The position numbers and the translations under genes are program-made. Below, piece after piece: positions 1 through 64,000 of a stretch of 64,000 nucleotides of DNA. The stretch's first letter is position 1, and every line of letters begins with the position of its first letter. The notes under the pieces were generated by a model. That model had not been told where the DNA came from. It saw only the letters and a program-made list of their open reading frames with translations, and made no database searches. The DNA comes from Paracoccaceae bacterium (GTDB lineage Bacteria > Pseudomonadota > Alphaproteobacteria > Rhodobacterales > Rhodobacteraceae): assembly GCA_028150825.1 (NCBI GenBank), contig JAOGIM010000007.1, positions 1 to 64,000 on the forward strand. Direction: 5' to 3'.

Positions 1-328
1 TGTTACAAACGAACAAGAAAATGCACTGTAGACAAATGACTGAAACTCCACAAAAATTTTATCACACAAAGCCTAATCTCGTTACGGCATATAGGCATTA
101 AAGATCTGTACTTGCAAAGTCAATTTTTGGCGTGGTAATCATATCGTGAAGTATAAAATTATACAACTGGACTAGACCTTTAGAATGTCAATTCTTAAAC
201 TTTAAACTGAACAATTAGGAATGAGAAAATCTGATTTGCATCAGAAAAATTTAAAAATCTATCAAAAACAGTTTTAGATAACTTGTGACAATACTTTTAT
301 TAAAAATTATACAGAAGAATTCAAAGAA
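1..328. other. AT-rich non-coding leader
   Basis: I see no convincing gene here. The stretch is strongly AT-rich with frequent stops in all frames. It precedes the first gene of the phospho-decoration island and probably holds its promoter, but no clear promoter hexamers could be chosen by eye. Confidence 0.5.
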
Positions 329-1090
329 ATGTCTAAGAAAATACTTTTGATGACAGATATACACATAACAAACCATGACATAAATATAATTGGGTTGAAT
401 CCCGCACTCAGATTCAGACACTGTTTGGAACATGCCAGTTCTTATCACGCCGATGCTAGTCATCTTTTCATAATGGGAGATCTAACCCATAATGGATCAT
501 ACGATGAATATAAAATATTGGAGAGGCTACTAAAAAATCAACCATTTCCGGTAACTCTAATGTTAGGAAATCACGATAATAGATCTGCATTTTCAGCAGT
601 TTTTTCAAATCGTGCAGAACCCTTCCAACATGGATCGCAAAATTTTGGAAAGACAAAAATTATTCATCTGGATACACTGGATGACAGTGTTAAAAACAGA
701 GGCAGTGGTTTGATGTGCATGCAACGGATGCATTGGTTTGAGTATAATCTGGGACTTGGAGATGGACCTATTCTCGTGTTGTCACATCATCATATGTTAA
801 ACTCTGGATTCGATGGCTTAGATAAAATTCGTTTATTAAATGGCAACAAAATCGCTGGAATTATTGCAGCTTCAGGACGTTGTAAAATGGTTATAAATGG
901 ACACATTCACAGAACAATATTTTCATCTTACAAGGGTGTGCCGCATGCCACATTAAAGAGTACATGTCACCAAACACCACTTTTATTAAGTTCAAACGAC
1001 CCAGAGTTGGCAGTCGACGAACCAGGAGGCTATGGTGTCTTGTTGTTAGATGGAGACACTCCGATATTACACCACGTTGACTTTAATTGA
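329..1090 (+). CDS. Calcineurin-like metallophosphoesterase (Icc/GpdQ type)
   Basis: This 253-residue protein has the complete binuclear metallophosphoesterase signature: D10-x-H12, GD at 50-51, GNHDN at 80-84, three consecutive histidines at 153-155 and GHIH at 191-194. The best family match is the class III cyclic-nucleotide or glycerophosphodiester phosphodiesterase group, of normal length. No signal peptide is visible, so it is probably cytoplasmic. It is the first of three co-oriented genes, followed after 47 bases by a cytidylyltransferase and then a LicD-type transferase. That context suggests it acts on a phosphodiester such as a CDP-alcohol, a glycerophosphodiester or a glycan substituent rather than on cAMP, but this is inference. 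Codon use is visibly more AT-rich than in the core genes further along, which suggests acquisition by transfer. Confidence 0.85.
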   Translation: MSKKILLMTDIHITNHDINIIGLNPALRFRHCLEHASSYHADASHLFIMGDLTHNGSYDEYKILERLLKNQPFPVTLMLGNHDNRSAFSAVFSNRAEPFQHGSQNFGKTKIIHLDTLDDSVKNRGSGLMCMQRMHWFEYNLGLGDGPILVLSHHHMLNSGFDGLDKIRLLNGNKIAGIIAASGRCKMVINGHIHRTIFSSYKGVPHATLKSTCHQTPLLLSSNDPELAVDEPGGYGVLLLDGDTPILHHVDFN

Positions 1091-1137
1091 GAAGTCTGCG
1101 CCAGCAATTTAGAATGTGAAACAGGAAATTCGTTGAT

Positions 1138-1509
1138 ATGAAAAAACGCGTTTTAGTTGATATGTCGTTAACTATCTTACACCATGGACATATTCGTTTA
1201 TTACAGAAGGCGGCAACTCTGGGAGAAGTAATAATAGCGCTTACAAGTGATGAAGAGATCTATAAATCAAAAGGATTTCGCTCCGCACTTCCGTTTTCAC
1301 ACAGAAAAGAAATAGCACTTTCGATTAGATACGTTAGTGAAGTAATCGAAAGTAAATGGTTAATTGATGATTCATTTATGGACTTACACAATATAGATCT
1401 ACTGGTGCATGGAGACGACAATGCAAATCCAGTACCTTCGAACAAATTAGTTATATTTCCACGGACAGAGGGTATAAGTAGTTCGATTTTAAGAAACTCA
1501 ATCGATTAA
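1138..1509 (+). CDS. TagD-like cytidylyltransferase (glycerol-3-phosphate type)
   Basis: The product is a 123-residue nucleotidyltransferase of the size of Bacillus TagD. The HxGH nucleotide-binding motif is at residues 15-18 (HHGH). An HRK motif follows in mid-protein, HGDD comes later, and the RTEGISSS motif near the end is the cytidylyltransferase RTxGIST signature. Known family members join CTP to glycerol-3-phosphate or a related phospho-alcohol, giving CDP-glycerol or a similar donor. An AGGAA ribosome site lies 10 bases before the ATG. The usual TFD before the HxGH motif reads SLT here, so the alcohol may not be glycerol. It lies between a metallophosphoesterase and a LicD-type transferase, which could use the CDP-activated product indirectly. 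Confidence 0.85.
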   Translation: MKKRVLVDMSLTILHHGHIRLLQKAATLGEVIIALTSDEEIYKSKGFRSALPFSHRKEIALSIRYVSEVIESKWLIDDSFMDLHNIDLLVHGDDNANPVPSNKLVIFPRTEGISSSILRNSID

Positions 1510-1697
1510 ACTCTTTTAGAGGAGTATACTTCCAAAGGTAACGGTACATTAACAATCAAAACGACTAGTAAATTTATTAATACAATCACACCAATAGAAT
1601 GCAGACCGAAAACTTAAAAGATTTTTCTCACATGATTATTATATCGAAATATACTTGCAGTAAGAAACTATACTTCGCACTTAAAAATTAGGAATTC

Positions 1698-2345
1698 ATG
1701 GTAGTCGAAATGGTAAAAAAGAATGTATGGATCAAACGAATATCTACCAAGTCGTTAAAATCACAGTTTAATGCGATAATCGATTTATTAAATAAAAAAA
1801 ATACACCATACTATGTGGATTGTGGGGCCCTACTGGGAATCGTACGTGACGGAGATCTATTACCGTGGGACAATGATACTGACTTGGCAATAAATTCTGA
1901 AGATTTGGGAATATTAGAGTCGGCTGTAAAAGATATAAAAAACTTAGGATGGCGTTGTGAGTTTGAAAGATTTTCTGAAGAATGTGATTTTGCTACAACG
2001 AAAGATATCCGTGTTTTGAAGATTTCAGATACTTGGCTTGGATTTTTTAGAGGCCCTACAAGAATGGACATTTTTTTACTCTACCCAATGGACAACTATC
2101 GGTGTTGGAGTGCAGCAAAGAGGTACATGCGTGTCGACCGTAAATATTTTGATGGGCATGAAATTATTAAATGGAACGGACGCAAACTTCGTGCGCCAAA
2201 ACACTACAGAGATTACCTTACACAAAAATATGGTGATTGGTCAGTCACAGTAAAAAATTGGAGTTGTAAAGGAGAACTAACAATTTTTGATGCTGAAAAA
2301 ACAGTTGTTGGGCCAGCACTAGTAGATCAATCACACAAAACATAA
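1698..2345 (+). CDS. LicD family phosphotransferase
   Basis: This 215-residue protein contains the LicD/fukutin nucleotidyltransferase-fold core: a tyrosine-rich run into CGALLGIVRDG near residues 37-53, followed by PWDNDTDLAI with its metal-binding aspartates. Family members transfer phosphocholine, or in some systems another phospho-alcohol, from a CDP carrier onto a cell-surface sugar. The C-terminal part has a YLTQKYGDW motif that is typical at the end of the LicD domain. The first ATG is preceded by AGGA four bases upstream; a second ATG at 1710 lacks a site at good distance. No membrane segment is visible. Together with the preceding cytidylyltransferase it forms the CDP-alcohol donor/transferase pair seen in surface phospho-decoration loci. 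Substrate unknown. Confidence 0.85.
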   Translation: MVVEMVKKNVWIKRISTKSLKSQFNAIIDLLNKKNTPYYVDCGALLGIVRDGDLLPWDNDTDLAINSEDLGILESAVKDIKNLGWRCEFERFSEECDFATTKDIRVLKISDTWLGFFRGPTRMDIFLLYPMDNYRCWSAAKRYMRVDRKYFDGHEIIKWNGRKLRAPKHYRDYLTQKYGDWSVTVKNWSCKGELTIFDAEKTVVGPALVDQSHKT

Positions 2346-2431
2346 AAGTATGTAAAAATTTCTTTTCTCAAGATATGATTTTCGGTGAATAATGATCCAC
2401 AAGTATTACTTTTAAAAATTTATTTGCATTA

Positions 2432-3520
2432 TTAAACTGAATCTAACAAATCCTTTGTGAAGTTGTCCGCAACCAATTGATCACTTGGTTTTTGTCGTTT
2501 TTCTCCTTTCCAACCAGTAGTCACGTTTACACAATGGATGAAAGAAAACTCTTTCGCGAAAAAACGCCTTTCGAAAAATAAATTCTCAATAGAGTGAGTG
2601 GTCCAAGAGTGATTCCCAAGTTTTCCTTTAGGATCAATGCACCACTTTTTAGGACTATTCTTGTTGCCAAATTTATAAAAACTACTGTTATGAGAAATTT
2701 TCTGTTTAGACCCAAAGTTATGATACCGATTCTTTCCCAAAAATCGCAAAAATCCATATTTAGATTTAATTGTTGCGTCAAATATATTTATTTTACTTGG
2801 CAAAACTAATTCATCAATATCACAACACAGTACTGCCCTCGCATTCTTTAAGAACCGGAATTTTAAGATATTATACGCAGACGTTTGTAAGAATAATTCC
2901 CTATTGTGATAAGGTCTCCCCAGACTCGCAGGACCAAAGTTAAAGGGTAAATTCAGTATGACTAACGTGCATAACCCACTGTTCTTTAGAACACTCTGAA
3001 CATCTTCATTAGCATATTTCGACGAGTTATTATCGAGAATAAAAAGACACTGCAAACTATGAAACTTCACGTGCCATTTTGCAAAATATTCTATCCATTC
3101 AAGATTATTATTTTTATTAATAACCATTGCGCAATTCTTATTGTCAGTAATAGAGAAATTAGTTTTGCTTAATTCTGAGGACAAACCCAAACTAATTGAT
3201 TCAAATTTAATTTTTTTTACAAAGGATGATGTCTTTATTGTTAGGATATCAGTCCTACGAAATCGTTTTATTTGAAATTTATCAACTCTCGTATCATCCA
3301 AAAAGAAAGACCCATTTTTTAATTCTTTTTCAAAGTTTCTAAGTTTCGGACATACTAATCTTATGTGATTATCATCTTGTATTGCATCATACCAAAAGGT
3401 CTTAGAATCAAAATTTTCCAAATAATATGGAGTCATTTTATTGGGTGGACATAATGCGTTTCGTGAAATACCGCCGTCCTTAGTGACACCACATTCTGTT
3501 TTATAAAAAAAACTGTCCAT
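2432..3520 (-). CDS. GT92/GT2-like glycosyltransferase
   Basis: The 362-residue product resembles the family-92 / Glyco_tranf_2_4 glycosyltransferases of marine alphaproteobacteria. A central NLEWIEYFAKWH segment around residues 138-150 precedes the conserved LFILDNNSS stretch, and CCDIDELV at 232-239 supplies a DxDE metal-binding motif (D234, D236). No transmembrane segment is obvious. The gene faces the three preceding genes and ends 86 bases from the LicD gene, so it is convergent with them rather than in their transcript. The likely role is adding a sugar to a surface polysaccharide, perhaps the acceptor decorated by the LicD protein. Composition is as AT-rich as its neighbours. Confidence 0.75.
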   Translation of the reverse strand: MDSFFYKTECGVTKDGGISRNALCPPNKMTPYYLENFDSKTFWYDAIQDDNHIRLVCPKLRNFEKELKNGSFFLDDTRVDKFQIKRFRRTDILTIKTSSFVKKIKFESISLGLSSELSKTNFSITDNKNCAMVINKNNNLEWIEYFAKWHVKFHSLQCLFILDNNSSKYANEDVQSVLKNSGLCTLVILNLPFNFGPASLGRPYHNRELFLQTSAYNILKFRFLKNARAVLCCDIDELVLPSKINIFDATIKSKYGFLRFLGKNRYHNFGSKQKISHNSSFYKFGNKNSPKKWCIDPKGKLGNHSWTTHSIENLFFERRFFAKEFSFIHCVNVTTGWKGEKRQKPSDQLVADNFTKDLLDSV

Positions 3521-4122
3521 AGACTTTCCAATTGTTAAATGCCGACTGTATGTACTTCACATTCCAGTTTGTCAAAATGGAATATTGGGTTTTAGAATTA
3601 GATGAAAAGGTTAAATGATCTGATTGGATTGAATAATTTTCCAACAATATAAACAGTCTGACAGATGTGATTGAAGAAAAGGTAAGAAAAACTTTCTTGG
3701 ATTTATAAACATATCTTGTCAGAAAGTTGATCTGTAACAATGGAAAACCGAATTAGATTTCAAATATCCTTATGTAAAGCACAAAATAGAATGGAATGGT
3801 CCCAATAACAAATCAGAGGGATATAAATCAGTAAACGGACAAATTAGTCATTTAGTTAATACGGCATTATTACAGCCAAAAGGTAAGAAAACTGAGATCG
3901 AGATAGTATCAGAATAGGTAACATCTGCAAAAAAGGTATAACCGCACATACATCCTTCACTCTGTTATAGTCGACTAAAATTAAAATAATATAATTTGAT
4001 GCAGTGCATTTTCATTCAGTCACTGTAGGTTGAATTATTGTAGTCGTATTTTTTGCATTGAAAGTTACATCGCCCCTATGTTTATACGATTAAGCAACAG
4101 TGTCCTTTGGGTACAGGAATAT
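3521..4122. other. Intergenic stretch at the edge of the AT-rich island
   Basis: Apart from the possible remnant at 3741-3917, nothing recognisable is present. A minus-strand open frame at 3501-3740 overlaps the glycosyltransferase start and lacks any family resemblance. Base composition shifts from very AT-rich to the window's usual level around 4.1 kb, where the core chromosome appears to begin. Confidence 0.4.
3741..3917 (+). pseudogene. Possible 3' remnant of an unknown gene
   Basis: One frame stays open for 58 codons ending in TAG at 3915-3917, with a coding-like composition (segments such as KIEWNGPNN and GQISHLVNTALL). There is an in-frame TAA immediately upstream (about 3735) and no start codon in the open part, so at best this is the tail of a degraded gene. 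I do not recognise the family. The other possibility is chance openness in AT-rich DNA. Confidence 0.2.
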
Positions 4123-4611
4123 TTATAGCGGATAGACATTAATCTCAGGCAACCCTATCAAAGAAACACCCATCAAACGCATAGCTGATAGCGAAACTTG
4201 GCTACCGCTTCCTTGGGTCTCAAGTGGCATCAACGTAACGTTAACTGATTTTCCAGTTTCTTTAGATACGATCCGTCCTAGTTGCCTTTTTTCTACCAAA
4301 GGCGTTTTAAGCCAAAATCCCGTTTCCGCCGGATTGCCCAAACTTGCGATTGTTGACCCTAGAGATTTGGATGAAGTAAGCGTGACTTGCTGCGATGCTG
4401 CGAGGCGTTGTTGAAGTGTGGCTACATCAAGTGCCGAAGCCAGTTTGGGTGTACCAGTGCCCGAAAGCCATTTCTTATCCGCTTGGCTTGGTGCGGAAAA
4501 AAGCTGATTAAGGGGGTGCTCTCTTGGAAGATTTGTGCAAGAGACAAGTAAGAGACCCACGCAGAAACCAGCCCAAAACAGTTTAAAGATAGAATACAAA
4601 TTTAGGTTCAT
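4123..4611 (-). CDS. Small lipoprotein, function unknown
   Basis: The product has 162 residues with a hydrophobic leader (about residues 8-24) ending in a lipobox LLVSC, with the cysteine at about residue 25, so it should be a lipid-anchored periplasmic or outer-membrane protein. The rest is low in cysteine and rich in Ser, Thr and Leu, with no enzymatic motif. Similar short lipoproteins next to moaA in Roseobacters are often labelled as D-galactarate dehydratase/altronate hydrolase-like, which the sequence does not support. It is transcribed divergently from moaA, with 71 bases between the starts. Confidence 0.75.
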   Translation of the reverse strand: MNLNLYSIFKLFWAGFCVGLLLVSCTNLPREHPLNQLFSAPSQADKKWLSGTGTPKLASALDVATLQQRLAASQQVTLTSSKSLGSTIASLGNPAETGFWLKTPLVEKRQLGRIVSKETGKSVNVTLMPLETQGSGSQVSLSAMRLMGVSLIGLPEINVYPL

Positions 4612-4682
4612 CCATTGCGCCTTTGAATGCTTAATTTAAATGCACACTTGCGAACTTTGCAACTAAGTCCTAGCTTAAGCTT

Positions 4683-5690
4683 ATGATAGTCCCTTTGAAA
4701 GACCCCTTTCAGCGTGCAATTACCTACTTGCGGGTATCCGTCACCGATAGGTGTGACTTTCGCTGTGTCTATTGTATGGCCGAGAATATGAAATTCCTAC
4801 CCAAGAAAGAGCTTTTGACATTGGAAGAGCTTGATCGCATGTGTTCGATCTTTGTCCAGCTGGGGGTTCAAAAACTTCGAATTACGGGTGGCGAGCCGCT
4901 TGTACGGCGAAATATTATGAGCTTTTTCCATGGTATGTCGCGCCATTTAGAAAGTGGCGCCTTGAACGAAATGACCCTCACAACGAACGGATCACAGCTT
5001 GAGCGGTTCGCAGATGATCTTTATGCTGCTGGTGTAAGGCGGGTGAACATTTCCCTTGATACACTGGATGAGCAAAAATTTTCCCGCGTGACGCGATGGG
5101 GCCGTCTGCCCCAAGTTTTGCGCGGTATCGACGCCGCCCAACGTGCCGGATTGCGGGTCAAAATCAATACTGTAGCGCTTAAAGGGTTCAATGAAGAAGA
5201 GCTTTTGACAATAACTCAGTGGTGCGCAAGCCGGGATATGGACCTCACTTGGATCGAAGTCATGCCCATGGGAGATCTTGGCAAAGAAGACCGTGTTGGA
5301 CAATATTGGGCACTCAGCGAAATGCGTGATGAACTGCGCAAACATTACCAGCTGACCGACCTGACGGAACGCACTGGCGGACCAGCCCGCTACGTTCGTC
5401 TGGAAGAGACAGGTCAAAAGATTGGGTTTATCACGCCTCTCACTCATAACTTTTGTGAAAGTTGCAACCGCGTGCGGCTGACTTGCACGGGCGAGCTTTA
5501 CATGTGTCTGGGACAAGAGGATATGGCAGATTTGCGCATCCCCTTGCGGGATTATCCAGAGACGGATAAGCCTCTGCAAATGGCAATTCGAAATGCCATT
5601 CTTCACAAACCTAAAGGCCACGACTTTGACTATTCACGTAAGAGTATTTCTGGCCAGATGACTCGTCACATGAGCCATACCGGCGGCTGA
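4683..5690 (+). CDS. moaA: GTP 3',8-cyclase MoaA
   Basis: MoaA performs the first step of molybdenum cofactor synthesis, converting GTP to 3',8-cyclo-7,8-dihydro-GTP. The radical SAM CxxxCxxC motif is at C24, C28 and C31. The C-terminal second cluster motif CxxCNRVRLT...C is present (CESCNRV, then MCLG), and the protein ends in the GG tail needed for catalysis. At 335 residues it is full length. It ends in TGA, which is useful evidence that TGA is a normal stop in this genome. No other moa gene is adjacent in this window. Confidence 0.97.
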
Positions 5691-5986
5691 CGCAAGTACA
5701 CTTACGCTTGTAGAGCTATACCTCTAACGCCCCACGCTAGCGCAGAAAATCAATTAACTCGAATAAAATTATTAGTGGGAAATCCACCTATGAAAACTGA
5801 CAGCCATCAAAAAAGCTCCATTGGCAGGCAAGTTTGAAAATGCCCAGAAAACCGCACTGACCAAAATTTCTAAATGAATTTACATTTTATACTATCCGTA
5901 GTTGTAACAGAACGCACAGTTTAAATACAGGGTAAAGCCTGTTAGAAACCCTATCTTGGTTATTTTTATTAATTATGCGCAGGATT
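5691..5986. other. Convergent intergenic region after moaA
   Basis: This stretch of just under 300 bases lies between the convergent moaA and glycosyltransferase genes. I find no gene and no strong hairpin with a T-tract on either strand. Confidence 0.5.
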
Positions 5987-6817
5987 CTAAGGCTCGATTG
6001 CCTCCTTGGTGTTAGGACTGGCAAAACTCTTTCCAAGATCCTTCTCAGCCCGCGTTATCCAGTGTTCTTTGAGCCACTGGGCAGGCTGTGACCAGCGAAG
6101 CAGTGATCCGCGATAGCCCTCCAAGGCTTCCGTCATCTTGGGTCGACCATGGAAGCAAACAACACGAGCATTATCGGGAAGTTTAGGAGGGCGCAGATAA
6201 TTAATCGGTGGTAGATCAAGGCAGCCGTGTTTGAAGCTAACTACCAGATCACCGGGAATATAATCAAAATCCCCTCGCTCCATTGCTTTGTGCGAAGTAT
6301 ATCGCTGTTCTGAACCACGGGCCATTTCAACTTCTTTGAAAGGGTTTTCAGCAAGCTCGTCATACAGATATCCATGTAACCGAGGGTCATAGCGAAACAC
6401 CGAACCATGCCCGGTGGGGCGGCCTTTGCGTGCCTCAATCCAATCGTGCCGCATCGCAACTTTGCCAGGTGCCATCTCCCAAATTGGGGTCAGATCACCC
6501 GTAATGACCACATCCAAGTCAAAGCCTAAAATTGGGCCTTCAAGATCAGGAATAAGCTCTTTACGAAAGAGCGATGTTTTGCGCATGGCCCCTTGGCGGT
6601 TTGCCACAGCCAAAGCTGCATTCATAGGTTCCAGAAATGGCTCAATTGGAAGTTCGAGCACCTCGATATCGGGATGAAGCCCCTCTTTATGCTCTGTCAT
6701 ACAGAAAAATCTTACATCTGATTTTATATTGCGCCGCGCTCCAGAATAGAGCCTATTAACATATTCTGGCCCAAAAGGCGTTCCCCATTTAATACATATG
6801 ATATTTGCAATAGCCAA
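5987..6817 (-). CDS. Putative glycosyltransferase with DxD motif
   Basis: The 276-residue protein begins with a short beta-strand segment (IICIKWGTPFG) and has the sequence GFDLDVVI with a DxD motif at residues 100-102, followed later by FHGRPKM. This pattern matches small GT8-like or capsular-type glycosyltransferases common in Rhodobacteraceae. The DxD would coordinate the metal and nucleotide-sugar. No transmembrane segment or signal peptide is visible. It lies 61 bases downstream of the amidohydrolase gene in the same direction and could be read through from that transcript, although a functional link is not evident. Acceptor and sugar are unknown. Confidence 0.75.
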   Translation of the reverse strand: MAIANIICIKWGTPFGPEYVNRLYSGARRNIKSDVRFFCMTEHKEGLHPDIEVLELPIEPFLEPMNAALAVANRQGAMRKTSLFRKELIPDLEGPILGFDLDVVITGDLTPIWEMAPGKVAMRHDWIEARKGRPTGHGSVFRYDPRLHGYLYDELAENPFKEVEMARGSEQRYTSHKAMERGDFDYIPGDLVVSFKHGCLDLPPINYLRPPKLPDNARVVCFHGRPKMTEALEGYRGSLLRWSQPAQWLKEHWITRAEKDLGKSFASPNTKEAIEP

Positions 6818-6878
6818 TGCGATCTCCTAAATTCAGAGAATTCGTATCGCGTTTCAAAGCGCTAGGAAAGCATCTAAA

Positions 6879-8045
6879 TCATTTACCCAATGGCATTCGT
6901 TGTTCGGCCAGTTCGGCAAACCAGCTACATCCGGCCGGAATGATTTCATCATTAAAGTTATATCGTTCCGTATGAACAGGCGCGCTGTCCCCATTACCCA
7001 AAAGAATATATGCGCCAGGACGCTCTTCAAGCATAAAAGAGAAGTCTTCGCCACCCATCACCAGGCTGGCTTCATCACATTTACCCACAACTTTGACGGC
7101 GACTTTGGCAGCAAAATCTGTCTGTTCCTGCGAATTTGTCATGACCGGATAGCTGCGTTTGTATTGCGCATCGGCCACTGCGCCGTAGGTTTCTGCCGTC
7201 AGGCGAGAAATCTCGAGGATACGGTTTTCAGCCATATCGCGCATTTCTGGTGTCATCGTGCGCACGGTACCTCGCAAATGTACGCGTTCAGGAATTACAT
7301 TAAAGGCTTTTGAAGAGGTCTCAAAAGACGTAACAGACACTACAACTTGCGCAATTGGGTCGGCATTTCGGCTTGCAATAGATTGCAGTGCCAAAATCAA
7401 ATGGCTGGCCACGAGCGTGGTATCGATCGTCTCTTGTGGTTTTGCTGCATGCCCTCCCACTCCAGTGATAGTTATTTCGATCAGGTCTGAAGCCGCAAAA
7501 AATGGCCCTGAACGGATTGCAAATTCACCAGAAGCAAAAAGAGGCCAATTGTGCATTGCGTAGACTTCCTGAATACCAAACTGATCCATCATACCGTCTT
7601 CGCACATTTCACGACCGCCACCACCGCCCTCTTCCGCTGGTTGGAAAATTACCACAACTGTTCCATCAAACTGTCGGGTCTCCGAAAGGTATTTTGCCGC
7701 GCCCAAAAGCATCGCTGTATGGCCGTCATGACCACAGGCGTGCATGGTGCCATCTATTTTACTAGCATAATCAAGGCCAGTTGCTTCCTGAATGGGCAAA
7801 GCGTCCATGTCCGCACGCAATCCAATAACCTTACCCGATGTATTCGATTTACCCTTTATCACGCCGACTACACCGGTGCGACCGATGCCCGTTACCACTT
7901 CATCTGCGCCAAACTCATTTAGCCGATCCACAACAAGAGCAGATGTACGATGCGTTTCAAACAGCAATTCAGGGTTTTGATGGATATCTTGGCGCCAAGC
8001 ACAAATTTCATCGTACAATTCGGCAAAACGATTTTTTATGGGCAT
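6879..8045 (-). CDS. M20 family amidohydrolase (hippurate hydrolase-like)
   Basis: This 388-residue enzyme belongs to the M20D peptidase/amidohydrolase group that removes acyl groups from N-acyl amino acids. Visible motifs are HACGHDGHT (metal ligands), QPAEEGGGG with the catalytic Glu pair, HNWP, and the C-terminal GGEDFSFMLEERPGAY that carries a metal-binding Glu. The protein has family length and no signal peptide, so it is cytoplasmic. It is the third gene of a tight minus-strand unit, three bases after argE and behind the peptide-transport ATPase, so it probably processes imported peptides or acylated amino acids. Confidence 0.9.
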   Translation of the reverse strand: MPIKNRFAELYDEICAWRQDIHQNPELLFETHRTSALVVDRLNEFGADEVVTGIGRTGVVGVIKGKSNTSGKVIGLRADMDALPIQEATGLDYASKIDGTMHACGHDGHTAMLLGAAKYLSETRQFDGTVVVIFQPAEEGGGGGREMCEDGMMDQFGIQEVYAMHNWPLFASGEFAIRSGPFFAASDLIEITITGVGGHAAKPQETIDTTLVASHLILALQSIASRNADPIAQVVVSVTSFETSSKAFNVIPERVHLRGTVRTMTPEMRDMAENRILEISRLTAETYGAVADAQYKRSYPVMTNSQEQTDFAAKVAVKVVGKCDEASLVMGGEDFSFMLEERPGAYILLGNGDSAPVHTERYNFNDEIIPAGCSWFAELAEQRMPLGK

Positions 8046-8048
8046 CTC

Positions 8049-9218
8049 TTAACTCTGTTCCATGCGCCTAAGGAGATCTTTCATAAATTGATGACCCGCC
8101 TCAAACTGTGAAATTTCAATAAATTCATTTGGCTGATGAGCTTGCGCAATATCGCCAGGCCCACAAATAACGGCAGAATAGCCACTATATTGAAACTGCC
8201 CTGCTTCCGTACCGTAGGATACTACATGATCTCCATTATCACCTGTGAGTTGACGTACCAGGGTCTCGGCCTCTCCATTTTCCTCAGGCTTCAATCCCGG
8301 CACGAGAAACCGTGGCGTGACCTCTATATGCGTCTTAGGTTGGATTGCCTTCATATCAGCTTCAACTTCGCGCACACGGCTCATCAGTTTTTCGTACCAA
8401 TCATTACCATTCTCGTCTGCAACCACGCGAAAATCAACGCTGAAATGGCAATCTTTAGCTGTAATATTATGTGCTGTCCCACCAGAGACCATACCAACAT
8501 GGGCAGTCGTGTAGGGTGGGTCGAACATAGCCGCAATTTCGCTTGGTTTGGCAGCTTTATTGACCGCATTTACTTCGTTTGCCCATTCGATAATCTTTGC
8601 GCCAGACATGATGGCGCTGACGCCAGTGTGACTTATGGATGAGTGGACTTCAAACCCCACCACATGCGTGGCGTAACCGATACCACCTTTATGCGCCGTG
8701 ACCGCAAGCATCGTTGAGGGTTCTCCAACAATTACTGCACTGGCCTTAGGCAAAACTTCCAGCATTTTTTTAATCATGGGCGGGGCGCCTAAGCAACCGA
8801 CTTCTTCATCATAGCTCAACGCGAGTTGCAGCGGCCGCGCGAGGGGACGATACGAGGCTTCGACAACGGCCCAGATGGCCAGGGCATCAAAGCCTTTCAT
8901 ATCGCAAACGCCGCGGCCATAATATTTGTCTTCTCTCGGTGTGACTGTCCACGGATCACTGTCCCAGGGTTGTCCATCAACGGGCACTACATCCGTATGG
9001 CCCGACAGAACAAGTCCGCCTTCAATATCCGGACCAGCATGTGCAAATAGCGCCGCTTTTTCGCCCGTGTCGTCATAGTGCCGGTGAGACACAATGCCAT
9101 GACCGGAAAGATAACCTTCGACCCAGTCGACAAGCGGAAGATTACTGTCCCTACTAACGGTTGGAAAAGACACCAATTTTTCCATTAGGTCGAATGGAGT
9201 TAAGCGTAGTGAACTCAT
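8049..9218 (-). CDS. argE: Acetylornithine deacetylase ArgE
   Basis: The 389-residue protein is an M20A deacetylase, removing acetyl from N2-acetylornithine or a related N-acyl amino acid. Motifs are LSGHTDVVPVDGQPW (metal-binding His and catalytic Asp), YGRGVCDMKGF (bridging Asp), SYDEEVGCLGA (catalytic Glu and metal ligand) and a late CGPGDIAQAHQPNE with the final His. Its length is normal for the Roseobacter form. It starts two bases after the ATPase stop and is followed three bases later by the amidohydrolase, so all three are likely one transcript. In this context the substrate could be a peptide breakdown product rather than an arginine-pathway intermediate. Confidence 0.88.
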   Translation of the reverse strand: MSSLRLTPFDLMEKLVSFPTVSRDSNLPLVDWVEGYLSGHGIVSHRHYDDTGEKAALFAHAGPDIEGGLVLSGHTDVVPVDGQPWDSDPWTVTPREDKYYGRGVCDMKGFDALAIWAVVEASYRPLARPLQLALSYDEEVGCLGAPPMIKKMLEVLPKASAVIVGEPSTMLAVTAHKGGIGYATHVVGFEVHSSISHTGVSAIMSGAKIIEWANEVNAVNKAAKPSEIAAMFDPPYTTAHVGMVSGGTAHNITAKDCHFSVDFRVVADENGNDWYEKLMSRVREVEADMKAIQPKTHIEVTPRFLVPGLKPEENGEAETLVRQLTGDNGDHVVSYGTEAGQFQYSGYSAVICGPGDIAQAHQPNEFIEISQFEAGHQFMKDLLRRMEQS

Positions 9219-9220
9219 AT

Positions 9221-11050
9221 TTAATAACCACTATCTGTTGTAAGGACGAAATGCCCATCTGAAATTTTCTTATATTCAGAAGGTTCAGAAACATAATCTA
9301 AACTATGCACTGGGGATGGTATCTGTTTGAAATTTAGATCTTTTTCAATTTTACGCTGACGTGGATCAGCAATTGGAACTGCCTTCATCAAGGCCTGTGT
9401 GTATGCGTGTTGAGGGTTTTCAAAAACTTTAGAGCGGGGTCCTATTTCAACGATACGACCCAAATACATGACACCCACATCGTGACAAACACGTTCTACA
9501 ACCGCCATGTCGTGGCTGATAAATAGAAAAGAAATACCAAATTCCGACTGTAACTCCATCATCAGATTTAAGACTTGCGCCTGAACAGATACATCAAGCG
9601 CACTGACGGCCTCATCTGCAATAATCAGTTTTGGATTAAGCGCAAGAGCCCGCGCAATAGCGACCCTTTGCCTTTGTCCCCCAGAAAGTTCATGAGGGTA
9701 GCGACGCAAAAAACTAAGCGGAAGTTCAACACGCTTGAAGAGCATCTCAACCCGTTCTGTCAAGGTATGCCCTTTGTGCGTTCCATAATTCAACATCGGC
9801 TCTGCAACCTGATCCATCAGCAACATTTGTGGGTCAAGCGATGCAAATGGGTCTTGGAACACCATCTGCATATCACATCGCGCGGCGCGCAGACCTTCCT
9901 TACTCATCTCCAAAATATTTTCGCCATCTATATTCACTTGACCCGACATCGGCGAGACAAGCCGCAAAATCGATCTACCCACTGTCGACTTACCGCATCC
10001 AGATTCACCAACCAGTGCGAGCGTACGACCCCTCATCAAAGTAAAAGAGACGTCTTCCACAGCATGTACACTTGATACTGTTCGCCTAAGGAGACCACCA
10101 GACATCGGGAACCGCGTTACAAGGTTTTTTACTTCTAAAAGGGGTACATCTGTCCCTACCAAAGGGGCAAGCGTATAATTATTATCACCCAGAAGTCGCA
10201 TTCGCTCGGGATATGGCTTACCGCGCATTTCTCCCAATTTAGGAACGGCCGCCAAAAGGGCCTTCGTGTAGTCATGCTGTGGATTTTCAAAGATCTGCTC
10301 AACAGTGCCCTCTTCAACTTTGTTACCCCGGTACATAACAACAACGCGATCAGCCATTTGGGCTACAACCGCCATATCGTGAGTGATAAACATAACCGCC
10401 GTTCCGGTTTCGCGTTTCAACCGATCAATCAATGCCAAGATTTCAGCTTGGATTGTCACATCCAGCGCAGTTGTTGGCTCATCTGCGATTAGAAGCCGAG
10501 GTTCGCATGCCAAAGCCATAGCAATGACCACTCTCTGGCGCATGCCACCCGACAATTCATGCGGATATTGAGACAGGCGACTAGTAGGTTCAGGAATTCT
10601 TACTTGGTGTAAAAGCTCAAGAGCCCGAGACCTAGCCTTCGCTCGGGTCATTCTTTTGTGCACACGAAGCCCCTCGGTCAGTTGACGGCCAACAGTAAAA
10701 ACAGGATTGAGCGCTGTCATGGGTTCCTGAAAAATCATTCCAATTTCATTGCCACGAATCGTTTGCATCAAGCTTTGACGCGTATTTGCAACATCGATAG
10801 AGCCACCGGCCTTACGATCAAAAAACAATTTCCCACCTGCAATCTTACCACCGCCAAATTCAACAAGCCGCATCATCGACAAAGAAGAAACCGATTTTCC
10901 GGAGCCAGACTCTCCCACAATGCAGACTGTCTCCCTGGGATTAACTGAAAAAGAAACATCTTCGACTCCAACAACCTGGCCATCTTTCGTTTGAAATTCT
11001 ACTCTGAGATTTTCATATCGGGCAATCGGCTGGTTTGGTTCATCTAGCAT
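9221..11050 (-). CDS. Peptide ABC transporter ATPase, DppD-DppF fusion
   Basis: This 609-residue protein carries two complete ABC nucleotide-binding domains in tandem. The first has Walker A GESGSGKS, signature LSGGMRQR and Walker B LLIADEP. The second has [16 protein letters not shown] and LIIADEA. Both domains are followed by the oligopeptide-type C-terminal segment (the [10 protein letters not shown] and [10 protein letters not shown] repeats). It would energise the permeases encoded divergently at 13.1-15.0 kb with the binding protein at 11.3 kb. The fused arrangement is common in alphaproteobacteria. The divergent promoter region is 11051-11327. Confidence 0.95.
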
Positions 11051-11327
11051 TACGATTCTCTGTCCTCGGGCCCATTAAGGCTATCTACAGCAGCATCAGA
11101 ATGTCAAACTATTAGAGCAAAGTTTTGCAGAATTTGATTATTAAGTAAAAAAACAACCTAGCGCTTGCATTTTTTGAAAACTCTGTTTCGATAGCGCTTC
11201 GGGAATTTATGCGAAACCAGCCATTTATCAACAGTTGTAATTTTTTCCCATTCCATCGATAAACAATTTGGCAGGCCCATCCTGTCTTTAAACCGCAACT
11301 ACGAAATACCATTACTAGGAGGAATAA
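11051..11327. promoter_or_regulatory. Divergent promoter region of the peptide-uptake locus
   Basis: These 277 bases separate the ATPase start (minus) from the binding-protein start (plus) and must hold both promoters. The binding-protein gene has a strong ribosome site, AGGAGG at 11317-11322, five bases before its ATG. No operator could be identified. Confidence 0.5.
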
Positions 11328-13028
11328 ATGAAAATTAAATCACTTTTGCTGGGGGTTGTGGGATGCCTCGCATTTGCTCCAGCTAGCTTTGCAGATAGAG
11401 GATCTGACGGAAACGTCAGCATCATATATTGGCAAGCACCTTCAATTTTAAACCCATACCTATCTGGTGGAACTAAGGATATTGAATCTGCGTCTCTGGT
11501 AATAGAGCCCTTGGGGCGATTTGATCAAACAGGTGCTTTGGTGCCTTATCTTGCGGCCGAGATTCCAACCGTTGCCAATGGCGGTGTGAGCTCTGATCTG
11601 ACCTCCATAACATGGAAACTGAAAGAAGGCCTGAAATGGTCTGATGGTTCCGCGGTCACATCTGCTGACGTCAAATTCACTGCTGACTACTGCATGCATC
11701 CAGAAGGAGGCTGTGCTCAACTGGCAAAATTTGATGGCATAAGCTCAATTGATACTCCCGATGCACGTACAATTGTTATCAATTTCTCCGGGCCCAAGCC
11801 AAACCCTTATGCCGCGTTTATGGGCGGACAGGCACCAGTCATCCAAAAGGCACAGTTTGAAAACTGCATGGGTGCAAAAGCTCCAAATTGTACAGCCGAG
11901 AACTTTGGACCAATTGGCACCGGACCATTCGTTGTAACTGATTTCCGTCCAAATGACGTAATTCAGATGAAAGCTAATGAAAACTATCGGGATCCAAGCA
12001 AGCCCGCGTTTGCAACTCTCACTTTTAAAGGTGGCGGCGATGCAACAGGTGCTGGACGTTCTGTCCTTGAAACAGGCGAATTTGACTATGCTTGGAATTT
12101 ACAGCTTGCGCCCGAAGTTATCGCAAATATGGAAAAAGGCGGCAAAGGCGTTGCCATTGCTGGTTTTGGTCCTTTGGTCGAACGGCTTGAAATGAACCTG
12201 ACCGATCCTTCGCCATCTCTAGATGCAGACACACGTGCGACTCGCAAAGCACCGCATCCATTTCTTTCCGACATGAACGTACGCAAAGCGCTTTCAATGG
12301 CGATTGACCGTGAATTGCTTGTCGAAATAGGATATGGCAAAGCCGGTGGTGTGACCTGTGATCTGGTACCTGCACCGGAACTATACGCTGCAAAAAATGA
12401 CTATTGCATGACGCAGGATATTACTGGTGCAAACGCTCTGCTCGACAGTGCCGGTTGGGCAAAAGGCGCAGACGGTGTTCGTAGCAAAGACGGTGTTCGT
12501 ATTTCGATCCTCTATCAAACGTCAACAAATGCAGTGCGGCAGGATTTCCAAGCTTTGATCAAAGAGTGGTGGACACAAATCGGGGTCGAAACCGAATTGC
12601 GCAACTTGAACGCATCAGTCTTCTTTGGCGGCGACCCAGGATCTCCTGATACTTTCCAAAAGTTCTACGCAGACGTGGAAATGTATGCCAACACTTTTGA
12701 TGGCACTGATCCACAAAGTTATTTGGGTGCCTACCGTTGTGGCAATGAACCAAAGCCAGAAAGTCAGTGGCAGGGTGAAAATATCAACCGGTTCTGTGAC
12801 CCAGCTTATGATGCGCTACTCGATGAGCTTGCAAAGACAGGTGATCTGGCCAAACGTGGCGAAATTGGTATCAAGTTGAACAACATGCTGACAAAAGACA
12901 GCTACACTATTGTTCCGCTAGTTCACCGTGGTCGCGTTTCTGCCCATGCCAATTCTTTAGGAGGTGTTGTCCTTAATACGTGGGATTCTGAACTTTGGAA
13001 CGTTGCCGACTGGCATCGTATTAAGTAA
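11328..13028 (+). CDS. Peptide ABC transporter substrate-binding protein
   Basis: The 566-residue product is a family-5 extracellular solute-binding protein. Residues 1-22 form a typical signal peptide (positive start, hydrophobic core, cleavage likely after SFA). The mature part begins with the YWQAPSILNPYL segment typical of DppA/OppA-like proteins, contains WKLKEGLKWSDG (the family signature around the ligand site), and later VRKALSMAIDRE. It should bind peptides or similar solutes in the periplasm and deliver them to the two permeases downstream. It is the first gene of its operon, with a hairpin between it and the first permease that fits higher expression of the binding protein. Confidence 0.95.
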   Translation: MKIKSLLLGVVGCLAFAPASFADRGSDGNVSIIYWQAPSILNPYLSGGTKDIESASLVIEPLGRFDQTGALVPYLAAEIPTVANGGVSSDLTSITWKLKEGLKWSDGSAVTSADVKFTADYCMHPEGGCAQLAKFDGISSIDTPDARTIVINFSGPKPNPYAAFMGGQAPVIQKAQFENCMGAKAPNCTAENFGPIGTGPFVVTDFRPNDVIQMKANENYRDPSKPAFATLTFKGGGDATGAGRSVLETGEFDYAWNLQLAPEVIANMEKGGKGVAIAGFGPLVERLEMNLTDPSPSLDADTRATRKAPHPFLSDMNVRKALSMAIDRELLVEIGYGKAGGVTCDLVPAPELYAAKNDYCMTQDITGANALLDSAGWAKGADGVRSKDGVRISILYQTSTNAVRQDFQALIKEWWTQIGVETELRNLNASVFFGGDPGSPDTFQKFYADVEMYANTFDGTDPQSYLGAYRCGNEPKPESQWQGENINRFCDPAYDALLDELAKTGDLAKRGEIGIKLNNMLTKDSYTIVPLVHRGRVSAHANSLGGVVLNTWDSELWNVADWHRIK

Positions 13029-13045
13029 CCAACCTTCATCACGTA

Positions 13046-13072
13046 CTGCGCCGTTCCAATGGTTCGGCGCAG
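13046..13072 (+). promoter_or_regulatory. Intercistronic hairpin after the binding-protein gene
   Basis: CTGCGCCG (13046-13053) pairs perfectly with CGGCGCAG (13065-13072) around an 11-base loop, with one more A-T pair outside. There is no clean T-tract. Such hairpins commonly protect the upstream message from 3' decay or partially terminate, so the binding protein is made in excess over the permeases. Confidence 0.6.
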
Positions 13073-13107
13073 TTCTCTGTTGAAGTCATATTGTAAGGCA
13101 TTACTAC

Positions 13108-14115
13108 ATGCTGAATTTCACAATACGTCGTACTCTGATTTCCATACCGACGCTTTTGTTTATTAGTTTAATCATATTTCTTCTCCTTAACCTGGCGCCC
13201 AATGATCCAATGGCGCAAGTTCCATTAACAGTACCACCAGAAGTTAAAGAAAAAATGCGCGAGGCCCTTGGACTTGGACAACCGCTTTATATTCAGTTTT
13301 TCAAATGGCTTATTCAGTTTTTTTGGATAGAACCTCAAGTATTTTTTGACCACTTATTCGGTACGACTTTTTCAGAAGGTGATTTGCGTATCATTAGCTG
13401 GCAAACACGCAGCCCGGTGATGGACATCATTGTTCAGAGAATGCCCCAAACACTTTGGGTTGTGGGAATGTCCTATATTGTTGGCATTTTAATCGCACTG
13501 CCCATTGGAATATATTCAGCCTATCGGCACTATTCAGTCTTCGACCAAGCGGGCACTTTTGTAACCATGATCGGATATTCTATTCCACCGTTTTTTACCG
13601 GCCCTTTGGTCATCGTGATCTTTGCCGTTCAACTCGGTTGGTTACCCTCAACTTACGACACATTGCATGTCGTGATCGACTGGGACACCTTTGTCATTCA
13701 ATTCAAACAAATGATCCTGCCAGTGATGGTGCTAGCAATGCAGACAACAGCACAAATTAGCCGGTATATGCGGGCATCGATGTTGGACAACCTCAATCAA
13801 GACTATGTACGCACGGCTCGCGCCAAAGGTTTGAGCGAATGGACCGTCGTCATGATGCATGTTTTGCGCAATTCGATGATCCCAGTTGTGACTGTTATTG
13901 CACTCAACCTGCCAGCCATTTTTGGCGGCGCCATCATTACAGAACAAATCTTCAAGGTGAACGGCATAGGAGGGCAATTAATCGGTGCAATCTACTCCAA
14001 TGACCTTCCCACCGTACAAACGATTACATTCATGTTTGCTTTTTTAATCGTCTTTTTCAATCTTATTGCCGACTTGCTCTACGGCCTGCTTGATCCTAGG
14101 ATCCGCTATGACTGA
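13108..14115 (+). CDS. Peptide ABC transporter permease, DppB type
   Basis: This 335-residue membrane protein starts with a hydrophobic helix and the family segment LAPNDPM, and carries the BPD_transp_1 coupling (EAA) motif around DYVRTARAKGLSEWTV. About six transmembrane helices are visible. It forms the inner-membrane pore with the next gene product, coupled to the fused ATPase encoded divergently. The stop codon overlaps the start of the next gene by eight bases (ATGACTGA), which indicates translational coupling. A hydrophilic loop rich in Trp and Phe lies between helix 1 and the core, as in other members. Confidence 0.93.
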   Translation: MLNFTIRRTLISIPTLLFISLIIFLLLNLAPNDPMAQVPLTVPPEVKEKMREALGLGQPLYIQFFKWLIQFFWIEPQVFFDHLFGTTFSEGDLRIISWQTRSPVMDIIVQRMPQTLWVVGMSYIVGILIALPIGIYSAYRHYSVFDQAGTFVTMIGYSIPPFFTGPLVIVIFAVQLGWLPSTYDTLHVVIDWDTFVIQFKQMILPVMVLAMQTTAQISRYMRASMLDNLNQDYVRTARAKGLSEWTVVMMHVLRNSMIPVVTVIALNLPAIFGGAIITEQIFKVNGIGGQLIGAIYSNDLPTVQTITFMFAFLIVFFNLIADLLYGLLDPRIRYD

Positions 14116-15022
14116 AACCAACAAATCCCACACCCTACATAGCAAACCTCGCAGCAAATGGCGCGATGTGTGGTATCAATTTCGTAAACATAAAGGCGCA
14201 CTAATTGGCAGCATAGTATTTTTTACGATTGTAATAAGCGTCATGTTCGGCCCATTAGTATGGCCGTTTGAAGCCAACGAAATCAATATTCGCGCTCGGA
14301 ATCAAGGCCCAAGCTGGCTTCACCCCTTCGGAACAGATCAGCTTGGCAGAGACACATTCGCAAGAATGATTGCAGGTGGGCAGACATCAATTGCAGTCGG
14401 TCTGGCTGCTATGACGCTTTCATTACTGCTGGGGAGTTTCATCGGCGTGATGGCAGGTTACTATCGAAGGCTAGATGGGCTTTTAATGCGCTTTACCGAT
14501 TTATTTCTGTCTTTGCCGTTGCTGCCATTACTGCTGGTTATGATGCTGCTTTTTCGCGAACCTCTTAGCCAAGCATACGGACCAGAACGTGGTATGTTTG
14601 TCCTAATAGTTTTCGCAATTGGCGTGACTAGTTGGATGCCAACAGCACGTATTGTGCGCGGCGATGTTATGGCGCTTAAAGAACGCGAATTTATTTTGGC
14701 CGCTCAATCTATCGGTACGACGGATGCGAAGATCATTACCCGCCACATAATGCCAAATGTCCTATCTCCTATACTGGTCTCAGCCACACTAGGGATCGCA
14801 AACGCGATCATCACAGAGAGCGCTCTTTCGTTCCTCGGGCTGGGGTTTCCACCTGATTTTCCAACATGGGGAAGACTATTGAATGATGCGGTTGATTATC
14901 TTCAACTTTATCCCGAAAGGGTGATGTGGCCAGGCTTAGCAATCTCTTTGACCGTGCTGAGTATTAATTATCTTGGTGATGGTTTAAGAGACGCTCTTGA
15001 CCCACGCATCCGTGGACGCTGA
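14108..15022 (+). CDS. Peptide ABC transporter permease, DppC type
   Basis: The second permease has 304 residues from the ATG at 14108, which overlaps the upstream stop; an in-frame start 42 bases earlier lies inside the previous gene and is less likely. An N-terminal cytoplasmic segment is followed by one helix, the HPFGTDQLGRD motif typical of DppC/OppC, and the EAA coupling motif around EREFILAAQSIGTTD. The C-terminal end LGDGLRDALDPRIRGR is the classic family ending. It pairs with the preceding DppB-type permease. Confidence 0.93.
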   Translation: MTETNKSHTLHSKPRSKWRDVWYQFRKHKGALIGSIVFFTIVISVMFGPLVWPFEANEINIRARNQGPSWLHPFGTDQLGRDTFARMIAGGQTSIAVGLAAMTLSLLLGSFIGVMAGYYRRLDGLLMRFTDLFLSLPLLPLLLVMMLLFREPLSQAYGPERGMFVLIVFAIGVTSWMPTARIVRGDVMALKEREFILAAQSIGTTDAKIITRHIMPNVLSPILVSATLGIANAIITESALSFLGLGFPPDFPTWGRLLNDAVDYLQLYPERVMWPGLAISLTVLSINYLGDGLRDALDPRIRGR

Positions 15023-15053
15023 ATAAATACAAGAACACAAATTAAAATGAATA

Positions 15054-15090
15054 AGACCCCGCTTGGGCATATAATCTGCGGAGTTTATTT
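15054..15090 (+). terminator. Likely terminator of the peptide-transport operon
   Basis: GACCCCGC (about 15055-15062) pairs with GCGGAGTT (about 15078-15085) with one internal mismatch, and the right arm runs into TTTATTTTATT. It lies 30 bases after the last permease stop. The mismatch keeps confidence moderate. Confidence 0.5.
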
Positions 15091-16356
15091 TATTCCATAC
15101 AGGCTCTTATGCGACTTAATGCCCACCAGACGAGGGCTAGAATGGAAAGCGCTACCGTTGCCGTGAGGTTTCCTTTGCTAACGCCAAATACAGATGCAAA
15201 TTGGTAGAGAAGATATACTGCCAACGAAACTGAATAGTAAATGATCGCAACGACCGACAGACCTTCGACAGTTTTTTGGAGACGAAGCTGCAGATCAGCC
15301 CCTTTGTCCGTACTTACCAAAAGGCTTTGGTTCTGAGCCAAGAGTGCGACATCAACGCGCGTTCTCAAGAGATTTCCCCCAGGTCGCCCCGATCAGTCAT
15401 GTCCGTCAATCTGAGCTCAGTTGCTTTAACCGTCTGCATAGTAGGCTCATATCGGCGTGTGGTAAACTCTTGAAAGGTCTGAAGTCCTTGGAACCGCTCT
15501 TCTCGTAGCACTTGTCCACGCTGCGAGACGATGGCTTCATAGGCTTTGGTTGCGGCAAACCGAAACGCACTTTTTGCTGATTGACTTTCGAGTTCTGCGG
15601 AAACGCGCAGCAAAGCATGCAAAGTGGTTTCTGCCGAATTATCCCTTCCAGTCATATTAAAAATCAGCTGATTAATTTCAGCATCAATCCTATTCATTTC
15701 TCCAGACATTTCCTTGACCTTAGAAAACCCCAGCATCGACATAGACTTATAAGTTTCCAGCTCACAAATGCGCTGGACCACGCGCCCAACTCGACGGTTC
15801 CCGGCGCCCTGATCAACAAATAGTGCAAGTCGTAAGTGGCCGGCAGAATCTATGCGAAAATCACCGCCAGTCACGACGGCACTATCCAACATTGCAGTTT
15901 AAACAACGCTTTCCTGCACAAACCAGTCTTGTACCTTTTTTGAAATATCTTCTTCAGTCCCACGCGGTTCAACTCGAAGGATAATTGATGTAATCCGCAA
16001 ATGTTCAATTTCAGAAATCCAATTGGGGGATAAGCTTCAAATTTAACCGGATCAAAGGGACGCTCTGAAAGACCCACCCAAAATAAAATATATGTCAAAA
16101 ATTCGGTATGCTGTTCCCACTTTAAGCAATATTTTCCAATGTCTCCTAGATAATGTGCCGCATCCAGTTGGGGATGTGGCGCACCAAAACTATCCAACAG
16201 TTTGATCAGCAGCCCTTTGTCCGCATCTCTATCAAAGTCCTGCTCAGAGATTTGTTTTAGTGCTAAAAATGCAACTGTCCCAGTAGCTACCATCGAGGGA
16301 GCCGGACGCGTGTGAAGCTCGTTTGCAAGCTCATAGCGTAGCGTGTGATCCTGGAC
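15090..16356 (-). pseudogene. Broken DUF3422 membrane-anchored protein
   Basis: Three out-of-register pieces together reconstruct a DUF3422 family protein of about 420 residues: an N-terminal piece with LRYELANELHTRP, a middle piece with DFRIDSAGHLRLALF and ELETYKSMSMLG, and a C-terminal piece with RTRVDVALLAQNQ, VEGLSVVAI and two membrane helices. Lesions visible on the minus strand are: no start codon, with a TAG (16359-16357) where the initiator should be; a one-base loss near a CCCCC run at about 16025-16030; an in-frame TAA at about 15901-15899 just before the middle piece; and a frame change in a GGGGG run at about 15376. Two lesions lie in homopolymers and could be sequencing errors, but the nonsense codon and lost start cannot be explained that way. 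Confidence 0.85.
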
Positions 16357-16440
16357 CTAGTTAATAATTTATGCCTTTTGTCTTTTAGATGTTGTTAAAC
16401 CTAAATACTAGTTTATTGCCTAATTAACGCGCTTAACTAT

Positions 16441-16473
16441 AAACAAAAAAGGCCCACAAAATAAATGTGGGCC
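16441..16473 (-). terminator. Rho-independent terminator of pntAB
   Basis: Read on the minus strand, GGCCCACA (16473-16466) pairs perfectly with TGTGGGCC (16458-16451) around a seven-base loop and is followed by TTTTTTGTTT. It lies 24 bases after the pntB stop. Confidence 0.85.
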
Positions 16474-16496
16474 ACTAGCTCTCATAAGCAACAAGT

Positions 16497-17930
16497 TTAG
16501 TCTATTATTGATAGAAGTTTGTCCAGTGACTGCTTCGCATCACCATAGAACATGCGGGTATTTTCCTTAAAGAAGAGCGGGTTTTCGATACCAGAATAGC
16601 CCGTACCCTGACCGCGCTTTGATACAAAAACCTGTTTAGACTTCCAGCATTCCAGAACGGGCATACCGGCAATTGGACTGTTTGGATCATCCTGCGCAGC
16701 CGGATTTACGATATCGTTTGATCCAATCACGATTGCCACATCTGTTTGAGTGAAATCATCATTGATCTCGTCCATTTCCAAGACAATATCGTAAGGCACT
16801 TTGGCCTCGGCCAAGAGCACATTCATATGTCCGGGTAGACGCCCCGCCACGGGGTGGATCGCAAAGCGAACAGTCTTACCCTTAGCAATCAACCGCTTGG
16901 TCAATTCACTAACAGCCTGCTGCGCCTGAGCCACTGCCATCCCATAACCGGGGATTATAACCACGCTGTCGGCATCGTTTAACGCTGATGCCACTCCATC
17001 AGCTTCAATCGCAATTTGCTCACCATCGACCTTCATTTGGGGACCAGATTCTCCGCCAAAGCCACCTAGGATAACGGAAACGAACGACCGGTTCATCGCC
17101 TTGCACATTATGTAAGAAAGAATAGCACCAGAAGAACCAACCAAAGCTCCAACGACAATCAAAAGATCGTTCCCAAGAGAGAAGCCAATCGCGGCAGCCG
17201 CCCAGCCAGAGTATGAATTGAGCATTGAAACTACGACTGGCATATCCGCACCGCCAATACCCATAATCAAGTGATAACCGATGAACAGAGCCATCAACGT
17301 CATAACCGCAAGAGGTAACATTTCACCACTATTAAGGTACGCCAGTAATCCGAGTAAGGATATAATCGCTGCACCAGCATTAAGTGCATGCCCCCCAGGC
17401 AGTTTTGTTGCTGCTGAGCTGACTTTTCCAGCAAGCTTACCATAGGCTATTACGGAGCCTGTGAATGTCACAGCCCCAATAAAGATGCCCAAAACAAGCT
17501 CAACACGTAGAATGCTTAGTTCAACAAAAGGCTTTTTCGCAATAAGCGCAGCAAAGCCTTCTAGCGCTGCTTTTGCAGCTCCATCCATTTCAGAAACCCG
17601 CACCATTTCAAAATGAGCATTAAATCCGACAAAAACCGCCGCAAGCCCAACCAATGCATGCATACCGGCCACGAGCTCGGGCATCTGGGTCATCCCGACC
17701 TTGGACGCGAGCTGATATCCTACTAAGCCGCCAGCAGCGATAAGGATAAGCGACAAAGCCCAAAGACCCTGACCTGGACCAATAAGTGTTGCAAACGCTG
17801 CCAACGCCATACCAACTATTCCATACCAGACCGCTCGCTTCGCGCTTTCTTGTCCTGACAAACCGCCCAATGACAGGATGAAAAGAACTGCCGCTACGAC
17901 ATAAGCGGCTGTGGTAAATCCAAATTCCAT
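16497..17930 (-). CDS. pntB: NAD(P) transhydrogenase subunit beta PntB
   Basis: PntB is the membrane and NADP(H)-binding subunit of the proton-translocating transhydrogenase, which makes NADPH from NADH using the proton gradient. About the first 270 of 477 residues are a run of hydrophobic helices. The C-terminal domain III has the NADP-binding Rossmann motif [13 protein letters not shown] and the conserved NPLFFKENT...GDAK ending. It lies 15 bases downstream of pntA in the same operon and is followed by a strong terminator. Length matches E. coli PntB closely. Confidence 0.97.
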
Positions 17931-17945
17931 TAGTCCTATTTCCTC

Positions 17946-19517
17946 TTACGATTTTTGAAACATAGCGAGCATGCGGCGCGTTACCATAAAGCCGCCAAAA
18001 ATATTTATACCAGCCATAAAGACTGACGCCGCAGCAAGTATTACCACAAGGTACGAACCGGAACCGATTTGCATCAATGCACCCAGAATTATGATCGACG
18101 AAATAGCATTTGTCACTGCCATTAGAGGCGTGTGAAGAGAGTGACTTACATTCCAAATTACTTGGAACCCCACAAAAACAGATAAAACAAACACAATGAA
18201 GTGCTGCATAAAGCTAACAGGGGCGATCAATCCCAGACCCAATGTTAACGCACCGCCAATCACAAGAAGTGAAACTTGATTTTTGGTTTGTTGTTTAAAT
18301 GCGGCCATTTCTTCAGCTTGCAATTCTGCGCGCGTTTTCTCTTTTTGTTTTTCTTTCGGTTTTGCTGCTATCGCTTGCACCTTTGGCGGCGGTGGCGGGA
18401 ACGTTATGGCACCTTGGTGCGTTACTGTTGAGCCCCGTATGACATCATCTTCCATATTGTGGTTAACCTGACCGTCTTTTTCGGGAGTCAAATCACTCAT
18501 CATATGGCGAATATTAGTTGAATAGAGCGTCGAAGACTGCGCAGCCATACGACTTGGGAAATCAGTATAGCCGACGACTGTGACACCATTGGGGCTCACA
18601 ATTTTCTCGTCTGCAACAGTCAAATCGCAGTTTCCGCCACGTTCTGCAGCAAGATCAACGACGACAGATCCCGGTTTCATAAGAGCGACCATATCGGCAA
18701 GCCACAGCTTAGGTGCATCTCGACCCGGAATAAGTGCAGTTGTAATCACAATATCGATGTCTGGGGCTAAAGTACGGAACTTCTCGAGCTGCTTTTCACG
18801 AAATTCAGGACTTGACGGCGCTGCATATCCACCCGTTGACGCGCCATCCTGCTGATTTTCTTCAAAATCGAGAAAAACAAACTCTGCACCCATTGATTCG
18901 ATTTGTTCAGCAACTTCGGGACGCACATCAAACGCATATGTTATCGCACCAAGCGATGTTGCAGTACCAATTGCTGCAAGACCAGCGACACCTGCGCCTA
19001 CGACCAAAACTTTGGCAGGAGGTACTTTACCAGCAGCTGTGATTTGACCAGTGAAAAAGCGGCCAAAGTTGTTCCCAGCCTCAATGACGGCGCGATATCC
19101 CGCGATATTGGCCATTGAGCTGAGCGCATCCATTTTCTGCGCTCTAGAAATTCGCGGCACCATATCCATCGCAATGACTGAAGCACCCTGATCAGCGATC
19201 TTCGCCATTTGATCTTCGTTTTGTAGTGGATAGAACAATGATATTAGAGTCTTACCTTCAGTAAGCCGCTTTGCTTCTGTATCATTTGGAGGCCGAACTT
19301 TCGCAATGATATCCGATGCTTTCCAAAGTGCTGCAGGCGTCTTTACAATAGTCACGCCCACCTCTTTATAACGTGCATCGGGAAATCCTGCAGCTTTACC
19401 AGCGCCAGCTTCGACCAAGCATTCGTGACCAAGCTTTTGTAGCGCGAGCGCGCTTTCTGGTGTCATCGCGACTCTGGCTTCGCCTGAGCTTGCTTCTTTA
19501 GGTGTTCCGATTTTCAA
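17946..19517 (-). CDS. pntA: NAD(P) transhydrogenase subunit alpha PntA
   Basis: This is a full-length 523-residue PntA, with the NAD-binding domain I fused to the C-terminal helices rather than split into two proteins as in Rhodospirillum. The Rossmann motif [13 protein letters not shown] lies near residue 170, followed by the RPEVAEQ segment. A proline- and lysine-rich linker near residue 375 connects to three or four membrane helices at the end. It is the first gene of the pntAB operon. With zwf at 58 kb it represents the NADPH supply encoded in this window. Confidence 0.97.
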
Positions 19518-20144
19518 CGTTTCCGCCCCTTTTCCTCAGGTTCCAAAGCCTATTCCAACTATGGATATTCTTCCTATAATCAACGCACCAGAATGTGAAT
19601 GCTGCATTGTCAAACTGTCGATTCGCTAAGCTGCTTAAAAACTAGCTACATTTTCACAAAAACAAATCCTAAATCTGTATAGTTTAATTTGGAGAAGACG
19701 AAAGAAAATATTTATTATATATAACAAATACTTAAAAAATTCAAAAAATTCAAAAAATTAATTGATAATTAAATCAAAAGATCAATAGTGCGAAATGATC
19801 GAAGATTCTCCACTTTAATTATAATCATATTTTTTTAACGTCACATAATTTTAATTCAAAATTATGGATGATGCTTCTTTAAGATAAAATTTGTGCCTCC
19901 AAGATCTGCAGTTAGATGCCTCCGAATAAACATTTTCACACAGATAGAACAATTATTGTGCTCCTGCGAAGGCCATAATTCTCGTTTTGGACCTGCTTGT
20001 CTAGGATCAAACACAGGCCTCAATCTTGTGATAGACCAACCCTCCGCATGGAAGCTAAAAAGAATTGCAGGTTCTAATTTTTGACTTTGCACTTTGACCT
20101 ACTGCAGCGTAAACAAACTGTACAAAAAGAACCGGAGAATAAGT
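19518..20144. other. AT-rich divergent region between pntA and kynU
   Basis: About 630 bases separate pntA (minus) and kynureninase (plus). At 19734-19759 there are three near-perfect copies of AAAAAATTC in very AT-rich DNA, which may be an UP-like promoter element or simple low complexity. A small possible minus-strand gene lies at 19862-20092; nothing else is recognisable. Confidence 0.5.
19862..20092 (-). CDS. Possible small basic protein with CxxC, unknown
   Basis: An open frame of 76 codons starts at GTG with an AGG four bases upstream. The product is basic, with a NNCSICVK segment (CxxC) in its centre followed by MFIRRHL and an upstream RPVFDPRQAGPKRELW stretch. This composition looks more protein-like than the overlapping opposite-strand frame. 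I do not recognise the family and no function is suggested. Against it are the rare start codon and the position in a promoter-like gap. Confidence 0.35.
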   Translation of the reverse strand: MQSQKLEPAILFSFHAEGWSITRLRPVFDPRQAGPKRELWPSQEHNNCSICVKMFIRRHLTADLGGTNFILKKHHP

Positions 20145-21341
20145 GTGAACACCACCTTTTTAGAGACAAAAGCCCTTTTTGAACTTCCTAAAAATATGAT
20201 CTATTTAGATGGAAACTCACTTGGACCACTACCAAAGTCTGCTGTTGGTCGCGTGGCTGATATGATGACACACCAATGGGGAGAGATGTTGATCACGGGT
20301 TGGAATAAAGCCGGGTGGATGCAACAACCTGTTGATCTGGGAAACCGACTTGGGCGCCTGATCGGGGCGGAAAAGAACCATCTTGTGGTAGGTGACACAT
20401 TATCCATTAAAGTCTACCAGGCACTTGCCTCTGCCCTAGCTATGCGGCCAGATCGTAAAGTGATCTTGACCGACAGTGGCAATTTCCCGTCTGACCTTTA
20501 TATGGCAGAAGGTCTTATAAAATCCTTTAATCAAGGCCATGAACTGCGCGTTGTAGCCTCAGACGAGATTGCAGAGCATATTTCGGAAGATGTAGCTGTT
20601 ACTTTGATTACTGAAATAGACTATCGCACTGGTCGCATGCACGACATGGCCAACATTTCTTCGCGCGCACACGCTGCAGGTGCACTCACAATCTGGGATC
20701 TGGCCCACTCTGCGGGCGCCATCGAAGTAGACCTTGCAAAAGCAAAAGCTGACTTCGCAGTTGGTTGCACCTATAAATATCTAAACGGCGGCCCTGGATC
20801 ACCTGGATTTATTTATGTCGCCCCGCGTCATAGCGACATAGCTCAGCCGGCTTTATCTGGATGGTTGGGACATGCGGCGCCCTTTGCGTTTGAACGAAAA
20901 TATCGTGCTGGGCCTTCTATTGAACGAATGCGCGTGGGCACACCAAGCGTCATTGCCTCGGCAAGTCTAGAAAGCGCTCTTGATATCTGGGATATGGTTG
21001 AGATGTCGGACGTTCGTACGACGTCAATGAGCCTTAGCGACCTGTTTATAAATATTATTGAGGCGTCTTGTCCAATGCTGAAACTTGCTTCCCCGCGCGA
21101 TGCAACATTACGTGGATCACAAGTATCATTTTATTTTCAAGATGGTTATGCTGCCATACAGGCGCTTATCGCACGTGGAGTAGTTGGCGACTTTCGGGCG
21201 CCGAATATCATGCGATTTGGCTTTACGCCACTCTACATTGATAAAGGCGATGTTCTCGCAGCATGCGAAATAATCGGTGATGTTATGCAAAATTCTCTTT
21301 GGAACAAACCAGAGTATAAAGTCAAGGCCACGGTCACGTAA
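20145..21341 (+). CDS. kynU: Kynureninase KynU
   Basis: Kynureninase is a PLP enzyme that cleaves kynurenine to anthranilate and alanine. Visible features are IYLDGNSLGPLP near the N-terminus, IWDLAHSAGA with the PLP-contacting Asp, and CTYKYLNGGPG with the Schiff-base lysine. I chose the GTG at 20145 because GGAG lies seven bases upstream and the protein then starts like other Roseobacter kynureninases; an in-frame ATG at 20094 adds 17 residues without support. The result is 398 residues, normal for the family. No tryptophan 2,3-dioxygenase or kynurenine formamidase gene is adjacent. Confidence 0.93.
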   Translation: MNTTFLETKALFELPKNMIYLDGNSLGPLPKSAVGRVADMMTHQWGEMLITGWNKAGWMQQPVDLGNRLGRLIGAEKNHLVVGDTLSIKVYQALASALAMRPDRKVILTDSGNFPSDLYMAEGLIKSFNQGHELRVVASDEIAEHISEDVAVTLITEIDYRTGRMHDMANISSRAHAAGALTIWDLAHSAGAIEVDLAKAKADFAVGCTYKYLNGGPGSPGFIYVAPRHSDIAQPALSGWLGHAAPFAFERKYRAGPSIERMRVGTPSVIASASLESALDIWDMVEMSDVRTTSMSLSDLFINIIEASCPMLKLASPRDATLRGSQVSFYFQDGYAAIQALIARGVVGDFRAPNIMRFGFTPLYIDKGDVLAACEIIGDVMQNSLWNKPEYKVKATVT

Positions 21342-21428
21342 GCCCATTAAGTATATATTCGTCTTTGCTGTCCTTAACACCGGCTCTATCCTTTAAAAGG
21401 AAAGTTCTCACGCACAGAAAGCGACACA

Positions 21429-23084
21429 TCATTTGCTTGCCTTTATCAAAGTCTCTGCGGCGGCGAGGGCTTCTCTAGTAATGATATCACCAGAAATCAT
21501 ACGAGCAATTTCTTTTATTCTAGCATTTTGATCCAAATTTTCGACATCTGAGAGAGTTTCATTGTCAGATTGTTGTTTGCTAACCCGAAAATGACACGTT
21601 GCAAATGCAGCGACTTGCGGCGAATGCGTGACTACAAGAACTTGAGCGCCAATGGCAAGATGAGATAACCGCCGCCCCACAGCATCTGCAGTCGCCCCAC
21701 CTACACCACGATCAATCTCATCAAATATGATCGTTTGAACATCTCCAGCCGTCCTCAAACAGACTTTGAGCGCCAGAAGAAAACGGCTGAGTTCTCCACC
21801 AGACGCGATCCGAGCTAGTGGGCCAGGCGGCGTACCAGGGTTCGTCGTCACACAGAAAACAACCATATCCTTACCAAACGGCCCAGCTTCAGACGGGGTG
21901 ATATCAGTTTGGAAAAGAGCACGATCCATTTTTAGCGGACCAAGCTCGCTAATCATTTCTTTATCGAGCTTTGCAGCATTGGTTTTGCGGGCTTGACTAA
22001 GAGTATTTGCGTGTTCATCGTAAACATCCTGAGCCCGCTTTAGCGCCGCTTGCTTTCCTGCCAGCGAGTTCTGCCCTGCGTCTAATGCAGCAAGTCTTGC
22101 TGTAAGTTCTTGAGCAAGCTCAGTCAAAGCATCGGCTGGCACCTGATGCTTGCGCCCAAGGCTACGAATGGCGAACAGACGTTCTTCGGCTGTTTCGAGC
22201 TCAAAAGGATTGAAATCAAGCTCTTGCAGACATGTTTCTATGCACTGTACGGCCTCACTCAGATTGCTTATCGACGCAGACAGATAGCCAATCGCCCCGT
22301 CTAATTGCTCATCCATCTCATCGCCTGCAGCTTCTAACCAGCGAAGTGCATCCCCCATCATTCCTTCGGCGGCCTCACGGCCAAGGGCATGGGCGGCTTT
22401 TTCTATATCCACGCGCAGTTTCCCAGCAGATTGCATCAGGCGCCGTCGCACGTCCAGTTCGGTTTCTTCACCTGGCTGGGGATCTAGCGAAGTAAGTTCC
22501 GCAACCGCATGGCGCAAATACTCTTCTTCCTGGCGAAGAGCTTCAAGCATTTCAGTCTCTTCTGTTAGATCATTCTGGGCCACTGTAACCGCGCACCAAG
22601 CCTGTCGTGTTTTTTCATTTAGCTCAAGGTGACTTCCAAATTGATCGAGCAACTGACGATGGCCTTTTGAATCCAACAACCCGCGATCATCATGCTGACC
22701 ATGCAATTCGATAAGATGCTGTGAGACACTGCGTAATAAATCGCCAGAAACGCGCCGATCATTGATCCATCCAGTTTTACGTCCATCCTTGGTGTTGACG
22801 CGCCGAATAATCAAATCCCGACCATCTTGGAGGCCAGCTTTTCTAAGCACATCTAAAGCTGGATGATTATCAGAAAGCTCAAACATTGCGGTAACCTCAC
22901 CTTGTTCAGCACCAGAGCGAACCAAATCAGCCCGACCGCGCCATCCCAATACGAAGCCCAAACTCTCCAAAAGTATCGATTTACCAGCCCCAGTTTCTCC
23001 AGTTAGTACATTCAAGCCCTGAGCAAAGCCCAGCTCAAGCCGATCGATGATCAGCATATCACGGATGCTAAGACTGGTCAGCAT
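21429..23084 (-). CDS. recN: DNA repair protein RecN
   Basis: RecN is an SMC-like ATPase of double-strand break repair. The 551-residue protein has the N-terminal Walker A GETGAGKSILLESL near residue 30, two coiled-coil arms in the middle, and a C-terminal head with signature ASGGELSRFLLALK and Walker B TIIFDEIDRGVGG. It is the last gene of the ftsZ-lpxC-bamD-recN series, 21 bases after bamD, an arrangement usual for Rhodobacteraceae. It converges with kynU; no strong terminator was found in the 87 bases between them. Confidence 0.97.
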   Translation of the reverse strand: MLTSLSIRDMLIIDRLELGFAQGLNVLTGETGAGKSILLESLGFVLGWRGRADLVRSGAEQGEVTAMFELSDNHPALDVLRKAGLQDGRDLIIRRVNTKDGRKTGWINDRRVSGDLLRSVSQHLIELHGQHDDRGLLDSKGHRQLLDQFGSHLELNEKTRQAWCAVTVAQNDLTEETEMLEALRQEEEYLRHAVAELTSLDPQPGEETELDVRRRLMQSAGKLRVDIEKAAHALGREAAEGMMGDALRWLEAAGDEMDEQLDGAIGYLSASISNLSEAVQCIETCLQELDFNPFELETAEERLFAIRSLGRKHQVPADALTELAQELTARLAALDAGQNSLAGKQAALKRAQDVYDEHANTLSQARKTNAAKLDKEMISELGPLKMDRALFQTDITPSEAGPFGKDMVVFCVTTNPGTPPGPLARIASGGELSRFLLALKVCLRTAGDVQTIIFDEIDRGVGGATADAVGRRLSHLAIGAQVLVVTHSPQVAAFATCHFRVSKQQSDNETLSDVENLDQNARIKEIARMISGDIITREALAAAETLIKASK

Positions 23085-23105
23085 AAGATCGCTAAATTCC
23101 GAATG

Positions 23106-23951
23106 TTACAGCCATTGACCTTTGATCACCTGTCTGTGGACTCTGCTTAACCAACTGTTGCCTCGGACTGTCGGTGACAGTCTTCTGCTTTCCAAAAGAG
23201 CGTAACTGTTCTTGTACCAATCTGTTGCCTCGTAATTGTGACCAAGGATCGCACCCGCCGTCTGGGCCTCATCAAACAGCCCAAGCGACAAATACGATTC
23301 TACTAAACGGTGTAGAGCCTCTGCAGTATGAGAGGTCGCTTGAAAACCTTCGACTACCAACCTAAACCGATTGATGGCGGAACTGTAGTGACCGTCTTTT
23401 AGGTAATATCGACCAACTTCCATTTCTTTGCTGGCCAGATGGTCAAATGCCAAATCGAATTTCAGCTTTGCAGGTTCAGCATATTCGCTCTCGGGATATT
23501 GTTCAAAAAGCGCTCTGAACGCTTGTAAGGCATTGCGCGTAACACCCTGATCACGACCTACATCATCAATTTGATCAAAATAGCTTAGCCCAAACAAATA
23601 CTGCGCATAAGCAACATCTTCATCTGCCGGATAAAAGTCGACAAAACGTGATGAAGCAGCACGACTTTCATCATATTTTTTATCTTTATGAAATGCGAAC
23701 GCCTGCATGATCAGGCCCCTTTTGGCCCATTCAGAATATGGGTAAAGCCGTTCTATTTCTCCAAAAAATTCAGCCGCTTTTTCGTTGCTGTTCAAATCAA
23801 GTTCAACTTCGCCCTTCTGAAAAATTTGCGACGCGCTTAACGTTTCTATATCGACTTTATCGCGTCCAAAATTTATCGGACTACACCCAGCCAAACCAAT
23901 CATGCCAAGAGCGGCGACGAGCAACATTACCGCAAGCTTGCCTGATTTCAT
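23106..23951 (-). CDS. bamD: Outer membrane assembly lipoprotein BamD
   Basis: BamD is the essential lipoprotein partner of BamA in outer-membrane protein insertion. The 281-residue precursor has a hydrophobic leader ending in lipobox LAGC (cysteine near residue 23). It is followed by TPR-like helices with motifs such as RLYPYSEWAKRG, FVDFYPADEDVAYAQYL and FEQYPESEYAEPAK, which fit the five-repeat architecture. It lies between lpxC and recN. BamE is also encoded in this window at 34.3 kb. Confidence 0.95.
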   Translation of the reverse strand: MKSGKLAVMLLVAALGMIGLAGCSPINFGRDKVDIETLSASQIFQKGEVELDLNSNEKAAEFFGEIERLYPYSEWAKRGLIMQAFAFHKDKKYDESRAASSRFVDFYPADEDVAYAQYLFGLSYFDQIDDVGRDQGVTRNALQAFRALFEQYPESEYAEPAKLKFDLAFDHLASKEMEVGRYYLKDGHYSSAINRFRLVVEGFQATSHTAEALHRLVESYLSLGLFDEAQTAGAILGHNYEATDWYKNSYALLESRRLSPTVRGNSWLSRVHRQVIKGQWL

Positions 23952-24082
23952 AACGTCTTACCTCATGCCCGTTGACAACCGCCTATTTGCAAGCTTTTTC
24001 GACTAAGCCTACCACGGAAGATTAAACAGAAAAATGTTACTGTGCGAAACTTCACCCTAATAAAATGTTAGTGCAATTGTGT

Positions 24083-25003
24083 TCAAGCTACCAGAGGCAA
24101 TTCTGCGAGGCTCGTATTGACACCAGGTAGGATCCGATAGAGATCAGAATCGCATTTAACCCATTCGTAGGCGTCTTCATCTTGAAATAATGCCCGTAAA
24201 AGACCATTGGTTGTCTCGTGCCCTGAGCAGTGACCAATATAATGGCCAATAATAGGTGCACCGGCCAAATACAGATCACCAAGCGCATCGAGCATCTTGT
24301 GACGAACGGCTTCGTCTTTGTGGCGCAAGCCTCCAGGGCTGAGCACAGTGTCACCATCCACAACCACTGCATTTTCCATTGTCCCACCTAGTGCTAGACC
24401 ATTAGCCCACATCGCTTGGACATCTTTGTTCCGACAAAATGTACGACTGTCGCATAATTCACGGATAAAAGAGCCATTTGTCAATGTCAGGCTTTTTTGT
24501 TGGATTCCAATAGCGCTATCTTCAAAATCGATGTGAAAACTAATCCACGGTTCAGAGTGAGGGATCAATTTCGCCCATGCGGATCCACTTTGATATGTCA
24601 CTTCACGTAGGATACGCAGAACTTTTAATGGAGCATCAAGATGCTTGATACCGTGTCGAAGTATTTCGAGCGCAAATGGCCTTGCACTGCCATCTAGAAT
24701 TGGTGGTTCTTGTCCGTCCATCTCAATCCGGGCGTTGTGTACACCGCAGCCAGCAAGTGCCGCCAAAACATGTTCCACCGTACTCACTGATATGCCTGCA
24801 TGATTTATTATTTTAGTGCACAATGGTGATATCTCTACCAAATCCCAAGCTGCGGACACAACCGCGCATTCCGCAGGCTGATCGGTTCGGACAAAGCGAA
24901 TGCCATAATCTGCAGGAGCTGGGCACAATGTAATCACCGTTGTTACACCGCTATGCAAACCGCACCCAGAAAACCGCAATGGTATCGATAACGTTGACTG
25001 CAA
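24083..25003 (-). CDS. lpxC: UDP-3-O-acyl-GlcNAc deacetylase LpxC
   Basis: LpxC is the zinc enzyme catalysing the committed step of lipid A synthesis. In this 306-residue protein the catalytic residues align with the family: TVEHVLAAL (E77, H78), HKMLDALGD (zinc ligands H235 and D239) and GHCSGH (catalytic H262). The segment IEMDGQEPPILDGSA is also typical. It follows ftsZ by 208 bases, the order seen across alphaproteobacteria, linking envelope lipid supply to division genes. Confidence 0.97.
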   Translation of the reverse strand: MQSTLSIPLRFSGCGLHSGVTTVITLCPAPADYGIRFVRTDQPAECAVVSAAWDLVEISPLCTKIINHAGISVSTVEHVLAALAGCGVHNARIEMDGQEPPILDGSARPFALEILRHGIKHLDAPLKVLRILREVTYQSGSAWAKLIPHSEPWISFHIDFEDSAIGIQQKSLTLTNGSFIRELCDSRTFCRNKDVQAMWANGLALGGTMENAVVVDGDTVLSPGGLRHKDEAVRHKMLDALGDLYLAGAPIIGHYIGHCSGHETTNGLLRALFQDEDAYEWVKCDSDLYRILPGVNTSLAELPLVA

Positions 25004-25211
25004 TTTATTCCTCGAAACATATTTTTAACTGTAGACCGCTATGAAGCAGGTTTTTATGGATTAATTTCCTTAAACTCAATTCAAACTTTGTGTCCGTTTG
25101 TAACATCCCAGATCAAGCAAGGCGAATTTCCGCTACTTCAAATTAAAAGCTCCTTACAATAATAGAGAAGCTCTCCCTCAAGAACGGTTTTCTCATTAAG
25201 ACTACAGAAGT

Positions 25212-26777
25212 TTAATTGGCTTGACGACGCAGGAACGCTGGAACCTCTATACGTTCCAGTTCCGGGTCTGCTACTCCATCTTCTTCTGGCTCTGATTGGC
25301 GCATTGATGGTGATGGCGGAGGTGCTATCGGCTGTTTTCGCACAGCTGTCGATTTCTTGTCTGAATCCTGACCAGACATCCGGTTTATAAGAGAGCCAAT
25401 CCCAAAACGTGGACGCTCTGTTTCGGAGCTCTCCTCCTCCATTCCCGGCACTGCATCGCTGTAGCCTGGCGAATTCTGTACGGCTTTACGCAGACGAGCC
25501 ATCGCTTGATCCGAAGACGTACCGGCCAGTGGGGCTTGAGGTGCTACAAAGCTCTCGCTCGGGACTTCTTCCTGAACGGCCGACTCTTCATAGGCTGGCG
25601 GTGGAAGCTGATCTGTTTCTTCTGGCCGGGCCTGTGAACTTGGTGAGAGGGTAACTCCTTCTCCTACTGCTGAAGGTTCTGTGCTTTTAAATAGATCAGG
25701 CTCGCTCACTGCTTCTTTAGGGGCCACTTCTTCTGTCTCCTGGAAAGAATGCCCAAAGTCTTCTCCCTCGACTGACATACGACGTGGCAGCGGCAAGTCT
25801 TGAACAATTTCTGATGCGTCAATACCTGTCGCAACAACAGAAACACGCATAACACCTTCCATTCTTTCGTCTAGCGTAGAGCCAACTATAATATTGGCGT
25901 CTGAGTCGACTTCCTCGCGGATACGATTTGCTGCTTCATCGAGTTCAAACAGGGTAAGATCTTCGCCACCTGTAATATTGATGAGTACACCGCGAGCTCC
26001 ACGCAGGCTGATCTCGTCCAGAAGAGGATTCGCGATGGCCTTTTCTGCCGCTTTAATGGCGCGCTCTTCGCCTTCCGCCTCGCCCGTACCCATCATTGCT
26101 TTGCCCATTTCATCCATGACAGCGCGAACATCAGCAAAGTCTAGATTGATCAAACCCGGCCGCACCATAAGATCGGTAACACCTTTTACACCTTGATAAA
26201 GTACGTCATCAGCCATGCTGAAAGCTTCAGTAAATGTGGTTTTTTCATTTGCGAGCCGGAACAAATTCTGATTAGGAATTATAATAAGGGTATCGACCAT
26301 TTTTTGAAGAGCCTCGATACCCTCTTCGGCCTGACGCATTCGTTTTGCACCCTCAAACTGAAAAGGTTTGGTCACAACACCAACGGTAAGAACTCCAAGC
26401 TCGCGTGCGGCTTGTGCGATAATCGGCGCAGCACCTGTGCCCGTGCCACCGCCCATTCCGGCGGTGATAAAACACATATGTGCTCCGGCGAGATGATCGA
26501 CAATTTGCTCAATGCTCTCTTCCGCTGCTGCCGCTCCAACCCTTGCCCGTGCTCCAGCTCCTAGACCTTGCGTTACTTTCACACCCAGCTGTATTCGGTT
26601 TCCTGAGTTATTTTGGGCCAGAGCCTGGGCATCTGTATTGGCGACTACAAATTCCACACCATCCAGTTGCTTTTCGATCATGTTGTCTACGGCGTTTCCG
26701 CCAGCCCCACCAACACCAAATACGGTGATGCGTGGTTTTAGTTCGTCATGTTCTGGAACCGATAGGTTAAGTGTCAT
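25212..26777 (-). CDS. ftsZ: Cell division protein FtsZ
   Basis: FtsZ is the tubulin-like GTPase that forms the division ring. The 521-residue protein has the tubulin signature GGGTGTG at 109-115, an N-terminal [10 protein letters not shown] nucleotide loop and a polymerisation domain to about residue 320. A long acidic, proline-rich linker of roughly 180 residues follows, then the C-terminal peptide [12 protein letters not shown] that binds FtsA. The long linker is normal for Rhodobacteraceae. It is transcribed after ftsA across a 169-base gap, which may contain its own promoter. Confidence 0.98.
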
Positions 26778-26946
26778 AAATCCGTCCGCCTGCTTGATGC
26801 CCCTTAAAGAGGCAATTTTAAATATAGATAAACCAAACCTTAGACAATCCTTTAGCTCTCGTCACGCAAAAAAACGAATTACGTACTAAATATGGACAGA
26901 TTTTGGCTCATGATACCTTATATCACCCTTTTGGAGGTTTGGGTAC

Positions 26947-28281
26947 TTACCAATTTTCTTTGAACCATCTGACTGCACGCTTTAGCGAGCGAGTCGGATA
27001 ACCATCCGATTGCATCTCAAAGTCCCACCATTCATCTTGAGGATGTGCTGCAAAAAGGCTCAACCCAACGATCGAAGAACAGGTTGGACCGGAGTACGCC
27101 TGTGGAAGCCGGTGAATGCGCAATGGACGCCCAAGCCGCACCTGTTGGCCCAGAATACGACTCGCCAGCCCATCAAGACCGGGAATGAGGCTCGACCCCC
27201 CCGTCAGGACAATTTGTTGGCTGGGTAGATGTTCAAATCCAGCCGCATCAAGGTGGCTGCGCACTTCTTCGAGAATCTCTTCTACTCTAGGGCGCATTAT
27301 CCCGATCAACTCAGTGCGACTAACCAACCTCCGATCATGTTCCCAATCGCCAGTCTCACCAAGCACTTCGATCATATCACGGTCATCCATTCCGGTCGCC
27401 AGCAGACCACCGTTAATAGTTTTAATACGTTCTGCTGACGCAATAGGGACTTGCAAACCCATAGAAACGTCACGAGTAATATGCTCGCCACCAAGACGCA
27501 CTGAATCACAATAAATCATGTGCTTTTTGAGAAAAACAGAAACGCCAGTAGAACCACCACCGATATCAATACAAGCCGCGCCTAGCTCTTGTTCATCTTC
27601 GACCAAGGAGGAGACTGCTGAGGCATAGGAGGATGACGCAACACCTGCCAACTCCAGATCACATCGCTTTACGCAATGGGCAAGATCGCGGATAACCTTT
27701 TCGTCTACTGTGAGCATATGCACATCAGTGGAGATACGTTCGCCAAGTTGTCCACGCGGATCGGCAAGGCCGCTGCGATCATCAAGTGCAAAATTTACCG
27801 GCTGGGCGTGGAGTACCTCGCGTCCGTCTCCGTAATCAGGAACATCGCAAGCACTCAGAACGCGCGCGATATCTTGTTCAGCAACAACTTGGTTCTGAAC
27901 CGTTGTTTCACCTGCAAGACCATAAGACCGTGGTTTGCCACCAGAGAAGCAAGCAATGACATGATCAACTCGGATATTTGCAAGCTTCTGAGCCGACTGA
28001 AGCGCTGTACGGATGGCGCGTTCACTTTCTCGCATGGATAGGACTTCACCAAAGCCTACACCTCGCGACGCCGTCGTGGCAGAGCCAATTACGCTAAAAC
28101 CAGAATGACCGCTTATAGAACCTACTCCTTCGCCTTCATCATTCAGATTAACGCCATCAAAACGAAGGATTAAGCAGCTGATCTTCGTCGTCCCGACATC
28201 CAGAACGGCAATAACGCCACGCTGCATCGCCGCTTTGCGCATTGCCCGCATCGCACGCTGTTTTTGATAGAGCTCGGTCAT
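26947..28281 (-). CDS. ftsA: Cell division protein FtsA
   Basis: FtsA is the actin-like ATPase that tethers FtsZ to the membrane. The 444-residue protein has the phosphate-1 motif VIAVLDVGTTKISC, the phosphate-2 motif ACIDIGGGSTGV and the adenosine motif IVLTGGSSLIPGL. The C-terminus ends in an amphipathic segment rich in Arg, Lys and Trp, consistent with the membrane-targeting helix. Its ATG overlaps the ftsQ stop by four bases. Confidence 0.97.
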   Translation of the reverse strand: MTELYQKQRAMRAMRKAAMQRGVIAVLDVGTTKISCLILRFDGVNLNDEGEGVGSISGHSGFSVIGSATTASRGVGFGEVLSMRESERAIRTALQSAQKLANIRVDHVIACFSGGKPRSYGLAGETTVQNQVVAEQDIARVLSACDVPDYGDGREVLHAQPVNFALDDRSGLADPRGQLGERISTDVHMLTVDEKVIRDLAHCVKRCDLELAGVASSSYASAVSSLVEDEQELGAACIDIGGGSTGVSVFLKKHMIYCDSVRLGGEHITRDVSMGLQVPIASAERIKTINGGLLATGMDDRDMIEVLGETGDWEHDRRLVSRTELIGIMRPRVEEILEEVRSHLDAAGFEHLPSQQIVLTGGSSLIPGLDGLASRILGQQVRLGRPLRIHRLPQAYSGPTCSSIVGLSLFAAHPQDEWWDFEMQSDGYPTRSLKRAVRWFKENW

Positions 28282-29162
28282 TTAATTTGCCCCAGTTGCA
28301 TCAGCTTAATTTCTCTAAACGCTTCCATTGCACCGCTGCGTAATTGCAACGTTGGCCGGTTCTGCAGACGAAAATCAACAGCTTTGACAGACCGTGTGAG
28401 CAAATCTTCGGCCTGATCCATCGCGATTACTCGTTCCAGTGCAAGTACTGGGTCTTCTTCGGGCAGCATCAAACGCTGTCCTTTATCCAGCACAACATCC
28501 CAGCGGCGCTCTCCAATGAAAACCAGGCCGCGAAGTCGCTCTTTCAAGGGTTTCGCCGCAACAAAAATTTGTTTTGCCTGAGCCACTTGAGTATCCGCAC
28601 CTTCGCCAGCAATCAAAGGAAGGTTACTATACTGCAGGCGCGAAGTAACAGTTCGCACGTAAATGCCAGTCGCGTCCAATACTTCAAGGCCGTCGTCGCG
28701 GCGCCACAAAAATGCTGGGAGCCGCTCAACCACATCAACCTGAAGTACCCCACTTGATCGGACCCTAACATCTACATCTTTGACCGGGCCAAGGCCAAGA
28801 ATGATCTGGCGCATTTGATCAAGGTCAAGGTCAAACTTACTAATCGGAAAGTCGATGGGCACCACTTCCCGGATGTCCTGCATAACTGAGTCACTGGCAC
28901 CTTTGAGCGACATAAGATTGACCGTAAACTCCGGACGCTCCGTTACAAACGTCTTCATTTCACTATAGGTCGTTAAAACTTGTTCGCGCCGTTGTTCATT
29001 CGTAATATTAATGACCCCAACCCCTACTAAAAAAAGAGCAGGTATCCCGTAAAACACCATACGGCGCAAATATGGGCTTAGCATTAGACGCAATAACCGA
29101 TACGACCAAAGCGACGGCGCCGGATCGCTTCGGGTATAGCGATCGGGGTTTATCTGTGACAC
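28278..29162 (-). CDS. ftsQ: Cell division protein FtsQ
   Basis: FtsQ is a bitopic membrane protein linking early and late divisome proteins. The 294-residue product has a cytoplasmic N-terminus of about 35 residues, one transmembrane helix (near MVFYGIPALFLVGVGVI), then a periplasmic POTRA domain (LDLDQMRQIILG...VKDVDVRV) and a beta domain with ERLPAFLWRRDDG. It overlaps ddl upstream by 13 bases and ftsA downstream by four, so it is translated within a tight operon. Confidence 0.95.
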   Translation of the reverse strand: MSQINPDRYTRSDPAPSLWSYRLLRLMLSPYLRRMVFYGIPALFLVGVGVINITNEQRREQVLTTYSEMKTFVTERPEFTVNLMSLKGASDSVMQDIREVVPIDFPISKFDLDLDQMRQIILGLGPVKDVDVRVRSSGVLQVDVVERLPAFLWRRDDGLEVLDATGIYVRTVTSRLQYSNLPLIAGEGADTQVAQAKQIFVAAKPLKERLRGLVFIGERRWDVVLDKGQRLMLPEEDPVLALERVIAMDQAEDLLTRSVKAVDFRLQNRPTLQLRSGAMEAFREIKLMQLGQIK

Positions 29163-30070
29163 GACGCGTCCTCCACTATCCAGCGGCAGAATGCTCCAAA
29201 GCTAATACCTTTCGCGACGGCCTGTTCGGGACTGAGCGATGTTGGAGTCATCCCAGGCTGTGTATTAGTTTCAAGCAGAATTAGCCCTGATAGACCTTGC
29301 TCTTGGTCCCACCGAAAATCGGTACGGCTCACGCCACGGCACCCAAGAACATCATGCGCCTTGAGCGCAAAGTTTAGGCATGCATCTGTAATTTCTTGAG
29401 GAATAATTGCTGGGATTTCGTGGTGTGAGCCACCAACCTTGTACTTGGCATCATAATCATACCAGCCGTCTGTCAGGATTTCAGTGACGCCCAGCGCTCG
29501 ATCTCCCATCACTGTTGTTGTCAGTTCACGACCTTTGACATATTGCTCAACCATCATGTTATCGGGCAAATCATCATCTAGATTAGGAGGGTTATTTACG
29601 CTTTCGTGGACAAAGTATATTCCGCATGAAGACCCTTCGTTGTTGGGTTTGACCACATAGGGAGCATCCATAACATGGCGCGCCATCACATCTTCTTTGG
29701 AGACAATCAAGCTATGTACAACAGGCAAACCAGCTGCGGCATAAGCCTGCTTGCTTTTTTGTTTATCCATCGCCAGTGCCGAAGACAGAACTCCAGAATG
29801 GGTGTAAGGAAGACCCATCCATTCTAACATACCCTGCACACAACCATCCTCGCCCCAGCGTCCATGAAGAGCATTGAACACCACATTCGGAGACAGTTCT
29901 TTAAGACGCGAGACGATATCTTCCCCCGCATCAAGCTCTACCACTTCAAATCCTTCGCCCCGCAAAGCCGCAGCACATTCACGCCCAGAGGTGAGCGATA
30001 CCTCGCGTTCAAACGAGAAACCGCCCATCAAAACCACAACTTTCGGGCTTGTCCTGCTCGACATTCCCAT
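29150..30070 (-). CDS. ddl: D-alanine--D-alanine ligase Ddl
   Basis: Ddl joins two D-alanines for the peptidoglycan stem peptide. The 306-residue ATP-grasp protein has the N-terminal LMGGFSFEREVSL motif, HGRWGEDG, the central PYVKPNNEGSSCGI ATP-binding segment and the C-terminal SRTDFRWD and ETNTQPGMTP motifs with metal-binding residues. The start could be this ATG or one six bases downstream (MSSR), which looks like other Roseobacter starts. It lies between murB and ftsQ in the division cluster. Confidence 0.97.
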   Translation of the reverse strand: MGMSSRTSPKVVVLMGGFSFEREVSLTSGRECAAALRGEGFEVVELDAGEDIVSRLKELSPNVVFNALHGRWGEDGCVQGMLEWMGLPYTHSGVLSSALAMDKQKSKQAYAAAGLPVVHSLIVSKEDVMARHVMDAPYVVKPNNEGSSCGIYFVHESVNNPPNLDDDLPDNMMVEQYVKGRELTTTVMGDRALGVTEILTDGWYDYDAKYKVGGSHHEIPAIIPQEITDACLNFALKAHDVLGCRGVSRTDFRWDQEQGLSGLILLETNTQPGMTPTSLSPEQAVAKGISFGAFCRWIVEDASCHR

Positions 30071-30118
30071 TTCGCCTCAATCACCGGCCAATTTGACCGT
30101 ATTCTATGCACCTGTTCA

Positions 30119-31051
30119 TCAAGTGTCGCGCGGGTTCGGTTCACCAACCCGCATAATTTCCCACACTAACTCAATTTTGCTTTGATTGAAAACCCTTTTT
30201 CGGACTAATTCGCCCAGACCTTCGAGATCAGAGGCTGTAGCCCGACCAGTGTTTATCAGAAAATTTGAGTGCTTTATGCTCATCTCTGCACCGCCAAGAC
30301 GCGCGCCTCGCATTCCAGCATCGTCAATTACCTTCCACGCCTTAAGATCATGGACATCATCGTCCTGCCCGGTACTGGAAAAACCTGCTGGATTGCGAAA
30401 CGTACTACCAGCGCTGCGGTTTTTAGTTGGTTGCGTTTCGTCGCGTTTTTTAAGCTGAGCAACCATTCGGTCAGCAAGGACCTGGGGATCCTCTAAAGGA
30501 CCTTCAAAGACGGCTTCAGTCACAATCGACCCTTGCGGGAGATCACTCTGACGATAACCAAAGCGAATATCGCCCGGCCCCAAGGTCAGCACTTCGCCTT
30601 GTCGTGTCACAACACGCGCCCTCACAAAATGGTCGCTGGTATAGGAGCCATAGCAACCCGCATTCATACATATCGCACCACCTATGCTACCTGGAATAGT
30701 GCGTAGAAAGGTCAGATCGACCCCTACCTCCGCACTTTTACGCGCCACCAATGCGTCAAGTGCTGCGGCCCCTGAGCTCACCTTATTACCTTTTATACTG
30801 ACTTGATTAAATCCGCGACCAAGGCGGATAACCACTGCGCGCAACCCACCATCGCGCACGATGAGATTGCTGCCGACCCCCATTGGAAAGACGGCGATTT
30901 CTTGGGGCAAATTACGCAAAAACTGGGCAAGATCAGCCTCATCCTTAGGCTGAAAGAAATAATCCGCAGGCCCACCTACACGCAACCAAGTGAGGGTAGA
31001 AAGGTCACGGTTTTTAGTCAATTTCCCTCTCGGAACAGGCAAGTCAGACAA
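30119..31051 (-). CDS. murB: UDP-N-acetylenolpyruvoylglucosamine reductase MurB
   Basis: MurB is the flavoprotein that completes UDP-MurNAc. The 310-residue protein has [13 protein letters not shown], the FAD-binding [39 protein letters not shown] with the catalytic serine, and [14 protein letters not shown]. It heads the murB-ddl-ftsQ-ftsA-ftsZ run. The murC gene and small DUF2484 gene that usually precede murB in Rhodobacteraceae are absent from this side; a 624-base gap is found instead. Confidence 0.97.
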
Positions 31052-31675
31052 AAAATTTTCCTTTTAAACTGGGTTTATGACACCTGACTGAAAGCGAGCC
31101 TAGATTGCAACAGTTTTTTAGCTACCCTAAAAATGGGCTGAGCGTAAACAGAATTTGCTTGATAGACGCGTTAACGAAAGCTAAGTCGGTACGGCTCCAA
31201 TCCAGCTCTGCCCCAACCCAAAGTAAGCCAGTAGCACGAGAGGAATGATCAGATCAATCTGTCAGGCCACGGCATACGAATTTGAACTTTCTAGGTTAAA
31301 GAACTGTGTACTTGCATAATTTTTATTGCGTTGCCGTGCTCTGGCCCAATATCTGCAAAAATGGTCGAGGATAAGACCATAGCTTCGCACTGCAACACAT
31401 TGATACGTTTTTTTGAAATAGACCTGATCATGAAAGTCTCCCAAAACGGCGATTATTACAACCTCCGCCAAATCCTCGACAATGCCACTAACAGTAAAGG
31501 CATTGCGCACTTAAAAGCGTTTATCATTTGCTTGCTGGACAAACATCACAGGCAAAAACTCATAAATTTCATATAAACACTTCTAACCACCAAATCAGAT
31601 TCCATCTCAGCAAGGCCATGCTACGATTTTCTTTAAACGAAGGGAAAATACAGTGGGGATTCCTACTAAATAAAT
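31052..31675. other. 624-base gap upstream of murB, no recognised gene
   Basis: No open frame here matches a known family. A short minus-strand frame around 31190-31255 encodes a hydrophobic stretch (IIPLVLLAYFGLGQSWIG) closed by stops on both sides, and another minus frame at 31262-31510 (82 codons) has no family resemblance. The region may be a decayed gene, since a murC/DUF2484 neighbour would be expected, but I could not reconstruct one. It should hold the murB promoter. Confidence 0.45.
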
Positions 31676-33478
31676 TTAGGCTTTATCCTCGAGCAAAACC
31701 CATTCTTCTTCCGCATCAATAAGGGCACTATGTCGCTCCACAAGCGCATCAGTAGCCTTTTGAAATTTCATCGGTTCGCGGGTGAAAAGTTCTGGATCAG
31801 TCATATAATCTTCCAGTTTCTGGATCTCTGTTTCCAGCGTAGCAATCAAATTAGGAAGTTCTTTGAGACGGTGTCTTTCGGTAAAGCTCAAACCATTTTT
31901 ATATTTTTTATCAGAGGTCGCTATTTCATTATTTATTCTCTTTTTGATCTTTTTTTCAACTGCAGATGTTTCTTTTTTCTGAGCTTGATAATCAGACCAA
32001 CCGCCCGCATAGACAGTCGTCTGACCATCTCCCTCCATGGCCACCGTAGTGGTTGCAATCCGGTCTAGAAAATCCCGATCATGACTAACCAAAAGCACCG
32101 TACCATCATAATCATCCAACAGCTCTTGCAACAAATCAAGTGTCTCGACATCCAAATCATTGGTCGGTTCATCAAGCACTAAAAGATTGCTTTCCTTTGC
32201 CATCAGCTTAGCAAGCAAAAGCCGCGCCTTTTCACCCCCTGAAAGTGAGTGCACCGGCGCTCTTGCTTGAGCATCCTCAAACAGAAATTCCTTAAGATAG
32301 CCAACCACATGCTTTGGCACACCACGTACAAGAATTTGATCAGCCTTTCCAGATACGCCCATATCCGGGTCGCTGGTCAAACTTTCCCAGAGTGTCATAT
32401 TTAGATCCAGATGCGCACGTGCTTGGTCAAAGATGGCAGGGACCAATTTGGTGCCCAATTTGACCTCACCGGCATCTGGAATTTCTTGACCCATAAGAAG
32501 TTTAAGTAATGAGGTCTTGCCGACACCGTTGGGACCGACAAAAGCTACGCGATCACCACGCTGAATTGAAAGTGAAAAACACTTGGCAATTATTTGATTA
32601 TCATATGCTTTATTAATACTATGCGCTTCAATCACTTTGCGGCCTGATTTTGGTCCTGAGGATAGTGCCATTGCCGCCGCCCCCTGCCGGCGGATCATCG
32701 CAGCCCGATCCGCCCGCAAATCTTGTAGTGCGCGAAGACGCCCCTGATTGCGCTTGCGACGCGCACTGATACCCTCTATCGCCCAACGCCCTTCTGACTT
32801 TATGCGGCGATCCATTTTGTGGCGCTGCATATCTTCATCTTCCCAAATTTTATCACGCCAGGTTTCAAATTCTGCAAAACCTTTTTCATTTCTTCTCACC
32901 TGACCACGGTCGATCCAAAGAGTTGCCTGCGTTAACGCCCTCAGAAATGCGCGATCATGACTGATAAGAACATAGCCAGCCTTGGTGGTTTTTAATTCAT
33001 TCTCAACCCAGGCAATGGCCTCAATATCCAGATGGTTGGTCGGCTCATCCAGCAACATCAAATCTGGAGCTTCGGCCATAAGTTTGGCCAACGCCGCCCT
33101 GCGTCGCTCACCACCCGAGGCCGTTCTTACAGTGCGGTCAGGGTCAAATTTTAGCCCCTCACCCGCTCGTTCAACACGGTACATTTCGCCCAATCCAAGA
33201 CCACTGGCAGCATAATCACCAAGTGTCGTATATCCCTCCATCATGGGTTCCTGTTCCATGTATCCCACCGATGTCTGAGGCGGTATGACCCGCGTGCCCT
33301 TATCCTGCTCAACCAAAGTGGCCATAATTTTGAGTAACGTTGACTTGCCAGACCCATTGCGTCCAACAAGCGCCAGACGATCGCCCGGCTGAACAACAAG
33401 ATCAAGCCCATCAAACAGGGGATCACCGCCAAACGTCAAAGAAATATCGCTAAGTTGTAATAAAGGTAGACGTGCCAT
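31676..33478 (-). CDS. uup: ABC-F ATPase (Uup-like)
   Basis: This 600-residue soluble protein has two ABC domains and no membrane segment. Walker A motifs are GRNGSGKSTL and GPNGVGKTSL; signatures are TASGGERRR and SLSGGEKAR; each domain has LLDEPTNHLD or VLDEPTNDLD. A C-terminal coiled-coil extension after about residue 510 resembles Uup, a ribosome-associated or DNA-associated ABC-F. I start at ATG 33478 because it begins MARLPLL like its homologues; a TTG at 33514 would overlap the previous gene. It is downstream of olsB in the same direction. Confidence 0.9.
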   Translation of the reverse strand: MARLPLLQLSDISLTFGGDPLFDGLDLVVQPGDRLALVGRNGSGKSTLLKIMATLVEQDKGTRVIPPQTSVGYMEQEPMMEGYTTLGDYAASGLGLGEMYRVERAGEGLKFDPDRTVRTASGGERRRAALAKLMAEAPDLMLLDEPTNHLDIEAIAWVENELKTTKAGYVLISHDRAFLRALTQATLWIDRGQVRRNEKGFAEFETWRDKIWEDEDMQRHKMDRRIKSEGRWAIEGISARRKRNQGRLRALQDLRADRAAMIRRQGAAAMALSSGPKSGRKVIEAHSINKAYDNQIIAKCFSLSIQRGDRVAFVGPNGVGKTSLLKLLMGQEIPDAGEVKLGTKLVPAIFDQARAHLDLNMTLWESLTSDPDMGVSGKADQILVRGVPKHVVGYLKEFLFEDAQARAPVHSLSGGEKARLLLAKLMAKESNLLVLDEPTNDLDVETLDLLQELLDDYDGTVLLVSHDRDFLDRIATTTVAMEGDGQTTVYAGGWSDYQAQKKETSAVEKKIKKRINNEIATSDKKYKNGLSFTERHRLKELPNLIATLETEIQKLEDYMTDPELFTREPMKFQKATDALVERHSALIDAEEEWVLLEDKA

Positions 33479-33510
33479 AGGGACGCAGCTAATCTGCGTT
33501 TGCCAAAAGG

Positions 33511-34245
33511 TCAAGTGAGGGCGCGCAAAAGCCGCTTTCGAGCCGGTGGGATCATACCGATCTCAACTCCGGTAAATACATGTAACGTATTCATATGGCT
33601 GTCGACAACAGCATGATCACTGACCCAGCCCCCCATCACAAGATAGGTCCTTAAAAGCGGGGGCATGGCGCGCATTGCCTGTTTCATATCCGGCTTGCGC
33701 CGCAGTCGAGACGCAAAGCGAAACACATCTGGCGCCTTGACCCTTGGAAGCCAGCGTTTAGGCGCAATATGCCTGTCGCGAAGCATTGCAAATGCATCCT
33801 GATAGGCGTTTGCATCTGTTCCGTGAAAGGACGTGCAGCCAAAAACAAGATCGACACCCCGAGTATCGACATAGTGCGTCATTGCTCCCCAAGCCAAGCG
33901 CAGGACATCGGCATCCTTCACTTCGGGGTCCACGCAAAACCGGCCCATCTCAACAATTTTTCCATTAAAGGCGTGCAACGCGGAAAGCTCATAATATTGA
34001 GCAGAGTAACTTTTTCCAATCTCGCTGCCACCCTGCAAGTGCATCATACGAAAATAGCATACCAGCTGTCCAGTTTTTCGATTTTCAATTAGAAAATGTT
34101 CGCACAGCTGATCAAATTTATCGCTGTCTAACCCAGTTCCACCAGACAACCCGAACGTTTTATACCGAAACATTTGAGCAGCGATAATATCCCCTGATGT
34201 ATTTGCCAGCCTCGCAATATATTTGCTTTTGATTATAGATGCCAT
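33511..34245 (-). CDS. olsB: Ornithine N-acyltransferase OlsB
   Basis: OlsB transfers a 3-hydroxyacyl group from acyl carrier protein to ornithine, the first step of ornithine-lipid synthesis. The 244-residue protein shows the GNAT-fold OlsB pattern: AAQMFRYKTFG near the N-terminus, YYELSAL, VEMGRFCVDPE, LVFGCTSFHG and a C-terminal LLRTYLVMGGWVSDHAV. Length and motif order fit the family. The partner acyltransferase olsA, which often follows olsB in Roseobacters, is not present; an ABC-F gene follows instead. Confidence 0.82.
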   Translation of the reverse strand: MASIIKSKYIARLANTSGDIIAAQMFRYKTFGLSGGTGLDSDKFDQLCEHFLIENRKTGQLVCYFRMMHLQGGSEIGKSYSAQYYELSALHAFNGKIVEMGRFCVDPEVKDADVLRLAWGAMTHYVDTRGVDLVFGCTSFHGTDANAYQDAFAMLRDRHIAPKRWLPRVKAPDVFRFASRLRRKPDMKQAMRAMPPLLRTYLVMGGWVSDHAVVDSHMNTLHVFTGVEIGMIPPARKRLLRALT

Positions 34246-34312
34246 CTCAGTGTACCGTTTGCCCTATAATATCGCCCAACTCATCATGGCCCGCCGTTTT
34301 GACATTACTCCA

Positions 34313-34765
34313 TCACTGACCATCTAAAACAGATGCAGCATTAAAACCCCCAATAGAGGCCAAGATCTTTTGCAGAATGCCTCTGTCTTTCCCTGGGAGT
34401 TTAGTCACGCGATGCTCAAGAACAAGTAGGCGGCCTTTTTCAATTCCAAAACGCTCTACATTGCTCAGTACTTGGTTTTCCCCAAAACTCAGTACTAACA
34501 CTTCACGATTGATTTCGTCGGGCTTTGCATAGCCTCTGTGGTGCACGCGACTGCGTACATAGTAAATTGCATTTTCCACGTCGACGCCGCTCGTCGTGGG
34601 GGCGCCAACGGCGTTGAGGATACCCTGACGTGTGTCAACGCCAATAATCAATGCGCCTATCTGTTCTTGCGGCGGCATATAGCCATGATTTCTGTACTGA
34701 CCTGCGCAAGCACTTATTGTGAGTACGGCAGCAAACATTGCTATGCGAACGAAAGCTCTGTTCAT
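34313..34765 (-). CDS. bamE: Outer membrane assembly lipoprotein BamE
   Basis: The 150-residue protein is an SmpA/OmlA (BamE) lipoprotein, an accessory subunit of the Bam complex. The leader ends in the lipobox ISAC with cysteine near residue 20, and the domain carries the typical tracts GVDTRQGILNAVGAPT and YYVRSR. The C-terminal half after residue 115 is poorly conserved, as usual in alphaproteobacteria. It is divergent from the DUF177-rpmF operon, with 95 bases between the starts. Confidence 0.88.
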   Translation of the reverse strand: MNRAFVRIAMFAAVLTISACAGQYRNHGYMPPQEQIGALIIGVDTRQGILNAVGAPTTSGVDVENAIYYVRSRVHHRGYAKPDEINREVLVLSFGENQVLSNVERFGIEKGRLLVLEHRVTKLPGKDRGILQKILASIGGFNAASVLDGQ

Positions 34766-34860
34766 TTTATTAAATATCGCCTCTTGTATCGTCTGTTATT
34801 GCACTTTATTTACCCCTCATAACGCAAACAATACCATCAAGAAAGGTTCATCTTAATAAG

Positions 34861-35424
34861 ATGGCGATCCCACCTCTCACTAAGGCAATTATTCGCTTTA
34901 TAGACATCAATCCGCGAAAGCCGCACAAGTTTGATATACGACCCTCTAACGAGGTTTGTAAGATTATTGCAAAGGATCTTGGGCTTTTGAGTTTGACCAA
35001 ACTCCGTTTACAGGGCAATCTTACAGCGCACGGTGAAAATAGCTGGCGTTTGAATGCCCACATTGGCGCAACCGCTGAACAGGCCTGTGTGCTCACTCTT
35101 GCATCCGTTCAGACGCGCATAGATTCGACAGTAGAGCGCAATTATCTTCCCCTAAAAATACATGACGAGTCTTCCATCGGTTTGGACGGCGAGGTAGAGA
35201 TGGAACAAGATGAAAATCTTGAGCCTCTTGAAACAGAATTAGACCTTATTGCGGTAATGATTGAAGCACTGGCGATAGAGCTGCCAACCTACCCAAAAGT
35301 GGAAGGTGCATCCTTTAAAAGAAAGGCAATTACAGCACCTGGCATCGTCCCTCTCAGCGACGAAGACGCAAATCCATTCGCCAATCTATCGACTCTCATG
35401 AAAAAATTATCCAAACAGACATAA
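34861..35424 (+). CDS. DUF177/YceD family protein
   Basis: This 187-residue acidic protein belongs to the YceD/DUF177 family, which is almost always encoded just before ribosomal protein L32 and has been linked to 23S rRNA processing or stability in bacteria and plastids. Visible features are the central CVLTLASVQTRIDSTVERNYLP (a conserved cysteine before a beta-rich core) and the acidic ELDLIAVMIEALAIELPTYPK segment. The single cysteine replaces the CxxC seen in some members. It is followed after 154 bases by rpmF. Confidence 0.88.
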   Translation: MAIPPLTKAIIRFIDINPRKPHKFDIRPSNEVCKIIAKDLGLLSLTKLRLQGNLTAHGENSWRLNAHIGATAEQACVLTLASVQTRIDSTVERNYLPLKIHDESSIGLDGEVEMEQDENLEPLETELDLIAVMIEALAIELPTYPKVEGASFKRKAITAPGIVPLSDEDANPFANLSTLMKKLSKQT

Positions 35425-35443
35425 TTTAACGCCTTTGCCTCTT

Positions 35444-35461
35444 GCTAAATTGAAATTTAGC
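35444..35461. other. Perfect palindrome between DUF177 and rpmF
   Basis: GCTAAATT and AATTTAGC form an eight-base perfect inverted repeat separated by two bases, 20 bases after the DUF177 stop. There is no T-tract after it on the plus strand, so it may be a processing hairpin or a protein-binding site rather than a terminator. Confidence 0.35.
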
Positions 35462-35578
35462 GGTATGTTTCCGCTTTCTCGCTTAATAAAGTTGTACCCC
35501 GTGCGCTAAGCAATGTAAGTGCATAGAGTATAGATACGGAACAAAGGGCTAAGGTCCATTAAAAATTGGGGTTGAGGC

Positions 35579-35785
35579 ATGGCTGTCCAACAGAATAAAG
35601 TATCCAAATCACGTCGCAATAATCGGCGCGCTCATGACAGCTTAATTGCTGAAAATCCAAATGAATGCTCAAACTGCGGAGAGCTCACACGTCCGCACCA
35701 TGTATGCGCCTCTTGCGGCCACTACAGTGGTCGCGAAGTCATCGCGTTGGTCGAAGAGATCGAGCTGGATGAGGATGCTGCATAA
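35579..35785 (+). CDS. rpmF: Large ribosomal subunit protein bL32
   Basis: This 68-residue protein has the L32 start [20 protein letters not shown] and the zinc-binding form of the family: a CSNCG pair and a CASCGHY pair. The acidic tail is typical of alphaproteobacteria. It precedes plsX by a few bases, a conserved coupling of ribosomal protein and phospholipid genes. Confidence 0.97.
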
Positions 35786-35806
35786 CGCGGTTTGGCAACA
35801 ACTCAA

Positions 35807-36904
35807 ATGACCGCTAAAACCGATAAACTATATGACGTTACGCCGCGTACAGTGGTAAGTATAGACGCCATGGGTGGTGATCGGGGTCCACTGCCAATTG
35901 TGTTGGGAATGGCTGCATCAGCTAAAAAAAATCCAGAGCTGCATTTTATTGTACATGGGCCCAAAGATGAATTGGACATCCTTGTAGGTGCTCGTAAAGT
36001 ATTAATAGATCGGTGCGAAATACGACATTGCGACGATGCAGTTTCTATGACGGATAAACCAAGTCAGGTAGTGCGCAATGGAAAGTCGACATCGATGTGG
36101 TCTGCCCTTGAATGTGTACGGAATGGCGAAGCAGAAGCATGTGTGTCTTGCGGTAATACCGGAGCTCTGATGGCTTTGAGCATGATACGGTTGCGGAAAC
36201 TGCCGGGTGTAAACCGCCCGGCAATTGCCGTTTTGTGGCCCTCACGCAGTAAAACAGGGTTCAATGTAATGCTCGATGTGGGAGCAGATATAAAGGCTGA
36301 TTCCAAGGACTTATTTCAATATGCTCTTATGGGTGTTTCTTACGCCCGTAACGGTCTTGAAATTCCTTTACCGAGAGTTGGACTTTTAAATGTTGGAACA
36401 GAAGATCACAAAGGACGCGCTGAGTTGCACGAAGCGCATGAATTGATTTCCCAATACGAACAGTTAGGAGATTACAAATTTGTCGGATTTGTCGAAGGCG
36501 GTGATATTCCGGGCGACAAAACAGATGTCATTGTCACGGATGGCTTTACAGGGAATGTTGCCCTTAAAACTGGAGAGGGTACTGCAAAGCTCATTGGCGA
36601 GCTCTTGAGGCAAGCTTTTCAGTATTCCCTTCTTTCTCGTCTGGCCCAACTACTTGCCGTTTCCTCGTTGCAACGATTACGTAAGAGGATAGATCCTCGA
36701 CGCGTGAATGGCGGAGTTTTCCTTGGACTTAACGGGACTGTGGTAAAATCGCATGGTACCGCCGACGAGACAGGGGTAAGTGCGGCCATCAAGCTTGCTG
36801 TAACCTTAGCAAACTCACAATTTTCACAAAAACTTGCGGCTCGTGTTGCATCGGTTAACACATCGGCGCACAGTGTAGAAAACGCGGCATCAGAAGCGGA
36901 ATAA
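35807..36904 (+). CDS. plsX: Phosphate acyltransferase PlsX
   Basis: PlsX converts acyl-ACP to acyl-phosphate for the PlsY route of phosphatidic acid synthesis. The 365-residue protein begins its domain with VVSIDAMGGDRGP, contains SCGNTGALMA, NVGTEDHKGR and FVEGGDIPG, and ends with LNGTVVKSHGTAD. I prefer the ATG at 35807; an in-frame TTG at 35792 is seven bases after the rpmF stop and would add five residues. It is followed five bases later by fabH. Confidence 0.95.
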   Translation: MTAKTDKLYDVTPRTVVSIDAMGGDRGPLPIVLGMAASAKKNPELHFIVHGPKDELDILVGARKVLIDRCEIRHCDDAVSMTDKPSQVVRNGKSTSMWSALECVRNGEAEACVSCGNTGALMALSMIRLRKLPGVNRPAIAVLWPSRSKTGFNVMLDVGADIKADSKDLFQYALMGVSYARNGLEIPLPRVGLLNVGTEDHKGRAELHEAHELISQYEQLGDYKFVGFVEGGDIPGDKTDVIVTDGFTGNVALKTGEGTAKLIGELLRQAFQYSLLSRLAQLLAVSSLQRLRKRIDPRRVNGGVFLGLNGTVVKSHGTADETGVSAAIKLAVTLANSQFSQKLAARVASVNTSAHSVENAASEAE

Positions 36905-36909
36905 ACAAA

Positions 36910-37881
36910 ATGACGATAAGGGCAGTAGTAAAAGGAGTTGGCCATTACCTTCCTAAGCGAGTAGTAGAAAATTCCGAATTCGAAGTCTCTCTTGATACAT
37001 CGGACGAGTGGATCCAAGCACGCTCTGGCATTAAGCGCCGCCATTTCGCTGCTGAAGGAGAAAAGACATCAGATATGGCGATAAGCGCTGCTCAAGCAGC
37101 CCTTTCAGATGCAGGGTTTGAGCCAAATGATTTAGACGCAGTTATAGTTGCCACATCCACTTCAGATCTGACATTTCCCTCGGTAGCAACAATCGTGCAA
37201 TCAGGACTAAATATGACGGGTGGGTTTGCCTATGACATACAGGCAGTTTGCGCTGGTTTTGTTTTTGCTCTATCCACTGCGAATGCTCAGATTCTGTCAG
37301 GTCAAGCCGAGCGCATTATGGTCATTGGAGCAGAGTCGTTTAGTCGTTTGATGGACTGGGAAGATAGGTCGACCTGTGTCCTTTTTGGAGATGGGGCTGG
37401 CGCAGTTTTATTGCAGGCCGAACGAGGAAAGGGTTCAAGCGACGACAGAGGTATTCTTTCGGTCGATTTGAACTCTGATGGGCGGCATAAAGACATCCTT
37501 TATGTGGATGGAGGCGTCTCAACTGGTCAGACGGGTTATCTTCGAATGCAGGGAAAAGAAGTATTCCGTCATGCTGTTGAGAAACTTGCCCAAACAGCAA
37601 GTGTCGCCATGGAGAAGGCCGGAGTGAGAGCTGAGGATATTGACTGGGTTGTCCCACATCAGGCAAACATCAGAATTATTAATAGTACCACAAAAAAGAT
37701 GGGCGTTGCGCCCGAGAAAGTCGTTAAGACCGTTAAAGACCATGGAAATACGTCCGCCGCCTCTATACCGCTAGCGCTATCAGTGGCAAAAGCGAATGGG
37801 CAGATCAAGCATAATGACCTAATCGTCACGGAAGCAATAGGTGGAGGATTGGCCTGGGGTGCCATCGTCTTGCGATGGTAA
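36910..37881 (+). CDS. fabH: 3-oxoacyl-ACP synthase III FabH
   Basis: FabH starts fatty acid synthesis by condensing acetyl-CoA with malonyl-ACP. The 323-residue protein has the complete catalytic triad: C114 in AVCAGF, H250 in VVPHQANIRI and N280 in KDHGNTSAAS. The SGIKRRHF and FGDGAGAVLL segments are also typical. It follows plsX closely and precedes ihfA, a conserved block in Rhodobacteraceae. Confidence 0.97.
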   Translation: MTIRAVVKGVGHYLPKRVVENSEFEVSLDTSDEWIQARSGIKRRHFAAEGEKTSDMAISAAQAALSDAGFEPNDLDAVIVATSTSDLTFPSVATIVQSGLNMTGGFAYDIQAVCAGFVFALSTANAQILSGQAERIMVIGAESFSRLMDWEDRSTCVLFGDGAGAVLLQAERGKGSSDDRGILSVDLNSDGRHKDILYVDGGVSTGQTGYLRMQGKEVFRHAVEKLAQTASVAMEKAGVRAEDIDWVVPHQANIRIINSTTKKMGVAPEKVVKTVKDHGNTSAASIPLALSVAKANGQIKHNDLIVTEAIGGGLAWGAIVLRW

Positions 37882-37956
37882 TAAGCAAAAAATCGTTAAA
37901 TTTGTACAAATAAGCAAAAAAAGAACCATTTAGTTAGTTCAGATATGCCATTGATA

Positions 37957-37986
37957 TTGACTCGCAAAATAGCTCGGCTCTAACAT
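37957..37986 (+). promoter_or_regulatory. Probable sigma-70-type promoter of ihfA
   Basis: TTGACT at 37957-37962 and TAACAT at 37981-37986 are spaced by 18 bases and lie 25 bases before the ihfA start. Both hexamers are close to the consensus. This would let ihfA-merR be transcribed separately from fabH. Confidence 0.45.
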
Positions 37987-38010
37987 TAGAAAAAACTAGG
38001 GATGTATTTT

Positions 38011-38313
38011 ATGAGTGACAAGACATTAACCCGCATGGACCTTAGCGAGGCAGTTTTTCTTGAGGTTGGCCTTTCCAGAAACGAAAGTGCAGACTTAGTT
38101 GAAAAAGTACTAAGCCTCATGTCTGATGCACTGGTGAAAGGTGAACAGGTAAAAATTTCTTCCTTTGGAACCTTTAGTGTACGTGACAAGAATGCGCGTA
38201 TCGGCAGAAATCCAAAAACCGGTGAGGAAGTGCCAATCACTCCAAGACGGGTCTTGACGTTTCGTCCCTCTCATCTCATGAAAGAACGGGTAGCGTCGGG
38301 TATTAAAACGTAA
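38011..38313 (+). CDS. ihfA: Integration host factor subunit alpha
   Basis: IHF alpha binds and sharply bends DNA as a heterodimer with IHF beta. From the ATG at 38011 the protein has 100 residues; I prefer it to the ATG at 38002 because AGGG lies nine bases upstream and the protein then begins MSDKTLTR as expected. Visible motifs are [37 protein letters not shown] with the intercalating proline, and LKE-like C-terminal helix. It is followed 14 bases later by a MerR regulator, a conserved pair. Confidence 0.96.
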
Positions 38314-38327
38314 GGTGACTTATTGTC

Positions 38328-39287
38328 ATGAGTAAATCACCCGACGCATTTCGAACCATTAGTGAAGTCGCCGATTGGTTGGATACACCGACACATGTAC
38401 TTCGCTTTTGGGAAAGTAAATTCTGGCAGATCAAACCTGTAAAAAGGGCTGGCGGACGACGGTATTACCGCCGCCAAGATATGCTGTTAATAGGTGGGAT
38501 TAAGCAGCTGTTGCATCAAGATGGCCTAACCATCAAAGGCGCTCAAAAGATACTTCGCGAAAAAGGGGCAAAATATGTTTCCAGTTTATCTCAGCCCCAT
38601 GGCATACACAGGGATCAATTAAATGTTGAGAATATTACAGAAAAACTAACCAAACAAGATCAGGCGGCTGATTGGCAATCGATCCAAATATCTGACTTTG
38701 CGACTAACCTAAGCGAAAGCAATGCGTCCACGCTAATGCCATTTAGTGAAAAAGAAAATGTTGATCTGAACTTGAAAAGTAAACGCTCTACTGCATCTCA
38801 GACCTCAAAGCGTAAAAGCATGGAAGATCATGTTAGGTCGCACACAGGTCCAATTGCTGCTACGGTGCCTTACGGTGCATCAAAATCGAACGATGCAAGT
38901 GAAGAATTAGTCAAAGAAGGGATCAATAGCAAACCAGCTAACAAAGACTTGTCGGACGAATTTCTTACAACGAACGGGCAAGGTAAAAAACTTAAGATGG
39001 TTTTTGACGGGGAAGAGGGATTTGGAAAAATTCAATCTTCTTTTGAAGATGACCAAACGGTACTAGATTTCTGGGCCGACGACAAATTGGCGAACGCGCC
39101 TAACGCATCTCTCCAAAATGAAACACTTTCAGAGACTGCGCCACTGGTTGTACCGAAACACGATAGCATCATGACCCATCTTAGTCTGTACAAAAATATC
39201 AAGAAGAATAAAGCAGCGCTTTTGGAGCCAATCTTGTTCAACCTCCAAAAACTACTGCAACGGCGCCAATCCAGACCGTATAAATGA
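38328..39287 (+). CDS. MerR family transcriptional regulator
   Basis: The 319-residue protein starts with a MerR-type winged helix: [25 protein letters not shown], then [21 protein letters not shown] and [13 protein letters not shown], spanning about residues 8-85. The remaining two thirds are low-complexity, acidic and Ser/Asn-rich with no effector domain or metal-binding cysteines, as in other alphaproteobacterial members encoded after ihfA. Target genes are unknown. The tRNA-Pro gene follows 65 bases downstream. Confidence 0.9.
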
Positions 39288-39352
39288 ACGGTCTTAAGTG
39301 CTATTTTCGACTTGCTCCTTTCCGCAAATTCATTAAGACACATGGAATACGT

Positions 39353-39429
39353 CGGGCTATAGCGCAGCCTGGTAGCGCGTCCGTCTGGGGGACGGGAGGT
39401 CGCAGGTTCGAATCCTGCTAGCCCGACCA
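39353..39429 (+). tRNA. tRNA-Pro (GGG)
   Basis: A complete 77-base cloverleaf with encoded CCA end. The acceptor stem CGGGCTA pairs with TAGCCCG, including the C1-G72 pair typical of proline tRNAs. The anticodon stem TCCGT/ACGGG frames the loop CTGGGGG with anticodon GGG. The T arm is GCAGG-TTCGAAT-CCTGC. Confidence 0.97.
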
Positions 39430-39434
39430 ATTAT

Positions 39435-39470
39435 AAAACGTCCGCTTGCAGATGCTGTGGCGGGCGTTTT
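39435..39470 (+). terminator. Terminator after tRNA-Pro
   Basis: AAAACGTCCGC (39435-39445) pairs through all 11 positions (one G-T) with GCGGGCGTTTT (39460-39470), giving a stem with its own T-tract. It lies just after the tRNA 3' end. Confidence 0.8.
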
Positions 39471-39496
39471 GTGAACAAGGGCAGGTAATTGAGACT

Positions 39497-40582
39497 ATGA
39501 GTAAATTCCCAACAGGCGTTTTGTCCGATCGGCAGATGAGCCAAATGATAAAAGCTGGCCAAATATTGGCGACTAGCCCTATTGACGCTAAACAAATTCA
39601 ACCTGCATCGCTGGATTTGCGACTTGGATCCGTTGCTTACCGCGTGCGCGCTTCGTTTCTCAGTGGCAAATCCGTCAGCGTAAAAGATCGACTTGAGATC
39701 TTTAAAATGCATGAAATGGATCTGAGCGATGGGGCAGTTTTGGAAAAAGGCTGCGTTTATGTGGTGCCATTGCTTGAATCTTTAGATCTGCCCAATGATA
39801 TGGGTGCTGCCGCATCTGCAAAATCCTCCATTGGGCGCCTCGATCTTCTCACACGTGTTATCACGGATAGTGGCGTAGAATTTGACCGTGTCCCATCTGG
39901 TTATCGCGGCCAGCTATATGTCGAGATTTGTCCACGCTCTTTTTCCGTTGTTGCCCGTATGGGGCAAATGCTGAACCAGATAATCTTTCGAGTTGGCAAA
40001 ACTGTGATTGTGGACGAAGATCTACGCCAATTGCATAAACAGACACCCATAGTCTCAGGTAATGCTGTTATCTCAGATGGATTGGGATTTTCTGTCGACC
40101 TCAAACCTCGCTCGAGCGATTTGGTGGGTTATCGGGCAAAACCACATACGGGAGTCATAGCCCTTGATAAAATCGCACATTATGATCCAGAGGATTACTG
40201 GGAGGAAGTACGAACATCGGAAGGACGCATCATACTTGACCCTGGCGCATTTTATATTTTAGTGAGCAGAGAAGCAATAAGTATCCCCCCCAATTGCGCC
40301 GCAGAAATGGCCCCCTACCTTGCAATGGTTGGCGAGTTCCGGGTCCATTATGCTGGCTTTTTTGATCCTGGCTTTGGCTATTCCAGCTCGGGTGCAGGAT
40401 CACGTGGTGTCCTAGAAGTCCGTTGCCATGAAGCTCCGTTTGTGCTTGAACATGCCCAAGTCGTCGGTCGCTTGGTTTACGAGAAAATGAGTGAAGAGCC
40501 GGAACGACTTTACGGATCAGAAATTGCCTCAAATTATCAAGGTCAAGGCCTCAAGCTCTCCAAGCATTTTAAAACCAATTGA
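39497..40582 (+). CDS. dcd: Double-length dCTP deaminase
   Basis: This 361-residue protein is about twice the size of the usual 190-residue dCTP deaminase, which makes dUTP from dCTP. Two Dcd-like halves are visible: the first with PASLDLRLGS, SSIGRLDL and GYRGQLYVEI, the second with GAFYILVSRE, AGFFDPGFG, VLEVR and QVVGRLVYEKM. Each half retains a Glu in the LEx position corresponding to the catalytic residue. The long form is known in Rhodobacteraceae. The start is the ATG at 39497 with MSKFPTGVL; an earlier ATG lies inside the terminator. Confidence 0.85.
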   Translation: MSKFPTGVLSDRQMSQMIKAGQILATSPIDAKQIQPASLDLRLGSVAYRVRASFLSGKSVSVKDRLEIFKMHEMDLSDGAVLEKGCVYVVPLLESLDLPNDMGAAASAKSSIGRLDLLTRVITDSGVEFDRVPSGYRGQLYVEICPRSFSVVARMGQMLNQIIFRVGKTVIVDEDLRQLHKQTPIVSGNAVISDGLGFSVDLKPRSSDLVGYRAKPHTGVIALDKIAHYDPEDYWEEVRTSEGRIILDPGAFYILVSREAISIPPNCAAEMAPYLAMVGEFRVHYAGFFDPGFGYSSSGAGSRGVLEVRCHEAPFVLEHAQVVGRLVYEKMSEEPERLYGSEIASNYQGQGLKLSKHFKTN

Positions 40583-40891
40583 CCTGACGGTCTGGGCCGA
40601 GCACCCGTTTCGCTTTTTTAGCATTTTGTCTTTGTATCGAGATTAGTTTTTGCGGATCAGTCCGATAGTGTTTTTTGGACGTGCACCGAGACATTGCACG
40701 AAGAGCGGTATTTATTTCCTAATGAAACATTTTTGCATTGCTATATTTATGATCATTCGGATCAAATAATTGGCATTCTTATGGTTACCATTTCCAGACC
40801 CCTTATCCATCTCAAAAATACAGGCTCGATTTAAATCTATTAAAAAGCTTGTAGGTGAAGCATAAAATATGGTCGAAATTTTGTTAAGCTA
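40583..40891. other. Convergent gap between dcd and scpB
   Basis: No gene is apparent. A short hairpin (GTGCA...TGCAC near 40682-40700) lacks a T-tract, so it is not called as a terminator. Confidence 0.5.
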
Positions 40892-41557
40892 CTAGCCTTC
40901 GAACAACTCGCTTTGACCTTCGTTTACAATTTCTTCGTCCTCGTCCAGCGCACTTATAAACTGACCAATAGCAGGCTGGCTTTCCAAAAGTCCTGCGGCT
41001 CGTAATTCTTTGAGACCGGGCAGATCGCGTGCGCTTTCCAACCCAAAGTGATCTAGGAAATTTTGCGTCACCACAAAAGTGACAGGCCGACCTGGGGTCA
41101 GTTTGCGACGGCCAAACCGGATCCACTCCATTTCAATCAGCTGGTCAACTGTCCCACGAGAGACACTCACGCCTCGAATTTCTTCAATATCCGCTCTTGT
41201 TACGGGCTGGTGATAGGCAATAATTGCCAACGTCTCGATCGCAGCGCGGCTTAATTTCCGCGTTTCCAGAAGCTCTTTTTGCATTAAAAAACTTAGATCA
41301 GAGGCAGTTCTAATCGCCCAAGCATTTCCAATCTTCATAACATTTACACCACGCCCAGCGAAGCGTTTGCGCAAATTAACAAGCGCTTCCGCAGCGTCAC
41401 AACCATGTGGCATCCGTTCATTCAAAGCCTTTACGGTCATCGGTTCGGCAGTGGCAAATAAAATTGCCTCAATCATGCGTTCCTGTTCGCTGATCGGAGG
41501 CGCCTCAAACAAGCTCTGGTCAGAAATGTTCTCCTGATTTTCAGTTTCGTTCACCAA
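40892..41557 (-). CDS. scpB: Segregation and condensation protein ScpB
   Basis: ScpB is the winged-helix (kite) subunit of the SMC-ScpAB condensin that compacts and segregates the chromosome. The 221-residue protein has the family core [42 protein letters not shown] and [18 protein letters not shown]. Its start overlaps the end of scpA by seven bases, so the two are translationally coupled. Confidence 0.96.
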   Translation of the reverse strand: [221 protein letters not shown]

Positions 41558-42342
41558 TCACACCTTCTTCTTAATTCGATGGGCTCAAAAGTGCCACTTT
41601 GGCGCAATTCAATCTGACCAGCTTTGGCCAGTTCTAAAGACGCAGCAAAATTAGCAGCTGTAGCAGCGCGGCGACGCGCTGGATCTTTGCGCCAATCTTC
41701 AGGAAGATAACTTGCAAGATCCGTCCAATCGCCCGCAAACCCAATCATTCCACGCATTTTGGTAAGCGCCTCCTCCATTGTAAAGACGTTGTTGCGGTCC
41801 ATAACAAAAGGGCGGAATTCATCCTTTGTCCGGATGCGCGAGTACCCCTGCATTAAATCAAGCAGAGTTGCGGTATATGTGACGTGCCGTACCATTTCCA
41901 ACTTTTCAGGAATACCACGGATAAAAAAATCACGGCCCTTTTGATCACGTGCCATCAGTTGTGCAGCAGCATTGCGCATCGCCTGAAGCCGCTCTAGCTG
42001 AAAAGCTAGCCGTGCAGCCAGTTCTGCACCCGAAAGGCCTTCCTCGGTCGGATCAGGCGGAAGTAGAAGACGAGACTTTAAAAATGCTAGCCATGCAGCC
42101 ATGACAAGATAGTCTGCCGCCAATTCGATGCGCAGTTCTTTTGCACGGTCAATAAATGCAAGATATTGCCGCGCAAGATCAAGAACTGATATTTTCAGAA
42201 GGTCAACTTTTTGCGTTCGGCTGAGGCTGAGCAGAAGGTCAAGCGGTCCTTCGAAGCCATCAACGTCCACGATAAGAGCTTCTGTGGCCAAACGTTCACC
42301 AACTTCCAGTGTCTCATTCTTGGGGCTATCGAGTTGTGTCAT
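41551..42342 (-). CDS. scpA: Segregation and condensation protein ScpA
   Basis: ScpA is the kleisin that bridges SMC heads. The 263-residue protein has the N-terminal GFEGPLDLLLSLSRTQKVDL motif, then DLARQYLAFIDRA and the LAADYLVMAAWLAFLKSRLLLPP segment that defines the family, and a C-terminal winged-helix region. It lies 15 bases after nagZ in the same direction. Confidence 0.96.
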   Translation of the reverse strand: MTQLDSPKNETLEVGERLATEALIVDVDGFEGPLDLLLSLSRTQKVDLLKISVLDLARQYLAFIDRAKELRIELAADYLVMAAWLAFLKSRLLLPPDPTEEGLSGAELAARLAFQLERLQAMRNAAAQLMARDQKGRDFFIRGIPEKLEMVRHVTYTATLLDLMQGYSRIRTKDEFRPFVMDRNNVFTMEEALTKMRGMIGFAGDWTDLASYLPEDWRKDPARRRAATAANFAASLELAKAGQIELRQSGTFEPIELRRRCDW

Positions 42343-42357
42343 ATCGCCTCGCCTAGA

Positions 42358-43362
42358 TCATAGTGTCTCAAGCTGCGCCCGCGCCTGCACTAGGTCTACT
42401 TTGATGCTAGACAAAGAGTTATGCAAGGCGATAACTTTGTCTCCACGCAGTTGAGCCATGGCACTCATTTTACCTATAGAATCTGTGATATTACGCATTT
42501 CGTCCAATTCACCATTACAGTGCAAAACAAGATCACATCCCACATCAATAACAGCTTTAGCCCGCTTTACCACCGTACCGCTAAGGGCCTGCATAGAAAG
42601 GTCATCACTCATCAGCAAACCATCAAACCCTATATCATTGCGGATCAAACCAATAATTTTTTCCGATACTGAGCCTGGTTTTGCATCTATGTTTCTATAT
42701 ATGACATGAGCCGTCATAGCTATCGGCAAATCATTCAACGCTTTGAAAGGCACAAAATCACTAGCGGCAAGCACCTCTTTTGCTTCGGTCACAACAGGCG
42801 TCTCTTTATGGCTGTCAACTTGAGCCAATCCGTGGCCTGGAATGTGTTTAATCACAGGCAAAACACCCCCCGCCAGAAGCCCGTTTGCGGCAACTCTGGC
42901 AAGCCTACTAACCGTCATCGCATCGCGACCAAAGCAACGGTTTTTCAAAATTTTATGCGTCTGGGGGCGCGCAATGTCAGCAACTGGTGCACAATTGGCT
43001 GTGATTCCCAAATCTCGCAGTTCTTGGGCAATCATAAAGTAGCGAGCAAAAATCGCTTGTTCCGCACTCTCTCCAGTCATGTCGACATGTTCCAAAGGTG
43101 TAGGCCATTCTTTCACCAAAGGTGCACACAACCGCTGCACGCGACCACCCTCTTGATCGATAAAAATCGGCACATACCAACCAACAGCATCGCGCAGATC
43201 AGTACATAAATCACGGATCTGATCGGCTGTTTTAATATTACGATCAAATAAAATGAAACCAAAAGGATCCGCTTTAGCAAAGAGAGCCTTTTCTTTTGCG
43301 CTTAAAACCGCCCCAGCGCATCCAAATATCGCAGCGCACCGACCATATTTGGCATCAGTCAT
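42358..43362 (-). CDS. nagZ: Beta-N-acetylhexosaminidase NagZ
   Basis: NagZ is a cytoplasmic GH3 enzyme that removes GlcNAc from anhydromuropeptides in cell-wall recycling. The 334-residue protein has FIDQEGGRVQRL, KHIPGHGLAQVDSHK (the GH3 His/Asp dyad) and LLMSDDLSMQAL with the nucleophile Asp. The ATG at 43362 overlaps the SPOR gene stop by one base (TAATG); an upstream start would add eight residues inside that gene. AnmK, which acts later in the same pathway, is encoded at 62 kb. Confidence 0.95.
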   Translation of the reverse strand: MTDAKYGRCAAIFGCAGAVLSAKEKALFAKADPFGFILFDRNIKTADQIRDLCTDLRDAVGWYVPIFIDQEGGRVQRLCAPLVKEWPTPLEHVDMTGESAEQAIFARYFMIAQELRDLGITANCAPVADIARPQTHKILKNRCFGRDAMTVSRLARVAANGLLAGGVLPVIKHIPGHGLAQVDSHKETPVVTEAKEVLAASDFVPFKALNDLPIAMTAHVIYRNIDAKPGSVSEKIIGLIRNDIGFDGLLMSDDLSMQALSGTVVKRAKAVIDVGCDLVLHCNGELDEMRNITDSIGKMSAMAQLRGDKVIALHNSLSSIKVDLVQARAQLETL

Positions 43363-44288
43363 TAGCGCACGGTGACGGGGATACAATCAGCGTTGCTGGC
43401 TACGAGAAGAGCACAGAAACGGCGCGCATCGTCCAAATCTTCAAAGCCCTCCGCCCTTAGCCGGTAAAACACTTTCCCCCCGCTAGTCGCGCGCTGGATG
43501 ACACGACCCCTATTCGTCATAAAGCTTGGAAATTTCTGACGCAATCGCAACCATACCGTCCGGGCGACATTGTCACTATCAAATGCTCCAAGCTGAACCA
43601 AGGCAGTTCCAACCGCAAGATCTTCGAGTTCGATGTCGCGCACCACATTGACGGCTACGGTGGTCACACCTGCATCGGATGGGCGTTTGCGGGGGCGCAA
43701 AGATATCGACATTGTGCCAGATGATATGTCAGCGACTGCATCATTTGATTTCAATGCTTCCCTCAACGCATCTTGAATACCATTCTTTGGCAAAGTCACA
43801 ACCTCGATTACTTTTTCGTCACCTTCAGGGGATAAAGCATCTTTGGAAATTTTATTGGCCAATGCGGCCATATCAGTTTCAGTACTTGGATTTAAGATCG
43901 TATCTTGAGTTGTCAGTTCCATAGTTTCAGAAAGATCTTTCGGAGGAAGATCATCCGGAATCAGAGCGACGGGTCTGGGTGCAAGGGTAACTTGTTCGGG
44001 ATCAATGCTTAGAACTTCTTCAGCGACTTCATTTACAGACAAGCCTTGATGCGCCGTCGCCATGCCCCCAGGGTTCTCCGGAGCAACGCGCATCGGTTCA
44101 TTTGAGGCAGAAATGACAGGGATGCCACTTACGTCGCGTACCACAAGCTTATAGGCCCATACGCTTATCGATACAGCCAGCGTTATGCTGAGCACTGCAC
44201 TTAAGATCTGAGCCACAAGACCTATGCTTGCCGCCTGCGAATTAGGTTCATCAAAAAAAGGCTCTGACGCCTCAAAGTTCTCTGCCAT
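43362..44288 (-). CDS. SPOR domain membrane protein
   Basis: The 308-residue protein has one N-terminal transmembrane helix (about residues 26-50, LVAQILSAVLSITLAV region), an acidic periplasmic linker, and a C-terminal SPOR-type domain beginning near TALVQLGAFDSD and ending at the stop. SPOR domains bind denuded glycan strands at the division septum. It lies between argS and nagZ on the minus strand, the order found in related genomes. Confidence 0.88.
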   Translation of the reverse strand: MAENFEASEPFFDEPNSQAASIGLVAQILSAVLSITLAVSISVWAYKLVVRDVSGIPVISASNEPMRVAPENPGGMATAHQGLSVNEVAEEVLSIDPEQVTLAPRPVALIPDDLPPKDLSETMELTTQDTILNPSTETDMAALANKISKDALSPEGDEKVIEVVTLPKNGIQDALREALKSNDAVADISSGTMSISLRPRKRPSDAGVTTVAVNVVRDIELEDLAVGTALVQLGAFDSDNVARTVWLRLRQKFPSFMTNRGRVIQRATSGGKVFYRLRAEGFEDLDDARRFCALLVASNADCIPVTVR

Positions 44289-44363
44289 ATTGCCCTCCGC
44301 TATGCCTCAAGATAATTCAGGAAAACGGTTGTTATGCCTCAGGTCGACGGTTAGCAGCTTATT

Positions 44364-46109
44364 TTAGCGCATTTCTTCCATCGGTTTGACCCCTAGAATA
44401 CCAAGACCTGCAGAAATAACAACACAAACACCCTTTACGAGGGCAATTTTTGCTTGTGATGTGTCCGGATCGTCCTCTTGAAGGAAACGGAGAGTAGGTT
44501 CTTCATTGCCTTTATTCCATAATGCATGCAGATCACTGGCTAATTCGTAAAGGTAAAACGCTACGCGATGGGGTTCATGTGTACGCGTTGCTATTTCGAT
44601 CAAACGGGGCCATTCGGCCAATCTCCGTATTACTCCCAACTCAGCTTCATGGCTAAGCCGGGATAAATCAGCCGCCTCAAGAGTGGCAATATCCACCTTT
44701 ATTCCAGCTTCAGCAGCACGTCTTTGCACGCTGCATCCCCGAGCATGGGCGTATTGTACATAATAGACCGGGTTTTCGCGGGATTGCTCAAGCACTTTAT
44801 TAAAATCAAAATCAAGAGGCGCATCATTCTTGCGCGTCAGCATCACAAAACGGGTTACATCTACCCCCACTTGATCCACCAAATCGCGTAGAGTGACAAA
44901 GGTCCCTGCCCTTTTCGACATTTTAAACGGATCACCGTCCTTGAAAAGTTTGACCAGCTGGGTCAATTTTATTTCGAGTTGGACTTTCCCCGCAGAAAGC
45001 GCCGAGACCGCCGCCTTCATCCTTTTGACATACCCGCTGTGGTCGGCCCCAAAAACATTAATCAATAGATCATAGCCCCGGTTCACCTTATTGGCATGAT
45101 AGGCAATATCTGGTGCAAAATAAGTCCAACTTCCGTCTGACTTCATAACAGGACGATCGACATCATCTCCGTGATCGGTAGATTTAAAGAGAGTTTGTTC
45201 GCGCGGCTCCCAATCTTCAGGTTTTTTGCCTTTGGGCTGTTCTAGTATACCTTCATAAATCAGACCTTTAGTGCGAAGACTATCAATGGTTGCTTCGATC
45301 GCACCCGTGCCATAAAGAGATTTTTCACTGAAAAATGAGTCTATGCTCACACCAAGCATCGCAAGATCATCCCGGATCATTCCCATCATAGCTTCGGTAG
45401 CGTATTCTCTGATTTCAGCAAGCCAGAACTGCTCGCCCTGATCCAGATAGGCATCGCCAACTTTGTCTTTTAAAGCTTGACCCAGAGGGATCAGGTAATC
45501 ACCCGGATATGTACCGTCTTCAAAAGCAACTTCCTGCCCATGCGCTTCTAAATAGCGCAGATAAACCGACCGGGCTAAAACATCGACTTGAGAGCCACCA
45601 TCATTGACATAATACTCGCGCGTTACGTCATAACCGGCATAATCAAGCAAGCCAGCCAATGCATCCCCAAAAACTGCGCCTCGCGTATGTCCAACATGCA
45701 GCGGGCCGGTCGGATTGGCGCTAACGTATTCGACATTCACTTTTTGGCCAGCACCCATAGCAGACATGCCGTAAGCTCTGCCTGACGAAAGCACATCTCG
45801 GACTAGTGACTGCCAAACATAGGGAACAATACGAATGTTCAAAAAGCCTGGTCCAGCAATTTTCACAGATATAATTCTGTCATCCGTACCCAGAATGTTG
45901 ACAAGTTTCTCGGCAATATCGCCTGGCGTTTGTCCTGCAGGCTTTGACAAAACCATAGCTGCATTGGTTGACATATCGCCATGAAGTGGATCACGTGGAG
46001 GTTCCACTGTGACATTGCCAAAACTCAATCCATCGGGCAGATCACCGGCTTTAGTCATTGTTTTGAGCGTTTCTATTACTAAGTCACGAATATCGTTAAA
46101 GAGATTCAT
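44364..46109 (-). CDS. argS: Arginyl-tRNA synthetase
   Basis: This class I synthetase of 581 residues has the HIGH motif as HVGH in NPTGPLHVGHTRGA, the KMSKRAG motif, and a C-terminal DALR anticodon-binding domain with YVQYAHARG nearby. Length is normal. It is followed 75 bases later by the SPOR gene and preceded by dgt at 46.2-47.4 kb in the same direction. Confidence 0.97.
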   Translation of the reverse strand: MNLFNDIRDLVIETLKTMTKAGDLPDGLSFGNVTVEPPRDPLHGDMSTNAAMVLSKPAGQTPGDIAEKLVNILGTDDRIISVKIAGPGFLNIRIVPYVWQSLVRDVLSSGRAYGMSAMGAGQKVNVEYVSANPTGPLHVGHTRGAVFGDALAGLLDYAGYDVTREYYVNDGGSQVDVLARSVYLRYLEAHGQEVAFEDGTYPGDYLIPLGQALKDKVGDAYLDQGEQFWLAEIREYATEAMMGMIRDDLAMLGVSIDSFFSEKSLYGTGAIEATIDSLRTKGLIYEGILEQPKGKKPEDWEPREQTLFKSTDHGDDVDRPVMKSDGSWTYFAPDIAYHANKVNRGYDLLINVFGADHSGYVKRMKAAVSALSAGKVQLEIKLTQLVKLFKDGDPFKMSKRAGTFVTLRDLVDQVGVDVTRFVMLTRKNDAPLDFDFNKVLEQSRENPVYYVQYAHARGCSVQRRAAEAGIKVDIATLEAADLSRLSHEAELGVIRRLAEWPRLIEIATRTHEPHRVAFYLYELASDLHALWNKGNEEPTLRFLQEDDPDTSQAKIALVKGVCVVISAGLGILGVKPMEEMR

Positions 46110-46241
46110 AATGAGCTATCCTTGAGTTCAGGGCGGTGTATCACGCTATCCGTCAAGGTCAATCTGTCTCTTTGGATTCGCCAGAAAATTGGGCTATGCC
46201 AAAGGCATAAGATCCGATAATACCAATATCCAACAGACGGC

Positions 46242-47390
46242 TTAAATCTCACCCCCTTTAAACAGCCTTTTGTGTTCCTGAAGAGCGAAACGATCTGTCA
46301 TCCCAGAGATATAATCAGCCACAATTCGCGCCAAGGCCGTTTTATCCTCAACTTCGGCAACATCCGCGCGCCACTGTTTGGGCAAGAGATCGGTTTGTTT
46401 CATGAACAATGAAAATAAATCGTTCACAGCTTTGGTAACTTCCTTCCGCATTATTATGACGCTGGGCGCACGGTACATATGGTAAAACAGAAACTTACGG
46501 ATCACTTTAAGTTCAGCCCAAAGTGGGCCAGAGAATTGGATCATTGGTCGACCGGCCCAGCGCACGTCAGACGCATTCTGAGGGTGCAGATCGCTAAGAT
46601 TAGCTTGACTGACAGATATCACATCTTCAACCAAAACTCCAAAAAACCGCCGCAGCGCCTCGTGGCGGCGCCGGTAAAAGTTCAAACCCGGATATTTTGT
46701 GTCTACCCTTGCAAAACAGTCCTCCAAGACGGGTAATTCGGCAAGTTCGTCCGTCGAGAATAATTCTGCCCTTAGACCATCGTGCAGGTCATGGCTATTA
46801 TAGGCAATATCGTCTGCTAAGGCCGCCACTTGGGCCTCTGCACTGGCAAAGCTGTCTAATTCTAGATCGTGATTATCGTTGTATTCACTTAGAGCATAAG
46901 GAAGTGCACCAGTAACCGGCCCATTATGCTTGGCAATCCCTTCCAAGGTTTCCCACGTCAAGTTAAGTCCATCAAAACAGGCATAATGGCGTTCAAGCCT
47001 TGTGACAATCCGCAAGGCTTGAGCATTGTGGTCAAAGCCACCATAAGGCGCCATAAGCTCATTGAGCGCCTCCTCCCCTGTATGGCCAAACGGGGGATGT
47101 CCAAGATCATGGGCCAGCGCAACGGCTTCGGTCAATTCAGAATTAAGGCCCAAAACACCCGAGATAGTGCGCGCCACTTGAGCCACTTCAATGGAATGAG
47201 TTAAACGCGTACGATAATAATCACCCTCATGCTCAATAAAAACTTGGGTTTTGTGTTTTAACCGTCGGAAAGCGCTGCTGTGAATTATGCGATCTCTATC
47301 GCGCTGATAGGCTGATCGAAACGTACTTTCTTCCTCTAAGAATAACCGTCCGCGACTTAACTTAGGGTTGGAACAGAAAATTTCGCCCAT
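46242..47390 (-). CDS. dgt: dGTPase-like HD protein
   Basis: The 382-residue protein is a deoxyguanosinetriphosphate triphosphohydrolase-like protein. The HD metal site is visible as THSIEVAQVARTI, ALAHDLGHPPFGHTGE and, further on, VAALADDIAYNSHD. The N-terminal RSAYQRDRDRIIHSSAFRRLKHKTQVF is typical of the type-2 subfamily. It is divergent from the Fe-S carrier gene with 81 bases between the starts. Confidence 0.95.
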   Translation of the reverse strand: MGEIFCSNPKLSRGRLFLEEESTFRSAYQRDRDRIIHSSAFRRLKHKTQVFIEHEGDYYRTRLTHSIEVAQVARTISGVLGLNSELTEAVALAHDLGHPPFGHTGEEALNELMAPYGGFDHNAQALRIVTRLERHYACFDGLNLTWETLEGIAKHNGPVTGALPYALSEYNDNHDLELDSFASAEAQVAALADDIAYNSHDLHDGLRAELFSTDELAELPVLEDCFARVDTKYPGLNFYRRRHEALRRFFGVLVEDVISVSQANLSDLHPQNASDVRWAGRPMIQFSGPLWAELKVIRKFLFYHMYRAPSVIIMRKEVTKAVNDLFSLFMKQTDLLPKQWRADVAEVEDKTALARIVADYISGMTDRFALQEHKRLFKGGEI

Positions 47391-47471
47391 TTACCAGCCT
47401 TCCTTGTTATATAATATTAGAGGTAGTATATCGTTAGTTATAGAAAGAGGTAACCTCTTGGAGTACCAAAA

Positions 47472-47795
47472 ATGAATTTACCACCAAAAGTGACGGAACG
47501 CGCTTTTGAAAGGCTGGCTGAGATAGGCGCAGCCAACGAGGGAATGGCCCTACGAATCGCTGTCGCGGGTGGTGGTTGCTCAGGGTTTCAGTACGATATT
47601 CTGCTGGATACCGAAACGGAAGGCGACCTTGTTCTTAAAGGCAATGGGCAGGCAGTCGTCGTGGATAGTACTTCACTTCCGTTCCTGCACAACGCAGTGA
47701 TCGATTTTTCAGAAGAGTTGATTGGTGCGCGTTTTATCATCGAAAACCCGAATGCCACAAGTTCTTGTGGCTGCGGTACGAGCTTTGCAATATAA
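47472..47795 (+). CDS. erpA: A-type iron-sulfur carrier (ErpA/IscA family)
   Basis: This 107-residue HesB/IscA protein has the three conserved cysteines: C36 in GGGCSGFQYD and the C99/C101 pair in SCGCGTSF. It should carry or insert Fe-S clusters. An AGAGG ribosome site precedes the ATG at some distance. The assignment to ErpA rather than IscA or SufA is by resemblance only; no isc or suf genes are adjacent. Confidence 0.88.
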   Translation: MNLPPKVTERAFERLAEIGAANEGMALRIAVAGGGCSGFQYDILLDTETEGDLVLKGNGQAVVVDSTSLPFLHNAVIDFSEELIGARFIIENPNATSSCGCGTSFAI

Positions 47796-48221
47796 TATCT
47801 GCTTCTAAGTTTTACAACCTAGTGCGCTGATCAAATCTGGCGCAATTTAGCCAGACACATGGCTGAGAACAGGCCAAAAAAACGTGAGGAAAAATTCTCC
47901 AATTCATCAATAGATTTCTTGATAATTTCCAGAACATTATGGGCTTCATTCGATAGAACGAGTGATATTCACCTTTGCATCTTATTCCAATCTGTTCTGC
48001 GGTTTTAATCCAATTAAAAAAATTCTGCTCAATATTCCTCTGAGAGCAGGCGTCGTTTTGGGCGCGTGGCAGGATCTCATTCCTGTACTATCTGTTTATT
48101 TTTGAATGTTTCTTTGCCTCTGAGGTTCAAACCCCAAAAAAACCAGAATAATATCTCGAATCGTTTGTGGTTAGATCTAATTTTCAGCTATGTGTCATAC
48201 CAATGATGTAGGAGGCTTTTG
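47796..48221. other. Gap before xthA
   Basis: No gene is visible in about 425 bases. A small hairpin CTGGC...GCCAG near 47837-47854 follows the Fe-S carrier gene but has no T-tract. A strong ribosome site AGGAGG at 48210-48215 belongs to xthA. Confidence 0.5.
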
Positions 48222-49001
48222 ATGAAAATTGCGACATTTAATATTAACGGTATAAAAGCGCGCACCGATGCATTGGGCGCCTGGCTCGATGAAGCTCAAC
48301 CGGATATTGCTCTGTTGCAAGAGGTAAAATCGGTTGACGAAGGCTTTCCACGCGAGCTTTTCGAAGATCGGGGTTATAATGTTTATACCCACGGACAAAA
48401 GTCCTTTAACGGCGTTGCAATTCTTTCAAAAAAGCCACTGGAAAATGTTTGTTTCGGCCTTCCAGGCGATAACAGTGACGAACAAGCCAGATGGATTGAA
48501 GCCACAGTGATTGGTCGACAGGCTTTGCATATCTGTGGCCTCTACCTGCCAAATGGAAACCCCGCACCGGGACCTAAATACGATTACAAACTCAGCTGGA
48601 TGAAAAGACTACATTACCGCGCCCAAGATTTGATTCAGTCAGAAATGCCCGCATTGATGGCCGGTGACTACAATATAATCCCTCAGCCAGAAGATGCAGC
48701 AACACCCCAAGCCTGGACCAATGACGCTCTGTTCCTGCCTCAAAGTAGAGAGGCATTCCGCCGGATTGTTGCGCTTGGCTTTACTGATGCGTTCCGCGCC
48801 TGCAACCCGTCACCGGGTCAATATAGTTTCTGGGATTATCAGGCCGGCGCAAGGAACCGCAACGATGGCATACGTATTGACCATATTCTGATGACACCGG
48901 CTTGCGCAGATATGTTGGTCGACTGCGAGATTGACCAACATGTGCGTGATCGCGAAAAACCATCCGATCATGTTCCCGTTTGGGTCAGACTAGACAATTA
49001 A
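48222..49001 (+). CDS. xthA: Exodeoxyribonuclease III
   Basis: This 259-residue AP endonuclease/exonuclease belongs to the Mg-dependent EEP fold. Motifs are IATFNINGIKAR, LLQEVKS with the metal-binding Glu, GDYNIIPQPED and the C-terminal RIDHILMT and SDHVPVW with the catalytic His. ATG 48222 is chosen over an overlapping TTG at 48219 because AGGAGG lies six bases upstream. Role: base-excision repair. Confidence 0.96.
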   Translation: MKIATFNINGIKARTDALGAWLDEAQPDIALLQEVKSVDEGFPRELFEDRGYNVYTHGQKSFNGVAILSKKPLENVCFGLPGDNSDEQARWIEATVIGRQALHICGLYLPNGNPAPGPKYDYKLSWMKRLHYRAQDLIQSEMPALMAGDYNIIPQPEDAATPQAWTNDALFLPQSREAFRRIVALGFTDAFRACNPSPGQYSFWDYQAGARNRNDGIRIDHILMTPACADMLVDCEIDQHVRDREKPSDHVPVWVRLDN

Positions 49002-49205
49002 TGCGTTTTACAAAATTCAGTCAGCCTTGTTTTGAAGCTAAGCATAGGATTTTATCGCCAAAAACTGACTAGAGCGGCTGTCATAGTACCTATTAGTGGG
49101 AAATAACGCTACATTCCAACACCGAATTAGCAAGAAACGGGTCGTGTTTGTAATCAGGACTAGCATAGATTAATGCTGACAACGAACTCGTTCGGACCAA
49201 TCAAC

Positions 49206-49834
49206 ATGCCGTCTCCTTCCACTCCACTATTAGATTTAAAATCCCTTTCAATGCTATTGTAGCTTGCAGCCGTTTGGGGAAGATCGTTTTTCTTTGCCAA
49301 AATTGCACTTTGGGAAGTGCCACCACTCACCATAACGCTTCACAGAGTGATCAGGGCGTTGCTAAAACTATTGCTGATATGCGTAGTCAAGGAAATAAAA
49401 TACCTGTTCCGGTTCAAATTTGGCTGGCTTATTTGGCGATGGACGCCCTGAATAACGCGCTTCCATTTCCCCTAATTTTTTGGGATCAGACACAAATCGA
49501 TAGTAGCTTGGCTTCTATTTTAAATGCAACGACTGCGATACTTCCTGTAGTCATCGCTTGTTTATCGCTTGCAGATTATGCTTTGACGACAAAAGAAATT
49601 AACGGCGCCACGCTGAGCCTAATCGGAGTGGTCTGAATCATTAGGCCAAGTTCATTACCTGAGATCGATTTGGGCAATCTGGCTCAGTTGGAAATTCTTG
49701 GTGCCACTTTGTCATATGCTTTTGCAGAAGTTTGAGGAGGGGTAGCGCTTAATGGACAACCAGCTCTTATGAATGCTCTTGGGCTTGCAGTCACAGACGA
49801 ACGCCTAATTCCACACTTCCATAAGGCTCCTTAA
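49206..49834 (+). pseudogene. Broken EamA/DMT-family transporter
   Basis: Two frames together rebuild the first half of a drug/metabolite transporter: AAVWGRSFFFAKIALWEVPPLTITLHRV in one frame (helix 1-2 region), and LAYLAMDALNNALPFPLIFW plus SILNATTAILPVVIA in another. Lesions seen are TAG at 49260-49262, a frame change at about 49370-49385, TGA at 49634-49636 and TGA at 49733-49735, the last at a position where related proteins have Trp. The second half of the transporter is missing or unrecognisable. A functional gene is not possible without multiple repairs. Confidence 0.8.
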
Positions 49835-49925
49835 TACTGAAGGCGATGTCGAAAATTATATCAACGTTAAAAGTACGTTCTAAGAAGAAATCAGCAAAAC
49901 CTAGATCGCTTTGCAGGACTATTTT

Positions 49926-51095
49926 CTATGTCTCTGCGGTGGCATCATAGCGATATATCCAGTCAAATTTTTCAACCATACGCCCTGGCATTACCTGCGA
50001 CATGGCCCACATAGTTCGATGCGCTGCCCATCTAAGAGGTGGGAAGGTAAGATGATATTTCCACGCATTACCTTCGGCTACAGAAATAATGCGTTCAACC
50101 CTCTTTTTACGCATGTCTTGGTAAGCTTGCAGATCTGTTTTTGTCAATGATGTATTGGACAGACATTTGGCAAGAACCCAAGCGTCTTCAAGGGCGAGAT
50201 TTGCCCCCTGCGCCATAAAGGGAAGCGTTGGGTGTGCCGCATCTCCCAAAAGCACAACGCCACCCTCATACCATTTCTTAGCAACCGGATGACGAAATAG
50301 TCCCCAAACGTGAGGTGTTTGGACCTTAGATAGCAGATCACCAATCCCAAGGTTGAACTCACAAAACGATCGCCGCAGGATGTCAGCATCGCCTTGCTCT
50401 GACCAGCTTTCTTTGGCCCAGGTATCACGTTCTTCTATCAAAACAAGGTTAAGCACAGAGCGACTCCGTATCGGATATGTAACGACATGTTTTTTTGGAC
50501 CCATATATATTCTGGCGACATCCGGGTGATCGGTTGTATTGGGGACCAATGCGCGCCATGCAACATGCCCCGTGAAATAGGGTGCCACTTTGCCAAAAAG
50601 GCTTTCACGACCTACGGAATGAATACCATCAGCGCAGATTACCACCTCGGGACAATATCGATCTGACGATGAGACAATCTCTGGCTTGGTATCGTTTGAT
50701 ACCGACATTACGCGTTCGCTAAATGAAAAGGAAACACCGGCATTTATGCATTCCTCAAAGAGAATGTTTATCAGATCTGCCCGATGCATCATAAGATGCG
50801 TAAGGCCTTTGTTATATTTTTCAATATCCAGAGCACAGACAGTTTGCGCTGTTTTATGATCAATCAGTTCAACGGCATGCGCTTTTACAGCAGCCCGTGA
50901 ACACGCAGAACCGACACCCAGTGCATTCAAAACTAGAAAACCGTTGGCCGAAATTTGTACGCCAGCACCTACATCAAGCAGTTTGTCTGCCTGTTCTATT
51001 ACATGTACGTTTATATCGTGCCTGCGAAGTGCTAGTGCAACGGCCAAACCACCGATACCCGCCCCAACAACAATCGTCTCACCAAAAACATCCAT
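49926..51095 (-). CDS. FAD-dependent monooxygenase (salicylate hydroxylase-like)
   Basis: The 389-residue protein is a class A flavoprotein monooxygenase. It has the N-terminal FAD motif IVVGAGIGGLAVALAL, the VGAGVQISANG segment, the DG motif region VVICADGIHSVGRE, and the second FAD motif VVLLGDAAHPTLPFMAQGANLALED. The closest subgroup by eye is salicylate or 3-hydroxybenzoate hydroxylase; the true aromatic substrate is unknown. It stands alone between a pseudogene and dksA, with no ring-cleavage genes nearby. Confidence 0.88.
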   Translation of the reverse strand: MDVFGETIVVGAGIGGLAVALALRRHDINVHVIEQADKLLDVGAGVQISANGFLVLNALGVGSACSRAAVKAHAVELIDHKTAQTVCALDIEKYNKGLTHLMMHRADLINILFEECINAGVSFSFSERVMSVSNDTKPEIVSSSDRYCPEVVICADGIHSVGRESLFGKVAPYFTGHVAWRALVPNTTDHPDVARIYMGPKKHVVTYPIRSRSVLNLVLIEERDTWAKESWSEQGDADILRRSFCEFNLGIGDLLSKVQTPHVWGLFRHPVAKKWYEGGVVLLGDAAHPTLPFMAQGANLALEDAWVLAKCLSNTSLTKTDLQAYQDMRKKRVERIISVAEGNAWKYHLTFPPLRWAAHRTMWAMSQVMPGRMVEKFDWIYRYDATAET

Positions 51096-51148
51096 CCTAA
51101 ATTAACGCAACATAAAATTGAAGGTGTGGCCAGGTGCTTCTTATATGG

Positions 51149-51571
51149 TCAGTCTTCGCGATGAACTTTCTCGCGCCTCTCATGCCGCTCTTGAGATTCA
51201 AGGCTCATAGTTGCTATAGGACGCGCATCCAATCGCTTAAGCGAAATTGGATCGCCGGTCACTTCACAGTATCCGTATTCCCCCTCAGTTATCCGTCGCA
51301 ATGCTGCATCAATTTTTGAAACAAGTTTTCTTTGGCGATCTCTCGTCCGTAACTCAAGTGCACGATCGGTCTCTTCACTCGCCCGATCCGCTACATCCGG
51401 AATGTTTCGTGTACCGTCTTGCAAACCTTCAATCGTATCTTTTGTTTCCAATAACAGGTCAGCCTTCCAATCCATTAGCTTACGTTTGAAGTACTCAACC
51501 TGACGATCGTTCATAAAAGGTTCATCGTCAGCAGGAGCATAGTTTTTTGGCAGAAACTTTTCTTGCTTCAT
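51149..51571 (-). CDS. dksA: DksA-type RNA polymerase regulator, single-cysteine form
   Basis: DksA binds the RNA polymerase secondary channel and, with ppGpp, adjusts rRNA and stress transcription. The 140-residue protein keeps the coiled-coil tip D59-V-A-D62-R-A64 required for activity. Of the four zinc cysteines only C102 remains: the pattern is C-x-x-T (102-105) and S-x-x-S (123-126) instead of two CxxC pairs. Zinc-independent DksA proteins of this kind are known in Rhodobacter and Pseudomonas (DksA2). Confidence 0.93.
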   Translation of the reverse strand: MKQEKFLPKNYAPADDEPFMNDRQVEYFKRKLMDWKADLLLETKDTIEGLQDGTRNIPDVADRASEETDRALELRTRDRQRKLVSKIDAALRRITEGEYGYCEVTGDPISLKRLDARPIATMSLESQERHERREKVHRED

Positions 51572-51745
51572 TTTTGCTCCTTTTTGCAGGTCAGAGCCTG
51601 ACGTGCAAAACCCTTCCCGATTAATTCTCTATTATGGTCAGCAATTATCGCAACACAACGTCATTGTCACTAGGCAATAGCAACAGATTGCAGCAATTTT
51701 ATTAACACGTTAAGATCGCCCAACAGAAATAGAATTAAATAGGAA

Positions 51746-52597
51746 ATGATGCAGGCCATGAAATTTAGCGGTACTAAAGATTATGTAGCAACAGAAGACC
51801 TCAAAGTTGCAGTAAATGCCGCGGTAACGCTTGAGCGCCCGCTGCTAATCAAAGGCGAACCCGGAACTGGAAAAACTGAACTTGCCAAACAAGTGGCAAA
51901 AGGTCTCGGGCTCGAAATGATTGAATGGAACATAAAGTCCACAACCAAAGCACAGCAAGGGCTATATGAATATGACGCCGTTAGCCGTCTGCGCGATAGC
52001 CAGCTTGGGGAAGAGCGTGTTCACGACGTGAAAAACTATATTCGTAAAGGCAAGCTATGGCAGGCCTTTGACACTGACAAAAAGATCGTTCTCTTGATTG
52101 ACGAAATTGACAAAGCAGATATCGAATTTCCCAACGATCTGTTACAAGAACTGGATAAGATGGAGTTTTACGTTTACGAAACCGGCGAAACAATTGTTGC
52201 CAGACAACGCCCTATTGTGATCATCACATCCAATAATGAAAAAGAACTCCCGGACGCATTTTTGCGGCGTTGCTTTTTCCATTATATCCGCTTTCCCGAT
52301 ACAGATACACTTAAAATGATTGTAAAAGTGCATCATGCCGATATCAAAGAATCACTTCTAACGACAGCGCTAACACAGTTTTTTGAGCTACGTGAGCAAC
52401 CTGGTATTAAGAAAAAACCATCCACATCAGAAGTTCTAGACTGGTTAAAATTACTACTGGCAGAAGACTTAACGCCAGAAGACATCAAACGTGATGGTCC
52501 AAATGCGTTGCCCAAGCTTCATGGCGCATTGCTTAAAAACGAACAAGACGTTCACTTATTTGAACGTATCGCCTTTATGGCCCGTGCGAATCGTTAA
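51746..52597 (+). CDS. MoxR-family AAA ATPase
   Basis: The 283-residue protein is a MoxR-type AAA+ ATPase with Walker A GEPGTGKT at 37-44, Walker B IVLLIDEIDKAD, and sensor-type segment IIITSNNEKELPDAFLRRC. MoxR proteins act with a VWA-domain partner to insert cofactors or remodel enzymes. Alternative ATGs at 51749 and 51758 would start at MQAMKFSG or MKFSG, the latter resembling homologues. The VWA partner lies downstream at 53961, but is separated by about 1.2 kb without a recognised gene, which is unusual. Confidence 0.93.
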   Translation: MMQAMKFSGTKDYVATEDLKVAVNAAVTLERPLLIKGEPGTGKTELAKQVAKGLGLEMIEWNIKSTTKAQQGLYEYDAVSRLRDSQLGEERVHDVKNYIRKGKLWQAFDTDKKIVLLIDEIDKADIEFPNDLLQELDKMEFYVYETGETIVARQRPIVIITSNNEKELPDAFLRRCFFHYIRFPDTDTLKMIVKVHHADIKESLLTTALTQFFELREQPGIKKKPSTSEVLDWLKLLLAEDLTPEDIKRDGPNALPKLHGALLKNEQDVHLFERIAFMARANR

Positions 52598-53792
52598 AAT
52601 GCGCAAACAATATTAGAGTACGTTGGGAAATATCCCTCCGTACTCGTTTTATTGTTGATTAGAAACACAACTTATTTCGGAAAAGCTGTCAAAGCTAATC
52701 CATTTACCCAAACACACTTTAAAAGCTTTACCCTCTCGAAGCTGGATCTTGAACCCAATTTTCTTGACTTATCTTTTACGCTAGCAAGGGGCAATCTTGA
52801 GTATTTTCCACGGTTTGAAAGACCCATATCGGTGCATGTGGCATGCAAGAGGGCTTAAACACCCCACTCCAACCTCAAAGGAATGTTGCAGCTACTGAAA
52901 GCGGACGCCGATCTAGAGATCTTTTAGAAAACATCCAAAAAGGCAAGTGTTACGATCGTACCAGTTCCATTCGGGAAAGTTAACAAAATGCTGCAAACGG
53001 CATCCAACCTTATAGCCCTTAATATCAATAGCTTGAAAAAAAATCACGCCAAAGGAGTAACTTCTGATAGCAGTTGGCCACAACAAAAGGTTAGAAATGA
53101 CATCGTTATTTTTATTACCAATGATATTGTTCCACAAGAGGCCCCAGACCGTTTAGATGAGAAATTCACCTAGTTATTTGGTTAATTGAAGGATCACTGT
53201 GGTCTCTAACAGTCATTATTAAAAAATAACAATGTACAACAGTACTAGCACTTTTTGTTATACTATTCTCAGGATTACTTATGCTCCAGAATTGTGCGGC
53301 AGCATGTCGAGGGTGAAAGCAAGTAAAAAGCTTGCCACTTTTCTTTTCAAATTCAACCCACGCGGTGGTCCAATTGAGCCGCACTTGATGAAGCAGACAG
53401 GAGTTTTGTCAAGAAAAATTCCTGAAATAGTACAATATTAGCATGGAAGGACCCCACTTAGGGATCAGATATTATAATCTGGCTCGGATGGGCCAATCAG
53501 CAAACACTCGCCTTCACCATACCTTTCTTGCCTATCAAATGGCCATTCATCATATTTAAAAAGATATGATGGTGAAAACTGCTATAAACAAGAGAATGCG
53601 TCCTTATTTGCCACTTTAATATTCCTTAGGACATCGGCACTTGAAATTTGGGGGCAAGCATCTGAAAGACTAAAGTCCGTCTGGACACGGATGTGTTTGC
53701 ACGTTACGAGTTGGACTCGTAGGAACTATTCAACAGCAAATTGTGTCCAATCAGCAACCTGAGTGTGTTGTACTAGCAAAAAAGAGTAAACG
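52598..53792. other. 1.2-kb gap inside the MoxR/VWA locus
   Basis: Related genomes have moxR and the VWA gene nearly adjacent. Here about 1.2 kb intervenes with only short, mutually overlapping open frames (for example 52652-52858 on plus and 52913-53137 on minus), none resembling a family I know. Frequent stops suggest decayed DNA or an old insertion. No inverted repeats or transposase motifs were found at its edges. Confidence 0.5.
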
Positions 53793-53957
53793 ATGTATTT
53801 AGTCTGCGGTTTTATTGGCGCTCTGATCGGAGCGCGGGCCGCAAAAAAGAAAAATGGGCGGGCAGCTGACATTGCTCAGTATTCTGCTGCCTATGGTATA
53901 TTGTTTGCCCTGATCGGATTGGTTCTAACAATTATCGCAGACAGGACGGTAATCTAA
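53793..53957 (+). CDS. Small membrane protein, 54 residues
   Basis: An ATG at 53793, preceded by AGAG at good distance, opens a 54-codon frame ending in TAA three bases before the VWA gene. The product has a short N-terminal hydrophobic segment (LVCGFIGALIGA), a basic loop (AAKKKNGR) and a second helix (ILFALIGLVLTIIA), so it is a two-helix hairpin membrane protein. Similar tiny proteins precede the VWA gene in Roseobacter genomes. Tight spacing indicates co-translation with the VWA protein. Function unknown. Confidence 0.75.
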   Translation: MYLVCGFIGALIGARAAKKKNGRAADIAQYSAAYGILFALIGLVLTIIADRTVI

Positions 53958-53960
53958 TCC

Positions 53961-55145
53961 ATGTTTCTACCTTTCTTTGATAATCTAAGAAATGTTGGAA
54001 TTCCAGTTTCATTGCGCGAATTCTTGGGCTTTTTAGAGGGCATGAAGGTTGGCCTCACCACATATGACATAGAGGCTTTCTATTTTCTAGCACGCACCAC
54101 AATGGTCAAAGACGAACGAAACCTTGATAAATTTGACCGTGCATTCGCCGTAACCTTTAAAGGTCTTGAAGAAATTTCTGACGGGCAAGTTTTGGAGGCT
54201 GTGGATATTCCAGCCGAATGGCTAAATAAAATGGCCGAAAAGCACCTTAGCGATGAAGAAAAAGCCGAGATTGATGCACTCGGTGGTTTTGATAAACTGA
54301 TGGAAACACTCAAAGAGCGCCTCAAAGAACAAGAAAAACGCCACCAAGGCGGTAGCAAATGGGTTGGTACGGCTGGAACCTCTCCGTTTGGCGCATATGG
54401 CTATAATCCAGAAGGTGTGCGTATTGGTCAGGGCGAAAGCCGACATCAACGGGCAGTCAAAGTCTGGGATAAACGCGAGTTTAAAAACCTCGATGATCGA
54501 GTCGAACTTGGTACACGCAACATAAAAGTAGCGCTCAAACGTTTGCGCAGGTGGGCCCGCGACGGAGCGGATGACGAACTTGATATATCGGGCACAATCC
54601 GTTCGACGGCTGAAAACGGTTATCTTGACGTCAAAACCCGTGCAGAGCGTCGCAACGCGGTCAAAGTCCTTATCTTTCTTGATGTTGGTGGATCGATGGA
54701 CCCTTATGTAAAAATTGTTCAAGAATTATTTTCAGCAGCCCGCACAGAGTTCAAACATCTTGAGTATTTTTATTTCCACAACTGCCTTTACGAAGGTGTA
54801 TGGCGTGACAATGCACGTCGCTGGAATGATCAGACCCCGACCCACGAAATCCTGCGCACCTATGGATCTGATTACAAATGTATTTTTGTCGGCGATGCCA
54901 GTATGTCGCCCTATGAAATCGCCTATCCGGGCGGGGCAAACGAACATTGGAATCCAGAAGCTGGGCAAGTATGGCTTGAACGCGCAAAAGAAAAATGGCC
55001 CTCCCATTTATGGATTAATCCTATTCCTGAACGCCATTGGACCTATACCCAATCAATAGATATGGTCCGCGAAATTTTTGATCAACGAATGGTGCCAATG
55101 ACACTTTCGGGCCTTGAACAAGGCATGAAAGAACTTGTGCGTTAG
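53961..55145 (+). CDS. VWA domain protein (CoxE-like)
   Basis: The 394-residue protein has a C-terminal von Willebrand A-like domain with the MIDAS-type motif FLDVGGSMDPY near residue 245, followed by YFYFHNCLYEG and a late FVGDASMSPYE. The N-terminal half is helical and charged. CoxE-like VWA proteins pair with MoxR ATPases for maturation of metalloenzymes or envelope complexes; here the ATPase is at 51.7 kb. An M48 peptidase gene follows after 44 bases. Confidence 0.9.
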   Translation: MFLPFFDNLRNVGIPVSLREFLGFLEGMKVGLTTYDIEAFYFLARTTMVKDERNLDKFDRAFAVTFKGLEEISDGQVLEAVDIPAEWLNKMAEKHLSDEEKAEIDALGGFDKLMETLKERLKEQEKRHQGGSKWVGTAGTSPFGAYGYNPEGVRIGQGESRHQRAVKVWDKREFKNLDDRVELGTRNIKVALKRLRRWARDGADDELDISGTIRSTAENGYLDVKTRAERRNAVKVLIFLDVGGSMDPYVKIVQELFSAARTEFKHLEYFYFHNCLYEGVWRDNARRWNDQTPTHEILRTYGSDYKCIFVGDASMSPYEIAYPGGANEHWNPEAGQVWLERAKEKWPSHLWINPIPERHWTYTQSIDMVREIFDQRMVPMTLSGLEQGMKELVR

Positions 55146-55189
55146 TTTCCAGACTTGCCTTCGCGCGATCTAGACCCCATATCCCCCTT

Positions 55190-55873
55190 ATGATACGCTT
55201 TTCTCCGATCTTACTGGCTTTGCTATACGGCCTAGGAATGTACTGGTTTTCAACCATGCGTTTGCGCAAAACTCTTGACGCTCAATCTGCAGAATTGTTG
55301 GACCCCAGTCTACAACCAGTTTTAAATAATATGGCCAAAGCCCTCAATGTTGATCGGGTCAAAGTCCATTTGTACGAAGTAGATCCCGTGAACGGGCTAG
55401 CCTCACCAGATGGTCGGATATTTATAACGCGAGGATTTTATAAAAAATATAAGCTCGGGGATGTCAGTGCAGAAGAAATTGCAGCCGTTATAGCCCATGA
55501 ATTGGGCCATATTGCTTTAGGGCACTCTCGTCGCAGGATGATTGATTTCTCCAGCCAAAATGCGATCCGCGCAGCCATGGGCATGATCTTGGGCCGTTTT
55601 CTGCCCGGTATCGGAAACTGGGTGGCCAATATATTGGCAAATCTCCTGATGGCCAAACTTTCGCGCTCGGATGAATATGAAGCCGACGAATATGCCTCTG
55701 CTCTATTAATAAAAAGCGGCATCGGAACCATACCACAAATCACATTATTTGAAAAACTCGAGGCTCTGACGGGTCAAACAGGGCATATGCCGGCATGGCT
55801 ACTAAGCCATCCTGCAACAGAGGACCGGATTAAAACCATCCAGCAACGCGAACAAAAGTGGCAGAAAAAATAG
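55190..55873 (+). CDS. M48 family metallopeptidase
   Basis: This 227-residue peptidase has the zinc motif HELGH at 103-107 and a downstream SDEYEADEYA that supplies the third, Glu ligand. An N-terminal hydrophobic segment (about residues 4-20) may anchor it in the inner membrane or act as an uncleaved signal. It is shorter than HtpX and lacks its four helices, so it belongs to the soluble M48 group. It follows the VWA gene and probably shares its transcript. Confidence 0.88.
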   Translation: MIRFSPILLALLYGLGMYWFSTMRLRKTLDAQSAELLDPSLQPVLNNMAKALNVDRVKVHLYEVDPVNGLASPDGRIFITRGFYKKYKLGDVSAEEIAAVIAHELGHIALGHSRRRMIDFSSQNAIRAAMGMILGRFLPGIGNWVANILANLLMAKLSRSDEYEADEYASALLIKSGIGTIPQITLFEKLEALTGQTGHMPAWLLSHPATEDRIKTIQQREQKWQKK

Positions 55874-55903
55874 CTCTACCAAAAACGTGCCGTACTTTAA
55901 CAG

Positions 55904-57502
55904 CTACTGGCCGCGGATGAACTTCATAAGGTTGCGGGTTGAAGGATCTTGATCTTGCGAAGCTTTACCAGATTTCAAGACAGGTTCAAGCGCACTGGCG
56001 AGTTCTTTTCCCAATTCAACACCCCATTGATCAAAGCTGTTGATGTTCAAAATAACGCCTTCGACAAATACCCGGTGTTCATAAAGCGCAATTATTTTGC
56101 CAAGTATCTCGGGAGTGAGTTTTGGATAAATTAACGTTGTCGACGGCCTGTTACCAGGGAAGACACGGTGATTAGCCCACTTGTCTAAGTCGGCACCAGA
56201 TATTCCTTTCGCAGCACCAATCTCGCGCGTGGCTGAAAAAGAACGACCAAGCATCAAGGCCTGAGACTGGGCCAAACAATTCGCTAGAAGCAGTGTGTGA
56301 TGATGCCCCAGATCGGGCTCATGACCTTTGGCCGCCACCAAAAACTCACTGGGCACTATTTGAGTTCCCTGGTGGATCAGCTGATAAAACGCATGCTGGC
56401 CATTTGTGCCGGGTTCTCCCCAGACAACAGGGCCAGAGCCATAACTGACATCTTCCCCTTGCATGGTGACGCGTTTACCATTGCTCTCCATTTCAAGTTG
56501 CTGAAGATAGGCGGGGAGACGAGTCAAACGTTGATCATATGGCAGAAAAGCGCGCGTGTGGTAACCGCAGACTTGATTGTGCCAGATCCCAACAAGAGCC
56601 AACATGACCGGCATATTGTGCTGAGGTTCAGCCGTCAAGAAATGCTGATCCATGGTCTGGGCACCGCGCAGAAATGCCTCAAAATTGTGCGGTCCAATAG
56701 CAATCATCAAGCTAAGTCCGATTGGTCCCCAAAGAGAATAACGCCCCCCGACCCAGTCGGCAAAGCCAAAAACGCGCTCGGAGGGAATGCCAAAGGCAGC
56801 AGTTTTGTCTGCAGCAGTGGAAAGTGCGACAAATTGAGCTGCTGGATCTTGAACCGTTTTTGCCATCCAGTCAAACGCAGTTATTGCGTTTGTCATTGTT
56901 TCAATCGTTGTAAAGGTTTTAGATGCGACAATGACCAGCGTCGTTTCGGGATTTAGGTTGCGCAGCGTATCGACTATATGTGCAGCATCAATATTGGATA
57001 CAAAGTGGCAGGCCGGACCGTCGTGATAGGGTGATAAGGCGAGTGCCGCCATCGCTGGTCCCAAATCAGAACCACCAATACCAATATTGACCACATCCGT
57101 AATGGCCCCACCCCGCCCAACATATGTACCACTACGCACTGCGTCAGAGAATGTCTGCATTGCTCCAAGAGTTTCTAGAACTTCAGGCATTATGTCTTCA
57201 CCATCCACTTGAATTGGATGGCCATCTAAATTGCGCAAAGCTGTATGCAAGACGGCTCGGTCTTCTGTACGATTTATCTTAGCTCCAGAAAACATATCCG
57301 CACGCTTTTGGGAGAATCTACTGACCTCAAGTAGATCCAACAAGGCCGATTGAGTTGCGCTGTCAATGTTTGTTTTTGAATAGTCGAACAGAATTTTACC
57401 GCTTCTTAGTGAAAATTCCGTAGCCCTATTCTCATCCTCAAAAAGCGAAGTAATCTTGCGCCCACCAATCTTTTGGAATTGCGATTTTAATGCCTCAAAC
57501 AT
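55904..57502 (-). CDS. pgi: Glucose-6-phosphate isomerase
   Basis: Pgi interconverts glucose-6-phosphate and fructose-6-phosphate. The 532-residue protein has VVNIGIGGSDLGP, the SKTFTTIETMTNA segment, FGFADWVGGRYSLWG, and the C-terminal FVEGVILNINSFDQWGVELGK signature. Length matches the bacterial family. It is third in the zwf-pgl-pgi operon, 31 bases after pgl. The operon directs glucose-6-phosphate into the oxidative pentose phosphate and Entner-Doudoroff routes. Confidence 0.97.
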   Translation of the reverse strand: MFEALKSQFQKIGGRKITSLFEDENRATEFSLRSGKILFDYSKTNIDSATQSALLDLLEVSRFSQKRADMFSGAKINRTEDRAVLHTALRNLDGHPIQVDGEDIMPEVLETLGAMQTFSDAVRSGTYVGRGGAITDVVNIGIGGSDLGPAMAALALSPYHDGPACHFVSNIDAAHIVDTLRNLNPETTLVIVASKTFTTIETMTNAITAFDWMAKTVQDPAAQFVALSTAADKTAAFGIPSERVFGFADWVGGRYSLWGPIGLSLMIAIGPHNFEAFLRGAQTMDQHFLTAEPQHNMPVMLALVGIWHNQVCGYHTRAFLPYDQRLTRLPAYLQQLEMESNGKRVTMQGEDVSYGSGPVVWGEPGTNGQHAFYQLIHQGTQIVPSEFLVAAKGHEPDLGHHHTLLLANCLAQSQALMLGRSFSATREIGAAKGISGADLDKWANHRVFPGNRPSTTLIYPKLTPEILGKIIALYEHRVFVEGVILNINSFDQWGVELGKELASALEPVLKSGKASQDQDPSTRNLMKFIRGQ

Positions 57503-57533
57503 ATTATATATGTGTCCACTAATTTTATAATTA

Positions 57534-58205
57534 TCAAGCCGACCAATGCACGTTTAATTCGTCCAAAACCGCCGCAATGGGCGCCTCTTTTGCAGATAAG
57601 GTTTGGGCTTTTTCAAAAGCTGCTTTTTTTTCCGCACCCAAGATGATCAGATGTTTTTTCATTGCACCATTTAGGAATGGCACAGACAAAGTTATGCGCG
57701 GTTCACTTGCGCCAGGCGCGCGCATCGCTACCAGAACCGGTGCCTCAATACTAAGGGCTAAATCAAGTTGGTCTGCCCCGGGAAACAAAGAGGCAGTATG
57801 CATATCAGTACCCATACCTAACAAAAGAACAGATATTGGAAACAGGCGAATGCACTCTTGCGTCAGCGTCTCAATGGCTTCTTCTGGCGTTTCATAAGGT
57901 AAATATAAAGGCAAAAGATGTGCTTTTGCCGCATGATTCACTAACATACGTTGTTCAAGCAACCGCGTATTTGACCGGTCACTCACATTAGAAACCCAGC
58001 GTTCATCACTTAACATAAGATCAACACGGTCCCAATCGATGTCGGCCGCGCACAGCATGTCGAACACAGGTCCAGGTGTTGTGCCACCAGGCACAACAAA
58101 ACTAACGCGCTCCTGATTGCTCAAAGCATTTCTCAAATCACCAGCCAAATTATTTGCCAAGCTCATAACTAGTAAATCACGATCAGGGTATTCCACAAAC
58201 TCCAT
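57534..58205 (-). CDS. pgl: 6-phosphogluconolactonase
   Basis: Pgl hydrolyses 6-phosphogluconolactone. The 223-residue protein contains VPGGTTPGPVFDML, MLSDERWVSN and LLLGMGTDMHTASLFPG, the family core. I start at ATG 58205, which overlaps the zwf stop by one base (TAATG) and has GGAGAG seven bases upstream; an ATG at 58220 inside zwf is also possible. The overlap indicates translational coupling with zwf. Confidence 0.94.
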   Translation of the reverse strand: MEFVEYPDRDLLVMSLANNLAGDLRNALSNQERVSFVVPGGTTPGPVFDMLCAADIDWDRVDLMLSDERWVSNVSDRSNTRLLEQRMLVNHAAKAHLLPLYLPYETPEEAIETLTQECIRLFPISVLLLGMGTDMHTASLFPGADQLDLALSIEAPVLVAMRAPGASEPRITLSVPFLNGAMKKHLIILGAEKKAAFEKAQTLSAKEAPIAAVLDELNVHWSA

Positions 58206-59650
58206 TATATGGCTCTCCATTTTCGATCATCACGATGCAAGAGCATCAATGCATCATCGGGCCCAGAACTTCCTGCTTCATAGGGTTTTGGAACGTCGTT
58301 TCGGTCCTTCCATCCTTCGATAATAGGATCGCTCCATTCCCAAGCAGCCTCAACTTCGTCACCACGCATGAACAACGTTTGATTGCCTCGAATGACATCC
58401 ATAATCAAGCGTTCATATGCGTCCGGCACCCCTTCCACTGCCGGGCCGAGCGCCTCTGAAAACGTCATATCCAATGGCACAGTAATCAACCGCATACCAC
58501 CAGGACCAGGCTCTTTAATTGTCATGTCCATCGTTATACCCTCGTCAGGTTGTAATCTGATGACCAGAGCATTTCGATGCGTACCTGCCTCGCTGCCAAA
58601 AATCGAATGTGGAGGCTGTTTGAATACAACTGCGATCTCGGAACAACGTGACCGTAGACACTTTCCTGTCCGCATATAAAATGGCGTCCCGGCCCATCTC
58701 CAATTTCTTACTTGAGCCTTGATCGCAACATAGCTTTCCGTTCTGGACTTAGCGTCATTGGCATGTTCTCGATATCCAAGGCTGTCAGAAGAGGCATCAT
58801 ATTGGCCCCGCACGATATGATGCGGGGGAACATTATCCAAAGCACGTATGACTTTCAGTTTTTCGTCACGAACTGCATCAGGGTTAAATTGAGCCGGTGG
58901 CTCCATTGCGATCAGACACAACAGCTGCATCAGATGATTTTGAACCATATCCCGCATTGCACCAGATGTATTATAATACTCACCACGGCCCTCAACATCG
59001 ACTTTTTCAGCCACAGTTATCTGGATATGGTCAATGTATTGAGAATTCCAAAGCGGTTCAAAAAGCAAATTACCAAATCTGACAGCCATCAAATTCTGTA
59101 CAGTTTCTTTGCCCAGATAATGATCGATCCGGTATATCTGATCTTCTGAAAAATGCGTAGCCAAAGTTGAATTTAAAATCTTGGCACTTTTCAAGTTTCG
59201 GCCAAAGGGTTTTTCGACCACAATCCGACTATCGCACAAAGCAATTTTGTGTTGTTTCAAACGCTCCGCTAAAGCGCCAAAAAGCGCCGGCGCCACAGAA
59301 AAATAAAACGCACGCACGGGCCCGTCACGCATGCTTTTAGAAAGCTCTAACCATCCAGTATCGCCAGTGGCGTCAATGCGTAGGTAAGTCACTCTCTCAA
59401 GAAAATCAGACAACAATTTTTCATCTACAATGCTACCGCTAATTTCCAAAATCGCAGTCTTTACGAGATCCCGATATCCCATATCGTCCATTTCTGCTCG
59501 CGCAGCACCCTTAATTAACGCCTCAAAGGGCATCTGCCCCGCGACAAACCGGCGAAAAAGCCCCGGCAAAATTTTGCGCTTGGCAAGGTCACCAGTGCCA
59601 CCAAAAATGACCAAATCAAAGGGATCAACTGGAATAACTCGTGAGGCCAT
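58205..59650 (-). CDS. zwf: Glucose-6-phosphate dehydrogenase
   Basis: Zwf oxidises glucose-6-phosphate with NADP. The 481-residue protein has the coenzyme motif IFGGTGDLAKRK at residues 15-26 and the active-site RIDHYLGKETVQNL motif, with full length. It is the first gene of the zwf-pgl-pgi operon. The 174 bases between its start and the radical SAM pseudogene should hold its promoter. Confidence 0.97.
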   Translation of the reverse strand: MASRVIPVDPFDLVIFGGTGDLAKRKILPGLFRRFVAGQMPFEALIKGAARAEMDDMGYRDLVKTAILEISGSIVDEKLLSDFLERVTYLRIDATGDTGWLELSKSMRDGPVRAFYFSVAPALFGALAERLKQHKIALCDSRIVVEKPFGRNLKSAKILNSTLATHFSEDQIYRIDHYLGKETVQNLMAVRFGNLLFEPLWNSQYIDHIQITVAEKVDVEGRGEYYNTSGAMRDMVQNHLMQLLCLIAMEPPAQFNPDAVRDEKLKVIRALDNVPPHHIVRGQYDASSDSLGYREHANDAKSRTESYVAIKAQVRNWRWAGTPFYMRTGKCLRSRCSEIAVVFKQPPHSIFGSEAGTHRNALVIRLQPDEGITMDMTIKEPGPGGMRLITVPLDMTFSEALGPAVEGVPDAYERLIMDVIRGNQTLFMRGDEVEAAWEWSDPIIEGWKDRNDVPKPYEAGSSGPDDALMLLHRDDRKWRAI

Positions 59651-59824
59651 AGTCTTATCTTCCTCTCAACTAGGGAAACATTAGCCGAAGAAAAACAGCC
59701 ATCATACCCAGTAATTTGTTAGCGCTATCAGATATTCAGGGTGTTAACGAAATTCAATTTACATGTACATAAGAAATTTTGAGTAACAAATATGCCATTT
59801 TCGTAAAAATATCTTCATATATGG

Positions 59825-60811
59825 ATGAAATACATTAAGATATTTTTATATGTAATGGTTATAAATATTGCGCAAAGCCAAATCGCCAGTGGTAAATTCA
59901 ACAATAGCGTCACGACGTGGGACGGATCGCAACGTGCATATGTAAATTTCGATGGCCTAAGGACACTTTGGTTCAATACAGGCTCACTTTGCAATATTGC
60001 ATGTCAAAATTGCTATATCAAAAGCTCGCCACAAAACAACAGCCTGATATACCTTAGCCAAGATGATGTGAATGAATTTCTGCACAAATTATGTAATGAT
60101 GGTCATGACACTAAAGAGATCGGGTTTACGGGTGGTGAGCCCTTTATGAACCCAGAAATAATCCCGATGACTCAAAGCTGTTTCCAAGAAGGCTATTAAG
60201 TGTTGATGCTGACAAATGCAATGCGCCCAATGATGCGGCCAAGAGTACAAAAAGCACTGTTAGAATTGCAAAATTCTTTTAATGACCAGCTGACACTTAG
60301 GATTTCTTTAGATCATTGGTCGCAAGTCATACACGATAAGGAGCGCGGCAAGGGCAGCTATGACCAAACTCTCAAAGGCATGCGCTGGCTGAGTGAAAAC
60401 AGATTCAATATGACGATTGCCGGACGCGCTTTAAAGGCCGAAAAAGGGAAGGATTTTTGACAAGGGTATGCAAAGCTGTTTACTAAACAATGCTTTGACA
60501 TAGATGCGTTCAATCCGTCAAAAACTGTGCTCTTTCCTTAGATGGATGAATCCGCCTATGTGCCAGAGATCACAACTGCATGCTGAAGTATTTTGAGCAA
60601 AAACCCAAAGACTATGATGTGCAGTTCATCGCGGATGATCGTCAAACGCAAAGGCGATACAACACCGCGTGTGATCGCCTGCACTTTATTGCCCTATAAA
60701 CCTGAATTTGAACTTGGAGAACCGCTGCAAGATGAATCCTAACTCGTTTTTCTCAATCACCCCCATTGCGCCAAATTCTGTGTCTTGGGTGGGGCAACCT
60801 GTTCCGCCTAA
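59825..60811 (+). pseudogene. Radical SAM protein inactivated by five nonsense codons
   Basis: A single frame over 987 bases encodes a recognisable radical SAM protein: CNIACQNCYI (CxxxCxxC), GFTGGEPFMNPE, LTNAMRPMMRP, LRISLDHWS, a C-terminal MMCSSSRM cysteine segment, YKPEFELGEPL and CAKFCVLGGATCSA. It is interrupted by in-frame TAA 60197-60199, TGA 60458-60460, TAG 60539-60541, TGA 60584-60586 and TAA 60740-60742, with no frameshift in between. The position of the fourth stop is Trp in proteins of this type (TACWGIL). The pattern is decay by point mutation. Without the stops it would be about 328 residues, like peptide- or SPASM-type radical SAM proteins of Roseobacters. Confidence 0.88.
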
Positions 60812-60829
60812 AGAAATATTCACACTAAA

Positions 60830-61645
60830 AGCTGGTGGACCCTCGCGCTCAATGACACACTTACTGGTTTTGACGACTAAGCGGGTGTGGCCTCAGCGTT
60901 TGCCATCGCAAATCCCAAACATGAAGACGAAATGATCTTACCCGCTGTCCAAGGCACAATTCGGGTCATGCGGGCGGCAAGAATGATTAGTTCAAGTGCG
61001 TGATCATGATAAATTCAACACTCTCCACAATCGACATCATGAAAACAGGACGCTTTGGGCCAGAAGATAGGACAAATGTTAGCGCACCCAAAATCAGCAC
61101 CTACATCAAAAGCAAAACGTTTGCGGAAAAAGTGGCTTGAGGTTTTGTCACAGCTCAGGAAGATAAGGGATCAATGCAACTAGAGGTCCTTTCACCCGCG
61201 GTGTATTCAGACCGCCTTTGAGATCCGATATCGCAGAGCAGACAATCCTCGTTTTGCTTAAAAGCTGCACGCCTATATGCCAATGGTGCCAAAAGTCGCA
61301 TTTCCAATTGTAGATGCGCTCAAATTTGTCAATCTATACGTGAAAGCAATAACCCATCGAAAGGCAGCTAACCATCATTTTATCGCAGCAAAGGCTGATC
61401 CGTTTGGATTTCAAACTGTTGCGAAAATCCCCAAAGGCAGAGCCTACAAAGATCCAAGGAGTACGTGTCAAACCATATTTTTTTAAAGCTGATAGCCTAG
61501 TTTGACGGACAAGTCGAAGGTATGCGGGCTTAATTGGCAAACATATGACTACAGAAAATTTCAACACCCGCAGCATTTTTGACTGGCCCCCAATCCCGTT
61601 CGAAAAGTCGGTGTTAGGCTCTACCATCGCCATAAAAGCCCTACA
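60830..61645 (+). pseudogene. Decayed NAD-dependent epimerase/reductase
   Basis: Fragments in several frames match the dihydroflavonol-4-reductase-like epimerase family: ANPKHEDEMILPAVQGTIRVMRAA (60881-60985 region), STYIKSKTFAEKVA followed by TGA at 61138-61140 where the family has Trp, MPMVPKVAFPIVDALKFVNLYVKAI from 61277, and IFDWPPIPFEKSVL near 61570. An in-frame TAA is at 60878-60880, and frame changes occur at about 61000 and 61270. The N-terminal Rossmann motif is missing. The gene follows the radical SAM pseudogene by a few bases and probably shared its operon. Confidence 0.65.
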
Positions 61646-62124
61646 ATTCCGCAAGGTTTGTAAGTGCTATTTGTCACCTTTCGAAGAGAAATTGATGCGG
61701 ATAAAAGGTAACTAGACTTGGAAAAGTCGGGAAGTTCTTAGATGACCACCACCTAGCGCCTATCTCCCGAAGGTGAGCCGTCGTCACATGGTATGAATTT
61801 TCAAGTAAGGCGATTTGGTGGTAGCCGGCTATTGCCTTGAGGTTCAAGCTGGTTGTTCCCAGTTTTTGACCTCAGTCAGACCTGAGATGATTATTTGCAG
61901 TTTCCTTAGCGAATAATTAGGTTTCGAAGTCATCTGCGAATAAAGAACATCATTTAGGATTCGAAATAAGAAAGTTAACGGAAAATAACCTATAAAACCC
62001 ACTCCTTGGGCCAGTTTTATTGGTAGCACTATAAATAACTGAACTCCCCACTGATTGGTAAAACGCTCAAAATCTCAGACCACCCCATTGTGACTTAGAG
62101 CATCAAACTCAGTACCTCGCAGTC
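61646..62124. other. Gap between pseudogenes and anmK
   Basis: No gene or convincing remnant is visible in about 480 bases. It continues the eroded stretch that starts at 59.8 kb. Confidence 0.5.
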
Positions 62125-63219
62125 TTACCCAGAGGATAAAATACCCCCACTGGTCAACATGGCGACCCCAGTTGTGGTTGGGCCTGACGTGGGAAGGCCC
62201 CGCGCAACGCGCATTGCCAGATAGGCAAAGGCCTGAGCTTCCAGCATATCACCATCCAGACCGACCTCTTCGACTGGAACCACAGGACAGGCAGCGCCAG
62301 CAGCGATCATCTGCATCATCACTGGGTTGTGCCGCCCGCCTCCAGTGACAAGAATTCGCTCAGGAAGCCTAGGACAAAATTCTAGTGCACTAATAACGCT
62401 CGTGGCGCATATGGCCGTCAAGGTCGCCACTGCATCTGCATTGCTACATTCCTTTACCAGATCGAGCATCGTCAAAAAGGCATTTCGATCAAGTGATTTT
62501 GGCGGAATTTTACGAAAATAAGGATCGCGCAGGAAGACTTCGAGCGCACCGTCCAGAACCTGCCCTTTGGCCGCAATTGTCCCACCTTTGTCCATATCCA
62601 CGCCAAGGCGCGCGCGCATCATGTCATTGATCGGGGCGTTTGCCGGACCAGTGTCAAAAGCCAAAAGCGCGTCTTGATCTTCGGGCTTGTTCTTACTTGG
62701 ATCGATCCACGTCAGATTGCCAACCCCACCAAGATTAAGAATGGCCACAGGCGCGTTTGCCGCAATCCATTTCGCACAGGCAAAATGAAAAAACGGTGCC
62801 AGCGGTGCCCCTTCACCGCCCAAGCCAACATCTACACTGCGAAAATCCCAAGCTACAGGACGGCCAAGTGCATCGGCCATGGCCTTCCCGTTGCCCAATT
62901 GATGCGTACGCTGTGATTTGGGATCGTGGGCCAGCGTTTGGCCATGAAATCCGAAAAGCGCAGCCTGAGGAAATTGTGACAGGATGGCGATATGCTTACG
63001 GTGAATTATGTCGCGCGCTGTCTCCAGCCCCTCCTCATCGGCCCATTTGCCAAGCACCTTGTGCAGCATCTGTTTTTCTTGTGCCGAATATCCAGAATAA
63101 CGCGTTGGCCCAAACTCGAAAATATCTTCACCATCCGTGGTAATTTGAGCACCATCCACACCATCCAACGATGTTCCAGACATGGCCCCTACACAAATGG
63201 TTGGCTTTTTTGTAAACAT
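62125..63219 (-). CDS. anmK: Anhydro-N-acetylmuramic acid kinase
   Basis: AnmK phosphorylates and opens 1,6-anhydroMurNAc released during cell-wall recycling. The 364-residue protein has the N-terminal [14 protein letters not shown] motif, [37 protein letters not shown] and the C-terminal [14 protein letters not shown]. It is divergent from tyrS, with 63 bases between the starts, an arrangement common in alphaproteobacteria. NagZ of the same pathway is at 42 kb. Confidence 0.96.
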
Positions 63220-63282
63220 TATCTTTTCCTTGGGTGGCTAAGCACCTATAGGAATGACTGAACAAACCGAACTGGGCAAGAG

Positions 63283-64000
63283 ATGACCTTTACGCCAAAA
63301 TCCGATTTTTTGAATATTATGATGGAACGTGGCTTTGTTGCGGACTGTACGGATTACTCGCGTCTGGACGATGCTTTGCTGGACGGCGGTATGCCCGCCT
63401 ACATCGGATTTGACGCAACGGCCACGTCTTTGCATGTGGGCAGCCTGATCCAAATTATGATGTTACGCTGGCTACAAAGAACTGGGGGGCGTCCAATCAC
63501 GCTTATGGGCGGCGGAACGACAAAAGTCGGTGACCCAAGCTTTCGTGCCGATGAACGCCCTTTGCTAACGCCTGAAAAGATTGATGACAACATCGCTGGA
63601 ATTAGGCAGGTTTTTTCTGCTTACATGACCTATGGGGACGGTCCGTCCGATGCGCTGATGATCAACAACGCAGAGTGGCTAGACGAACTGAACTATCTTG
63701 AATTCCTACGCGATATCGGACGGCATTTTTCGGTCAACCGAATGCTCAGCTTTGAAAGCGTCAAATCGCGGCTTGATCGCGAACAGTCGCTGTCATTTTT
63801 AGAGTTTAACTACATGATCTTGCAGGCTTATGATTTTTTTGAGCTGCACAAACGATATGGCTGCATGCTACAAATGGGTGGATCGGATCAATGGGGCAAT
63901 ATTATCAATGGTATCGATCTAACACGTCGAGCAATGGACGGTCATATATTTGGCCTGACAACACCACTTTTGACGACATCCGACGGTAAGAAAATGGGTA
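63283..64000 (+). CDS. tyrS: Tyrosyl-tRNA synthetase, 5' part
   Basis: The gene starts at ATG 63283 and runs off the window end after 239 codons without a stop. The class I HIGH motif appears as HVGS at residues 51-54, preceded by [18 protein letters not shown] and the DGKKMG start of the KMSKS-type loop are at the end of the available sequence. The lysine-rich loop continues outside the window, so completeness cannot be judged. Confidence 0.95.

Follow-up and report, generated by a model that had tools for sequence, protein, structure and literature searches.

A cytidylyltransferase-LicD gene pair at the AT-rich contig end of a Paracoccaceae bacterium as a candidate module for phosphonate decoration of surface glycans

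CMP-activation of 2-aminoethylphosphonate (AEP) and hydroxyethylphosphonate has been established for other enzymes than the one described here (PMC6697681), and AEP is imported by marine heterotrophs (PMC8316502). PntC activates AEP with CMP for surface tailoring (Rice et al. 2019, PMC6697681), and its genes are reported to lie near those of PEP mutase and of LicD-like transferases. A phosphonate cytidylyltransferase is also found as a domain of Fom1 (PDB 5x3d). The glycerol-3-phosphate cytidylyltransferase TagD/TarD (PDB 1coz) shares its fold and its HxGH and RTEGIS motifs with the enzyme described here, and the lic phosphocholine pathway (LicA-D) combines an importer, a cytidylyltransferase and LicD.

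We analyzed a window of 64,000 nucleotides from a draft genome of a Paracoccaceae bacterium. The cytidylyltransferase and LicD genes at 1138-2345 probably form a surface-decoration module for phosphonate, in which imported AEP would be converted to CMP-AEP and transferred by LicD to a glycan; this proposal is built on sequence comparison. It would resemble PntC in its chemistry, and the loci of related enzymes resemble PntC neighborhoods. However, the two characterized PntCs belong to PF12804 (MobA-like; PMC6697681), whereas the window enzyme belongs to PF01467 (HxGH fold), and several genomes of its clade have no PEP mutase above the cut-off. Fom1 is also PF01467 and shares the pattern M-S-x-[DT] before HxGH (GMSADLIHPGH in Fom1, DMSLTILHHGH in the window enzyme), but it is fused to PEP mutase and acts on hydroxyethylphosphonate, while the window enzyme is a stand-alone protein of 123 aa outside the separate Fom1-type group of the tree (support 100/97). 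The logic of importer, cytidylyltransferase and LicD is that of the lic pathway, and all three are adjacent in one Sutterella locus. In contrast to lic, the substrate would be AEP, a phosphonate should need no kinase step, and the importer of the own genome is unlinked, on contig C45; only 328 bases of the window contig precede the phosphoesterase gene.

Gene content and base composition of the locus

The four ORFs recognized by the sequence-only reading were all recovered at their positions (Table 1), and the distance of 188 bases from the cytidylyltransferase stop to the LicD start was reproduced. The AT-richness was confirmed as well: GC was 0.302-0.355 in the four 1-kb intervals of positions 1-4000, and the lowest value among the other 60 was 0.403. 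By gene, GC was 0.325-0.379 within 1..4122 vs. 0.468 for 5691-64000. The window starts at the very beginning of contig C78, in a genome that is 62.72% complete, so anything that lay ahead of the phosphoesterase gene is missing. Phosphonate genes were not found within the window. A possible serine-recombinase remnant at 3684-3881 (E 0.007, in-frame stop) was too weak to use.

Table 1. Features of the window
Feature	Position	Strand	Remark
Metallophosphoesterase	329-1090	+	253 aa, PF00149
HxGH cytidylyltransferase	1138-1509	+	123 aa, PF01467
D8-H18 segment DMSLTILHHGH, clade form of HxGH motif (TagD: GTFD..HxGH)	1159..1191	+	
RTEGISSS, second conserved cytidylyltransferase motif	1462..1485	+	
LicD-family transferase	1698-2345	+	215 aa, PF04991
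GT-A-like glycosyltransferase	2432-3520	-	362 aa, modeled fold
AT-rich stretch, contig start to syntenic lipoprotein gene	1..4122	none	GC by gene

The cytidylyltransferase and its clade

The cytidylyltransferase is intact, with both HHGH and RTEGISSS, and its domain score (46.5 bits, cut-off 21), the HxGH and RTEGIS motifs and the fold place it in the PF01467 HxGH superfamily. The PntC-type family PF12804 was not detected in it: Pfam at E up to 1 gave PF01467 and sub-cut-off PF22057 only. The TagD model TIGR01518 was still the best curated match, at 66 bits vs. a cut-off of 165.4, which leaves the protein outside TagD as that model defines it. In the PDB sequence search, the top match was TagD 1coz, followed by human ethanolamine-phosphate cytidylyltransferase. 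The predicted structure (pLDDT 94.9) gave Foldseek E values of ~3e-9 to TagD, CCT and Fom1; TagD, choline-phosphate and Fom1 cytidylyltransferases were ranked alike, and the fold search cannot separate them.

In the tree, the window enzyme fell into a separate clade of 26 rows (support 100/98), outside the TagD clade (98/94). GTFD or GTYD was present in 14 of 14 TagD-type rows compared; the window enzyme has DMSxT in its place, and HGxDNxN where the TagD rows show a GDDW.GKFD-like segment. The clade and the motif comparison favor the earlier suggestion that SLT in place of TFD points to a substrate other than glycerol-3-phosphate.

A scan of genome contigs with the single sequence found no relatives. 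Clade members were collected with a two-sequence alignment (A1), without the use of phosphonate genes, and 28 clade loci were obtained in Alpha-, Beta- and Gammaproteobacteria, Campylobacterota, desulfobacteria, Balneolota and one spirochaete. The scan queried KRVLVDMS and T[IL]LHHGHI, so the HxGH signature common to the 26 rows in part reflects the search itself. Within the family genomes searched, the nearest relative (65% identity) came from genome G172.

Phage and plasmid origins of the pair were considered and rejected. The cytidylyltransferase matched 10 phage records and 38 plasmid records by tblastn, all at <60% identity; the phage matches, where annotated, were nucleotidyl- or heptose-type enzymes, and the 15 plasmid records listed of the 38 carried a tagD annotation. 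LicD matched no phage or plasmid record by tblastn, and two scans of viral contigs found no relative.

Phosphonate genes, fusions and AEP importers

Genes for PEP mutase, phosphonopyruvate decarboxylase and/or AEP transaminase were found in 15 of the 28 clade loci, and an AEP importer in three further loci, two of them (both Sutterella) with LicD alongside. Thus, 18/28 loci carry phosphonate-synthesis genes or an importer (17/27 without L085, one of the 15, which is the G172 query contig). Such genes were found in none of the 11 TagD-type control loci, five of which are short; Fisher p was 0.0003 against all 11 and 0.007 against the six controls of at least 12 kb, both values being uncorrected for locus relatedness. 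Neither phosphonate genes nor an importer were nearby in 10 clade loci, including one contig-end fragment, one frameshifted locus and two on contigs of ~7 kb or less.

In G172, the cytidylyltransferase gene lies 12 bases after a PEP mutase-phosphonopyruvate decarboxylase-AEP transaminase operon, of which the mutase and decarboxylase exceed the NCBIfam cut-offs and the transaminase is far under its own (59 vs. 360.8). Fusion of the cytidylyltransferase to a class-V aminotransferase was detected in six of the 15 loci with synthesis genes (L083, L087, L089, L090, L091 and L100). The aminotransferase part has a Pfam match in L083 and a weak AEPT match in L087, which equals L083 in length; the L091 fusion is truncated by the contig end, and L100 encodes a decarboxylase-cytidylyltransferase-transaminase triple fusion. 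In Sutterella L078, LicD, the clade cytidylyltransferase (12 bases apart) and three AEP-importer genes are consecutive on one strand. A Shewanella binding protein homologous to that of the L078 importer scored 415 bits (cut-off 392.75). LicD homologues stand beside clade cytidylyltransferases in L078, L079, L083, L087 and L093, so that the cytidylyltransferase/LicD pair recurs at other loci. The fusions and neighborhoods suggest that the window enzyme is an AEP cytidylyltransferase. None of the 13 clade genomes lacking a local PEP mutase had one over the cut-off, with sub-cut-off matches in five.

The own genome encodes an AEP-importer binding protein on contig C45 (402.7 bits, cut-off 392.75; 0/14 control genomes over the cut-off). 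ATPase and permease genes lie beside it, on the opposite strand to the binding-protein gene. No PEP mutase above the cut-off was found in this 62.72% complete draft. The one PEP mutase match, on C45, reached 124 bits, well under 319.55, and since sub-cut-off matches occurred in 6/14 control genomes too, we read it as a different protein of that superfamily. Because the importer is present and no PEP mutase exceeded the cut-off, AEP would most likely be imported. Against this, the importer lies on another contig with its genes on both strands, and it may serve AEP catabolism.

Proposed function and alternative readings

In the proposed pathway, the cytidylyltransferase would use CTP to couple AEP to CMP. 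With CMP-AEP as the donor, LicD would then attach the aminoethylphosphonyl group to a surface-glycan sugar. The LicD gene is intact (PF04991, 49.8 bits, cut-off 22.6), and its role as the transferase is proposed from family membership and neighborhood. LicD relatives were found in 12/295 family genomes and 11/385 class genomes (own genome counted in each), mostly as short matches and with no clear donor signal beyond one pair in G019. That G019 protein, at 42% the nearest LicD relative detected, has a GTFD-type TagD enzyme and a Glyphos_transf gene as partners; the pairing points to glycerol phosphate and makes the donor of the window LicD less certain. This pairing, together with the top ranks of TIGR01518 and TagD 1coz, would fit a glycerol-3-phosphate cytidylyltransferase with LicD transferring glycerol phosphate. 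We judge this quite improbable given the low TIGR01518 score, the position outside the TagD clade, the absence of both TagD segments and the phosphonate neighborhoods at the majority of clade loci. A phosphate ester resembling AEP, e.g., phosphoethanolamine or phosphocholine, is likewise an unlikely substrate: LicD enzymes classically move phosphocholine, the human ethanolamine-phosphate enzyme ranked second in the PDB sequence search and choline-/ethanolamine-phosphate enzymes match the fold as well as any, but the six aminotransferase fusions and the co-located PEP mutase and AEP-importer genes argue for a phosphonate, and no choline or ethanolamine kinase was seen among the neighbor proteins scanned, a part of all neighbors. 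We also consider it distinctly doubtful that the AT-rich stretch represents a transient or decaying island, with a pair for which this species has no functioning donor pathway. The contig end, a frameshifted clade member in G090 and a serine recombinase adjoining the corresponding locus in G198, a genus mate, would agree with decay; the intact ORFs and motifs and the AEP-importer genes of the own genome speak against it.

The sequence-only reading had treated the phosphoesterase as the editing member of a dedicated three-gene cassette. The protein is a calcineurin-type metallophosphoesterase (PF00149, 44.6 bits, cut-off 21.5) with the metal-ligand blocks DxH, GDxxH, GNHD, HHH and HIH. It shares strand and similar GC3 (0.28-0.32) with the pair at a spacing of ~48 bases, and its GpdQ-type relatives, named only phosphohydrolases in the searches, are presumably diesterases. 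Its best curated match, NF050112, reached 222 bits vs. a cut-off of 400, short of membership in SpdA, a 2',3'-cyclic-nucleotide phosphodiesterase (PMC4222275) with another neighborhood. However, the search of the 28 clade loci (flanks up to 8 kb) returned no phosphoesterase homologue, so a build-transfer-edit cassette is not supported. Six phosphoesterase-centered loci had no match to cytidylyltransferase, LicD, PEP mutase, decarboxylase or AEP transaminase, and the two closest relatives lie apart from cytidylyltransferase/LicD genes within reach of their contigs. In G045, a gap of 5 bases separates the 58% relative from a 1,146-aa gene resembling, by eye, pyruvate carboxylase. Recurrence of the three-gene neighborhood, set beforehand as a test, was not seen at the other loci examined. 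A single unit of all three genes is thus very improbable; the phosphoesterase is probably not part of the system and may be a bystander brought in with the AT-rich stretch. What stands of the earlier donor/transfer reading is a pair putting a phosphorus-bearing group on a surface glycan; the group is likely the phosphonate AEP rather than a phospho-alcohol, and the editing role is not supported.

Because the TagD model gives the highest curated score, annotation would tend to label the window enzyme a glycerol-3-phosphate cytidylyltransferase; if the clade, with 28 loci in this analysis, consists of AEP cytidylyltransferases, such annotations are wrong. More tentatively, the clade could represent scavenging phosphonate tailoring, in which bacteria free of PEP mutase import environmental AEP, convert it to CMP-AEP by a dedicated HxGH-fold synthase and use LicD to expose it on surface glycans. 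Phosphonate decoration would then be possible without phosphonate synthesis, and AEP import by marine heterotrophs would be linked to cell-surface chemistry. Given the range of taxa in which the clade was found, PEP-mutase surveys would then miss phosphonate-bearing cells. The idea can be tested with the sequence signature of the clade and with the compact gene sets of Sutterella and Shewanella.

At this locus, the opposite-strand gene would simply be a glycan gene of the ordinary kind. It had no Pfam match, PF13704 included, which appeared weakly and sub-cut-off in 5/6 homologues scanned. A model from seven sequences (mean pLDDT 75.8) had mostly GT-A transferases among its best PDB matches, with GalS1 at the top (8d3t_A, E 3.3e-10), and this predicted GT-A fold bears out the earlier glycosyltransferase call. 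Homologues were found in 67/295 family genomes (own genome counted), and that of G198 (37-42%) lies near the corresponding lipoprotein gene.

Composition and junction of the AT-rich stretch

The cytidylyltransferase/LicD pair at the start of the window is best read, from sequence comparison, as a phosphonate-decoration module, with the neighbouring phosphoesterase a bystander. All four genes located by the sequence-only reading were present with intact motifs (Table). Their GC contents were 0.38, 0.36, 0.37, and 0.33, against 0.468 for positions 5691–64000, and GC3 of the AT-rich genes was 0.28–0.32 against 0.52 for moaA. The draft genome (2.34 Mb, 110 contigs) is 62.72% complete; contig C78 (85,459 bases) begins at base 1 of the window, and whatever lies upstream of the phosphoesterase is therefore missing.

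The genus mate G202 matched the lipoprotein gene and the start of moaA with 75% DNA identity; on the AT-rich side, its contig stops less than 2 kb from this match, and the G200 contig no more than a few bases from its own. In G198, the side of the lipoprotein gene away from moaA carries a DegT aminotransferase gene and then a homologue of the window glycosyltransferase (37–42% identity), which is oriented oppositely and divided between two ORFs. This gene order indicates that the AT-rich stretch meets the chromosome where a genus mate too has glycan genes, which makes a chimeric contig join less likely. A serine recombinase adjoins the G198 glycosyltransferase, and the AT-rich stretch contains a match to the C-terminus of this recombinase that is weak (E 0.007) and broken by a stop codon.

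Table. Positions of the genes and matches discussed, and classes of clade loci
Feature	Locus	Positions
Metallophosphoesterase (+)	window	329–1090
Cytidylyltransferase (+)	window	1138–1509
LicD (+)	window	1698–2345
Glycosyltransferase (−)	window	2432–3520
Recombinase-like match	window	3684–3881
Lipoprotein gene	window	4123–4611
Match to G202	window	4123–4698
Recombinase and glycosyltransferase of G198	L133	4090–7944
Frameshifted clade cytidylyltransferase of G090	L045	2247–2637
Triple fusion (Candidatus Haliotispira prima)	L100	6687–9422
PEP-mutase-fused domain with incomplete HxGH	L042	13602–14915
PEP-mutase-fused domain with incomplete HxGH	L097	2045–3343
Neighbours of own AEP importer (G000 C45)	L136	13825–15783
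Clade enzyme with two large neighbours	L076	3387–7879
Clade enzyme with two large neighbours	L081	8514–12729
Clade enzyme with two large neighbours	L095	6099–10357
CDP-alcohol phosphatidyltransferase gene	L077	7866–8627
APS-kinase-like and radical-SAM genes	L092	8363–10401
Phosphonate-synthesis loci (15/28)	L077, L080, L082, L083, L085, L087, L088, L089, L090, L091, L092, L096, L097, L098, L100	
AEP-importer loci (3/28)	L078, L079, L084	
Loci with neither (10/28)	L076, L081, L086, L093, L094, L095, L099, L101, L102, L103	

The cytidylyltransferase clade and its phosphonate neighbours

The window cytidylyltransferase scored 66 bits against the TagD model TIGR01518 (cut-off 165.4). A Foldseek search with its structure model (pLDDT 94.9) ranked TagD, choline-phosphate, and Fom1 enzymes alike. 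A tree of 55 rows, from which L079 (near copy of L078), L101 (frameshifted), and L102 (fragment) were omitted, contained three groups: a clade of 26 rows including the window enzyme (100/98), 14 TagD rows (98/94), and 14 PEP-mutase-fused and Fom1 rows (100/97). The motif D[ML]S.[TS]..HHGH occurred in 26/26 clade rows and 0/28 others, a count partly built in by the scan words KRVLVDMS and T[IL]LHHGHI; [YF]GT[FY]D..H.GH occurred in 14/14 TagD rows and 0/40 others. Where TagD and Fom1 have D, the window enzyme has T.

Cytidylyltransferase matches were found in 15 of 197 family genomes (own genome not counted). Just two of these are close, those of G172 (65%) and G090, the latter frameshifted; the next best reached 35%. 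Directly upstream of the G172 gene lie three others. They encode a PEP mutase that bears a cytidylyltransferase domain at its N-terminus (TIGR02320, 390 bits, cut-off 319.55), a phosphonopyruvate decarboxylase (TIGR03297, 404 bits, cut-off 312.5), and an aminotransferase of class V akin to 2-aminoethylphosphonate (AEP) transaminase (59 bits, cut-off 360.8). The sequence EDKTGLKRNS of this PEP mutase agrees with the EDKXXXXXNS motif given in PMC6697681. The G090 gene is a decaying copy, with no phosphonate or LicD match within the 15 kb read.

Scanning genome contigs with a two-sequence alignment (A1) yielded 28 clade loci, among which L085 is the G172 contig and L101 belongs to G090. Hosts include Pelagibacteraceae, SAR86, Sutterella, Desulfovibrionaceae, Shewanella marina, Campylobacterales, Thiotrichaceae, Balneolaceae, Desulfobacterales, and the spirochaete Haliotispira prima. 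Neighbours were searched by tblastn in flanks of up to 8 kb per side, shorter at contig ends. PEP mutase, decarboxylase, and/or AEP transaminase genes accompanied the clade enzyme at 15 loci, the assignment of L089 and L090 depending on a fused transaminase, as their PEP-mutase match is weak (28–29%, about 150 residues). With L085 omitted and importers included, 17/27 clade loci were positive vs. 0/11 TagD-type loci (Fisher p 0.0003; p 0.007 against the six controls of at least 12 kb), in tests that treat loci as independent and ignore their relatedness. The TagD group of the tree holds 10/11 controls, L034 not being placed. Control L046 matched only the importer ATPase, a widespread family; L052, whose match is a PEP-mutase-fused domain, was excluded.

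In L083 (Aminotran_5, 90.6 bits), L089, L090, and L091, the last truncated where its contig stops, the clade domain precedes a class-V aminotransferase in one polypeptide; fusion in L087 was judged by protein length and a weak AEP-transaminase match. In L100, one 911-aa protein comprises decarboxylase, clade cytidylyltransferase, and class-V aminotransferase, in that order, and would combine three consecutive steps to CMP-AEP in a single chain. Since the domain is fused to an AEP-making enzyme, its substrate would most simply be AEP. Two PEP-mutase-fused cytidylyltransferase domains have lost part of HxGH (HHGI in L042, NDGH in L097) near an intact stand-alone clade enzyme, a possible division of labour.

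PMC6697681 describes AEP activation by two PF12804 enzymes, finds 23.6% of PEP mutases joined to a PF01467 domain, and notes neighbourhoods with LicD-like transferases; its neighbourhood counts may include members of the clade. The literature searched, including few subscription papers, held no account of stand-alone PF01467 enzymes forming an AEP cytidylyltransferase clade, or of an import-fed route, and the main text of PMC8931226 contains neither 'cytidyl' nor 'nucleotidyl'.

AEP importers

AEP importers are characterised in PMC8316502. Shewanella marina (L084) carries, after the cytidylyltransferase gene, genes for a substrate-binding protein, an ATPase, and a permease, with PhnS2, PhnT2, and PhnU2 as their top NCBIfam models; the binding protein exceeds its cut-off (415.4 vs. 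392.75), and the other two fall below (418.4 of 457.7; 586.7 of 593.25). In Sutterella L078, LicD (PF04991, 103.6 bits) stops 12 bases ahead of the cytidylyltransferase start, and three same-strand importer genes follow (34–45% to those of Shewanella). No PEP mutase exceeded the cut-off in the 13 clade genomes without a local one (112–130 bits in five). The importer binding protein exceeded its own cut-off in one of the 13 (Shewanella), with lower scores in G680, G681, and G682 (298–305 bits) and G683 (193).

The window's own genome encodes a binding protein over the cut-off (402.7) on contig C45, adjoined on the opposite strand by ATPase (57%, 240 aa) and permease (40%, 504 aa) genes; two of six genus mates (G200, G202) also have one over the cut-off. 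PTP-like phosphatase and DAO-family oxidoreductase genes next to the C45 importer perhaps serve AEP catabolism.

Phosphoesterase and transfer candidates

The sequence-only reading had united phosphoesterase, cytidylyltransferase, and LicD in one surface-decoration cassette. The decoration pair is supported; the phosphoesterase is probably a bystander, with homologues found at 0/28 clade loci (tblastn, flanks of up to 8 kb). It scored 222 bits against the model of SpdA (PMC4222275; cut-off 400) and, among solved structures, 55 bits against the phosphohydrolases 2zo9/2dxl (GpdQ). Homologues (E 0.001) occur in 95/198 family genomes, own genome counted. No cytidylyltransferase or LicD lies near its nearest relatives in G136 (63%; contig ending 34 bases beyond the match) and G045 (58%). 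A role in the cytidylyltransferase/LicD system finds no support beyond position.

A LicD homologue accompanied the clade enzyme at 5/28 loci (L078, L079, L083, L087, L093), with 30% identity to the window LicD in L083 and 28% in L087. The best relative found (42%, G019) is partnered by a Glyphos_transf gene and a cytidylyltransferase of the GTFD type, which counts against a simple pairing of clade enzyme and LicD. An exchange of donors among LicD transferases may have taken place, and of the two steps in the phosphonate-decoration reading that of LicD is therefore the less secure.

Other candidate transfer genes were observed. At three loci of Desulfovibrionaceae and Sutterellaceae, the clade enzyme stands with two further proteins. 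One, of 400–470 aa, matches Glyphos_transf weakly in L076 and nothing in Pfam in L081; the other, of about 1000 aa, has a YidC-like N-terminus and a weak sulfatase-family C-terminus in L076 and L081 (L095 by eye only). This set could be another phosphonate transfer system. In Pelagibacteraceae, the phosphatidyltransferase gene after the clade enzyme in L077 suggests a phosphonolipid branch in SAR11, and the APS-kinase-like and B12-binding radical-SAM genes after that of L092 point to a possible further-modified phosphonate.
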